42,126 nucleotides of DNA, taken from positions 1 through 42,126 of the forward strand of contig QAZA01000055.1 in NCBI GenBank assembly GCA_003054695.1. The letters are read 5' to 3'. Both the position numbers and the translations under genes were made by a program. The notes under the pieces are model-generated. The model was not told where the DNA came from. It saw nothing but the letters and a program-made list of their open reading frames with translations, and searched no databases. The DNA is from Verrucomicrobia bacterium LW23. GTDB taxonomy: Bacteria; Verrucomicrobiota; Verrucomicrobiia; Methylacidiphilales; UBA1321. Positions 1 through 42,126 of this stretch are shown one piece after another (position 1 is the first letter of the stretch; each line of letters opens with the position of its first letter).

Positions 1-706
1 GCATCAGGCCGTTGCGCGCCGTGTCGAAGGGGCGGCATAGGTCAGGGCTGAGCGACTGGAGCGAATCGAAGCCTGTAAACACAAGTCGCGCCAGCGCCTC
101 AAAGCCGCCGGCCAGGATGATATCCGCATCGCCGCGCCGGATCAGCTGCCATGCATGCCCAATGGCGTTAGCCCCACTGGCACAAGCATTTGCGACGATG
201 AAAAAGGGGCCGCCAAAGCCAAAATGCCGGTGAATATCCGCAATCTGGCTCTGCGGCTGGTAGTGCGTAAGGTTGCGGATGTCGCCGGTGCCTTGTTCCG
301 TCCGCGGCGCCCCATCTTTCGACGGAAGTCGCTCGCGCAGAAAGGTTTCCCCGCACGGCATGCCGCCTGCGGTGGAGCTGGCGGCAATTTCCAGCCGCGA
401 CATCTTGCAACGACCGCGGTCATTCAGTAGATCTGCATGCGCAAGTGCCTCACCCACAGCTATTAACGCAAGCCGCGATGCGCGAGGCAACGCCTCCCAG
501 CGCCGCGCGGAAATGCCGTTCCACGGCTCGCTCAGGTCGACCTGGGCGCCATGTCTGGTGCGACAATCCTCTGTGGCAAAGCAACTTATATCGCCGCGCG
601 CGCATTTGCCGGCCATCAGGGCCGAGAAGGTTTCCGGCGACGTGCGCCCCAGCGCGGTAATACAGCCCATGCCGGTAACGACAACGCGGCGCGGAGGATA
701 AGACAT
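1..706 (-). CDS. beta-ketoacyl-ACP synthase (KAS I/II, FabF-like), 3' part outside window
   Basis: The minus-strand frame opens at an ATG at 706 (protein begins MSYPPRRVVVTGMG) and stays open to the window edge, so about 235 N-terminal residues are seen. The VVVTGMGCITALG start is the usual thiolase-fold ketosynthase N-terminus. NACASGANAIGHAW places the nucleophilic cysteine at about residue 175, close to Cys163 of FabF, followed by the typical DADIILAGGFEAL strand. The catalytic histidines lie beyond the window. The family condenses malonyl-ACP with an acyl-ACP in fatty acid or polyketide synthesis. The gene starts 33 bases downstream of the serine acetyltransferase stop on the same strand, so the two may be co-transcribed. 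Whether it serves housekeeping fatty acid synthesis or an aryl-polyene/polyketide pathway cannot be told from this half. Confidence 0.9.
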   Translation of the reverse strand, partial: MSYPPRRVVVTGMGCITALGRTSPETFSALMAGKCARGDISCFATEDCRTRHGAQVDLSEPWNGISARRWEALPRASRLALIAVGEALAHADLLNDRGRCKMSRLEIAASSTAGGMPCGETFLRERLPSKDGAPRTEQGTGDIRNLTHYQPQSQIADIHRHFGFGGPFFIVANACASGANAIGHAWQLIRRGDADIILAGGFEALARLVFTGFDSLQSLSPDLCRPFDTARNGLM

Positions 707-739
707 GTCGATAGAGTAAGCTTTGGCCCCGGGCCCGGA

Positions 740-1690
740 TCAGATCTGCCAGTCAATCGCCTCGGCGCGCTGGCGTGGCCGAATCTGCATCTGCTGCGCC
801 TCAAAAGTCACAACGTGATCATCTCCAATGCTTTGCGTAAGCCATACATTACCGCCGATGACGCTGCGATCGCCAATTTTCGTCTCGCCGCCCAGGATGG
901 TGGCGCCGGCGTAAATAGTGACATCGTCGCCGATCGTCGGGTGTCGCTTTTTGCTCAGTGCGCGGCCACCGTCATCGCGCTTTACGTGTTTGCTGATGCT
1001 GAGCGCACCAAGCGTAACCCCTTGGTAGATACGCACATGCCGGCCAATCACGCACGTCTCGCCAATCACCACGCCGGTGCCGTGGTCAATAAAAAAGTGC
1101 GTGCCGATGGAGGCGCCAGGGTGGATATCGATGCCCGTGGTGCTGTGCGCCCACTCCGTCATCATGCGGGGGATCAACGCAATCCCTTCCCTATAAAGCA
1201 GATGCGCCATGCGTTGCACGGCGATCGCCATCACGCCCGGGTAGGCCAGCATGACCTCATCCGCGCTGATTGCCGCGGGATCCCCCTCCAGTGCCGCCGC
1301 CGCATCCGTTTGCAGGATGTGCCTGACATCCAGCAGGTTACGCAAAAAGCGAAGAGTTACGTTGCCGGCGTCTTTGCCCTCTATCGGACGGTAATCCAGG
1401 CTTTTATCCAGCTCTGCGGAGAGCTGGTCGAAGACAGACGAGAGGCGCGCCCGCGTTACGTCGCGGATTTCCTGGTCGCCCAGCGGCCGCTCCTCCATGT
1501 AGCCGGGGAACATGAGTTGCAGCAGCTGGCGCGTCAGATTTTCCACCGCCAGCTTGCTGGGGAGGTTTGCGCCTTCTATGTGATTGATACCGCCGCACTT
1601 AGCGTAGGAGACGCAAAATTGCCCGGCCAGCTTCGAGAGTTCTCTGTCCACAATTCCGTTAATGTTAGGGCAATTGCGCGCGTTGCGCAA
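740..1690 (-). CDS. cysE: serine O-acetyltransferase (CysE/EpsC type)
   Basis: This 316-residue protein should acetylate L-serine with acetyl-CoA, the first step of cysteine synthesis. The N-terminal 170 residues are helical. A left-handed beta-helix of hexapeptide repeats follows (about 195-300), with the family signature GIDIHPGASIGTHFFIDHG carrying the catalytic histidine and the acetyl-CoA site around VIGETCVIG. The length fits the longer EpsC-type enzymes rather than the roughly 270-residue enterobacterial CysE. The ATG at 1690 has no strong ribosome binding site, but the next methionine is far inside the protein. It lies just upstream of the ketosynthase gene on the same strand. The last residues (EAIDWQI) are not the classic CysE tail that docks into CysK, so I do not claim cysteine synthase complex formation. 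Confidence 0.92.
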   Translation of the reverse strand: MRNARNCPNINGIVDRELSKLAGQFCVSYAKCGGINHIEGANLPSKLAVENLTRQLLQLMFPGYMEERPLGDQEIRDVTRARLSSVFDQLSAELDKSLDYRPIEGKDAGNVTLRFLRNLLDVRHILQTDAAAALEGDPAAISADEVMLAYPGVMAIAVQRMAHLLYREGIALIPRMMTEWAHSTTGIDIHPGASIGTHFFIDHGTGVVIGETCVIGRHVRIYQGVTLGALSISKHVKRDDGGRALSKKRHPTIGDDVTIYAGATILGGETKIGDRSVIGGNVWLTQSIGDDHVVTFEAQQMQIRPRQRAEAIDWQI

Positions 1691-1971
1691 TGGGTAAGCA
1701 CGCGCTTCTCTCTCTGCAAACAGGTCGGGGGCCCGGACGCTCGGGCGCTGCCCAGAGGTTAGGTTCAGCCCACCCGGCTGGTGACGCAGTCAGCCTCCGT
1801 CTTGCCTACCTTCACGGGCGTCCCGGTTTTATCCAGGATGCACCCGCATATGAAGAACGCGGAAGAGCGGAGGGGACGCGATTGGGTTGCGGCTGCGGCT
1901 CTCTGGCGGGCCAGGCGTTCCGGGGCCCCCGACAGGGTTACGGCGCGATCTTGCGCAGGCGCTTGTAGCGC

Positions 1972-2223
1972 TTACACCGTGCGCACCACCAGCATGCGGT
2001 AGACAAAGAGGACCAGCATGGCGCCCAGCACGGAGGCAAGAAAGCCTGCGGGATTGCCGGCAGCATACCAGCCCATCATCTGCCCCATGTAGGTGGCAAC
2101 GACCGAGCCGAGGATGCCAAGAAGCGACGTAATGATCCAGCCCATGGGATCGCGCCCCGGCATCAAAAAGCGGGCGATGAGTCCAACAAAGAAACCGACG
2201 ATAATCATCCAGATGATATGCAT
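1972..2223 (-). CDS. GlsB/YeaQ/YmgE-family small membrane protein
   Basis: An 83-residue, very hydrophobic protein beginning MHIIWMIIVGFFVGLIARF. It has three predicted membrane segments (about 2-20, 27-47 and 57-78) separated by glycine-rich turns. The GLIAR...PG...GWI pattern is typical of the transglycosylase-associated/YeaQ family, which is linked to stationary-phase and general stress responses but has no established enzymatic activity. I chose the ATG at 2223 over the upstream in-frame start at 2274 because AGGAGA sits eight bases before it and the hydrophobic segment then starts at once. It is monocistronic here; 281 bases of apparently empty sequence separate it from cysE. Confidence 0.85.
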   Translation of the reverse strand: MHIIWMIIVGFFVGLIARFLMPGRDPMGWIITSLLGILGSVVATYMGQMMGWYAAGNPAGFLASVLGAMLVLFVYRMLVVRTV

Positions 2224-2949
2224 GATCTTTTCTCCTGCGTGTAAGTGTGTTGGTTGATTTTGAAGCTGCGGCATGCCGAATCAATGGCGCCGCCGTTCCA
2301 TTTTGTTATTTTATTTACAGGGGGGTGCAGGCCCAACGGGCCCGATTTCCCTCTGCGCGTATTAGCCGGCCGAGCCCGACCATGAGCGCCCCTAACACTT
2401 GTGTGCCGAAGTATTGCGCTTGCGGTGGATCCGGCTAGAGTAAATATGAAAGGGTTTTATGGGGACGCAAATGAAAATTCATCAGCAAAGCGCGCAAGTT
2501 TGCCGCGTTTGCCTGGGCCGCGAGGTTGTTTTTCCTCGGCGATCTGTTTGTGATAGCTCGTAAGTTATTGTTGTGTAACAGGATGTTGGTCGGGCCGCAT
2601 GGTTTGGGCTCAGCCTCTCGGGCTTTGTATCCGTTTTCGTTGCCTTTTCTACTTTTACCATTTAGCATGACTCTGCCTTATCGTTTCAGCCCCTCGCGCC
2701 GCGGTGCTGCGGGCGGCTTCGATATCCCCTGCGCCGCAACGCTTCGCGCCTTTCGGCAGCCTCGCTTTTCCCCCTTCCATGTCTCCCCGACGCCTGCCGG
2801 CCGCCGCCCACGCCGGCTTGCTGCATGATCTTTTCTGGCGCTTACCGGCCGCTCCATGCCTCAACGCGGCTTACCGTCGTCACCATCACTTCTTCACCTA
2901 ACCACGCCTTTCGCCGTAACGTATCTTTCAGCTCACCACAGCCAAGCCC
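2224..2949. other. 726-bp intergenic region between divergent yeaQ-like gene and pckG
   Basis: No credible gene is seen here. Short open frames on both strands have no recognisable domain and no ribosome binding site. The region must carry the promoters of the divergent yeaQ-like and pckG genes. One possible sigma-70-like pair on the plus strand is TTGCGC (about 2415) and TAGAGT (about 2437), about 16 bases apart. The long leader (about 500 bases) before pckG could hold regulatory RNA, but I recognise no known riboswitch fold. Confidence 0.4.
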
Positions 2950-4794
2950 ATGCACACCACTACAGCTACGACTCCCTACACATCCACGCAGCCGCTTACT
3001 CGTAACAAGCACCTGCTTAAGTGGATAGACAAGATGTCCGCCCTGCTTAAACCCGAAGCCATTCACTGGGTCGACGGCTCGCAGGAAGAATATGACTCGC
3101 TGTGCGCCCAGATGGTGGAGGGCGGCACGTTCATTAAACTTAACGAGGAAAAGTGGCCCAACTGCTACTACGCCAAGAGCGACCCGACCGACGTTGCCCG
3201 CGTGGAGGACCGCACTTTTATCTGCTCGCTATCCAAGGATAACGCGGGGCCCACCAATAACTGGGTGAATCCGTTTGAGATGCGTAAAAAGCTCAAGGAC
3301 CTGTTTGACGGTGCCATGCGCGGCCGCACCATGTATGTGCTGGCCTTTAGCATGGGCCCCGTGGGCTCGCCGATGTCGCAGCTGGGCGTGCAGCTTACAG
3401 ATTCTCCGTATGTCGTTGTCAACATGCGCATTATGGCGCGCATCGGCCTGCCGGTTTTCCGCAAGATCGACGAAAACCTCAAGCGTGTGGTGCCTTGCGT
3501 GCATAGCGTAGGCAAGCCGCTGGAGCCCGGCCAGCAGGACGTTCCCTGGCCGTGTAATAAGGAAAAATACATCGTCCACTTCCCCGAAACGCGCGAGATC
3601 TGGAGCTACGGCAGCGGCTACGGCGGCAACGCGCTGCTGGGCAAAAAGTGTTTCGCCCTGCGCATTGCCAGCAACATGGCGCGTGACGAAGGCTGGATGG
3701 CCGAGCACATGCTGATTCTCGGCGTCGAAAGCCCCGAGGGCGAGAAAACGTATGTCGCCGCCGCCTTCCCCAGCGCCTGCGGCAAAACAAATTTTGCCAT
3801 GCTCATCCCGCCGGACTGCTTTAAGGACGCCGGCTGGAAGGTGTGGACCGTGGGCGATGACATCGCCTGGATGCGCGCCGACGCCAACGGACGCCTGCGC
3901 GCCATCAACCCGGAGGCCGGCTTCTTCGGCGTCGCCCCCGGCACGTCCAACAAAACGAACCCCAACGCGATGGCGTCCCTGGCCAAAAACACCATCTTTA
4001 CCAACGTGGCGCTAACGCCCGACGGCGGCGTGTGGTGGGAAGGCATGACCGATGAGCCGCCGGCCGAGTGCCTGGACTGGCGCGGCATGAAGTGGACGCC
4101 CGAAATCGCCAAAGCCACCGGCGCCAAAGCCGCCCACCCCAACGCCCGCTTTACCGCGCCCGCCAGTCAGTGCCCCACCATCGACCCGGACTGGGAGAAT
4201 CCCGAGGGCGTGCCGATCAGCGCCATCATCTTCGGCGGGCGCCGCGCGACGACGATGCCCCTTGTCTACCAGGCATTTAACTGGAGCAGCGGCGTTTACA
4301 TTGGCGCCACCATGGGCTCCGAAATGACGGCCGCGGCCGCCGGCACCATCGGCAAAGTGCGCAGGGACCCGATGGCCATGCTGCCGTTCTGCGGCTACCA
4401 CATGGGCGACTATTTCCGCCACTGGATCAACATACAGCGCACGCTTACGGAGACGCCCAGGGTGTTCAACGTCAACTGGTTCCGCAAGGATGAGGACGGC
4501 AAGTTCCTCTGGCCCGGCTTCTCCGAAAACATGCGCGTTCTCAAGTGGATCGTCGACCGCGTGCGCGGCCGCGCCTACGCCAAGGAGACGCCGCTGGGCT
4601 GGCAGCCGCTGTACGAGCACATGGACTGGACGGGCCTGGACTTCCCCCGCGAGGAGTTTGAGTCGCTCCAGAAGGTGGACCGCATGTCCTGGCGCACCGA
4701 AGTGATGGGCCACGAGGAGCTCTTCCTGGAGCTTCATGCGCACCTGCCCAAGGAGATGGTGTACGAGCGCGAGCTGCTGATCTGCAGGTTGTAA
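2950..4794 (+). CDS. pckG: phosphoenolpyruvate carboxykinase (GTP)
   Basis: A 614-residue cytosolic enzyme that converts oxaloacetate plus GTP to PEP, CO2 and GDP in gluconeogenesis. Length and motifs match the GTP-dependent class, not the ATP class. The P-loop with the reactive cysteine, [13 protein letters not shown], has Cys at about 277. The metal-binding VGDDIAWM lies near 300, the [14 protein letters not shown] loop follows, and the family block [18 protein letters not shown] is intact. The substrate-binding [19 protein letters not shown] is also present. The ATG at 2950 lacks a clear ribosome binding site; the internal [12 protein letters not shown] (3034) is a possible alternative start. 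Downstream genes are in the same direction but start about 260 bases later, so an operon is uncertain. Confidence 0.97.
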
Positions 4795-5055
4795 TGATTG
4801 GGACAGCATAAGTGCCTGATAGACAAGATCTCGCGTTGGCGCCTGCACGCCGGCGCGAGATTCCACGACAGATGTCGCAAAGCTGGACAGCTGTCTGGAT
4901 ACCCGGCAATTTTTGCGCCCGATTCTGGGTTATCCCGATCGGGCGCAATCGCTTTTTGTAGAGCAATTTTTCGAGAGGAATGGGGCAAACCGCATGAAAA
5001 TGTGGGCCATTGGCCTGCGGACCGGCACAGGAGTCGCTACATTGTTGATACAACT

Positions 5056-5682
5056 ATGCGCGAAGTCTCCCCCGACTCCCGTTACACGGTCGACCAGGTG
5101 CTCAGCGAGTTTGCGTCCGACGCTCACCGTGAGCTTGTGGAAGCGCTTCGCCGTCAAAAGATCGCGGGGACCAGGCCGGCGCCGTCCTCCAGCCTGGATC
5201 ACGCGGGTTCGCAGCAGCTGAATCCCGCCGGACGTGCCGCGCTTGCCGACCGCGTTGCCACCCTGTGCGATGAGTCGCTTTATGGCCGCGCAAGCATGGG
5301 GACGGAGCTTAACACCTTGATGGTGTACGCCTTGGATAAGCTCGGCATCCGCAGTCGCCTTGCCGTGGGCAATGCACTTTACTTTAACCGCGGCATTGAA
5401 GTTTTCCGCTGGCCCTACATATGGGTGCGTGCCGGCAAGGAGATTCTCGACATCAACGCAGACGTGTTGGGCGAGCATCCGGATTTTCCCAAACATCTCA
5501 GCATCAAGCCTTTCTGGGGTGCCTTGGAAAAACTCCCGCGCGATCGCCGCCTGGTGGAGGACAAGATGGTGCACTACATGGCCGACGATCTCGACAAACA
5601 CACGGCCCTGTGGTGGAAGGAACTGGAAGAGTGGCTAAAGGCCAACTTTGCGGGGAGGACTTTTAAGGGCGGTGCAACCTGA
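5056..5682 (+). CDS. conserved hypothetical protein, possibly transglutaminase-like fold
   Basis: About 208 residues from the ATG at 5056 (MREVSPDSRYTVDQVL). The frame is open back to 4798, but that extension is poor in coding character. I do not recognise the family with confidence. The stretch LCDESLYGRASMGTELNTLM, then LGIRSRLAVGNALYF, IWVRAGKEILDINAD and a tryptophan-rich C-terminus resembles the Cys / His-or-Trp-V / D-I layout of bacterial transglutaminase-like proteins, but no histidine sits in the expected HxWVE position, so catalysis is doubtful. No signal peptide or membrane segment is seen. The stop lies about 85 bases before the methyltransferase start, on the same strand. Confidence 0.55.
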   Translation: MREVSPDSRYTVDQVLSEFASDAHRELVEALRRQKIAGTRPAPSSSLDHAGSQQLNPAGRAALADRVATLCDESLYGRASMGTELNTLMVYALDKLGIRSRLAVGNALYFNRGIEVFRWPYIWVRAGKEILDINADVLGEHPDFPKHLSIKPFWGALEKLPRDRRLVEDKMVHYMADDLDKHTALWWKELEEWLKANFAGRTFKGGAT

Positions 5683-5767
5683 ACAGCAGCAACAGCTTGC
5701 GGATGTGATGAGTCTTCCGATTCGACTCGCCACACCCTGTCTCACCAGGTACAATCCGCACCAATCC

Positions 5768-6595
5768 ATGCGCGAAAATCCCTCCGAATCCGCTGCCGCA
5801 TCGCCTGGCCTGCGCGATCGCTTCCGCGAGCTTCTACTGCGCGTTCGCGGCCGGCATTTTACGCCGCATCACGTTATCGCCCTGTACTTTAACACAGTTG
5901 GGCTGGCCAGCCGCCTCAACTATCCGCGCTACCGCTGGCTTACCTGCTGGAAGCCGCCACTGCGCCTGCACCTGGGCTGTGGGCCCGTCTATATCCCCGG
6001 CTGGATCAATATCGACGGACTGCTGGTGTGGAAGACGGATGTTTTTTTAGACATCCGCGCCGGCCTTCCCTTCCCAAATAATTCTGTAGAAGGCATTTAC
6101 ACCTGCCATACTCTGGAACATTTCGAGATTGGCCCTATGCTCGGGATCCTGCGCGAGATGCACCGCGTCCTCATTCCGGGCGGCGGTTTCCGCATCGTTG
6201 TGCCCAATCTGGAACGCGCGATTGATGCCTACATCGCGCTACGTGCTGCCGATCAACAACATACAGCGGCAGATGGTCATGCCGTGCGGTACGCGGACGG
6301 CAGGGACATTCCATGTCCCTCCCGCCACGGCCATTTCGAAAGCCGGGGCGCGCGCTTTAACTGGGATACGCTGTGCGACAATCAGCACCCCGTCATGTTC
6401 GACTTCACGTTCCTCAGCGAGCTTCTGCAGACTGCCGGCGCCTGGACCGATGTGCAGCAGACCGCAGCGCTGCGCTCCATCTTTATGACCGACAAAGACT
6501 TGCATGTTGCCGAGGGAGGCCGGATTGACTACATCAACGATTCTCTGGTAGTGGAGGGCCGCAAGGCGGAGACATCTCATGTCCCGGGGACATGA
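5768..6595 (+). CDS. class I SAM-dependent methyltransferase
   Basis: About 275 residues from ATG 5768 (MRENPSESAAA); an in-frame start at 5708 is possible. Motif I reads LHLGCGPVYIPGWINID and is followed by the acidic strand end DVFLDIRAGLPFP. Motif post-I/II, IYTCHTLEHF, and LREMHRVLIPGGGFRIVVPN are the standard Methyltransf_11/25 blocks, often found in sugar or lipopolysaccharide modification clusters. The substrate cannot be read from sequence. Two copies of the 19-bp palindrome family affect this gene: one within it at 6302-6320 (encoding GRDIPCPSRHG), and a 35-bp perfect inverted repeat that supplies the last residues (ETSHVPGT) and the stop codon. The gene converges on the FAD oxidoreductase, whose stop is at 6617. 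Confidence 0.85.
   Translation: MRENPSESAAASPGLRDRFRELLLRVRGRHFTPHHVIALYFNTVGLASRLNYPRYRWLTCWKPPLRLHLGCGPVYIPGWINIDGLLVWKTDVFLDIRAGLPFPNNSVEGIYTCHTLEHFEIGPMLGILREMHRVLIPGGGFRIVVPNLERAIDAYIALRAADQQHTAADGHAVRYADGRDIPCPSRHGHFESRGARFNWDTLCDNQHPVMFDFTFLSELLQTAGAWTDVQQTAALRSIFMTDKDLHVAEGGRIDYINDSLVVEGRKAETSHVPGT
6302..6320. repeat. 19-bp palindromic repeat, copy 1 (inside methyltransferase gene)
   Basis: AGGGACAT-TCC-ATGTCCCT: perfect 8-bp arms around a 3-base spacer, lying in frame in the methyltransferase gene. It belongs to the AGGGACAT-N3-ATGTCYCT family also seen at 6569-6603, 8552-8570, 12828-12846, 12852-12870 and 12894-12912. Confidence 0.9.
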
Positions 6596-6603
6596 GATGT
6601 CTC
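6569..6603. repeat. 35-bp perfect inverted repeat at convergent gene ends (two head-to-head palindrome copies)
   Basis: Two 17-base arms, GAGACATCTCATGTCCC and its exact reverse complement, flank a single G. Each arm is itself a copy of the AGGGACAT-N3-ATGTCYCT family. The structure contains the methyltransferase stop codon (6593-6595) and ends 14 bases before the stop of the opposing oxidoreductase gene. It could act as a bidirectional transcription barrier, but there is no T-tract on either side, so intrinsic termination is not demonstrated. Confidence 0.9.
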
Positions 6604-6616
6604 ACCTGGCCTTCTC

Positions 6617-8065
6617 TTATTTCCTGGTCATCGCTGAGGTAAGCGCCTTCTGCGGAAGATACGCGTTTGCTTTCCTCAGCGTTCCCACAAGCTCTTCCGT
6701 ATCAAGGCTATGCGCCGACTGTCCTGTGCGCAGGCTTTGCACCGCCGCCGTGCCGGCTGCCTGCCCCATCATGCTGGCCGCAGGCTGCACGCGTATTGAG
6801 CCATGCACCATCACATCGCTGCTTGCGCAACGTCCTGCAACCCAAAGGTTTGCCCACCCTTGAGGCACAAGTATGGAGTAGGGAATCCCGAAATGCTCGC
6901 CCTCCTTTAGCCGCGCCGTCTTGTCCTTCTCCATATTAAAGCGATCCCACTCGGGGACGGAGCAATCGTACGGGTGGATATCCACAAACTTGTTGAACAC
7001 TGCAATCTGGTCCGGAAACTCCCGGCGCGCCAGGTAGTCGTCAATATTCAGCTCGTACTCGCCCAGAATGCGGCGCGATTCGCGAATGCCCAGCAGCGAT
7101 GCCGTCGTCACGTGCTCAATCTTTTCGCAGCCCGGCACGTATTTGCGATAGAACTCCATGTACTCCGCGGCCAGTTTGCGCCCCCACATGGCGCCGTCCG
7201 ACAAGTCTCTGCAACGCAACGCGTTAAGGTTGAACATGTGCCCGCCGTTCAGGTATCCGACTTGCCATCCCACGGGGCTCATTCCCGGCAAATGCCGGTC
7301 GTACTGCGTAAAGTGGCCGTCCGCCAAAGCCTTGCGTAACGCCTCCTGTTGAATTGGCCAGGCAATCTGCTTCCAGTCAATGCCTGCAAAAAGCGAGGCC
7401 ATTGTGGCCGGCATAATGCGTGGCGTATCGCGTGCTGCCTCGCGGCACGGCACCCCCACCATGTGGGCCACCATGGCATCGCCCGTCGCATCGATAAACG
7501 CCTTGGCCCGCACGTAGGCGTGCCCCTCTATGTTGCTGATAACCAGGCCTTTAACCCGACCGCTGGCAGCGTCTGCCTCCGCGTCGATAACCCGCGTAAA
7601 GTAGCGCACCTCCACCCCGGCAGCCAAAGCAAACTCGTCCAGCATCAGCTTCAGCCCTTCCGCGCGGAAGGGCGACCAGCAGTGGTACTTTTTGCGCCAG
7701 CTGTCCGGATCGATCCCTGGATTCATGTAGCCGCGCGCGTACATCGCCTCAACCAGCTCGCGCATAAATCCGCCGACGAGGCAGCGCTCGCCGTTCGCCA
7801 TCGGGTCAAACGCGGTTACCAGACCGGAGGTGCCCATGCCGCCCATGCAGCCCGTACCCTCCACCAGCAGCACTTTGGCGCCAAGTCGGGCCGCGCAGAT
7901 GGCCGCCGCCGCACCCGCCGGCCCGCCTCCTGCCACCATCAGGTCATACCCGGCCACGGCCGGGATCTCGCGCCGAAAGCTGAAACTTCCGTCGGGGTGT
8001 GCATAGGTTTGGGATCCTGTGAGAGACTGAAGCGTCGTAGATGCGTGGATATCGATAGCAGGCAT
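6617..8065 (-). CDS. FAD-dependent oxidoreductase (PF12831-type)
   Basis: A 482-residue protein with an N-terminal dinucleotide-binding fold, YDLMVAGGGPAGAAAAICAA at about 40-59, followed by the acidic strand end LLVEG and then CMGGMGTSGLV, typical of the FAD_oxidored family. The C-terminal FAD-contact block is IPYSILVPQGWANLWVAGRC...IRVQPAASMMGQAAGTAA. Members occur widely beside carbohydrate-utilisation genes in Verrucomicrobiota and Planctomycetota, but their substrates are mostly unknown. The ATG at 8065 is preceded by AGAAGGATC, a good ribosome binding site. It is divergent from an AraC regulator with about 80 bases between starts, so that regulator probably controls it. A paralogue lies at 26378-27841. 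Confidence 0.9.
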   Translation of the reverse strand: MPAIDIHASTTLQSLTGSQTYAHPDGSFSFRREIPAVAGYDLMVAGGGPAGAAAAICAARLGAKVLLVEGTGCMGGMGTSGLVTAFDPMANGERCLVGGFMRELVEAMYARGYMNPGIDPDSWRKKYHCWSPFRAEGLKLMLDEFALAAGVEVRYFTRVIDAEADAASGRVKGLVISNIEGHAYVRAKAFIDATGDAMVAHMVGVPCREAARDTPRIMPATMASLFAGIDWKQIAWPIQQEALRKALADGHFTQYDRHLPGMSPVGWQVGYLNGGHMFNLNALRCRDLSDGAMWGRKLAAEYMEFYRKYVPGCEKIEHVTTASLLGIRESRRILGEYELNIDDYLARREFPDQIAVFNKFVDIHPYDCSVPEWDRFNMEKDKTARLKEGEHFGIPYSILVPQGWANLWVAGRCASSDVMVHGSIRVQPAASMMGQAAGTAAVQSLRTGQSAHSLDTEELVGTLRKANAYLPQKALTSAMTRK

Positions 8066-8144
8066 GATCCTTCTTTTGTAGCCGGCGGCGCGATTTCTCG
8101 CGTTGCAAAACTGGCTGAAGAAGTGGACTATTCAGCTACACGCT

Positions 8145-9065
8145 ATGGATTCCGGGGACCTGATCCGAACGCCTGAGCAGGCTATTGTTGCCTTTGAAAA
8201 GCTTACCTCTCTCCGCGTCGTCATCCATGACATTGCCGGAACAATATGGCCTTTTCTGTCGCCCGAGCGTCTGCAACACCGCGCCCCCGCATGCATGGCA
8301 GTCAAGTCCACGCACGACTGGGCGTGCATGGATTTTGAGCTGCGGCGCCTCCGTCGGGAGCTGCCCGGCCAGCCGGAGGGACGCGTGCACTGCTGCCACG
8401 CCGGCCTTATCGAGTGGGTCGTGCCGATCTACGCCGAGGACACGGCGCGCAACGGAGCGCTGGCGTGGATTCTTTTTGCCGGCCAGCGGCGCCCCGCGGG
8501 AAACTGGCGCCACCTTCATAAAGACTCGCGCACGAGTCACCTGGACAAGGCAGGGACATGGGATGTCTCTGCAATTGCGGAGGACGACGCAACCTGCATC
8601 CTGGAGGCGCTGCGTCAGCTTCGAGCCCGTCTTGTGGAGTGGCGCCAGGCGGCCTCCTCGCTTCTGGCGAGCGACGCCGAGCGGACGCCGGCTCCCGGCC
8701 TGCCCGCAGGTATGCAGGACGCTGACACGCAACGACTTGTATTGCGCCGCGTGCAAGTGGAGCGGTTTATTCTGCAACGCCACACCGGACGCGCTTCGGT
8801 GGGGGACCTGGCGCGAGAATTGAAACTGAGCGAGAGCCGCACGATCCATCTGGTGCGCGAGCTTTTTGGCATCAGCTACGCAAAACTGCTGACCGAGATG
8901 CGGCTGCGCACCGCGGCTTCGTTGCTTCGCAACTCGGAGCTTGGCATCCTGGACGTCGGCCTGAGCAGCGGCTTTTCGGATCTCTCCAACTTTCACAGGC
9001 GTTTTCGTAAACGGTTTGGATTGAGTCCTTTACGTTACAGGCGACATCCTGGGGCCACGGTTTAA
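8145..9065 (+). CDS. AraC-family transcriptional regulator with PocR-like sensor domain
   Basis: About 306 residues from ATG 8145; an upstream in-frame TTG at 8103 is possible. The first 150 residues carry cysteines and histidines in a PocR-type arrangement: ACMAVKSTHDWACMDFE, then GRVHCCHAGLIEWVVPI and ALAWILFAGQ. This sensor often binds small hydrocarbons or sugars and may hold a metal. The last 100 residues form an AraC DNA-binding domain with two helix-turn-helices: VGDLARELKLSESRTIHLVRELFG and ILDVGLSSGFSDLSNFHRRF, ending RFGLSPLRYRR. It is divergent from the FAD oxidoreductase, the likely target. A palindromic repeat copy (8552-8570) lies in the linker and encodes AGTWDVSAI. The inserted repeat sits between domains and leaves both intact. 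Confidence 0.9.
   Translation: MDSGDLIRTPEQAIVAFEKLTSLRVVIHDIAGTIWPFLSPERLQHRAPACMAVKSTHDWACMDFELRRLRRELPGQPEGRVHCCHAGLIEWVVPIYAEDTARNGALAWILFAGQRRPAGNWRHLHKDSRTSHLDKAGTWDVSAIAEDDATCILEALRQLRARLVEWRQAASSLLASDAERTPAPGLPAGMQDADTQRLVLRRVQVERFILQRHTGRASVGDLARELKLSESRTIHLVRELFGISYAKLLTEMRLRTAASLLRNSELGILDVGLSSGFSDLSNFHRRFRKRFGLSPLRYRRHPGATV
8552..8570. repeat. 19-bp palindromic repeat, copy in AraC regulator linker
   Basis: AGGGACAT-GGG-ATGTCTCT, with one G:T pair in the arms and in frame with the regulator. It encodes part of GTWDVS. It belongs to the same family as the copies in the methyltransferase and glycosyltransferase-PHP genes. Confidence 0.88.
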
Positions 9066-9235
9066 TGGGGGGCCGACAAAGTGTCGCTTGCAAAATGTCT
9101 GCGGTGGGCAAAACTGTGGCAATCCGCTGTTTCGACGACAGTTGTTGGGAAAGGCCCGGCAATTGCGGGGCGTTGGTTCATTTTCCTGAGGAAAAATCTG
9201 GCTTCTCCCTAAAATCCATCTACTTTATAGGTTAT

Positions 9236-10561
9236 ATGTCCGTGGACCTCTCTCCCGTCGAACGCGCGCGCTTTGTCGCCTCGCGGCTGCCCGAAGGCGG
9301 CCTGTTTAGCGAGAAGTCGTGGCGCGTCTCGTCCCGCCCGTTCCCGCTGTCCGCCAGGCACGTCCGCCATCTGGAGCGGATGGGGCAGCTGCTGCACAAC
9401 TTCAACAAGGCGTGCAACCTGTTGTACCGCAGGAGCGTAGAGGGGAAGATGCCGGCGTGGATTCACGAACTTCTGGACGCAGGCAAGCCGCCGGAGCTGA
9501 TCGAAGTGGCGCGCGACAGCCGCATCAGAGGGCAGGTACCGGCGGTTATTCGCCCCGATCTGATCCTGACGGAGGAAGGCTTTGCGATATCCGAGCTGGA
9601 CAGCGTGCCGGCGGGTATTGGCTTAACGGCCTGGCAAAACGAGACTTACGCCGAACTTGGCGAGGCTGTGCTGGGGGGTGCCGGCGGTATGCGCGAAGGC
9701 TTTAACGCTATTCTTCCCGCCAACGGGCACGTGGTGTTTTCGGAGGAATCGGCCGGGTTTATCCCGGAGATGCGGTGGTTGCTGGGCGACGCCTCGCGGG
9801 TGCGGCCTGCGGAGACGTACCAGGCGAACGGGGCGCCGGTATACCGCTTTTTTGAGTGCTTTGACTGGGAGGCGCTGGGGACTTTTCGCGCCTCGTGGCA
9901 ACCGGGCCAGGCGATGACGCCGCCGCCAAAGCCGTACCTGGAGGAAAAATTGTGGCTCGCACTGTTCTGGTCGCGCCCGTTGCAGGAGTTTTGGAGGCAG
10001 GAGCTGAGCGAAAAGGGACAGAAGCAGTTGCGGGAGTTCATCCCCTTTGGTTGGGTGATGGATCCGCAACCTCTTCCTCCCCATGCAGTTATACCGGAGC
10101 TGAATATCCACGACTGGAAGGAGCTTGGCGCGTTTAGCCAAAAGCAGCGCGATCTGGTGCTGAAGATTTCCGGCTTTAGTCCCAACGCGTGGGGCTCGCG
10201 CGGTGTCTACATTGGGTCGGACATGCCAACGCCGGACTGGCAGGCCGCGGTGGGCGAGGCGTTGCGCGATTTTGCGACGCATCCCCATGTGTTGCAGCGC
10301 TTTGTACGCGGCGCTGTTTTTACCCACGAGTATCTGAACGAGGAGACCGGCGAACTGGTGGAGATGAAGGGACGCGCGCGGATTTGCCCGTACTACTTTG
10401 TGGTTAACGATAAGGCGCGGCTGGGCGGCGTGCTGGTGACGTTTTGCCCGGCGGATAAAAAGCTGCTGCACGGCATGGCGGACGCCATCATTTGCCCGGC
10501 GGTGGCGGCGCCGGAGAGCGGCGAGGAAGGGGCGGAGAAGCGCGGCCATTTGCCACGCTAA
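9236..10561 (+). CDS. conserved hypothetical, possibly ATP-grasp/glutathionylspermidine-synthase-like
   Basis: About 441 residues from ATG 9236 (MSVDLSPVERARFV). The frame opens earlier at 9065, but the extension looks non-coding. There is no signal peptide. Segments such as IRPDLILTEEGFAISELDSV, then VFSEESAGFIPEMRWLL, and the late block LVLKISGFSPNAWGSRGVYIG with HPHVLQRFVRG and EMKGRARICPYYFV have the layout of an ATP-grasp ligase (Lys on a beta strand, a glycine-rich loop, then acidic strands), as in glutathionylspermidine-synthase-like proteins. I cannot assign a substrate. The gene follows the AraC regulator on the same strand with about 170 bases between. The C-terminal 20 residues are low-complexity and charged. 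Confidence 0.6.
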   Translation: MSVDLSPVERARFVASRLPEGGLFSEKSWRVSSRPFPLSARHVRHLERMGQLLHNFNKACNLLYRRSVEGKMPAWIHELLDAGKPPELIEVARDSRIRGQVPAVIRPDLILTEEGFAISELDSVPAGIGLTAWQNETYAELGEAVLGGAGGMREGFNAILPANGHVVFSEESAGFIPEMRWLLGDASRVRPAETYQANGAPVYRFFECFDWEALGTFRASWQPGQAMTPPPKPYLEEKLWLALFWSRPLQEFWRQELSEKGQKQLREFIPFGWVMDPQPLPPHAVIPELNIHDWKELGAFSQKQRDLVLKISGFSPNAWGSRGVYIGSDMPTPDWQAAVGEALRDFATHPHVLQRFVRGAVFTHEYLNEETGELVEMKGRARICPYYFVVNDKARLGGVLVTFCPADKKLLHGMADAIICPAVAAPESGEEGAEKRGHLPR

Positions 10562-10712
10562 AAACGTGCTATCGACGTGTATTAGCGCAGAGCGGCGGAG
10601 AATCATGATCGGCTGGCCTGCTTTATGCTGTCAAGATAATACCGCATTTTGGCCTATTTCAGATCTGTTCATAGCTGGACAGAAGGCCTGAAAGGTGGAA
10701 TATTACAATCGT

Positions 10713-11081
10713 ATGCAAATTCATATCAGCCCTCGTCATGTCAAGCTTACGGCAGCCATCCACAGCTATGCAGCCGACAAGATCGGCCACCTGGAGCACT
10801 TTGATAGTGATATCATCGGCGCCCATATCGCCATCTGGCACGATGAGGGGAAAGCCAAGCATGCGTTTGTTATCAAGGTCCACCTTGCCCTCCCCGGGCC
10901 GGACCTGCACGCGGAGGACCGGGGCCATGACCTTTATCAGGCCATCGACCTCGTCACCGAGAAACTGGCGGAACAACTGCGCCATCGCAAAAGCAAACTC
11001 ACGCGTGGCAACCGCGAAGCCAGCCGCAAGGAGAAAGAGAAACGTCAGACGGCCGAGCTGAGTGACGAAGTCGCCGCTTAG
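10713..11081 (+). CDS. hpf: ribosome hibernation promoting factor (HPF/YfiA, short form)
   Basis: A 122-residue protein, MQIHISPRHVKLTAAIHSYA, with the RaiA/HPF beta-alpha-beta-beta-beta-alpha fold. KIGHLEHFDSDIIGAHIAIW and the strand VIKVHLALPGPDLHAEDRGHDLYQAIDLVTEKLAEQL match the family. It binds the small ribosomal subunit and inactivates or dimerises ribosomes in stationary phase. The tail after residue 100 is lysine/arginine-rich, and there is no long-form dimerisation domain. The ATG at 10713 fits the family start, but a GTG at 10695 has a better-spaced AGAAGG, so six extra residues are possible. A strong intrinsic terminator follows at 11164. Confidence 0.9.
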   Translation: MQIHISPRHVKLTAAIHSYAADKIGHLEHFDSDIIGAHIAIWHDEGKAKHAFVIKVHLALPGPDLHAEDRGHDLYQAIDLVTEKLAEQLRHRKSKLTRGNREASRKEKEKRQTAELSDEVAA

Positions 11082-11163
11082 CGTAAGCTGTTTGCCGATA
11101 GCGCCTTGTCCGTATGGCGCGCCTCCTTTTCCGGTGGTGCGGCGGTAAATCGGTATACATAAG

Positions 11164-11213
11164 AAAAACTCAATGGCGGAGCGCTTGCGGGCGCGGCGCC
11201 ATTGAGTTTTTTT
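11164..11213 (+). terminator. Rho-independent terminator after hpf
   Basis: A 15-base arm AAAAACTCAATGGCG pairs perfectly with CGCCATTGAGTTTTT across an 18-base loop and runs into seven T residues. It lies 83 bases after the hpf stop and isolates hpf from the low-GC orphan gene beginning at 11269. The flanking A- and T-runs could let it work on both strands. Confidence 0.93.
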
Positions 11214-11268
11214 ATGACGTTTTGTCTATACACTTGCTTCATGCGAATGAAGACAACTACAATAAGGC

Positions 11269-11820
11269 ATGGAATTTCCCAACTGGTCGCAAAGTTTTGG
11301 GCCCGTGCGTTTACAGCTTACCAGCCGCTTTATTGTGCTGGTGGATCCTTTGATTGCGTTTGAACTGGCGAATGTAGAATACCCTGCAGTTACATCCCAA
11401 CTTAAAGCTAAGACTATTCAGAAGTTACTGGATGACAACTCGGGACATATGAATTGCCTGGTTGTTGAAATTGATGACTTTAGTCCCGGCGAGTACGAGA
11501 TCGATTTTGCGGACATTTGCAGCTGCGACGAAGATGAGAAGAGTTTTGTTTCGGTGGATTCCGCTGCGATTCTCGTGGCTGACTATACCCATTTGGCAAG
11601 TGTATTAGCCCACATGGAATGGGAAGTTTACGATGAGTGTCTGCAAGAAGATGGGGATGTTGTTTTCGCTAAAGCTATCGAGAAAACAGGTGGTGCCTTC
11701 TTTGCGATTATTGAAGGTGGAATAAGTGAAGAAATGGGTGAGGAACCGCCTGAGGGCCACGACTTTATTGGCGCCGGCACTTACATCCTGAAAGCAGGCT
11801 CGCCGCGCAAAGTCGGCTGA
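11269..11820 (+). CDS. hypothetical acidic protein, AT-richer than neighbours
   Basis: A 183-residue cytosolic protein, MEFPNWSQSFGPVRLQLTSR, rich in Asp and Glu. Blocks include EIDDFSPGEYEIDFADICSC, VSVDSAAILVADYTHLASVL, an AKAIEKTGGAFFAIIEGG strand and FIGAGTYILKAGSPRKVG at the end. I do not recognise the family. Its base composition is visibly lower in GC than the adjacent genes, it stands alone downstream of a strong terminator, and its last 40 bases overlap the end of the convergent glycosyltransferase-PHP gene. These features suggest an acquired gene. Small acidic orphans of this kind are sometimes immunity proteins or antitoxins, but nothing here shows that directly. Confidence 0.7.
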   Translation: MEFPNWSQSFGPVRLQLTSRFIVLVDPLIAFELANVEYPAVTSQLKAKTIQKLLDDNSGHMNCLVVEIDDFSPGEYEIDFADICSCDEDEKSFVSVDSAAILVADYTHLASVLAHMEWEVYDECLQEDGDVVFAKAIEKTGGAFFAIIEGGISEEMGEEPPEGHDFIGAGTYILKAGSPRKVG

Positions 11821-14159
11821 TCGTGAGCGCCGGAATCCGACGCCACGGCGGAGTTGTTGTGGGCTGCTGTGGCGGCCGCGGCCGGAGAGAATTCTTTCGG
11901 AGGTGCCTCAGTCCCAGTGGTTTGCGGGAATGCTGCGCCTTCCATGTGCCTGGGGGCGCGGGCGTCTGTGGTGACTTCACTTGCACGAAACGGTTCATCG
12001 ATTTCTTCGGCGTGGATGTCTTCCTCGGCGCCAAATCGGTGGTCGCGGTAAAGAGTGAGGGAGACGTCTTTGTTGCGGCGTACGCAATCCTTTATCGCTT
12101 CGGGGTCCTTTTCGCAGTACAGGAGCGTTTTCCAGCTATGGATGTGCTTGGGTTTGTGGAAATCGCTGTTGCCGATAAAGGGTAAGCGCTTGAGGCCCAC
12201 GGGGTTGTAGATGTCGTCGCGGTTGGCGATTTCCCAGGCGTCGAGGATGGGGGCGTACTCTTCCTGATTCTCCCAGAGGAAAAGGGTGTCTTTTCCCCAG
12301 GTGCCACTCGTCTCGTGCGGGTGGCTGGCGATGGCCAGGGCGCCCTGGCTTTGGATGGCGTGGATGAGTGCCTTGAGGTCGAGCGCGGGGTTGATTGGTT
12401 TGCGCAGGTCGACGCCGAGCAGGTGAGTGCTGGAGTGCTTGGTGAGGCCGTCTTTGTTGAACTCCAGGCCGGTCATCAGGATCATGCCGTAGTGCTTCCA
12501 AGCGCGGCGCTTTTCGGCCTCGATGGCGGCAAAATAGTGGTGCACCTCGGTGGGCGGGATGACGAGGCCGGTGAGGGTGACCATGCGGCCGATAAGGCGG
12601 CTGGGGTCGCAGATGTGGTCCGTAATACACAGGCAGTCAAAGCCGCGCTGGCCGTAAAAGTCGACGATCTCCGGCACGGAAAGTTTGCCATCCGAGAAAG
12701 TTGTGTGCGTGTGGAAGTCGCACAGCAGCAGGCTTTTGCGGGAGTCCGACGGGCTGCCGTGCAGGTTGCTGGCGTGGACGGAGGGGAGGTGTGGCAGGCG
12801 TGCAGGTGCTGTGTCCAGAGAGGAGGCAGGGACAAGCGATGTCTCTGGGGGAGGGACATCGTTTGTCCCTGGGGCAAAAGCGGGCGCCGGGGCAGGGACA
12901 TCCCATGTCTCAGGCTTGGGGAGTGCGTGACCGTTTTGCGCCGGAGCGGCGGCTGCCTCACCTTCCTCAAACTTGTGGGTGTAGCCCAGGCCCTGGCGGT
13001 AGTGCATGCTGCCAAAAATCTCCACGGGCAGCACGGGCACGTTGACGATGCGGGCCTGGTCCAGCGTATAGCGGGCGATGCGCAGGGCGCTCTCCGGGTT
13101 GCCCAGCGCGGTAATGTTGCGGCGCCACAGGCCCCAGAGGCGGCCGTCGCGGTCCAGGGCGCGCTCCACCCAGGGGGCGATGTCGCGGGCGCGCTCGGCA
13201 AGGGCGCCGGCGTTGCCGCGGCGGATGAGCTCGTAGTTGCCTTCCTCCTGCCCGGGCACCACCTGGCTGATAATCATGGGGCAGCGGCCGGCGATGGCCT
13301 CCTGCGTGGTGGCGCCGCCGGCTTTGGTAATGACCATGTGGTGGGTCATCAGCAGGTGCGGCATGCGGCTGGTCCAGCCCAGTACCTCGCAGCGGTTACG
13401 GTGGCGCGCGGTCAGCTCCTCCAGCGTGGTTTGCAGGCGCACGTCGCGGCCGGTGCCGATGGTGAGGTGCAGGCCGGGGATGGCCAGCAGGTCCTCCACC
13501 ACGTTGTCGGCCTTTTTCTTGTCGGCGTTGACGAGATAGAGCACGCGCGGGGCGGCGCCGGTGTGCAGATCTTCCAGCGGCGGAACGGGTTCCGGCGGCA
13601 GGGCAAAGTCCAGCTGTACGGGGAAGCCGAGGACCTGGATGCGGTCCGCCTCCACGCCGGCTTTGCGCAGGACGCCGGCGCTTTCGTCGTTGGGCACGAT
13701 GAAGGTGTCGCTGGGCGCGCGGAACCAGAGGGAGTTGATGGAGATGGAGTCTGTAACGACAGTGATTTGCGCAAAATTCTTGTCGCGTCCGTCCTTGTAA
13801 ATCTCCTCAATGAGATAGTTGTAGATGGGGTAGGTGGAGACGACGACGTCGGGCTGCACTTTCAGCAGCAGATTGGCCAGGCTTTTGCGCATGCGCTTCA
13901 GCGCCAGCATGTTACCGTCCACCATTTCGGTGCGGTCAATCAGCTTGTAAATGCCCTTCCATATGTTGGGCGTGCGGGTGATGGCCGTCTGGTAGGCGCT
14001 GCGCAGGAAGTCGTTAAAGCGGCCGTAGCAGCTTTCAAACAGGTCGATAACTTCGACCTGGGCTTCGCCGTCGAGGTATTCCAGCGCGGCGCGGATGTTG
14101 CGCGCGGCGGTGTTATGTCCTTCGCCGAAGCCGGCGGTAAAGATGAGAATCTTTTTCAA
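11781..14159 (-). CDS. MGDG-synthase-like GT28 glycosyltransferase fused to a PHP-domain phosphoesterase
   Basis: A 792-residue two-domain protein. Residues 1-390 resemble diacylglycerol glucosyl/galactosyltransferases (MGDG synthase, UgtP). They begin KKILIFTAGFGEGHNTAARN, contain PDVVVSTYPIYNYLIEE, and the donor-binding block KAGGATTQEAIAGRCPMIIS with VPGQEEGN. Residues 400-475 form a Pro/Ala-rich linker holding three palindrome copies (about residues 415-444). Residues 478-705 are a PHP metal-dependent phosphoesterase domain: CDFHTHTTFSDG near 481, CITDHICDPS, IASHPHET and IGNSDFHKPKHIHSWKTLL supply the usual metal histidines and aspartates. The last 85 residues are low-complexity. I infer a lipid glycosylation enzyme with an attached hydrolase, acting at the inner membrane. 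The two halves are normally separate proteins. Confidence 0.88.
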   Translation of the reverse strand: MKKILIFTAGFGEGHNTAARNIRAALEYLDGEAQVEVIDLFESCYGRFNDFLRSAYQTAITRTPNIWKGIYKLIDRTEMVDGNMLALKRMRKSLANLLLKVQPDVVVSTYPIYNYLIEEIYKDGRDKNFAQITVVTDSISINSLWFRAPSDTFIVPNDESAGVLRKAGVEADRIQVLGFPVQLDFALPPEPVPPLEDLHTGAAPRVLYLVNADKKKADNVVEDLLAIPGLHLTIGTGRDVRLQTTLEELTARHRNRCEVLGWTSRMPHLLMTHHMVITKAGGATTQEAIAGRCPMIISQVVPGQEEGNYELIRRGNAGALAERARDIAPWVERALDRDGRLWGLWRRNITALGNPESALRIARYTLDQARIVNVPVLPVEIFGSMHYRQGLGYTHKFEEGEAAAAPAQNGHALPKPETWDVPAPAPAFAPGTNDVPPPETSLVPASSLDTAPARLPHLPSVHASNLHGSPSDSRKSLLLCDFHTHTTFSDGKLSVPEIVDFYGQRGFDCLCITDHICDPSRLIGRMVTLTGLVIPPTEVHHYFAAIEAEKRRAWKHYGMILMTGLEFNKDGLTKHSSTHLLGVDLRKPINPALDLKALIHAIQSQGALAIASHPHETSGTWGKDTLFLWENQEEYAPILDAWEIANRDDIYNPVGLKRLPFIGNSDFHKPKHIHSWKTLLYCEKDPEAIKDCVRRNKDVSLTLYRDHRFGAEEDIHAEEIDEPFRASEVTTDARAPRHMEGAAFPQTTGTEAPPKEFSPAAAATAAHNNSAVASDSGAHDQPTLRGEPAFRM
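12828..12846. repeat. 19-bp palindromic repeat, linker copy A of GT-PHP gene
   Basis: AGGGACAAGCGATGTCTCT, an imperfect copy of the family (one arm mismatch plus one G:T pair), in frame inside the interdomain linker. Two further copies follow within 70 bases. Confidence 0.85.
12852..12870. repeat. 19-bp palindromic repeat, linker copy B of GT-PHP gene
   Basis: AGGGACAT-CGT-TTGTCCCT, the second of three tandem family members in the linker, five bases after copy A. The encoded linker reads GTNDVPPPETSLVP on the minus strand. Confidence 0.87.
12894..12912. repeat. 19-bp palindromic repeat, linker copy C of GT-PHP gene
   Basis: AGGGACAT-CCC-ATGTCTCA, the third linker member. It encodes part of PETWDVPAPA. 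All three copies preserve the reading frame of the host gene. Confidence 0.87.
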
Positions 14160-14537
14160 ACCGAGACATGTCCTTAACGTCTGTATAAGGCAGTGGCAAG
14201 ACGTTTTTGTTACGGTTTGTGCTGGCGGCGGATTTGCAACGGGTTGAGCGGGGAGCGAGCGAAGCTATGGGCGGAGCCGGCGGGGGAGGAGGCGGAGGAG
14301 GCGGCGGGTGGTCCGGGGACCGGGGAAGCTGTCGGATTTGCACTTATGGCGTTGTCGGGGCCGACGGAGGACGAGGGGCGGTTGGCTTTGGGGCGGCGGT
14401 GGCGAACAGAGGCCCCTGGGCCGGGTGATGGAAGCTTTTCGAGGTCCTCGGAGCTGCGTGATCTCACCTTGCCTGGCCGTGCAGGGGCAATGCCATCGGA
14501 CGCATTGCCTTGGCGCGGCCGCATCAGCAGGTTGCGA
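14160..14537. other. 378-bp intergenic region with a G-rich tract
   Basis: No convincing gene. Around 14279-14318 the plus strand is a run of GG/GGG/GGGG blocks capable of forming a G-quadruplex. This lies about 120-160 bases upstream of the glycosyltransferase-PHP start, in its promoter or leader region. Overlapping open frames here are low-complexity Pro/Arg/Ser products of GC-rich sequence. Confidence 0.5.
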
Positions 14538-15098
14538 TTACAGCTCAAACATCGCGTCCGGCTGCAGTTGCATCGCGCGGTGCGGGCGGGTGGTTTGCAG
14601 GGCGGTGCGACTCTCCTGCATGGCGGTAAAGAGTGCGTACTCGCGATTGTCGGCGGGCGCTGCCGTTGCGCGCGCGGCCGGTGCAGGCGCGGAGGGCGCG
14701 CCGGAGAACTCTGCGCCCAGCGCAAAGGCCACCGCGCGGGGACCGCCGGGCATACCTAAAATCATGCGGCCCTGGCGGTCCAGCGCGGTCCACAGCTCGG
14801 AGACTTCGCGCAGCGTCTCGGCCGCCATCCCGCCGCCGGCACGGCGCAGGGCCTGTGCCAAAATGCTGCGCGACTCGCCCACAGACTGATGCGCCGTAGC
14901 CGGGCCGTGGACTGGGGCAGGGGAGGGGCAGAGCCGCACGCCCCGCCCGGCATGGTCCGCGTTTCCATCGCCTGCGCGCTTGCCCAGCCAAGTGGCGCCC
15001 GGGTGCACCAACAAGGCCAGCAGAGCGCCGCCACAAAAAGTCAGCATGCCGATCCACATCGTCGTCCAGCCCTGGCGACGGAAGAAATTCATCATCAT
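14538..15098 (-). CDS. hypothetical single-pass membrane protein
   Basis: From the first of three consecutive ATG codons (15098), about 186 residues: MMMNFFRRQGWTTMWIGML. One membrane segment is clear at about 14-34 (MLTFCGGALLALLVHPG) after a short basic N-terminus, giving an inner-membrane protein with its bulk outside the cytoplasm. The rest is Ala/Arg-rich, with one likely helical block SRSILAQALRRAGGGMAAETLREVSELWTALDR and an Ala/Pro-rich tail. I recognise no family. The frame stays open upstream to 15251, but that part looks non-coding. It could be the first gene of a unit with the glycosyltransferase-PHP gene, although 378 bases separate them. Confidence 0.55.
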   Translation of the reverse strand: MMMNFFRRQGWTTMWIGMLTFCGGALLALLVHPGATWLGKRAGDGNADHAGRGVRLCPSPAPVHGPATAHQSVGESRSILAQALRRAGGGMAAETLREVSELWTALDRQGRMILGMPGGPRAVAFALGAEFSGAPSAPAPAARATAAPADNREYALFTAMQESRTALQTTRPHRAMQLQPDAMFEL

Positions 15099-15251
15099 AG
15101 ATTTAGGGGCAATGTGGGGAGATCTGCGGTTGGTATGAGCGGCGGGCTTTAGCGGGCTACTATCGCGGGATTTTTTAGCTTGGCAAGCCAAAGTGATTGG
15201 CCTGCTCCGGTGGTTGTGCTGGGATTCGACGCTTGCTGCACGGCAGTCCAT

Positions 15252-15808
15252 CAGTTTATTTGTTTTTATGTTAAAACAGGGGAGAAAAGCTGGATGATTC
15301 GAAAGCGCAGCACGTTGTGCGATGGCGGTCGCCGCGTACGCAAGCGAATCACGCCTTCCGAATGAACGCTTCGCGCCTCGCGTACGTCATAGCAACACGG
15401 TTAGTCGCGCAGACAGGGGATAACTACGGAGCACACGAAGCAGAGAAATTTACGGAGCGGACGATGGAGAAGATGCAAAGGCGTCAGCATCTCATGGCTC
15501 CACCCTGAACGAGCAATGCGCTCCGTTTCTCGGAGCCAAAGCCAGGCGTTTACCTTTTGCCCCCTTTGTAGATTCCCCGTGCTTCGTGTGCTCCGTGGTT
15601 AATCACTCTTGTTTGCACCGCTTTCAATCCCGCGTCCCACCGGCGCCCTGCAACAAATGAACTTGCGGAGGGGCCGCTTTGCGATCATCCTTTCAGTTGG
15701 CCCTCTCCTCACGGCAAGCGCTTGCACGCGCCCTGGCGCATTCCGCTTTCGCCTTTGACGAACCTCCATTTACAGGCATTCGCCCCCGTTTCTGATGGCC
15801 CGTTGCTT
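15252..15808. other. intergenic region with two inverted-repeat structures
   Basis: There is no gene in these 557 bases. Two repeat structures occupy much of it: an imperfect inverted repeat around 15333-15386 (CGCGTACGCAAGCG against CGCTTCGCGCCTCGCGTACG) and the larger element at 15421-15602 described separately. The 3' part must contain the promoter for the lptC-like gene. Confidence 0.5.
15421..15602. repeat. about 180-bp element with 22-bp terminal inverted repeats
   Basis: The left end TAACTACGGAGCACACGAAG and the reverse complement of the right end TAACCACGGAGCACACGAAG differ at one base; two further matching bases extend each arm. The motif ACCACGGAGCACACGAAGCACGG resembles a dispersed repeat I recall from several GC-rich environmental genomes. 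The interior has no open frame of note. Structure and size fit a MITE-like or REP-like element. Confidence 0.75.
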
Positions 15809-16549
15809 ATGAAGCATCCCTCTTTCCCCATTCCCGGCCCAATCCGACGCGCTGCCGTGCTGGCCATGGCAGTTGCGGTAGCCTTGCTGCTTGCCGGGGC
15901 GGAGATGGCCCGCGCCCAGGGTATATTTGAGAACATGGGCAGCGGCCAGAGCATCTCCGGCTTCTACTACCCCTTTAACGGCCCCAACGGCGTGCTTGTG
16001 CAGGAGATCCGCGGCAGCCGCGCCACCAAGGCCAGCACCAAGCGCGTGGATGTGTGGGACCTGGACCTGCGCCTGTACGATCGCAACACTGGCAAGCTCG
16101 CCACCATCCTGAAAATGCCGCTGGCCAACTTTTACGTGCAGGAGCAAAAACTGAGCACCAGCCAGGGCGTACTGATTCAGTACCCCACCCGCGAAATTCG
16201 CGCCGACAGCATCGACTGGATGCTGAAGACTAAAACCGGTGTGCTGAAGAAAAACGTCAAGGTTATCCTGCACGACTTTGACTTTGGCGCCAGCAACCAG
16301 CCGTTGGCCCCCGGCGCCTCGCCCGGCGATGCCGCGCCGCCCGGCAATGGCACGCAGGGCAACACGCTGCCGCTGCCCTCCGCCACGCTGCCCACCGGCG
16401 CCGGCGACATGCCGCCGCAACCCCAGGCCGTGGACTGGTCCGCACAGCCCCAGCAGCCGGAGGCGGCGCCCGCCCAGCAAACCCCCGCGCCGGAGCCCAC
16501 ACATAAGCCGGGCGATATCATCATCGTCCCGCCCACGTCCACGCCATGA
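15809..16549 (+). CDS. lptC: LptC-like LPS export periplasmic protein
   Basis: About 246 residues from ATG 15809. The N-terminus (basic residues, then AVLAMAVAVALLLAGAEMARAQ) is a signal peptide or membrane anchor. The core, about residues 60-155, reads VDVWDLDLRLYDRNTGKLAT, ending ADSIDWMLKTKTGVLKKNVKVIL, and has the repeating beta-strand pattern of the OstA/LptC fold. The C-terminal 90 residues are Pro/Ala/Gln-rich. The gene overlaps the next gene by four bases (ATGA), and that gene clearly encodes an OstA-type protein, so I infer the pair forms part of the periplasmic LPS bridge. Assignment as LptC rather than another OstA-fold protein rests mainly on context. Confidence 0.7.
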   Translation: MKHPSFPIPGPIRRAAVLAMAVAVALLLAGAEMARAQGIFENMGSGQSISGFYYPFNGPNGVLVQEIRGSRATKASTKRVDVWDLDLRLYDRNTGKLATILKMPLANFYVQEQKLSTSQGVLIQYPTREIRADSIDWMLKTKTGVLKKNVKVILHDFDFGASNQPLAPGASPGDAAPPGNGTQGNTLPLPSATLPTGAGDMPPQPQAVDWSAQPQQPEAAPAQQTPAPEPTHKPGDIIIVPPTSTP

Positions 16550-17805
16550 GGTTTGCCCTGCGCCTGTTATCGCATGTCGCAGCCCTGCGCGCGCTGCCTG
16601 CCGTCGCTCTGGCACTTACCTTTGCCCTTGCCCTGCTTTGCGCCGGGGATCCCGCCGCCGCGCACGCCCAGCAATCGCCCCGCCCGCGACCCAGCAAGCG
16701 CCCGGTGGCGCGCCCGCCCACCGTTACGGACGCCCTGCCGACTCAGGATCCCGCCCCGCAAGACGCCCCAGAGGACCCCGCGCCCTACGCGCCGGCCCCC
16801 GCTCCACGCCCGGCCCAGCGCACGGATGTGGACGATAGCGCAACCGCGCCCGCGCCGGTGCAGAATCCCTCCGCCCCCACCGGCGGCCCGCGCCCCAGGC
16901 TGCCCACCACCATTACGGCGGATACCATGCAGATGGATATGTCCAGGCCGGAGGGCAACGCGGGCATTTTCTCCGGCAACGTCAAGGTTACCGGCACGGA
17001 TCTGTCGATGACGTGCAAGGAGCTTCGTGTCTCCTTTGGCGCCGACAACAAAGTCTCCACCATCGTCGCCATTGGGGGCGTCGATATCGTCCAGCCCAGG
17101 CGCCGTACCCAGGCTGCGCAGGCGGACTACGACATGGCCAACAGCATCATCCTGCTCAACGGCAACCCCTCGGTCATCGACCCCAAAACCAGCATCACAG
17201 GCACCCGCATGCGGGTCGATCGCAAGGCCGACACCGTAGAGGTGGAACGCCCCACCGTGGTGATGCAGGACGGTGTCGAAATGGGCCCCGCCCCCGCCGC
17301 GCCCGATAACGCGCCGCTGCCCGGCGAGACTGGCGACCCGGCCGCCCCACCCGCCAAAACGCCCACCACCATTGTGGCGGAGGCGATGTTTATGGATCGC
17401 CCGCAGTTCTACGCAATCTTCTCCGGCGCCGCCAAACTGACCGGCAAGGACGTGACCGTAACGTGCAAAGAGATGCACATCTTTTTTGACAAAGCCAACA
17501 AGCCGGAAAAAGTGGTGGCGATTGGCGACGTCGATATCGTCCAGCCAGGGCGCCGCATTCAGGCCGGCCGTGTGGATTATAACCTGACGACCAAAGTCAT
17601 CATCCTGACCGTGCGTCCCGAGGTCGTCGACCCGAAGTCGACCATCCGCGGCGCCGAAATCACAATCGACCAGATCAAAAACACGGTGGAGGTGAAGAAT
17701 TCCCTTGTGGTGCTGGACGAGGCCGTCGATACCTCCGCCAGGGAGCGCCCGTCAAGCGGCGGCCCCGCTCCCGAGCCCTCGCCGACTCCCCGGCGCCGGC
17801 CGTAG
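16546..17805 (+). CDS. lptA: LptA/OstA-family protein with two tandem OstA domains
   Basis: A 419-residue periplasmic protein with signal peptide LLSHVAALRALPAVALALTF...AHAQ, a 70-residue Pro-rich spacer, and two homologous OstA beta-jellyroll units. Unit one (about 120-240) runs from ITADTMQMDMSRPEGNAGIF to IVAIGGVDIVQPRRRTQAAQ. Unit two (about 270-395) repeats the order: IVAEAMFMDRPQFYAIFSG, VVAIGDVDIVQPGRRIQAGR, VEVKNSLVVLDEA. LptA normally has one such domain and oligomerises to carry LPS across the periplasm. The duplication could give a built-in dimer. The start codon overlaps the stop of the upstream gene (ATGA), indicating translational coupling. lptB lies about 8 kb away on the other strand. 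Confidence 0.85.
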   Translation: MRFALRLLSHVAALRALPAVALALTFALALLCAGDPAAAHAQQSPRPRPSKRPVARPPTVTDALPTQDPAPQDAPEDPAPYAPAPAPRPAQRTDVDDSATAPAPVQNPSAPTGGPRPRLPTTITADTMQMDMSRPEGNAGIFSGNVKVTGTDLSMTCKELRVSFGADNKVSTIVAIGGVDIVQPRRRTQAAQADYDMANSIILLNGNPSVIDPKTSITGTRMRVDRKADTVEVERPTVVMQDGVEMGPAPAAPDNAPLPGETGDPAAPPAKTPTTIVAEAMFMDRPQFYAIFSGAAKLTGKDVTVTCKEMHIFFDKANKPEKVVAIGDVDIVQPGRRIQAGRVDYNLTTKVIILTVRPEVVDPKSTIRGAEITIDQIKNTVEVKNSLVVLDEAVDTSARERPSSGGPAPEPSPTPRRRP

Positions 17806-17877
17806 CCGCAGCCGTGGAGGGATCCGAGAGCGGCGGTAGCCCCGATCCCGCAGACCTAACCGCGCGGCTGATTAACC

Positions 17878-17963
17878 AGAGGCTGTCGACATTCGATCTC
17901 GAATCGAACACGAGAATCACTCCATCCCCTCCGAGCAATACAAGATTCGAATGTCGACACTCT
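17878..17963. repeat. 86-bp inverted-repeat element (family with 20288-20447)
   Basis: The left end AGAGGCTGTCGACATTCGA and right end TCGAATGTCGACACTCT are inverted repeats sharing GTCGACATTCGA plus AGAG. The left end is identical over 19 bases to the inverted right end of the larger element at 20288-20447. It lies between the lptA stop and the stop of the convergent lysozyme-like gene. Confidence 0.82.
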
Positions 17964-17979
17964 CCAGGCTGGCTTTGCT

Positions 17980-19149
17980 CTAAATCGAATTGCCCGCTGC
18001 CGGGCGTGCCTGGGGGCGCTGGGAGGTTGGCGCCGGCGACGGGCGCGACGGACGTTTCGCGGGTTTGGCGGCGGGGGATGCGGATTGCGCCGTGGCGGGC
18101 GCGGCAGGTGTGACGGAAGTTGCTGAGGTGGAAGGCTTTGCCGCGCTGCCTCCCGGGCGGATGGAAGGAGCGGATGCCGGCGTGGACGGAAACGGAGAAG
18201 GCGGCCCCAGCGCGGGGGCGGGCTCCGCAACGGGCAGAATGGGAAGCAGAGGCACTCCAGTCGTCGCGTGCGCCCTCGCAGGTTCAGGGGCGGCCGTTGG
18301 GGGCGGAGGCGGAGGAATCAAATTCGGCTCCGTAACCGCAGCGGCCAGACGCTCGGCGGCAGGGATGGTGGCCAGGCATTGCTCCACCAGGCCGGCTTCG
18401 GCGTCACGGCGGCGTTGCAGGCCCACGTTGGCCGGCCATAAGCGCTTCATGTCGCGTATGTTGCGTGCAATCTGGCGCAGCGCCAGGGATCTCCCGCCGG
18501 GCCGCACCGCCGCCACCGCCTGGGCAATGGCCGCCATCTCGCTGCGGCGGTCCCCCTCCAGGCTGGAGCCGCGGTTAAAGACAAGGCTGACCAGCACGCC
18601 CTGCGCGTCGTCCGGAAGGCCCGACATGCCGGGGAAAGTGGCCAGCGCCAGCGCCTCAAAGCGGGGCAACGTACGGGTAAGGAAAACGGAGCGCGCCTGC
18701 TCCCAGGGCACGCGGATGTCCGCCAGCGCGGGAATCAGCAGCCGCGCCGTAGGGCCGTTAATGCCGAGCACCGAGCGCAGGCGCGCAAAGGTGGCCGCCG
18801 GCAGGCGCCGGCCCCAGTCGGCCTCAAACTGCGCGGGTGTGGTGTAGCCCAGGTCGTAGCCCACACCAATGGTGACGCCGCTGGCCTCCCCCGGCCAGGT
18901 GGGCATGATGAGAAATCGGTTATAGTACTCCTCCCCGCCGCCCACCTCGTAATTGAGAATGAGCTGGCGCGCTGTAAGTGGGATGGAGGTTGGCGCCTTT
19001 TTGCCGCCCATGAAGCCTTGTGCACAAAATGTAACACCAATAATCACAAGCCCCAGGGCGCACAGAATGGACGAGCGGCGTATGACTTTGGCCCACAACG
19101 TGGCCGCCCGTCCGCCCTCGCCAGGTAACGTGGCTGAACGCTTGAACAT
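17980..19149 (-). CDS. membrane-anchored pesticin/T4-lysozyme-like glycoside hydrolase
   Basis: About 389 residues from ATG 19149; the frame is open to 19416, adding a Pro/Ser-rich extension that I judge less likely. A basic N-terminus precedes one membrane helix (ILCALGLVIIGVTFCAQGF), so the enzyme should be anchored in the inner membrane facing the periplasm. The catalytic domain matches pesticin-type lysozymes: LILNYEVGGGEEYYN holds the candidate catalytic glutamate, followed by GVTIGVGYDLGYTTPAQF, AQGVLVSLVFNRG and MKRLWPANVGLQRRRDAEA. Such domains cleave the glycan backbone of peptidoglycan. The last 130 residues are a Pro/Ala-rich tail. It is divergent from the S24-type repressor with no gene between, an arrangement reminiscent of phage lysis control. 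Confidence 0.78.
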   Translation of the reverse strand: MFKRSATLPGEGGRAATLWAKVIRRSSILCALGLVIIGVTFCAQGFMGGKKAPTSIPLTARQLILNYEVGGGEEYYNRFLIMPTWPGEASGVTIGVGYDLGYTTPAQFEADWGRRLPAATFARLRSVLGINGPTARLLIPALADIRVPWEQARSVFLTRTLPRFEALALATFPGMSGLPDDAQGVLVSLVFNRGSSLEGDRRSEMAAIAQAVAAVRPGGRSLALRQIARNIRDMKRLWPANVGLQRRRDAEAGLVEQCLATIPAAERLAAAVTEPNLIPPPPPPTAAPEPARAHATTGVPLLPILPVAEPAPALGPPSPFPSTPASAPSIRPGGSAAKPSTSATSVTPAAPATAQSASPAAKPAKRPSRPSPAPTSQRPQARPAAGNSI

Positions 19150-19559
19150 GCGCGAAAAAGAAGCTCCGTGATCGCCGTGTTGGCTTTGCAAAGGTGCCGT
19201 CACGCCTGTTTTGGGGCGGCGCCGAGCTGCAGGGAGTGGCTTGTCGCAGGCGCTGGTGTTCGGTGTAACGGACTTGCTATCAGGGGGTTGGGACTTTTCT
19301 GTGAGTGGCTCCACCCCACCGATGCGGTAGCCGCCGGAACGCGGCGCGCCCGTCTGGCTGGGCGCGGGCGAGGCCGGGCCCGTGACCGGGGACAGGGGAT
19401 GGCTTCCGTTGGTCATTTCAACAAATCGGTCAACTCGCTGTTGACAATCATTCGCCGTGTGTTATTGCGTTCTTACATCGTATTCATTACGATTTTGTGC
19501 CTGCGTGAGGAGATTCTCTCGTGAAGTTGGCGTGCGGAATGTCTGAGAGCTCGCATTAT

Positions 19560-19598
19560 TAACGCATCCGTTATCGTGCGTATTATGGTAGTTACTAC
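19560..19598. promoter_or_regulatory. two dyads in the lysozyme-like / S24-repressor divergent region
   Basis: TAACG-CATC-CGTTA (19560-19573) and GTAGT-T-ACTAC (19588-19598) are short perfect dyads upstream of the repressor start at 19654. Operator sites of LexA/CI-type regulators usually look like this and lie in this position. The two dyads do not share a sequence, so binding by the repressor is only a suggestion. Confidence 0.35.
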
Positions 19599-19653
19599 GC
19601 GGCTACCCTGCGGCCTGAACCGGAGTTGACTGCCGCCCTCATCCTCCCTTTTT

Positions 19654-20259
19654 ATGAACGCAAGAGACAATAGCGCAGTTCATCAGCTAAAGCAATGGCG
19701 TGTCCTGCGTGGGCATACGCAGGATGCCGTGGCCAGGCAGCTGCATATCAACCGCTCCTACTACTCCCTGGTGGAGAGCGGACGAAAGATTCCCAGTCGC
19801 GAGCTGATTATCCGCATGGAGGCGCTCATGGGCATCGAAGCCCCCACCCATTTTGTGCGCTCCCTGCCGCTGCTTACCTGGGCGCAGGCCGGCCTTGCGC
19901 CGACGGCCGACGCGCTGCCTGAGACCGCGGAAGTGGTGCCCACCGACATGAAGGACGAAAGCGCCTTTGCCGTGCGCCTGCTGGGCGATTCGATGGAACC
20001 CCGTCTCTACGAAGGAGATATTGCAATTGTAACGCCAGGCGTGCCCCCCGCCAACGGCGATATTGTGCTGGGCAACCTGAAGGGCGAGGGCCTGCTTTGC
20101 AAAATCCTGCACATGCGCCTTAGTAGCGTGGAAGCCCGGCACCCGGTTAAACTGAGCAGCTACAACTCCGCCTATCCCCCCATGGAGTACAGCCGCGACG
20201 ATTTTCACTGGATCTACCCCGTTGCGCAGATGGTGCGCTACGTGCGGCGCAAGGGGTAG
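19654..20259 (+). CDS. XRE-family repressor with S24/LexA-type self-cleavage domain
   Basis: A 201-residue protein. Residues 8-64 form an XRE helix-turn-helix (LKQWRVLRGHTQDAVARQLH, NRSYYSLVESGRKIPSRELI). The C-terminal S24 domain carries the cleavage-site dipeptide Ala79-Gly80 in LLTWAQAGLA, the nucleophile Ser113 in LLGDSMEPRLYEGD and the general base Lys150 in GEGLLCKILHM. The Ser-Lys spacing of 37 equals that of LexA (119/156), so the protein should be competent for RecA-stimulated self-cleavage. It is divergent from the lysozyme-like gene and may regulate it. CI-like prophage repressors have this architecture, but no phage structural genes are nearby, so it may be a domesticated damage-responsive regulator. 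Confidence 0.88.
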   Translation: MNARDNSAVHQLKQWRVLRGHTQDAVARQLHINRSYYSLVESGRKIPSRELIIRMEALMGIEAPTHFVRSLPLLTWAQAGLAPTADALPETAEVVPTDMKDESAFAVRLLGDSMEPRLYEGDIAIVTPGVPPANGDIVLGNLKGEGLLCKILHMRLSSVEARHPVKLSSYNSAYPPMEYSRDDFHWIYPVAQMVRYVRRKG

Positions 20260-20287
20260 GGGACGGCAGGAGCTGAAGGCGGCGATT

Positions 20288-20447
20288 AGAGGCTGTCAAC
20301 ATTTCGGCGGTCTGCGGTTCCCCTTGGCGAGCTTTCCGTCCTTGCCGTTAAAAATCTGTTGGATTGTATGGCGAGGGAATTTTAGACGCCAGGGACGGAA
20401 AGATCGCCAAGACTGAGAACGGAATAATTCGAATGTCGACAGCCTCT
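20288..20447. repeat. 160-bp hairpin-forming element with terminal inverted repeats (MITE-like)
   Basis: Left terminus AGAGGCTGTCAACATTTCG and right terminus TCGAATGTCGACAGCCTCT are inverted repeats. Inside them, CTTGGCGAGCTTTCCGTCCTTG (20323-20344) pairs with CAGGGACGGAAAGATCGCCAAG (20390-20411) with two mismatches over 22 bases, so the element folds into a long two-stage stem. The right terminus matches the left terminus of the 17878-17963 element exactly over 19 bases. Confidence 0.85.
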
Positions 20448-20472
20448 GGAGCGGTTAAGACACAGGATTGGA

Positions 20473-20504
20473 CAAGGCAAGGCGCCTCGGAACGCCTGGC
20501 CTTG
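20473..20504. terminator. strong hairpin between convergent S24-repressor and tolC-like genes
   Basis: CAAGGCAAGGCG pairs with CGCCTGGCCTTG with one mismatch over 12 base pairs, around an 8-base loop. It lies between convergent stops (20259 and 20577), so it can serve both genes. No T-tract follows, so termination efficiency is uncertain. Confidence 0.5.
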
Positions 20505-20576
20505 ATTTCGCCCGGTTACCTGCACTTATATCGCTGTAGAGCAACCGCTTACGTCAATCGGAGCAAGGGCGGGCCG

Positions 20577-22526
20577 CTACGGCACCTGGCCGGAGGCGTT
20601 GGGGCGGCGCGTGGATGCAGCGGGTGCAGGCAGGGGAGCCGGCTCCACGGCGGGGGTTGCATCGGCGGAAAGCAACGGCTGGCTGGGCGCAGTCGAGGCT
20701 GAGGGCGCGTACGGCGTGCCGGCATCCGCGCTGGGCAGCGGGGCCTGGCCGTTGGGCTTGGGCAGCGTGGGCGCCGCGGGCGCGGCGGTACCGGTGCTGA
20801 TCTGCGTCTGGGCCGGGCGCGGCGGGCCGTAGGGCGTCGTACTGGCGCCGGGAGTGCCCGGGGTAGCGCCAGGCGTGGACGGCGTGGTGCCGGGCTTCGG
20901 CCTGGTGTCGTTGGGGGCGGGCTGGTTGTAGGGATCGAATACGCCGCCGCCGCCACCAGGGGCGGGAGCCGCGGGGCCGCCCGGGCTGGGAGTGTTGTTA
21001 CGGGCTCTCGCCGCGCGGATCTTCTGCTCATCAATGTCCATGAAGAGCACCGCGGTGCTGGTGGCGCGCTCCATATCGGCGCGGGCGTTGTTGTAGTCGT
21101 ACCGCGCTTGCAGCTCGTTGGTGCGGGCGGACGTCAGATCTACCTGGCTCTGAAGGGTTTCCGTCTGCGTGCCGGCGCCGGCGTCAAACCGGGCCACGGC
21201 CAGGCGCAGGGCCTCCTCGGCAGTCTCCACATTTTTCTTCTGCGACTCGATCAGCTCCAGCGCTTCCAGGTAGCGGCTGTAGGCCTGGCGCACGTCCAGC
21301 TCAACCTGGCGGCGGGTGTCGTCCACCGTCAGCTTGGCCTGATTCAGATTGGCCTGCGTGGACTTGAGGCGGCCGCGCGTCAGGTAGCCGTCAAAAATGG
21401 CCCACGTGCCCTGCACGCCCAGGTTAAAACCGTTGTAGATGTAATCCGTATCGTGCTGGATGCGGTTGCCGGTAATGTCATAGCCGGCATAGCCTGTAAA
21501 CTGCGGCTTCTGGCCGGACGCATCCACCTTAAGTTGTTCGCGCTGAACATCTACCAGCTTGGCCTGGGCCTTGATTTCCGGCCGGTTGGCCAGCGCGGCC
21601 AGCAGGCTTTCGCTCAGGTTAAACGGCCGACCCTTCACGGTCAGCTCGCCCACCACGGTAAAGGGGATCTGCTCAATGCGATCCGGGTCGGTATCGTAAG
21701 CCAGCAGGCGGGCCAGGATGGCCATCGTAACGCGCAGCTGATTCTTGGCACGGATAAGATTGGGCTTCTCGTTGGCCAGGGAGACCTCGGCGCGCAGCAC
21801 GTTATAGCGCGTCACGGTGCCGGCGTTAAAGCGGCGCACCTGGTTATCCACTTCCTGCTGCAGCAGGCGGATCGACTCCTCGGACACCTCAATTTGCGCG
21901 CGGCTTAGCAGCACCTGATTGTAAGCTTTGCGAACGTCCAGCAGCGTGTTCTCGATTTGCGTCTGGAGGCTGAACAGCACGCTGTCCTCCTGCAACTGCG
22001 CAATGCGAATGCCGCCGGAGACACGGCCGCCCGAGTACAAATTCTGCGTCACCTGCAGGCCGACCGTCCATTGATACTCCTGATCGGCCGAGTTGACGCC
22101 GGAGCGACCGTTGTTGATCGTCCAGAAGGCATCCTTCTCCTGCAGGGAGTTGGCGCCGACCTGCGGCAATGCCTCGGCGCGCGCCTGGATCACATAGCCG
22201 CGCGCCTTCTTGACTTCTTCCCGGGCCTTCAGGATGTCTACGTTAAGCTCCAGAGCCCGGTTGATGCAGTCCTGCAGCGTCAGCACACGCTTCTCCCTCG
22301 GGGCGTTCTCAACCCGGGTGGCGCGGGGCGGCACGGGGGCCGGCACCTTAACCACAGGCTTCGTGGGTTTCGCCCGCGAGGGGAGCGGCTCAGCTTGCAG
22401 ACTGGAAACGACGGGGAAACTAGCGAGGAGAAGAAGAGGAAGAAGCCGCGACACGCGCGTTATGCTGCGCAGTGGTACGCTTGATGATGGTTCGGTAGAT
22501 GCGAACCCATGCTTCCTGGTCTTCAT
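20577..22526 (-). CDS. TolC-family outer membrane efflux protein
   Basis: About 649 residues from ATG 22526; other in-frame starts are 22565 and a GTG at 22454. The N-terminus includes SRLLPLLLLASFPVVSSLQA, a signal peptide. Two OEP repeats follow: LTLQDCINRALELNVDILKA opens the first, and SESLLAALANRPEIKAQAK with LGVQGTWAIFDGYLTRGRLK the second. Long helices include VEDTAEEAL-type and ARTNELQARYDYNNARADME segments. The protein forms a trimeric channel for type I secretion or multidrug efflux. The last 130 residues are an unusual Pro/Gly/Ala/Thr-rich tail, well beyond a normal TolC. Its start lies inside the upstream marR gene, implying co-transcription and likely MarR control. No inner-membrane pump is seen in this window. 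Confidence 0.88.
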   Translation of the reverse strand: MKTRKHGFASTEPSSSVPLRSITRVSRLLPLLLLASFPVVSSLQAEPLPSRAKPTKPVVKVPAPVPPRATRVENAPREKRVLTLQDCINRALELNVDILKAREEVKKARGYVIQARAEALPQVGANSLQEKDAFWTINNGRSGVNSADQEYQWTVGLQVTQNLYSGGRVSGGIRIAQLQEDSVLFSLQTQIENTLLDVRKAYNQVLLSRAQIEVSEESIRLLQQEVDNQVRRFNAGTVTRYNVLRAEVSLANEKPNLIRAKNQLRVTMAILARLLAYDTDPDRIEQIPFTVVGELTVKGRPFNLSESLLAALANRPEIKAQAKLVDVQREQLKVDASGQKPQFTGYAGYDITGNRIQHDTDYIYNGFNLGVQGTWAIFDGYLTRGRLKSTQANLNQAKLTVDDTRRQVELDVRQAYSRYLEALELIESQKKNVETAEEALRLAVARFDAGAGTQTETLQSQVDLTSARTNELQARYDYNNARADMERATSTAVLFMDIDEQKIRAARARNNTPSPGGPAAPAPGGGGGVFDPYNQPAPNDTRPKPGTTPSTPGATPGTPGASTTPYGPPRPAQTQISTGTAAPAAPTLPKPNGQAPLPSADAGTPYAPSASTAPSQPLLSADATPAVEPAPLPAPAASTRRPNASGQVP

Positions 22527-22908
22527 GGCTAAGGTCATTGAATAGGTCGAGGATGTTGCGGACAATCCCGCGCTTCATACCCTCCACAAGCTCGCGACCA
22601 CGGTCCGTAATACGGACCAACACCTGGCGGCGATCCTTGGGATGGCTGAAGCGCTCAACTAAACCCGAATCGACCAATCGGTCAACTAAACCTGTGGTAG
22701 CGGGAGTTGTGTGCCTCATCAAATCAGCAAGTTGCGACATGTTCAATCCCGAACTTTGATTTAAAAATCCAAGCAAGGTGTACTGAGGGATGGAAATGTT
22801 ACCCTTATTGACTTCGGTGCTCAGCTCCACCAAAAAGGAGCGTTGGAGCTGGGTAACGATTTCCGCAAGTTCTTCTGCAAGGTGAATGTTGTCGTCGAAA
22901 GTTTCCAT
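22420..22908 (-). CDS. MarR-family transcriptional regulator
   Basis: A 162-residue winged-helix repressor. The recognition region is LNMSQLADLMRHTTPATTGL, the wing is VERFSHPKDRRQVLVRITDRG, and helices at both ends form the dimer interface. Members repress neighbouring efflux genes and themselves and are released by small aromatic or toxic ligands. The C-terminus runs into a Ser-rich stretch (VAASSSSSPR) that overlaps the 5' end of the tolC-like gene by about 107 bases, so the two form one operon. A perfect dyad at 22930-22941 lies just upstream of the start. Confidence 0.9.
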   Translation of the reverse strand: METFDDNIHLAEELAEIVTQLQRSFLVELSTEVNKGNISIPQYTLLGFLNQSSGLNMSQLADLMRHTTPATTGLVDRLVDSGLVERFSHPKDRRQVLVRITDRGRELVEGMKRGIVRNILDLFNDLSHEDQEAWVRIYRTIIKRTTAQHNARVAASSSSSPR

Positions 22909-22929
22909 GAAACCAATTTAGCAGCTTAA

Positions 22930-22941
22930 TGATTTTAATCA
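22930..22941. promoter_or_regulatory. candidate MarR operator dyad
   Basis: TGATT-TT-AATCA is a perfect AT-rich dyad 22 bases upstream of the marR start, in otherwise GC-rich DNA. MarR proteins bind such AT-rich palindromes in their own promoters, so autoregulation of the marR-tolC operon is a reasonable inference. Confidence 0.5.
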
Positions 22942-23047
22942 ATCACCATTTTCAGGCCTGCACATGATGCCCGCGCTAATCGTTTACGATGCCCCGGCCC
23001 CTCATTTTGCACGGTGATTGCGATCACTAAAAAATCTACCCAATACA

Positions 23048-23470
23048 ATGAACATCAACGTGATATTAACGCGACAGCCTGTCCATTTTCATGCCTTTGC
23101 CACCCCCTCCGGAGATGACGAAAATGGCGCGTTTCTCGACCTTTTCGGGGTAGTGCGAGGTACTGAAAATAAAAAAAAAATCGCGGGTCTCGATTATTCC
23201 GCATACGAAAAAATGGCCGTCGCCCAACTCCACACCCTTGTTGAGGAACTCGCACTCACCTATCCGGTAAATGCGGTGCAAGTTGTTCATCGCCTGGGCT
23301 TTGTGCCGGCGGGTGAAGCAAGCATGCTCGTGCGTGTTGCATCGCCACATCGCGCGGAGGCGCTGGGTATGATGGAAAAGCTGATTTACCGCATGAAGCA
23401 GGATGTACCGATATGGAAGCAAGTAGTTGATCTGCAGCAGGATAAGGAGGGTGAGCCCGTAACTACGTAA
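23048..23470 (+). CDS. moaE: molybdopterin synthase catalytic subunit MoaE
   Basis: A 140-residue protein from ATG 23048. It carries the MoaE signature blocks: GTENKKKIAGLDYSAYEKMA, then VVHRLGFVPAGEASMLVRVA, and SPHRAEALGMMEKLIYRMKQ followed by DVPIWKQ. Lys and Arg residues of these blocks form the active site that transfers sulfur from the MoaD thiocarboxylate to cyclic pyranopterin monophosphate. The upstream in-frame start at 23018 is less likely. It stands alone, with no moaD, moaC or mogA in view, and is divergent from the marR-tolC operon. A dyad GTGAT-TGCG-ATCAC (23014-23027) lies just before it and could be a regulator site for either gene. Confidence 0.88.
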   Translation: MNINVILTRQPVHFHAFATPSGDDENGAFLDLFGVVRGTENKKKIAGLDYSAYEKMAVAQLHTLVEELALTYPVNAVQVVHRLGFVPAGEASMLVRVASPHRAEALGMMEKLIYRMKQDVPIWKQVVDLQQDKEGEPVTT

Positions 23471-23596
23471 AGGATAGTGCGGGTGATGCGGTGCGTATTG
23501 CCGCATTTTCCGCTTTCGCATTGCGGCGGTGCGATTACAATAGGTGAAACTGAAAGTCGGCAGCCTTATCACACCTTTGACCAGCGCCCGCATGCC

Positions 23597-25090
23597 ATGC
23601 TCCGCACTTCCCTCCTCTCCACCCCTTTTCGCATCGCCGCGGCCGCCATTGCGGCCTGCCTTGTCCTCCCCTTCGCCATGACTTCTCCTCTCAGTTCTCT
23701 CGCGGTCGACGACGTCGCCGCCAAACGCGCCCCCGGTTTTTTCTCTGTTCGCAAGGAGCCGGACGGCAAATGGTGGATCATCTCGCCCGAAGGTAAACGC
23801 TTCATATCCAAGGGTGTATGCACGGCCGGCTACTGGCAGGATTTTATCCGCGGCACCACGCGATCCCCCTACAACGAGGCTTGCCAGGCCAAGTACGGCA
23901 GCCAGCCCGCCTGGCGCACGGCGGCGGCCCGTCGCATGATGGGCTGGAACTTCAACAGCCTGGGCGCCTGGGCCGACGACGCGCTGGCCAAAGTGGAGCC
24001 CGAGGGCGGCGGCGCGCGCCTCACGCGGTCGCCGATCCTCAACATGGGCTCCCGCTGGGTTAAGGAGCTCGCCATGCGGCGCTCCGCCAGCGCCGACGCG
24101 TGGCTGCACGGCATCTTTCCGGATGTTTTCGACCCCGGCTTTGCGGACTTTTGCAAGAAGATTGCGAACGAGGACTGCACGCCCCACGCGGAGGACAAGG
24201 GCGTGCTTGGGTGGTTCAGCGACAACGAGTTACGCTGGGGCCCCGACTGGCGAAGCAAGGATGACATCCTGCTGAGCTTTCTCAACATGCAGCCCGACAC
24301 GGCCGGACGGAAGGCGGCGGCCGAGTACCTGGAGAAGGCGTACAAATCGGACATAGCCGAGTTTAACAAGATCTGGAAATCCAGCTTTGCGGACTGGAAA
24401 GCTGTCGCCACCAATACCACCGTCCTCAAGTCCCCGTACCCCCGCAAGGAGGTATATATGCAAAATAAGGACAGCGAGGAAAAGGCGAACACAGAGGAGC
24501 CTGGCCGTGCGCGCTATGTTGCAGACTGCGAAGGCTTTATGCCGCTGCTTGCCGAGCGCTATTTCAAAGCCACAACGGAAGCCATCCGCGCCGCCGCGCC
24601 CAATCACATGGTCTTTGGCTGCCGCTTTGCCTACGTGCCCAGCAAGCCGGTGGTGGACAGCGCCGCGCACTGGCTGGATATTGTTTCATTCAACGCGTAT
24701 TCCCTGGATCCCACCAGCTCTGTGGAGAGATACGCCGCCTTCGGCCGCCCGCTGATTATCGGCGAGTTCTCCTTCCGCGGCAAGGATAGCGGCCTGCCCA
24801 ACAGCAAAGGTGCCGGCCCCGTTGTGCAGACGCAAGCCGACCGCGCCCGATGCTACCAAAACTACGTCTACTACCTGATGGCCCACCCGCAAGTAGTTGG
24901 CTACCACTGGTTTGAGCACGCCGACGAACCGAAGGAAGGCCGCTTTGACGGCGAAGACTCCAACTACGGCCTGGTCAACATCAAGGACGAGCCGTATGAG
25001 GAGTTTGTGCGCGTGGTGCAGGACGTGAACAGCAAGGCGGAGGCCTGGCATCAATCGCCGCCGCCGAAGGAGGAAATCGTTAAGAACTAA
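23597..25090 (+). CDS. secreted clan GH-A glycoside hydrolase (agarase/beta-galactosidase-like)
   Basis: About 497 residues from ATG 23597 (MLRTSLLSTPFRIAAAAIAA), with a signal peptide ending near the hydrophobic stretch. The body reads as a TIM barrel: WWIISPEGKRFISKGVC, MMGWNFNSLGAWADDAL, KGVLGWFSDNELRWG (the N-E pair is the expected acid/base position) and PLIIGEFSFRGKD (the expected nucleophile glutamate), ending VVGYHWFEHADEPKEGRFDG. This order matches agarase-type members of clan GH-A such as GH50 or GH86-like proteins. The exact family and substrate are unsettled. It is convergent with lptB; the intervening 146 bases hold an inverted repeat. Confidence 0.75.
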   Translation: MLRTSLLSTPFRIAAAAIAACLVLPFAMTSPLSSLAVDDVAAKRAPGFFSVRKEPDGKWWIISPEGKRFISKGVCTAGYWQDFIRGTTRSPYNEACQAKYGSQPAWRTAAARRMMGWNFNSLGAWADDALAKVEPEGGGARLTRSPILNMGSRWVKELAMRRSASADAWLHGIFPDVFDPGFADFCKKIANEDCTPHAEDKGVLGWFSDNELRWGPDWRSKDDILLSFLNMQPDTAGRKAAAEYLEKAYKSDIAEFNKIWKSSFADWKAVATNTTVLKSPYPRKEVYMQNKDSEEKANTEEPGRARYVADCEGFMPLLAERYFKATTEAIRAAAPNHMVFGCRFAYVPSKPVVDSAAHWLDIVSFNAYSLDPTSSVERYAAFGRPLIIGEFSFRGKDSGLPNSKGAGPVVQTQADRARCYQNYVYYLMAHPQVVGYHWFEHADEPKEGRFDGEDSNYGLVNIKDEPYEEFVRVVQDVNSKAEAWHQSPPPKEEIVKN

Positions 25091-25130
25091 CGGTTTGTGC
25101 TGTTATCCCCTCTATCCCCCTAGAGGCTTA

Positions 25131-25206
25131 TATCCCCCTTAGAGCGAGAAAATACCCGTCTGTAAGTAACACGGCTACAAAGAGTTTCTCGCTCTATGGG
25201 GGGATA
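25131..25206. repeat. inverted repeat between convergent hydrolase and lptB genes
   Basis: TATCCCCCTTAGAGCGAGAA (25131-25150) and the reverse complement of 25186-25206 match apart from one mismatch and one extra base, with about 35 bases between. It could act as a bidirectional terminator, but it lacks T-tracts. Its length and symmetry also fit a small repeat element. Confidence 0.65.
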
Positions 25207-25236
25207 AAGCAGGCGGGAGGTGGGATTATTGAGGGC

Positions 25237-26166
25237 CTACATACTAAACCGCGGCCCCAGGTACAGGTCGCGCGCCACGGGGTCGTTGATGAGGAAATCG
25301 CTGCTGCCTTCGCGCTCTACCTTGCCTTCGCAGATGAGGTAGGCGCGGTCGACGACGCTGAGCGTGTCACGCACGGAGTGGTCTGTGATGAGGATGCCGA
25401 CGCCGCGCTCGCGCAGGGTCAGGATGATCTGCTGGATGTCGTAGACCGCCATCGGGTCGACGGCGCTGAACGGTTCGTCCAGCAGCAGCGCGGCGGGGGA
25501 CGTCACGAGGGCGCGGGCGATGGCCAGGCGTCGCTTTTCACCGCCGGAGAGGGTGAGCGCCACGTTTTGCCGCACGTGATCCAGGCCGAAGTCCAGCAGC
25601 ATGTCGTCGCAGCGCTGCATGCGCTCGTGCTGGGTGATGGGGAGCGTCTCCAGGATGGCCATCAGATTCTCCTCCACGGTCAGCTTGCGAAAAATCGACT
25701 CCTCCTGCGGCAGGTAGCCCACGCCGCGGCGGGCGCGGCGGTACATGGGCATGGCGGAGACGTCTTCATCGCCCAAAAACACCTGGCCGGCAGTGGGGGC
25801 CACCAGTCCAACAATCATATAGAATGTGGTTGTTTTGCCCGCGCCGTTGGGGCCGAGAAGTCCGACGACCTCGCCCGCGCGAATATTGATGTCCACGCCA
25901 TCCACCACCGCGCGCTGGCCGTATTTCTTCACAAGTCCCTGCGTGCGAATGAGTACCGGGCCCGGCTCGTGGTCGTAGTCATCCTCGTAGTGCTCCCCCG
26001 CGGGCGGCGGCGGGGGGACGGAAGGGGGCGGGGCCTGCTGCTGCGCGCGCTGCTGTTGCTGCGACATTTGGTGAAGACCCTGCCCCCCATGCGCAACTTG
26101 CTGCTGCTGTTGCGGATGCACAGGATACGCGCCGAAGGGGGAGGGGGTGGAGGATGTGTTGCTCAT
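25237..26166 (-). CDS. lptB: LPS export ABC transporter ATP-binding protein LptB
   Basis: About 309 residues from ATG 26166. An unusual Gln/Pro-rich extension (about 65 residues, with HPQQQQQVAHGGQG and PPPSVPPPPPAGE) precedes a canonical LptB. Walker A is LLGPNGAGKTTTFYMIVGL, the Q-loop is VGYLPQEESIFRKLTVEENL, the signature is LTLSGGEKRRLAIARAL, Walker B is LLLDEPFSAVDPMAV and the switch histidine is in ITDHSVRDTLSV. LptB2 powers extraction of LPS from the inner membrane through LptFG. LptC- and LptA-like genes lie about 8 kb upstream on the other strand, so the Lpt genes are split in this genome. The N-terminal extension is probably disordered. Confidence 0.93.
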   Translation of the reverse strand: MSNTSSTPSPFGAYPVHPQQQQQVAHGGQGLHQMSQQQQRAQQQAPPPSVPPPPPAGEHYEDDYDHEPGPVLIRTQGLVKKYGQRAVVDGVDINIRAGEVVGLLGPNGAGKTTTFYMIVGLVAPTAGQVFLGDEDVSAMPMYRRARRGVGYLPQEESIFRKLTVEENLMAILETLPITQHERMQRCDDMLLDFGLDHVRQNVALTLSGGEKRRLAIARALVTSPAALLLDEPFSAVDPMAVYDIQQIILTLRERGVGILITDHSVRDTLSVVDRAYLICEGKVEREGSSDFLINDPVARDLYLGPRFSM

Positions 26167-26377
26167 CGTGCTTGTGCAGCCATGTCGTTGAAAATCAGGC
26201 AATTGCGCCCACGCGTTGCCGGGCCGCCCCGGCAATCCGCTGGCGTAAGGATAGCGTGCCTGCGACAGGACGCAACAGATTCCTCCAGCCCAGATCCGGC
26301 GCGCATGCGCAAGATGCGCATGCGGTCAAAGTGCGGACGGCTTGCCGGCGCCGGCGCATCCACCCAACCCCGATCCT

Positions 26378-27841
26378 TTACGCCGGCGCGCCCGCTACTT
26401 CCCGCACAACCTGCTCGGCCTCTGCGGGTGGCGATGTCTGGGCGGAGCCCTCCGGCAGCCAGCAGCCCCGCTCCGCCAGCCGCGCGCGCACGCTGGTGCC
26501 CTCCACGGCGTGCACGTCGCCTCCAAAGCCCAGCGCGGCCATGGCGGCGGCCGTACCGGCGGCCTGACCGGTGGCGAGGCACACAGGCATGACGCGAACG
26601 CTGCCCTGTACCACTTTATCGGTGGAGATACAGCGACCGGCCACCAGCACATTGCGCAACGCCCGCGGCACCAGCGCGCGGTAGGGGATGCCGTGGCTTT
26701 CGCCGGGCTCGTACTGCTTAAAGCGATGGCACACCGCCTTGTCCCAGTCTTTCGCTTTCGAGGCTTCCTCGCGGCTCAGGTGGATGTCGATGAAATACGC
26801 GTTGCGACACACGTCATCGGGGAACGAGCGGCGGTCCAGATAGTCGTCCAGCGTAATCGTGTACTCGCCGATAATGCGCCGCGTCTCGCGGGCGCCCAGC
26901 AGCGCCCCGGTTTGCACCAGGTGCGCCTGCCCAAACGCCTCGGGGAAGAACTCGCGCAGCGCATTGCGGTACTCCAGCGCCATGCGCCGGCCCTGAATCA
27001 TCGCGCGCGACACGCCGAACGGGTCGGTGTTGTCCACATCATACAAATGCCCCGCGTTGAAGCCCACGCAGCCGGTGCCCACTTTATTGTGGCACAGGTG
27101 CCGGTCGGGAATCTCCGGGTAGCGGCCGCTGGCGATAATCTCCTCGATGGTTGGCGTGAAAAAGCGGGGCACACGCGGGTAGGCCTCCTCATTTACGCCG
27201 CCCAAAATAAAGCACAGCGTGCCGGGCATCAGCGATCCCGCCGCATCGCCGCGCGCAAACTCGCCGCCGGCAAACGCCACCAGGTCGGCGTCGCCGGTCG
27301 TATCGATAAACACGGAGGCCTCCAGCGCGGTAAGGCCCTGCTTGTTGGCGGCGATGACGTGGCGCACGCGGCTGTCGCTGTCGCGCTGCACGCCCACCAT
27401 AAAGGTGTCGAAGAGAATTTGCACGCCGGCCTTCACCGCCACGCTCTCGTACACACGCTTCAAATGCTCGGCGTCAATCGGCACCCAGTCCAGCTCGGCG
27501 GGGTTGACGTGCGGCGTGCCTTCCTTGCTCAGCGCAAAAATCTCCGCCGCAATGCCGCCGTAAAGCATCTGCTTCTTATCCGAGAACGGGCACCACGCCG
27601 GCACCAGCGCGGAGGTGCCCATGCCCCCCAGCGAGCACGTCCTCTCCAGCAACAACGTGCGCGCTCCCTCCCGGGCCGCCGCAATCGCCGCCGATACGCC
27701 GGCTGGCCCGCCCCCCGCCACAATCACATCCCACCGCTGCGGGGCGGCGGGGTAGGCGATGGAGAAGGGGGCGGGGGCTGGCAACGACGACGATGGTGTG
27801 GAGGAGGCGGAAGGCGAAGCGGAGCTCATGCGCGACAGCAT
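26378..27841 (-). CDS. FAD-dependent oxidoreductase, paralogue of the 6617-8065 gene
   Basis: A 487-residue protein with a Ser/Pro-rich N-terminus, then the dinucleotide fold WDVIVAGGGPAGVSAAIAAA (about 37-56) and LLLERTCSLGGMGTSALVP. Middle blocks VFIDTTGDADLVAFAGGEF and LVQTGALLGARETRRIIGEY and the C-terminal SHGIPYRALVPRALRNVLVA, GQAAGTAAAMA match the FAD_oxidored family. Order and motifs parallel the protein at 6617-8065, so the two are paralogues. Start 27841 or 27829 (MSSASPSAS) is uncertain. It is tandem with lptB but separated by about 210 bases. Substrate unknown; the family is common in polysaccharide-degrading Verrucomicrobiota. Confidence 0.9.
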   Translation of the reverse strand: MLSRMSSASPSASSTPSSSLPAPAPFSIAYPAAPQRWDVIVAGGGPAGVSAAIAAAREGARTLLLERTCSLGGMGTSALVPAWCPFSDKKQMLYGGIAAEIFALSKEGTPHVNPAELDWVPIDAEHLKRVYESVAVKAGVQILFDTFMVGVQRDSDSRVRHVIAANKQGLTALEASVFIDTTGDADLVAFAGGEFARGDAAGSLMPGTLCFILGGVNEEAYPRVPRFFTPTIEEIIASGRYPEIPDRHLCHNKVGTGCVGFNAGHLYDVDNTDPFGVSRAMIQGRRMALEYRNALREFFPEAFGQAHLVQTGALLGARETRRIIGEYTITLDDYLDRRSFPDDVCRNAYFIDIHLSREEASKAKDWDKAVCHRFKQYEPGESHGIPYRALVPRALRNVLVAGRCISTDKVVQGSVRVMPVCLATGQAAGTAAAMAALGFGGDVHAVEGTSVRARLAERGCWLPEGSAQTSPPAEAEQVVREVAGAPA

Positions 27842-27907
27842 GGCAGCTTTTCGTGCAATCGCGATGGGATACGCTTATAGAATTCTACTTTTTATTATAA
27901 AATTTTA

Positions 27908-28618
27908 TCACGAAGCCAGGCACGAGGGCTCCGCCCCCGCAGCGGCCTGCTCCACCTCAGCACCTGGTGTCGTGCCATGCCCCGTGCCGTTCCCGTTGCG
28001 CCCGTTGGAGTGGGGCGGCTCTTGCTCCGGGCTGGGGCCAGGGCTCGGCGGGGCGTGGCGAGGTTCGGCCATCTCGACCGAGTGCAGCTGCATCGGCATC
28101 GCGGTGTAGATATCGAACGTGCAGGCGGCATGAATGCCTGCGGCTGCGATAGCTTCCGGGTCGTCGTGCAAAGAGTACACGGCATGCATCGCCCCCAGCG
28201 CAATATCGCCGCCGGAGCCATGGGCCCATACTTCGCTCATCTCTCGCACGCAACGGTACGAGTCCACGTTGAATGCGCCGGCGGGGGACGCGACCAGGCA
28301 ATGCCACTGGCTGGATTCCAGCGGTTGGTTGCGCCCTTCCTGCGTCTCGATATAGTACGCATCTTTCAGGCGCTCATGCAGTTGCAAAAACGTGCGAAAG
28401 ACGGCGACGCGTGACGAGAAGTCGAACTCGAAGTCGCGCCTCTCGACAATATCGCGGAAGATAAGCGCGAGAGCGGAAGCGCCGGTGAACCCGACAAAGC
28501 TGTCGCGAACGGCAACAATTTTGGGTTCCGAGCGGGAGCACAGGTTGCCGCAGGTCGTCTGGCTGTCGGCCGCGATGGCAATGCGGCGGCCTTTTCTGGC
28601 AATCACTAGCGTGGACAT
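27908..28618 (-). CDS. HslV/proteasome-like Ntn hydrolase
   Basis: About 236 residues from ATG 28618: MSTLVIARKGRRIAIAADSQ. The N-terminal Met-Ser-Thr-Leu-Val strand and the A-A-D-S-Q turn match proteasome beta subunits and HslV, in which an N-terminal Thr exposed by processing is the nucleophile. Here Thr is residue 3 behind a Ser, so either two residues must be removed or Ser acts. The fold continues KIVAVRDSFVGFTGASALAL and VWAHGSGGDIALGAMHAVY, the second matching the HslV glycine-rich block. A Pro/Gly-rich tail of about 45 residues follows. No hslU-type ATPase is adjacent. It may be an orphan self-compartmentalising hydrolase of the Anbu/BPH kind. Confidence 0.75.
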   Translation of the reverse strand: MSTLVIARKGRRIAIAADSQTTCGNLCSRSEPKIVAVRDSFVGFTGASALALIFRDIVERRDFEFDFSSRVAVFRTFLQLHERLKDAYYIETQEGRNQPLESSQWHCLVASPAGAFNVDSYRCVREMSEVWAHGSGGDIALGAMHAVYSLHDDPEAIAAAGIHAACTFDIYTAMPMQLHSVEMAEPRHAPPSPGPSPEQEPPHSNGRNGNGTGHGTTPGAEVEQAAAGAEPSCLAS

Positions 28619-28997
28619 AGTAGTAGCGGCGGCAAGCGCCGATAAAAGATGGATTCCCCCCCCACGACACGCGGCGGAGAGAACAGGTAAACTGCTGAAG
28701 TAAATCAATGCGAATCAGCGGCTTGCGCAGAAAATAGCGCGAGGCTGTTCGAACTCGGACACAAGGGCATGCGAGCCCGGCGGCGACAAAAATGCCGCCC
28801 ATCCCCGGCACGTTAACTGTGCGGAACGCCGGCTCGCATCACGGAGGCAAGATCGGGTTGCATGGGGGGAAAAAGTAAGGGAGAGTAAATCAGTCTTAAG
28901 TTGTAACATCGGGCCGAAAATAAGCAAGGAGAAAGTGCGCTCGAGAGGACTTGAGGGTGCGATTCGCATTGGGTCCGGTAGTAAAGCGATCAGGCGC
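28619..28997. other. 379-bp non-coding stretch at the boundary of the accessory region
   Basis: No credible gene. Weak open frames on both strands lack domains and start signals. It must hold the promoter of the Ntn-hydrolase gene. From here on, transposase debris begins. Confidence 0.45.
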
Positions 28998-29681
28998 TCA
29001 GGAAGAGGGGTTGTGGAGAGGAGAGGGAGGCTTTGGGGAGTTCCAGAGTTGTTCCCAGGCGAGATTGGCTGTGAGGACGCGAAGTTGGGCGATGTGGTCT
29101 GCGTTGTTGGGGAGCCAGGCGGCGCCGGGGATTTTGAGTCTGGCGTGGAAGAGGTGTTTGTGTCCGCTTTCGATGAGGCCGGATCCGATGGGCAGGTTGT
29201 GGGCGATGGCCTCGGGCCGCACCAGCTTACGTGCTTTTTCTGGCAGATATACCTCGTAGAAGGCGCCTTTGGTGTGGGTGTTGAGGTTGTCGCATACCAG
29301 CAGGACCTTTTCGGCGTCCGGGTAGCGGGTGCGCAGCAGGTGTTCGACTTCCTGGGCCCAGTCGGCGCGGGTGCGGCGGTCGCGCACGGTCACCTGGCGC
29401 CAGCCGGTGAGCGGTTCGCAGAACAGGAAGATGCTGGCTGTCCCCGGCTGCTCGTATTCGTAGTCGACGCGCTGCGGATGAGTGGCGGTCGTGCCGAACA
29501 GCAGTTTGTTAGCATATCGGCCGGCGTGCGCCGCGAGCTGCGATCCGTGTGCAAGTTTGCCAACAAGGTGCTGGTCAAAGCCAAAGCGGGGATAAGCCCG
29601 GATATGCCTGGCGATGTCTTCGACCATACCGCGTGTGTCGAGGGCGCCGAGGGGCCGCAGCGAGCGAGCGAGCGCGGGCAT
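28998..29681 (-). pseudogene. chimeric transposase remnant: IS630-type front, ISKra4-type back
   Basis: A 227-residue frame. Residues about 57-155 are an IS630 DDE domain lacking its N-terminus and first catalytic Asp region: RVDYEYEQPGTASIFLFCEP, LTGWRQVTVRDRRTRADWAQ and VLLVCDNLNTHTKGAFYEVY, the last containing the second catalytic Asp. Instead of the expected TPKHGSWLN...E end, the frame changes near residue 158 to AHNLPIGSGLIESGHKHLF, HARLKIPGAAWLPNNADHIA, which is the C-terminal signature of a different transposase family (ISKra4-like). The product cannot be an active transposase of either type. The join looks like recombination or nested-insertion decay. The 5' end abuts the cytochrome P450 gene stop at 29704. 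Confidence 0.8.
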
Positions 29682-29703
29682 AGCGCCCGCGGCCGGTCGC
29701 TTT

Positions 29704-31053
29704 TCACTGCACGATGCGTCGCAGCTTTACGCGCACGCCTGTGCGGGGGCGCAGCGTTACGGAGGGATGGAGTACCAGCTTATGCTCCGGCACCACGGGT
29801 TCCATCTTCCACTTTCGGGCGATGACGGCTGTCACGAGAATGAGTTCCATCCAGGCAAAACTTTCGCCTATGCACGAGCGGGGGCCGCCGCCGAAGGGAT
29901 AGTACGCGAACCGTGGCAGGGAGTCCCGAAACTCCGGCGTCCAGCGCTCCGGCCGGAACACGAGCGGGTCATCGTAATAGCGCTCCTGCAGGTGCACCAG
30001 GGCCTGAGGCATCATGATTGTTGTGCCGCGCGGAATGGGAACGCCGGGCATATTGGCCAGCTCAAGATCCTCCATGGCGCCGCGGGCGATGATCCACGCG
30101 GGCGGGTACAGCCGCATGGATTCCGTGATGACAGACTCCGTGTAGGGCAGGCGTCGTGTATCGGCGATTGTGGGCGCGGCATCGCCCAGTACTGTGCTGA
30201 TTTCATCACGCATTTTCGCCGCAGCCTCGGGATGCTTGGCTAGGAGATGCCACGTGTAGGCGAGCGCATTGCCGGTTGTCTCATGCCCGGCCAGAAACAG
30301 AGTCAGCACTTCGTCGCGAACCTGCTCGTCAGTGAGCCCGGTTCCGTCTTCCTCCTGCGAATTGAGGAGCATGGAAAGCAGGTCGCCTTCATCGCGGTTG
30401 TCCTTGTGGCGCTCGGCAATAATGCCGAGTACGACCTCATTCAGCGTGGCGTCGGCGGCCCGCATGCGCCTGACGAAAGGCAACGGCAGGTGCTCCAGCC
30501 AGGGGAAAAAGGGTAGCTGGAAGAGCGGAAAGAGATTCATCAGCACCGACATGGCCTGGCTGACGCGCTCGCCGACTTCGCCCGTGTCGGAGTTGAACAA
30601 CGTTTTGCCGACAACCCGCAGCGTCAGCTTCATCATCTCCTCTGCAATATCGATCTCCTGGCCGTCCTTCCATTGCGCTTGCGCCTCCTCGGCGTACTGC
30701 ACCATGCTGTCGCCATAGGCGGCGACGCGTTGCATGTGAAAAGCCGGCTGCATGAGGCGCCGGTTGCGCACATGGTCGGCGCCCTCGGCTGTCAGGAGTC
30801 CGTTGCCCAGAAAGCGCCTGGTGCTCTTGATCGCAAGGCTCTTCTCAAACTGCCTGCTCTGCTTCACCAGCACCTGGGCGATCAGCTCTGGCTCCGCGAT
30901 CAGCAGAAACCGGCGGACCCCGCACGTAAAGAACGCCACGGGTCCACACTCGCGCTCTACATCGCGCACAAAGGTCATGGGGTTTTGCAGGAAGCGGCAG
31001 AGATGCGCGATATTCCAGCCGGGCATCGTTCTGGGTACGAGGGGTGGTGTCAT
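29704..31053 (-). CDS. cytochrome P450
   Basis: About 449 residues from ATG 31053; an in-frame start at 31068 adds five residues. There is no membrane anchor, so it is soluble. All landmarks are present: the I-helix LFLAGHETTGNALAYTWHLL with the oxygen-activating Glu-Thr pair, the K-helix ESMRLYPPAW (ExxR), the PERF-like FRPERWTPEF and the heme-ligand loop FGGGPRSCIGESFAW with Cys at about residue 394. The sequence resembles the bacterial CYP102/CYP4-like fatty-acid or terpene hydroxylases. The substrate is unknown and no ferredoxin or reductase gene is nearby. It sits alone between two transposase remnants (28998-29681 and 31095-31545), which points to acquisition by mobile-element activity. 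Confidence 0.93.
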   Translation of the reverse strand: MTPPLVPRTMPGWNIAHLCRFLQNPMTFVRDVERECGPVAFFTCGVRRFLLIAEPELIAQVLVKQSRQFEKSLAIKSTRRFLGNGLLTAEGADHVRNRRLMQPAFHMQRVAAYGDSMVQYAEEAQAQWKDGQEIDIAEEMMKLTLRVVGKTLFNSDTGEVGERVSQAMSVLMNLFPLFQLPFFPWLEHLPLPFVRRMRAADATLNEVVLGIIAERHKDNRDEGDLLSMLLNSQEEDGTGLTDEQVRDEVLTLFLAGHETTGNALAYTWHLLAKHPEAAAKMRDEISTVLGDAAPTIADTRRLPYTESVITESMRLYPPAWIIARGAMEDLELANMPGVPIPRGTTIMMPQALVHLQERYYDDPLVFRPERWTPEFRDSLPRFAYYPFGGGPRSCIGESFAWMELILVTAVIARKWKMEPVVPEHKLVLHPSVTLRPRTGVRVKLRRIVQ

Positions 31054-31094
31054 AGCGTGCACCCACACACTAACGACTGGTGCGTTGTTTTACA

Positions 31095-31545
31095 ATATCG
31101 TCGATGGAGATGCCTGGCCTGCACCGAAACTCTGCGCGCAGGAAAGCCGACCATATGCGTGCCGACCTCGTCACAGCCGCCCTGCAACAAGCCCTCGGCT
31201 CCCTGCCCAGAGCCCATCCCGCCGCCGTCACCCCCCCACGCCGCACCACGTACCGCCCCAGCGGAGCGGATGCCGGATGCGGCACTTCGCCGCAGCTCAT
31301 CTTCCACAGCGACCGCGGCAGCCAGCACTCCAGCGCCGCCTTCCGCAACCTGCTGGCTCGACACAACATCGCCTTCACCGAGAGCTTCATCGGCACCCTC
31401 AAAACCGAAATGCTCAGCGAGGGCTCCTTCCTCAACGCTCACGACGCCAAACTCGAGATCTTCGAGTTTATTGAAATGTACGACCACAACTCCAGAAAAC
31501 ACTCGTCCCTCAACTACAAAACTGCCAACCCGCCTTTGGTCCAAA
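31095..31545 (+). pseudogene. IS3-family transposase OrfB remnant
   Basis: The frame 31080-31610 contains C-terminal rve-domain pieces of an IS3 OrfB: MRADLVTAALQQALGS, then LIFHSDRGSQHSSAAFRNLL with the second catalytic Asp, SFIGTLKTEML with the catalytic Glu region altered, and EIFEFIEMYDHNSRKHSSLN. The N-terminal half (HTH and first Asp) is missing. The conserved stretch between the HSDRG motif and the GTLKTE block is shortened, and a Pro-rich insert (about 31200-31275) disrupts the order. It is divergent from the P450 gene with about 40 bases between. No terminal repeats of the original IS were found. Confidence 0.82.
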
Positions 31546-31610
31546 AAACAGTCGCAGTTCACTTCTCAAGTTTCCTGTGTAACAGCTTTTGGGCTATGCA
31601 TAAAAAGTGA

Positions 31611-31951
31611 TATTTTTATGATCGGCGTTTAAGCGTATGGCTAAATGTTGCCTTTTTGGATTAACCCGGGCCGTTCACTTTCTTGTGCAGGCATCCTGCA
31701 TCGGAATCTCCTCCGGACATGGCACCGGAGCAGCGCGTTAGCTCCCCGATGGGGCACGAGCTTCGTGATTGTGAACGCAGGCGGTCCGCTCCAGTGGACC
31801 GCTCTTGTCGCCCTCAAACGCGCCTATTCGCGCCCCTACCTGCACGCCGATGGCTCCGGCCTCCTTCTCGTACACTAAACTTTTATGAAGATGTCCCACC
31901 TTTCCTCCGCCATCCGTCTGCTCTCCGCCCTTTGTCTGAACTGATCGTTTC
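31611..31951. other. 341-bp intergenic region upstream of the GH127 gene
   Basis: No gene is supported. It contains one short inverted repeat, GCGGTCC-GCTCCAGT-GGACCGC-like (31781-31802), which could be a regulator site or terminator stem. A similar GGCGGTC/GACCGCC pair recurs at 34479-34498 before the first alpha-L-fucosidase, suggesting shared control of the hydrolase block. Confidence 0.4.
31781..31802. promoter_or_regulatory. inverted repeat GCGGTCC / GGACCGC before GH127 gene
   Basis: Seven-base perfect arms with an 8-base loop, 150 bases before the GH127 start. The core GCGGTC/GACCGC also occurs as a dyad at 34479-34498 before the first fucosidase. Two sites sharing a core ahead of related genes could be an operator, but two copies are thin evidence. 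Confidence 0.35.
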
Positions 31952-34348
31952 ATGCTTAAAATAGTTCTGATCTTGTTTGCCTTCCTGATCGCCACCTCCG
32001 CTCAGGCCGACCCGCCTGCCGGCTTTGTCGAGATGGTGGACGCTTCCCGCGTGCGGCTGCTGCCTGGCAGTCCCTTCTATGACAGGCAGGAATTGCACCG
32101 CCTGGGCTACGTGGGCCAACTCGATCCTGACCGTTTGCTCTTTCCGTACCGCAAGCTGGCCGGTCTGCCCCAGCCCGCCGGCAACACCAACGGGTACGGC
32201 GGTTGGGACAACGGCTTTATCAAGGGGCACATGGCCGGCCACTACCTCTCCGCCGCCTCTCGCATGTATGCCGCCACCGGCGACGAGTCCTTTCGCAAGA
32301 AGGCCACCTACATCGTCGCCGAGCTAGCCAAGTGTCAGGAGGCGTTGAAGCAAGACGGTTATCTCGCCGCTTTCCCGTCCGTCGCCCTTGACTGGCAGGA
32401 GGGCACCTCTAAGAATTCTGGCGGCGTGGTCGTGCCCTTCTACACCATCCACAAGATCATGGCCGGCCTTGTGGATGCCCATCGCTACCTGGGCAACAAG
32501 CAGGCGCTGGACGTGGCCCTGAAGATGTCGGCCTACCTTCAAAAACGGCTCCTCGTCCTTCCGCCCGACCAGATCGAGCGCATGTTCCGCACGGACCGCA
32601 GCCGCAATCCGCAAACCGAATTCGGCGGCATGGCCGACGTACTCTCCGAGCTGTATTCCATTACGGCCGACAAAAGGCAGCTCGCACTCGCCGCGCTCTT
32701 CAATCGTCCCTGGCTGATCGACCCGCTCGCCGCCCGCGAGGATCGCTTGAAATCCCTTCACGCCAACACCCACATTGCCCAGCTTGCCGGCATCGCCCGC
32801 CACGCCAACGTCTCCGGTGACACCACCAACACCCGCGCCTCGGAATACTTTTGGGAGATCGTCACACGCCACCACTCCTTTACCCTGGGCGGCAACTCCT
32901 ACAAAGAGTGGTTCGACGGGCCCGACGTCGAGGCCGGCCCGTGCATCCACGATGGCAAATGCCTCCCGCCCACCACCGCCGAGAGTTGCAACACGCAAAA
33001 CATGTTGAAGCTCACCGCGCGCCTGATCGAACGAAAGCCGGGCCGCGCCGACCACGCCGACTACTTTGAGCGCGCCCTCTACAACCACCTCCTCACCACC
33101 ATCGCCCCCGACACCGGCGCGATGACTTATTTCACGCCCCTTCATGGCGATTTTCGCACCTATCTCGACGGCACTCACTGTTGCGTCGGCTCGGGCATCG
33201 AAAACACCGCCCGCTACAACGAGGGCATCTACTTTCAACATCCCGGCCACCTCTGGGTAAATCTCTACATCCCGTCGGCGCTCGACTGGAGCGCTCAAGG
33301 GCTGGCGATCAAGCAAGAGGGCTTTCCGCCCTTCACCGACACGGTTCGTCTGACTATCGTCCGCGCTGCCCGTCCCGCCGAGGCCACGCTGCACCTGCGA
33401 GTTCCCTGCTGGTTGTCCGGCCCCGTCGCGCTGTCCATCAACGGCCAACCGCAACCCGCGACCGCTACGCCGTCCAGCTATCTTGCCGTGAAACGCGTCT
33501 GGCACACCGGCGACGTCGTCACCCTCAGGCTTCCCTCCGCGCTCCGCCTTGAGCGCGCCAAGGACGTCCCTTCCATGGTCTCCGTTTTCTACGGCCCCGT
33601 GCTCCTCGCCGGTCGCCTGGGCAACAATGGCATGCCCCGGGATTTCGCCGACAAAGACGCCTACCTCAAACTCCCGCCAGCGCCCGTGCCCGCCATCGTC
33701 AACGCGTCCGCCAATCCCGCCGATTGGTTGACCCTCGCCGACGCCGCCACGCTGACGTTTAAGGCGCACGACGCCGGCCCCGCCTCCGGCATCGTGTTTC
33801 AGCCCCTCTACGCCGTGCATCACGAGCGTTACTCCGTGTATTGGAAACTCATGGACACCGCTTCCCCGACGTCGTCCACCGTGCCGCTCCCGCCCGCGAT
33901 CCGCCCCACGCCCAAGGAGGACGCCTCGGTGCTCGACCGCGTCCTCATTGGCGACGCCGACTCGGAACGCGCCCACGACCTGTCAGCGGAGCGAAGTGAA
34001 ACCGGACGTGTTTCCACCTACACGTGGCGCGATGCCGCCCCGAACGGAGCCTTTTCCTATGTGTTCGCGCTTCCCAAATCTCCCGCCGTTACCCTCATCT
34101 GCACCTATTGGGGCGGCGACCGCGACCGAACCTTCGACGTCGTGGTCAACGGCGTCGTCGTCGCCACGCAAACTCTCGAAGGCCGCCAACCAGGCAAAGC
34201 CATCGAGGTCGCTTACCCCCTTCCGCCTGAGTCGCTCACGGGTCAGCAAAATCTCACCGTCCGATTCCAGGGCGCAGGAAAGGGCCGAGTCGGTGGACTC
34301 CTCGGGCTCCGCCTCGAACTGACACCGCCCGTGATTTCTCCGAAGTAA
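31952..34348 (+). CDS. GH127-family glycoside hydrolase (beta-L-arabinofuranosidase-like, DUF1680)
   Basis: A 798-residue secreted enzyme with signal peptide MLKIVLILFAFLIATSAQA. The catalytic alpha/alpha barrel starts at VRLLPGSPFYDRQELHRLGY and YGGWDNGFIKGHMAGHYLSA. GH127 uses a zinc-coordinated cysteine nucleophile; the expected set is visible: Glu344 and Cys346 in AESCNTQNMLKL, and Cys410-Cys411 in GTHCCVGSGIEN. Glu319 in LGGNSYKEWF is a candidate acid/base. C-terminal beta-sandwich modules follow (LHLRVPCWLSG and a jelly-roll after residue 660). It should release L-arabinofuranose or a related sugar from plant polysaccharide in the periplasm or outside the cell. The two GH29 genes downstream are on the same strand, forming a small hydrolase block. 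Confidence 0.93.
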   Translation: MLKIVLILFAFLIATSAQADPPAGFVEMVDASRVRLLPGSPFYDRQELHRLGYVGQLDPDRLLFPYRKLAGLPQPAGNTNGYGGWDNGFIKGHMAGHYLSAASRMYAATGDESFRKKATYIVAELAKCQEALKQDGYLAAFPSVALDWQEGTSKNSGGVVVPFYTIHKIMAGLVDAHRYLGNKQALDVALKMSAYLQKRLLVLPPDQIERMFRTDRSRNPQTEFGGMADVLSELYSITADKRQLALAALFNRPWLIDPLAAREDRLKSLHANTHIAQLAGIARHANVSGDTTNTRASEYFWEIVTRHHSFTLGGNSYKEWFDGPDVEAGPCIHDGKCLPPTTAESCNTQNMLKLTARLIERKPGRADHADYFERALYNHLLTTIAPDTGAMTYFTPLHGDFRTYLDGTHCCVGSGIENTARYNEGIYFQHPGHLWVNLYIPSALDWSAQGLAIKQEGFPPFTDTVRLTIVRAARPAEATLHLRVPCWLSGPVALSINGQPQPATATPSSYLAVKRVWHTGDVVTLRLPSALRLERAKDVPSMVSVFYGPVLLAGRLGNNGMPRDFADKDAYLKLPPAPVPAIVNASANPADWLTLADAATLTFKAHDAGPASGIVFQPLYAVHHERYSVYWKLMDTASPTSSTVPLPPAIRPTPKEDASVLDRVLIGDADSERAHDLSAERSETGRVSTYTWRDAAPNGAFSYVFALPKSPAVTLICTYWGGDRDRTFDVVVNGVVVATQTLEGRQPGKAIEVAYPLPPESLTGQQNLTVRFQGAGKGRVGGLLGLRLELTPPVISPK

Positions 34349-34478
34349 CTCATGCCACAATTCATGCCATCCATGAGGTTCGCCTGTGCCGATTGCCCTC
34401 GGCCCCTCGAAATTGTCGACATCAAGCTGCTCTCCAGGCAGCCGATTCCGAACGCACCGGTTCCTGCGCTCATCCACG

Positions 34479-34498
34479 GGCGGTCCAACCAGACCGCC
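34479..34498. promoter_or_regulatory. dyad GGCGGTC / GACCGCC before first alpha-L-fucosidase
   Basis: Seven-base perfect arms with a 6-base spacer, about 40 bases upstream of the fucosidase start. It shares its core with the dyad at 31781-31802. Confidence 0.35.
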
Positions 34499-34535
34499 AA
34501 CCGCGAGCAGGCCACTAAGCCATAGAATCTTTCAA

Positions 34536-36326
34536 ATGAGTAGAAAGATGAACACTAACCTTCGTATGACCAGACGACCCCTTGCCTTGTTCCGAAAATC
34601 AACGGCCGTTGCCCTGTTATTTGCGTCAACCGCCTCGCTTTTCGGCTATGATTTGCCGCCGCCAAAGCCCATTCCGGCAATCCCCGCGCCGCAGCCAGTG
34701 GACAGCGTGCCCATGGGGGATTTCAAATCCGCTCCTGAAATCAATCTGGATCTGCCCATCGAACCCGGCCCGTATCAGCCGACCTGGGAATCCATCGAGA
34801 AAAACTACCCCGGCACACCTGACTGGCTGCGCGAGGCCAAGTTCGGCATCTGGATCCACCTCGGACCGCAGGCCGCAGGCGAGAGCGGCGACTGGTATGC
34901 GCGCAGGCTCTACGCTCCCGGCAACCACTACAACAATCACCTCAAAAACTTCGGCCATCCCTCCGAGGTGGGTTACAAGGAGGTCCTCCGCAAATGGAAC
35001 CCCGACAAGCTCGACCCTGCCAAACTCGTCTCGATTTACAAGGACGCGGGCGCCCGATTCCTGATCATCCAGGGCGTGCACCACGACAACTTTGACCTCT
35101 GGAACTCCCGCTACCAGCCGTGGAACTCCGTGCGCATGGGGCCCAAACGCGACTTGCTCGGCGAGTGGTCGAAAGCGGCAAAAGCCGCGGGCATCCGCTA
35201 CGGAGTCTCCTTCCACCACGAATATTCCTGGTGGTGGTGGCAAACCGCCTTCGGCAGCGACAAGGACGGCTCTAAAGCCGGCGTCTCCTATGACGGCCAC
35301 CTGACCCTCGCCGACGGCAAGGGAAAGTGGTGGGAGGGTCTCGACCCGCGCCTCCTCTACAATGTTGATCTCCGCGAATACAAAGGTGTGACCGGGGCTG
35401 CCAATTCCGCTTGGAACCCTCCACCCGCAGGCGTTTTCACCCGCCACCTCGACTATGCCAAGTGGTATGCGACCAACTGGGCGCTGCGCATGATGGACGT
35501 GGTTCATCATTACGATCCCGACTTCATTTACACGGACGGCACAGGTTCCCAGCCGTTCAGCGGCGACCGCACCGGCACCGGCATCAAATGCGACGCCATC
35601 CAGCGCGTCATTGCGGATTTTTACAACCACACCCTGAAAACACGCGGCAAGGTGGACACGTTCAGCATCATCAAATTCCGCGGGAAGACCAACGGCACGG
35701 TAAATACGACCGAGAGCAATCTGCCGGGCGGAATCAAGACCGACCAGGCGTGGATCGGAGAGGTTCAGGTGGGCGATTGGTCTTACCGGCCGGGACTCGT
35801 CTACGAATCGAAAGCGATGATCCGCAACATCGTTGAGGCGGTGTCGAGGGACGGGAGCGTGGCCATCTCCGTTCCATTGCTACCCGACGGCTCGCTCGAA
35901 GAAGCTAGCGCCCGCATGCTCAAGGAAGTCGGAGAATGGATGCGGATCAACGGTGCCGCCATCTACGGCAGCCGTGCCTGGGTTGTCCTCGGCGAAGGTC
36001 CGGATGGCAAGGTCAGGCAATTGCCAGGCGGAGCACTGGGCCGGAGCCAGGCCACGTTCGGTTTCGATACCCGAGATTTCCGCTTCACCGTGGGCAAGGA
36101 CGGCGCTCTTTACGCGTTCTGCATGACCGTTCCCGCGCCAGGTGCCGAATTGAAAATCACCTCGCTCGGCTCCGTCGCCAACCAGCTCGGCAAGCCTGTG
36201 ACAGCGGTGACGCTCCTGGGAAACAAAGGGATGCCGCTGAAGTGGAAACAAGAGCCGGACTCTCTCGTCGTCACCTGCCCGCCGACGATGCCTTTTGCCA
36301 CGGCGATCTGTTTCAAGATCGAGTGA
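34536..36326 (+). CDS. GH29 alpha-L-fucosidase (first copy)
   Basis: About 596 residues from ATG 34536 (MSRKMNTNLRMTRRPLALFR), with a signal peptide (STAVALLFASTASLFG). The catalytic TIM barrel has the GH29 hallmarks PDWLREAKFGIWIHLGPQAA, GARFLIIQGVHHDNFDLWNS and WSKAAKAAGIRYGVSFHHEY. The nucleophile position is Asp334 in DFIYTDGTGSQ. The C-terminal beta domain ends in GKPVTAVTLLGNKGMPLKWK. It removes alpha-L-fucose from glycans and should act outside the cytoplasm. It is paralogous to the GH29 at 36664. The long open frame upstream to 34386 is not credible as part of the protein. Confidence 0.93.
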   Translation: MSRKMNTNLRMTRRPLALFRKSTAVALLFASTASLFGYDLPPPKPIPAIPAPQPVDSVPMGDFKSAPEINLDLPIEPGPYQPTWESIEKNYPGTPDWLREAKFGIWIHLGPQAAGESGDWYARRLYAPGNHYNNHLKNFGHPSEVGYKEVLRKWNPDKLDPAKLVSIYKDAGARFLIIQGVHHDNFDLWNSRYQPWNSVRMGPKRDLLGEWSKAAKAAGIRYGVSFHHEYSWWWWQTAFGSDKDGSKAGVSYDGHLTLADGKGKWWEGLDPRLLYNVDLREYKGVTGAANSAWNPPPAGVFTRHLDYAKWYATNWALRMMDVVHHYDPDFIYTDGTGSQPFSGDRTGTGIKCDAIQRVIADFYNHTLKTRGKVDTFSIIKFRGKTNGTVNTTESNLPGGIKTDQAWIGEVQVGDWSYRPGLVYESKAMIRNIVEAVSRDGSVAISVPLLPDGSLEEASARMLKEVGEWMRINGAAIYGSRAWVVLGEGPDGKVRQLPGGALGRSQATFGFDTRDFRFTVGKDGALYAFCMTVPAPGAELKITSLGSVANQLGKPVTAVTLLGNKGMPLKWKQEPDSLVVTCPPTMPFATAICFKIE

Positions 36327-36370
36327 TCTCTGCGCTGGACATGCGGACCGGCCAGGACTTTACCTAACGG

Positions 36371-36634
36371 TTTCAAACGCTCTACTACGAGTTCAGCCGC
36401 CCCGCGTCGTATCGGTATTACCGCCTGAACGTCACCGCCAGCCACGGTGTCGATGTCACGCAAATCCCTCGGCAAAACCGCCGGCCTGCTCGATCGCCCC
36501 GTCGCCAGGATCGAACAGCTCGGCGCCAACCAAACCATCGCCTGGTCCGCCGACGCCGACGCGCTTGTCGTTACCCCAGCTTCAGCGAACCTGCCACCGA
36601 TGCCGGTGTCGTCGTCAAGATCGCGCTCAAGTAA
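36371..36634 (+). pseudogene. scar of two fused hydrolase fragments between the fucosidases
   Basis: 36371-36466 reads FQTLYYEFSRPASYRYYRLN then VTASHGVDVTQI, the typical middle of an F5/8-type (discoidin-like) carbohydrate-binding module attached to many glycoside hydrolases. At about 36465 it switches, in another frame, to SLGKTAGLLDRPVARIEQLG and ADALVVTPASAN, which is closely similar to the C-terminus of the GH29 at 36664 (SLGQTAALLDRPVAKVEQLG). A frameshift near 36585 then leads to TDAGVVVKIALK and a stop at 36634. The final 18 bases are identical to the end of the intact GH29 gene. These are remains of a further GH29 copy and of another hydrolase. Confidence 0.8.
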
Positions 36635-36663
36635 GTTTCTTCTAAACAAAACGCTTTTTCGCT

Positions 36664-38373
36664 ATGCCTTTTAATCCCTTCAAGACTCCGTCGTTTTTTT
36701 CTATGCGCTTGGCAGTCGCTTCCGTTTTCCTCCTGCTCGCCTCCGCCGCTAGCCTGTCGGCCGGACATGATCTTCCCAGCGACCTCAAGCCCGCGGTCAT
36801 CGTCTCCACGACCGCCGAGCCGGTCGCCCCTGGCAAGTTCCATCCCACCTGGCAATCCCTCTCCCAATACGAAGTCCCCGAATGGTTCCGCGACCGGAAG
36901 TTCGGCATCTGGGCCCATTGGGGACCGCAGTGCCAGCCGGAGGCCGGCGACTGGTATGCGCGCCACATGTATATCGAAGGGCACGGACAAAACAAAGCGC
37001 ACGTGGCCAAATACGGGCATCCCTCCGAGTTCGGCTTCAAGGACGTGATTAACGAATGGAAAGCCGAAAAGTGGGAGCCCGAGAAACTGGTCGCCCTCTA
37101 CAAGCGCGTCGGCGCCCAATACTTCTTCGCTATGGCCAACCACCACGACAACCTGGACATGTGGGACTCCAAGTATCAGCCGTGGAATTCCGTCGCCGTC
37201 GGCCCCAAGAAGAACATCGTCGCCGGCTGGGCCAAGGCCGCCCGCGCCCAGGGACTGCCCTTCGGCCTCAGCGTGCACGCAAGCCGCCCCTGGTCCTGGC
37301 TGGAGACAGCGCAAGGCGCCGACAAAAACGGCGATAAAGCCGGCGTGCCCTACGACGGCAAACTCACCAAGGCCGACGGCAAGGGCAAGTGGTGGGACGG
37401 CCTCGATCCCCAAGACCTGTATGAGCAGCGCCACCAGCCCAGCCGCGGCTTTGAAAAAGCCAACTCCATCTATGCCCGCTGGAACTGGGGCGGGGGCATG
37501 AGCCAGCCCGACCAAGCCTATTGCGACAAGTTCTACAACCGGACGATCGACCTGATTAACAAATATCAGCCCGACCTCCTCTACTTCGACGACACCGTCC
37601 TGCCCCTCTGGCCCGTCTCCGACGCTGGCCTCAAGATCGCCGCCCACTTCTACAACACCAGCCTCAAGCGCCCGGGCGTTGGCGCCGGCGTGCTCTTCGG
37701 CAAAGTCCTCACCGAGGATCAGCGCAAGGCCCTCGTCTGGGATATTGAGCGCGGCATCCCAAATTCCAGCATGCCCTTCGCCTGGCAGACCGACACCTGC
37801 ATCGGCGACTGGCACTACAACCGCGGCGTTTACGAACGGAATCACTACAAGAGCGCCAAAATCGTCGTCCACATGCTGGCCGACATCGTGAGCAAAAACG
37901 GCAACCTCCTGCTCAACATCCCCGTCCGCGGCGACGGCTCCATCGATGAAAAAGAGGAAAAGGTCCTCGAAGGCATCGCCGCCTGGATGGACGTGAACAA
38001 GGATTCGATCCTCGCCACCCGTCCGTGGAAAACCTTTGGCGAAGGCCCCGCCAGCGATGGCGCCAAGCTCCAAGGCGCCGGCTTTAACGAGGGCAAGGGC
38101 AAGCCGTTCACTTCCGAGGACGTCCGCTACACCACCTCCAAGGATGGCAAGACCCTCTACGCCATCGTCTGCGGCTTGCCCACAGGCCCGGTCGCGCTGA
38201 AGTCCCTCGGCCAAACCGCCGCCCTGCTCGACCGCCCCGTCGCCAAGGTCGAACAACTCGGCGTCCCCGGAGCCCTGGTGTGGACCCTCGGGGCCGACGC
38301 TCTCACCGTCACCCCGGCCTCCGCCAAACCCGCCTCCGACGCCGGCATCGTCTTCAAGATCGCGCTCAAGTAA
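36664..38373 (+). CDS. GH29 alpha-L-fucosidase (second copy)
   Basis: A 569-residue secreted enzyme with signal peptide RLAVASVFLLLASAASLSAG. GH29 landmarks are intact: VPEWFRDRKFGIWAHWGPQC, GAQYFFAMANHHDNLDMWDS, PFGLSVHASRPWSWLE, the nucleophile Asp309 in DLLYFDDTVLPLWP, and GDWHYNRGVYERNHYKSAK. The C-terminal domain ends SLGQTAALLDRPVAKVEQLG, DAGIVFKIALK. It lacks the N-terminal extra residues of the first copy and differs enough that different substrates are likely. It is on the same strand as the GH127 and first GH29. The stop lies 50 bases before the DNA polymerase IV fragment. Confidence 0.94.
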   Translation: MPFNPFKTPSFFSMRLAVASVFLLLASAASLSAGHDLPSDLKPAVIVSTTAEPVAPGKFHPTWQSLSQYEVPEWFRDRKFGIWAHWGPQCQPEAGDWYARHMYIEGHGQNKAHVAKYGHPSEFGFKDVINEWKAEKWEPEKLVALYKRVGAQYFFAMANHHDNLDMWDSKYQPWNSVAVGPKKNIVAGWAKAARAQGLPFGLSVHASRPWSWLETAQGADKNGDKAGVPYDGKLTKADGKGKWWDGLDPQDLYEQRHQPSRGFEKANSIYARWNWGGGMSQPDQAYCDKFYNRTIDLINKYQPDLLYFDDTVLPLWPVSDAGLKIAAHFYNTSLKRPGVGAGVLFGKVLTEDQRKALVWDIERGIPNSSMPFAWQTDTCIGDWHYNRGVYERNHYKSAKIVVHMLADIVSKNGNLLLNIPVRGDGSIDEKEEKVLEGIAAWMDVNKDSILATRPWKTFGEGPASDGAKLQGAGFNEGKGKPFTSEDVRYTTSKDGKTLYAIVCGLPTGPVALKSLGQTAALLDRPVAKVEQLGVPGALVWTLGADALTVTPASAKPASDAGIVFKIALK

Positions 38374-38423
38374 CACCCCGCCCCCTCCGCGACCGGTCGG
38401 TAAAGCATAGGATCTCCCGGCGC

Positions 38424-38690
38424 ATGTTTACCTACCTGTACGACTTTACGCCGCAGGTGAAAGTGCAAGGTATCGACGAGGGATACTTCAATGTGCGCGA
38501 AAGTAAACATGCTCCCGAGTGGATTGCGACTATCGTCCGCAGGGCAATCCGAGAATCCCTCAAGATCACCGTGAGCGAGGGTGTTGGATCCAACAAACTC
38601 GCCTCCCAAATCGCATCGAAGCTCCGCAAACCTGACAATCTGATTCACGTCCGAGAAGGCAACGAAAAGACATTCCTCGTACTAATCTGC
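38424..38690 (+). pseudogene. dinB: fragment of Y-family DNA polymerase (DinB/UmuC)
   Basis: From ATG 38424 the frame encodes about 85 residues of the palm and finger domains of a Y-family polymerase: TPQVKVQGIDEGYFNVRESK holds the catalytic Asp-Glu pair (usually SIDEAYLDV), followed by VRRAIRESLKITVSEGVGSN and KLASQIASKLRKPDNLIHVR ending near GNEKTFL. The first 100 and last 150 residues of Pol IV are absent. The frame continues without a stop into the tyrosine recombinase, giving a chimeric open frame to 39566. It probably marks a target gene or a cargo gene cut by an insertion or deletion at about 38685. Confidence 0.85.
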
Positions 38691-39792
38691 TGCGACAGGG
38701 GGAGGTCGCGCAGGGGCAACCCCCATTCGATGGTGGCATCAACCCATTTGTTGAGCACAGTACGTGCTTTTTCTCTGAGGGTCCTCAAGTGGCTCATCCG
38801 TTTTAAGCGACTTTCTATCGAGAATCCGCTCAAGTTCGTGGAGAAGATATCGGAAGCTGGTACGGAGACGTATCAACGGCGCCCCTTTACGGAGGAGGAG
38901 CTCAATGCTCTGATCAGTCTTCCCACTCGCCGGAGCGTTCTATACCTCACTGCCGCTCATACGGGTTTGCGACGCGACGAGCTCAAGACACTGCTTTGGT
39001 CGGACATTTCCTTGGACTGCGAGTCGCCGTTCATCGCGGTACGCGCCGCAAATGCTAAAAACAAGAAGCTTCAGCCGATTCCGCTGCATTCAGAAGTAGT
39101 TGAGGCTCTCAAGGCGCAACGAGACAAAGTTCAGGCGCAACCCGATCACAAGGTTTTCCGTGATATTTGCCCCGACTGGAAGACGTTTAGGAGTGACCTG
39201 AAAAGGGCAGGTATCGCTAATCCCGGAGACCCTTCCGGCAAGGTTCACTTCCATTCACTTCGCCATACTCTGAATCACCGTCTTCAAAATAACGGCGTAG
39301 TTCCGACCGTTGCCCAGCATGTAATGCGGCATAGCGATATCAAGCTGACAACCAAGACCTACATCAACGCTGCATCTTTTGCCGTTAGTTCAGGCGATTC
39401 AAAAGGTTCCCGCCATCGTACAGAAGCAGGATACTTCACGGGTCTTAAACGCACCTATAAACCCACTAACTTCAGTCCCGGCCTGTCACTTGGCGTCGCA
39501 AACTGTCCGCGAATTTACGAAAAACGAGTTCCTCAAATACCTACAAGAGACGGACTTAAGTCCTGATTTGACGCTTCTTGTCATTACCTGTCAAAACAGA
39601 GAAAAAGTGGGCAGAACAGGATTCGAACCTGCACTAAAACCGTTGATACTACAGGTGCTTATCAACCCATGCACACCGCTAGACACACCTCCTTTAGGCA
39701 CACCAGAAATTGCAGAAATTGCATCCCGTTGGAAGCGGTTGCCTGAGGCGTTAAAGGCTGCAGTAATGGGAATCGTGAGAAGCCAATACTAA
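38690..39792 (+). pseudogene. tyrosine recombinase (phage/island integrase), frameshifted
   Basis: The core-binding end (VLKWLIRFKRLSIENPLKFV) and catalytic domain are visible: Arg in TAAHTGLRRDELKTLLW, the His-x-x-Arg box in FHSLRHTLNHRL, the second His in VAQHVMRHSDIKLTTK and the nucleophile Tyr in TYINA. After that Tyr the expected tail (PLVQAIQKVPAIVQKQDTSR through EIASRWKRLPEALKAAVMGI) appears in a different frame (frame of 39379-39792), so a one-base indel lies near 39370-39385. The N-terminus is missing, replaced by the polymerase fragment. Family tails usually end in exactly this ...LPxAVKAAILAIV style. The enzyme retains the catalytic residues but is probably inactive. Confidence 0.82.
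39608..39632 (-). repeat. tRNA 3'-end sequence, candidate attachment core (att)
   Basis: On the minus strand these 25 bases read as a T-stem/loop (GCAGG-TTCGAAT-CCTGT) followed by an acceptor 3' strand TCTGCCCA. No matching GGGCAGA or anticodon arm follows on the appropriate side, so this is only the tRNA tail. It is read through in the integrase tail as VGRTGFEPAL, a string typical of frames crossing a tRNA end. Tyrosine integrases often insert at this part of tRNA genes. Confidence 0.65.
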
Positions 39793-40147
39793 AGGTAGCT
39801 TGAACGAGAGAGTTCTACCAGGGATCCACGGAATAAGTCTTGGAGGTGTACGGAGCCTAGTTTTCCAGCCCGAGTCCCGGCCTATGAGTAGGGAAAGGCT
39901 TCCAACTTGCTGAGCCGTTCGTAAACGGTTACCCCGTTCCGGCGCAGTCCGTTCTCGCTAGTAGGTACAACGGAGCCCCGAGTCTGAAAGTCCTCGAAGT
40001 GTCGTCAGACACCCTACACCTCGAGATCGTATGGAAAACTTCGATTAATTGCATCAGTTTTTCAATATGAAATTTATTGAGTAGCAGGTAAAAATGCGGT
40101 TTATTGTTGCAGTTACCATGTACCAATCGCCAAAATAACTGCACCAG
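39793..40147. other. 355-bp intergenic region at the left of the DGQHR operon, with hairpins
   Basis: No gene. The GC content drops along this stretch. Two short stable stems are visible: CCGTT-CGTA-AACGG (39915-39928) and GTGTC-GTCA-GACAC (39999-40012). No known RNA family is recognised. It should contain the promoter of the downstream operon, and a non-coding RNA is possible. Confidence 0.45.
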
Positions 40148-41098
40148 ATGCCTCAGATTATAATTGTCGCAAATTGCAGCCATCTAAAGCGTGCAGGAAG
40201 TTCTCAACCCATCTGCATAAGGAATATCAAAGAAAAAAAAATGGCGGATCCAGTTGTTAGCTGGATTGAAGCGATCTGCGAAGTGCCATGGACTTACCCG
40301 CTGACGGAGATTTATCGCGGACAGTACTGGTCAGTAATCCGCGAAATCGAAAAGGTATTGGCTGAAAAATCCTTCTCTCGAAAACTTCTGGTAGCTTCTG
40401 CAGGTCTAGGGTTGTTAGGTCCAAGCGACCGCTTGCCGCACTATTCTGCCACATTCCAGCCTCGCGCCGAAGATGATGTACTTCCTACTTCACTCAGAAC
40501 CGGTCTCCGAAGAACGGGAATCCGAGATTGGTGGAAGACTATAAATGAGGCGCTTAGTCCTCGAAAAACATACACATCCCTCGGTGAAGCCGTTGACGCT
40601 GATACTTCGGTCATTCTTGTTCTTTTATCCACGTACTATCTTGAGGCTCTCAAACCGGAGATCGCTGAGCTACAAACGCAATTTCCTGGTATGCATTTCT
40701 TAATATTTGCACCCGCCGAGGATCCAGCGGCAAGGGGATTAGATGGAGTAATCCCCCTAAATGCATCGCTTCAAAGACAGTTGGGAGGTAATAGAGGCAC
40801 TACGGCCGTAAGGATGGCTCTTGCATATTTGAAATCCGAACGCAGTTTAGCCACCATTTCATCGCAGAATTGCCGTCAGTTTTTACTAAGTTTTCAAAAT
40901 AGCGAGTTAAAAATGGAGTGGCCCTCGCGACAGGTGGTAAGTGACCTCGAGGTTAAAATGTTCATCCGAAGCTTAAAAGAGTCGAGGTCTACAGCTTATA
41001 CTCCTGCGCTTCGTGCATTTCGTACTGCTGGGTTTGCATGCGAAATGAAGCGATTCAAACTTCTGTTCAACGAGGAGCTAAAACATGGCCAGAGCTAA
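40148..41098 (+). CDS. uncharacterised protein, DUF6884-like N-terminal half
   Basis: A 316-residue protein. It begins MPQIIIVANCSHLKRAGSSQ, a beta strand followed by a C-S-x-x-K/R turn, and continues with VPWTYPLTEIYRGQYWSVIR and SRKLLVASAGLGLLGPSDRL. This order (strand-Cys-Lys, Y-x-G-x-x-W, then V-x-S-A-x-x-GLL) resembles the DUF6884 fold found near modified-nucleobase enzymes. Later blocks (TSVILVLLSTYYLEALKPEI, LIFAPAEDPAARGLDGVIPL) look like a Rossmann-type half. A run of nine A residues (40233-40241) lies in the coding sequence, with a possible internal start (MADPVV, 40241). The last 14 bases overlap the next gene, so the pair is translationally coupled. Function is not known; base composition is AT-richer than the host. 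Confidence 0.75.
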   Translation: MPQIIIVANCSHLKRAGSSQPICIRNIKEKKMADPVVSWIEAICEVPWTYPLTEIYRGQYWSVIREIEKVLAEKSFSRKLLVASAGLGLLGPSDRLPHYSATFQPRAEDDVLPTSLRTGLRRTGIRDWWKTINEALSPRKTYTSLGEAVDADTSVILVLLSTYYLEALKPEIAELQTQFPGMHFLIFAPAEDPAARGLDGVIPLNASLQRQLGGNRGTTAVRMALAYLKSERSLATISSQNCRQFLLSFQNSELKMEWPSRQVVSDLEVKMFIRSLKESRSTAYTPALRAFRTAGFACEMKRFKLLFNEELKHGQS

Positions 41099-42126
41099 TT
41101 CTACGTCGAGCAAAACAATTATCAGACGGGCTACGATGCTTTCACAGTCTGGTGGCAATTCCGTTTACCAGTTCGCGCTCACAGGTCGAGAATTGGTGGA
41201 AATTGCTGATGTTTCTAGAATTGAGCGAGCTCATACCGGAGAACTGCTTGGCTATCAGAGACCGGAAGTTAAAAAGCATATTCAGGATATTCTCGATTAC
41301 CTTGATGCTGGGAAAACCCTCTTTCCCCATGCGATTATTTTAGCATTCTCAAGTCGTGTCTGGTTTGTCAAGCAACGGGGTCCCAAAGCATTTGATGGCG
41401 TCTCCTCGGCTGGCGAACTCCATATACCTACTCAACTCGGTCTACACCGCGCAAAAATTGCTTGGGTTGTGGACGGACAACAAAGACTCTTGGCCATCTC
41501 TCGATCGAAATTTCAGGATGTTCCGATCCCTATCTGCGCGTTCATTTCTGATGATGTAGAAATACAAAGAGATCAGTTTCTCCGAATAAATAACTCCCGT
41601 CCGTTGCCTAAAGGGTTAGTTGAGGAACTTTTACCAGAGGTTTCTCTGCCCATTTCATCACGATTGGCTGGCAGCAAAATACCTTCCTCTTTAACTAATC
41701 TTCTTAATCAAGATCCAAAGTCACCATTCTTTGAGATGATCAAGCGGGCGTCCATGAGTAAAGACCAGAAAGTAAAAGCTGTAGTAACGGATGGACCACT
41801 TATTAAAGTTATAAAGGAAAGTCTGAACCAACCTTCTGGTTGTCTTTTTCCTTACCGAGATGTGGCAACCGGAGAAACGGATATGGAATCCATCTGGAGG
41901 ATTCTGACAAGCTATTGGAACGGCGTAAAACAGACTTTCCCAGATGCTTGGGGATTACCCCCTACCCAGAGCAGACTTATGCATAGTGCCGGGCTTTGGG
42001 CAGTTGGCCGTCTAATGGACCGTGTAATCCCGAGGATAAGCTTGGGTAAGGAAGGGGCAAATGCCGTTGCGTTTGAACTATCGTTCATCAAGGATGCCTG
42101 CAGATGGTCCGAAGGAACCTGGGAAG
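41085..42126 (+). CDS. DGQHR-domain protein (DndB/DpdB-like), 3' end outside window
   Basis: The ATG at 41085 has a GAGGAG ribosome binding site seven bases away. The frame is open to the window end (347 residues seen). The hallmark DGQQRL lies at residues 130-135 in IAWVVDGQQRLLAISRSKF, preceded by GYQRPEVKKHIQDILDYLDA near 57. Both are diagnostic of the DGQHR family, which includes DndB of the DNA phosphorothioation system and DpdB-type proteins of the 7-deazaguanine DNA modification cluster. FRINNSRPLPKGLVEELLPE also fits the family. These proteins bind DNA and control or assist DNA modification. The start overlaps the stop of the upstream gene, so both belong to one operon, located just beyond the integrase and tRNA remnant. 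Confidence 0.85.
   Translation, partial: MARANSTSSKTIIRRATMLSQSGGNSVYQFALTGRELVEIADVSRIERAHTGELLGYQRPEVKKHIQDILDYLDAGKTLFPHAIILAFSSRVWFVKQRGPKAFDGVSSAGELHIPTQLGLHRAKIAWVVDGQQRLLAISRSKFQDVPIPICAFISDDVEIQRDQFLRINNSRPLPKGLVEELLPEVSLPISSRLAGSKIPSSLTNLLNQDPKSPFFEMIKRASMSKDQKVKAVVTDGPLIKVIKESLNQPSGCLFPYRDVATGETDMESIWRILTSYWNGVKQTFPDAWGLPPTQSRLMHSAGLWAVGRLMDRVIPRISLGKEGANAVAFELSFIKDACRWSEGTWE

Follow-up and report, generated by a model that had tools for sequence, protein, structure and literature searches.

We find that the right end of one contig of Verrucomicrobia bacterium LW23 and the head of the contig that follows it encode the modification half of a Dpd system, that the canonical Dpd restriction operon dpdD-K is absent, and that genes for an HNH protein and a third DGQHR protein are found in its place. 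Dpd is a bacterial DNA-marking system, in which a modified base replaces guanine in DNA. The reading we favour, at a probability of roughly 60%, is that of a compact Dpd island, in which the HNH and DGQHR pair serves as an exchangeable restriction effector replacing dpdD-K. It draws on gene content and co-occurrence, on the alternation of the pair with DpdJ-type modules and its repeated exchange on the DpdA tree, and on conserved motifs and a predicted fold.

The window, meaning the whole stretch of DNA analysed (42,126 nucleotides), is the entire contig C55 of a 6.6-Mb draft genome (56 contigs, 95.4% complete). At about 38.5-40 kb, at the right end of the window, GC content falls from ~0.60 to ~0.455, in accordance with the composition drop at an island edge that a preliminary description had read from the letters. 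That description also placed a tyrosine recombinase and a tRNA 3' end ahead of two coupled genes. The recombinase is present and ends at 39,566, the tRNA end is found on the minus strand with 24 bits, below the Rfam gathering score, and the two genes have 14 nt in common (41,085-41,098). The features of this end are:

36664..38373, forward: alpha-L-fucosidase gene (GH29; PF01120, 1.2e-87), chromosomal flank outside the element
38280..39566, forward: DinB (IMS) fragment fused in frame, in one ORF, to the C-terminal part of a tyrosine recombinase (IMS 1.3e-11; Phage_integrase, PF00589, 1.6e-18)
39608..39631, reverse: attL, a second copy of the tRNA-Tyr 3' end, repeated directly at C56:79426-79445
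39793..40147, forward: non-coding leader between the att region and dpdC; no Rfam match, no copy within the element
40148..41098, forward: dpdC, 316 aa (PADLOC PDLC02817 DpdC, 2.9e-52, whole model covered; alignment made with five further DpdC proteins)
41085..42126, forward: dpdB1, DGQHR/ParB-like, truncated at its 3' end where the contig stops (NF041060 DpdB, 370.5 bits; PADLOC PDLC02811, 1.7e-116)

The first gene had been given a left boundary at 39,793, which has to be moved: a start at 40,148 fills the DpdC model and gains 18 bits over a shorter ATG start (40,238-type). Its likeness to DUF6884 stands in part. The Pfam DUF6884 model does not match gene 1 and matches its G027 homologue weakly (E 0.005); the protein is DpdC by PADLOC, and DpdC is labelled DUF6884 in the GATOR-GC preprint (PMC11888242). 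By homology, DpdC would convert preQ0 in DNA to amido-deazaguanine. The second gene was rightly taken for a DGQHR protein, its DpdB score lying above the NCBIfam NF041060 equivalog cut-off of 300 bits. Neither DpdC nor DpdB has sequence relatives in the PDB at E<=0.1. The ~500 nt from attL to dpdC (39632-40147) hold no convincing gene.

No dnd or dpd partner had been seen in the window, because the contig stops at 42,126, inside dpdB1; the partners lie on contig C56. The first 48 nucleotides of C56 (C56:1-48) are the last 15 codons of dpdB1 and its stop, reading SNFLVRSYVHRRVPQ, and the tail of the same dpdB in the relative G027 reads SNFLIRSYMERRGQS, also followed by the stop. Because the head of C56 matches the dpdB tail of G027, we place C55 and C56 next to each other, with ~59 nt missing. 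The remainder of the cluster is:

C56:45-1310, forward: dpdA, TGT-like transglycosylase gene (PADLOC PDLC02807, 1.8e-157)
C56:1300-2424, forward: dpdB2 (PDLC02811, 1.5e-130)
C56:2432-3235, reverse: HNH protein gene (PF01844)
C56:3228-4799, reverse: third DGQHR protein gene, 523 aa, overlapping the HNH gene (DGQHR motif; no Pfam match)
C56:5004-5447, reverse: queD-like PTPS gene (PTPS/QueD match)
C56:5458-6162, reverse: queC (QueC match)

The gene order is dpdC, dpdB1, the contig break, dpdA and dpdB2, all forward, then HNH, DGQHR, queD-like and queC on the other strand. Residues D92, D127, D263 and C373/C375/C378/H400 of DpdA are invariant among 11 aligned DpdA proteins. QueE and FolE2 have no match in C56:1-80000. 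The arrangement dpdC-dpdB-dpdA-dpdB is common in other genomes; with que genes it occurs in loci of Acidobacteriota, Actinomycetota, Pseudomonadota and Cyanobacteriota and in relatives of the window's genome. The modification half is therewith a known, standard Dpd (7-deazapurine-in-DNA) module. A planctomycete contig (L022:716-3598) carries queC, queE and a dpdB close to that of the window, and no dpdA in its remaining 1.4 kb.

The preliminary description had proposed a new DNA-modification or defence system, whose partners were to be sought downstream and which a standard downstream cluster would speak against. DpdA, a second DpdB, QueD and QueC are indeed found downstream, and DNA modification is upheld; the modification is not new, its cluster being completed in the standard way. 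The restriction half is not so completed, with the HNH and DGQHR genes in the place of dpdD-K. DpdD has no match anywhere in the genome, nor does a full-length DpdJ, the sole DpdJ match being a 100-residue helicase stretch, and DpdD-K have no match within the element. The island is thus a Dpd member by its modification and, because dpdD-K are absent, not a canonical Dpd restriction system. It shares with the canonical dpdA-K clusters of Salmonella Montevideo and of the E. cloacae plasmid pPOL9A (L030) DpdA, DpdB, DpdC, the preQ0 genes queC and queD, and the location on a mobile element, which in this case sits at a tRNA gene; it differs from them in the two dpdB genes that flank dpdA, in the lack of dpdD-K and in the HNH and DGQHR pair.

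Is the pair a regular tenant of such clusters? Twenty dpd clusters were scanned, all found by DpdA or DpdB queries and not by the pair. An intact adjacent pair is present in six of them, from four phyla (the window's genome, G027, Occallatibacter, Methylibium, Cyanobium and a Bradyrhizobium plasmid), with a spacing of -8 to +15 nt between the two genes in 6/6 and in either gene order. None of the six has DpdD or a full-length DpdJ in the genome searched (for Bradyrhizobium, the plasmid only). Conversely, none of the 11 clusters with DpdJ or DpdJ-like helicases holds an intact pair, and two clusters, of Rhizobium WYJ-E13 and Sinorhizobium, have neither. One of the 11, an A. vitis plasmid (L032:22012-25024), carries dpdD-K together with an intact HNH gene and a DGQHR gene that lost its N-terminus next to an IS5 element. 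The alternation of pair and DpdJ-type modules gives a Fisher p of 0.001, or 0.006 if this truncated copy is counted as both; once relatedness is removed, 4 independent pairs are left, which all agree with the prediction but are too few for significance (p 0.125). On the DpdA tree the state of the pair changes 5 times, with support for the branches of at least 4 of these changes, and the hypothesis that the pair arose only once is rejected (p-AU 6e-46). The sister of the window's genome on this tree, G360, belongs to the same class and has DpdD, DpdJ, DpdH, DpdG and DpdF.

A UvrD-like helicase and PD-(D/E)XK pair also stands beside dpd, with or without the HNH pair (L046:9583-13345, L026:5185-8939 and L031:9999-13623). 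L026 and L031 are two of the six pair-holding clusters, which, like the A. vitis case, weighs against the favoured reading. This second pair is possibly another alternative effector.

The two protein families are divergent, with 18-30% identity to the first row of either alignment, and keep their characteristic residues. In the HNH family (PF01844) the CxxC, H, N and C positions are invariant, and it matches the HNH domains of solved nucleases. In the third DGQHR family the DGQHR motif is invariant and a phenylalanine-asparagine motif is kept; QR, DGQxR and FxxxN recur superfamily-wide in our DGQHR comparison, and these are the three motifs common to DGQHR and GmrS proteins (PMC4619093). A model of the L026 homologue of the third DGQHR protein, built on a 28-row alignment, reached a pLDDT of 82 (three-sequence input gave 45 and was not used). 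Aligned with VIA-align, it scores Z ~8 (moderate) with ParB/Noc/KorB, ~6 with sulfiredoxin and 3.7 over 112 residues (weak) with SspE. The fold call rests on these Z scores because Foldseek gave no match to the model at E<=0.001. The third DGQHR protein is accordingly predicted to have a ParB/sulfiredoxin fold and to be a putative NTPase. It has no Pfam match, hence no DUF262 (PF03235), and DUF1524 is missing from the pair. The PADLOC defence library names neither gene as a Dpd effector.

We infer the mark itself, the restriction activity and the direction of sensing as follows. Going by homology, preQ0 would be made by QueD and QueC together with QueE/FolE activity supplied by the rest of the cell, DpdA aided by both DpdB proteins would swap guanine for it in DNA, and DpdC would turn it there into the amido form. 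We propose that the DGQHR protein is an NTPase which senses whether DNA is modified and accordingly restrains the HNH nuclease or sets it free; unmarked DNA would then be nicked or cut. This is the logic of DndI, SspE and GmrSD split over two genes, and the gating of HNH according to modification state is suggested by analogy with them. DndI, in which DUF262 is joined to HNH, accompanies dndBCDE where dndFGH are absent; its ATP hydrolysis and phage defence depend on the arginine of the DGQQR motif, its ATPase is stimulated by the mark, and unmarked DNA is nicked (PMC11662687). Since a compact effector beside dndBCDE, with no dndFGH, has thus a precedent, the exchangeable-effector reading gains support.

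By its parts the pair resembles DndI, SspE and GmrSD, and by domain make-up it is a member of none (no DUF262 or DUF1524 match, two genes). DndI and SspE combine a ParB-like NTPase bearing DGQxR with HNH and are likewise compact effectors next to a modification module that lacks a large restriction complex; yet each is one fused protein with DUF262 and DUF1524, whereas here a DGQHR-type protein and a PF01844 HNH protein are encoded by two genes. Moreover, they are phosphorothioate effectors, whereas the present pair is linked mostly to 7-deazaguanine. GmrSD type IV enzymes unite a ParB/Srx-fold NTPase bearing DGQ(Q/H)R with HNH and may consist of two proteins, but unlike the pair they cut modified DNA and are untied to modification genes of their own. 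BRIGADE and other Dpd-like systems (PMC12458937) show 7-deazaguanine clusters with exchanged effectors as well; these are YprA helicases with PLD or PD-(D/E)XK nucleases in haloarchaea, none of which is present here.

The third DGQHR protein turns up very seldom. In the single match to the third DGQHR protein among ~1,407 non-seed genomes (four samples of 386, 291, 346 and 384, centre genomes left out), namely G246, the HNH and DGQHR genes directly follow dndB-dndC-dndD-dndE, with DndB at 528 and DndC at 616 bits, both above cut-off. In the sample of that phylum no DpdA was reported outside the window's genome and G360. A contig from a viral collection (L056) has dndC, dndD and then the pair downstream, and is the second dnd-linked case. 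DndC has no match in the window's genome, in the five other dpd-type pair holders or in the A. vitis plasmid, and the query used found no DpdA in viral contigs. The L056 dnd locus (L056:1-10640) also contains an HSP90-like ATPase, a large extra DGQHR protein and an Mrr-like gene. In the favoured reading the pair is exchanged between modification systems, Dpd and Dnd. In its strongest form, this would make it a portable modification-sensing effector, repeatedly plugged into 7-deazaguanine and phosphorothioate systems, which would sense either mark or the marking complex and not one chemistry, a view we hold tentatively, at somewhat short of even odds. Canonical Dpd restriction takes eight genes, and how they work has hardly been explored; according to PMC12707154, restriction activity tied to ADG has not been explored further. 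With two genes in their stead, it would be far simpler to study how a cell distinguishes 7-deazaguanine DNA from unmodified DNA. The occurrence of the pair next to dnd genes as well would allow a direct test of whether effectors of this kind recognise the chemical mark itself or a property that all marked DNA shares.

Could the pair instead belong to the modification side? The third DGQHR protein could then, for instance, license DpdA at particular sites while HNH nicks DNA for access, and the islands would be modification-only, anti-restriction or regulatory. DpdB and DndB, which are DGQHR proteins, do act on the modification side (PMC12839542, PMC10853773), and islands without a restriction operon are described in PMC11888242. 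Against this, the pair alternates with DpdJ-type restriction modules and accompanies two marks of unrelated chemistry, as would be expected of an effector more than of a DpdA helper, and L046, L049 and the DpdJ-type clusters manage without it. We regard a role in modification or its control as unlikely.

The preprint just cited bears on the window itself. It states that dpdB is the most often duplicated dpd gene and mentions a Verrucomicrobiota island 'LW23' that lacks the restriction operon, retains dpdC and lies beside PF00589, PF01120 and PF01844 genes. This is probably the window's own island, because PF01120 and PF00589 genes flank the cluster here and the HNH protein is PF01844; both thus have dpdC, no restriction operon, and the integrase, hydrolase and HNH neighbours. 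The text consulted lists the neighbourhood only and mentions neither the third DGQHR protein nor an alternation with DpdJ or a link to dnd. Beyond that remark, the literature searched, which left out the main Dpd papers, holds no description of the HNH and DGQHR pair as a Dpd effector, and as such it is apparently undescribed so far.

A hitchhiking pair, that is, a stand-alone GmrSD-like type IV restriction system that gathers in defence islands, is more doubtful still. A ParB-like NTPase with HNH is also the make-up of GmrSD (PMC4619093) and defence genes tend to cluster; yet the two genes are coupled and sit within or beside the modification cluster, and in the ~1,407 genomes and 72,556 plasmids the pair is almost never away from dpd or dnd. 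The one plasmid among these with a third DGQHR protein carries dpd, and one copy only (L057), at a contig start beside phage genes, has no readable dpd or dnd context.

The borders of the element can be read from its att copies. The attL 20-mer has one other copy in the genome, oriented alike, at the 3' end of an intact tRNA-Tyr(GTA) (C56:79,421-79,503), and an integrase lies just inside this att copy (C56:78146-79456). If C55 and C56 join as proposed, the element measures ~82 kb between direct repeats, with dpd at its left end, and it carries a TrwC relaxase. Because an att copy stands at either end of the element, it is highly improbable that this is a canonical Dpd island with dpdD-K merely lost from the draft assembly, despite the incompleteness of the draft and the contig break inside the cluster, as no DpdD-K match is found from attL to attR, the genome-wide searches agree and the same replacement is seen in five other genomes or plasmids.

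The recombinase in the window lies outside the att repeat, on the side away from dpd. Positions 38787-39631 share 75% identity with the integrase-bearing end of the dpd element (C56:78602-79445), and the ORF at 38280-39566 looks like the deletion scar of a related element. The dpd element encodes a 1366-aa apparent fusion of DinB-type and DnaE-type polymerases beside a LexA/UmuD-like gene (C56:6334-10434, L013). Farther along (C56:39.5-75 kb; L014, L015, L020), it appears to hold phosphate-transport, arsenic and RND metal-efflux genes, going by the ORF starts only.
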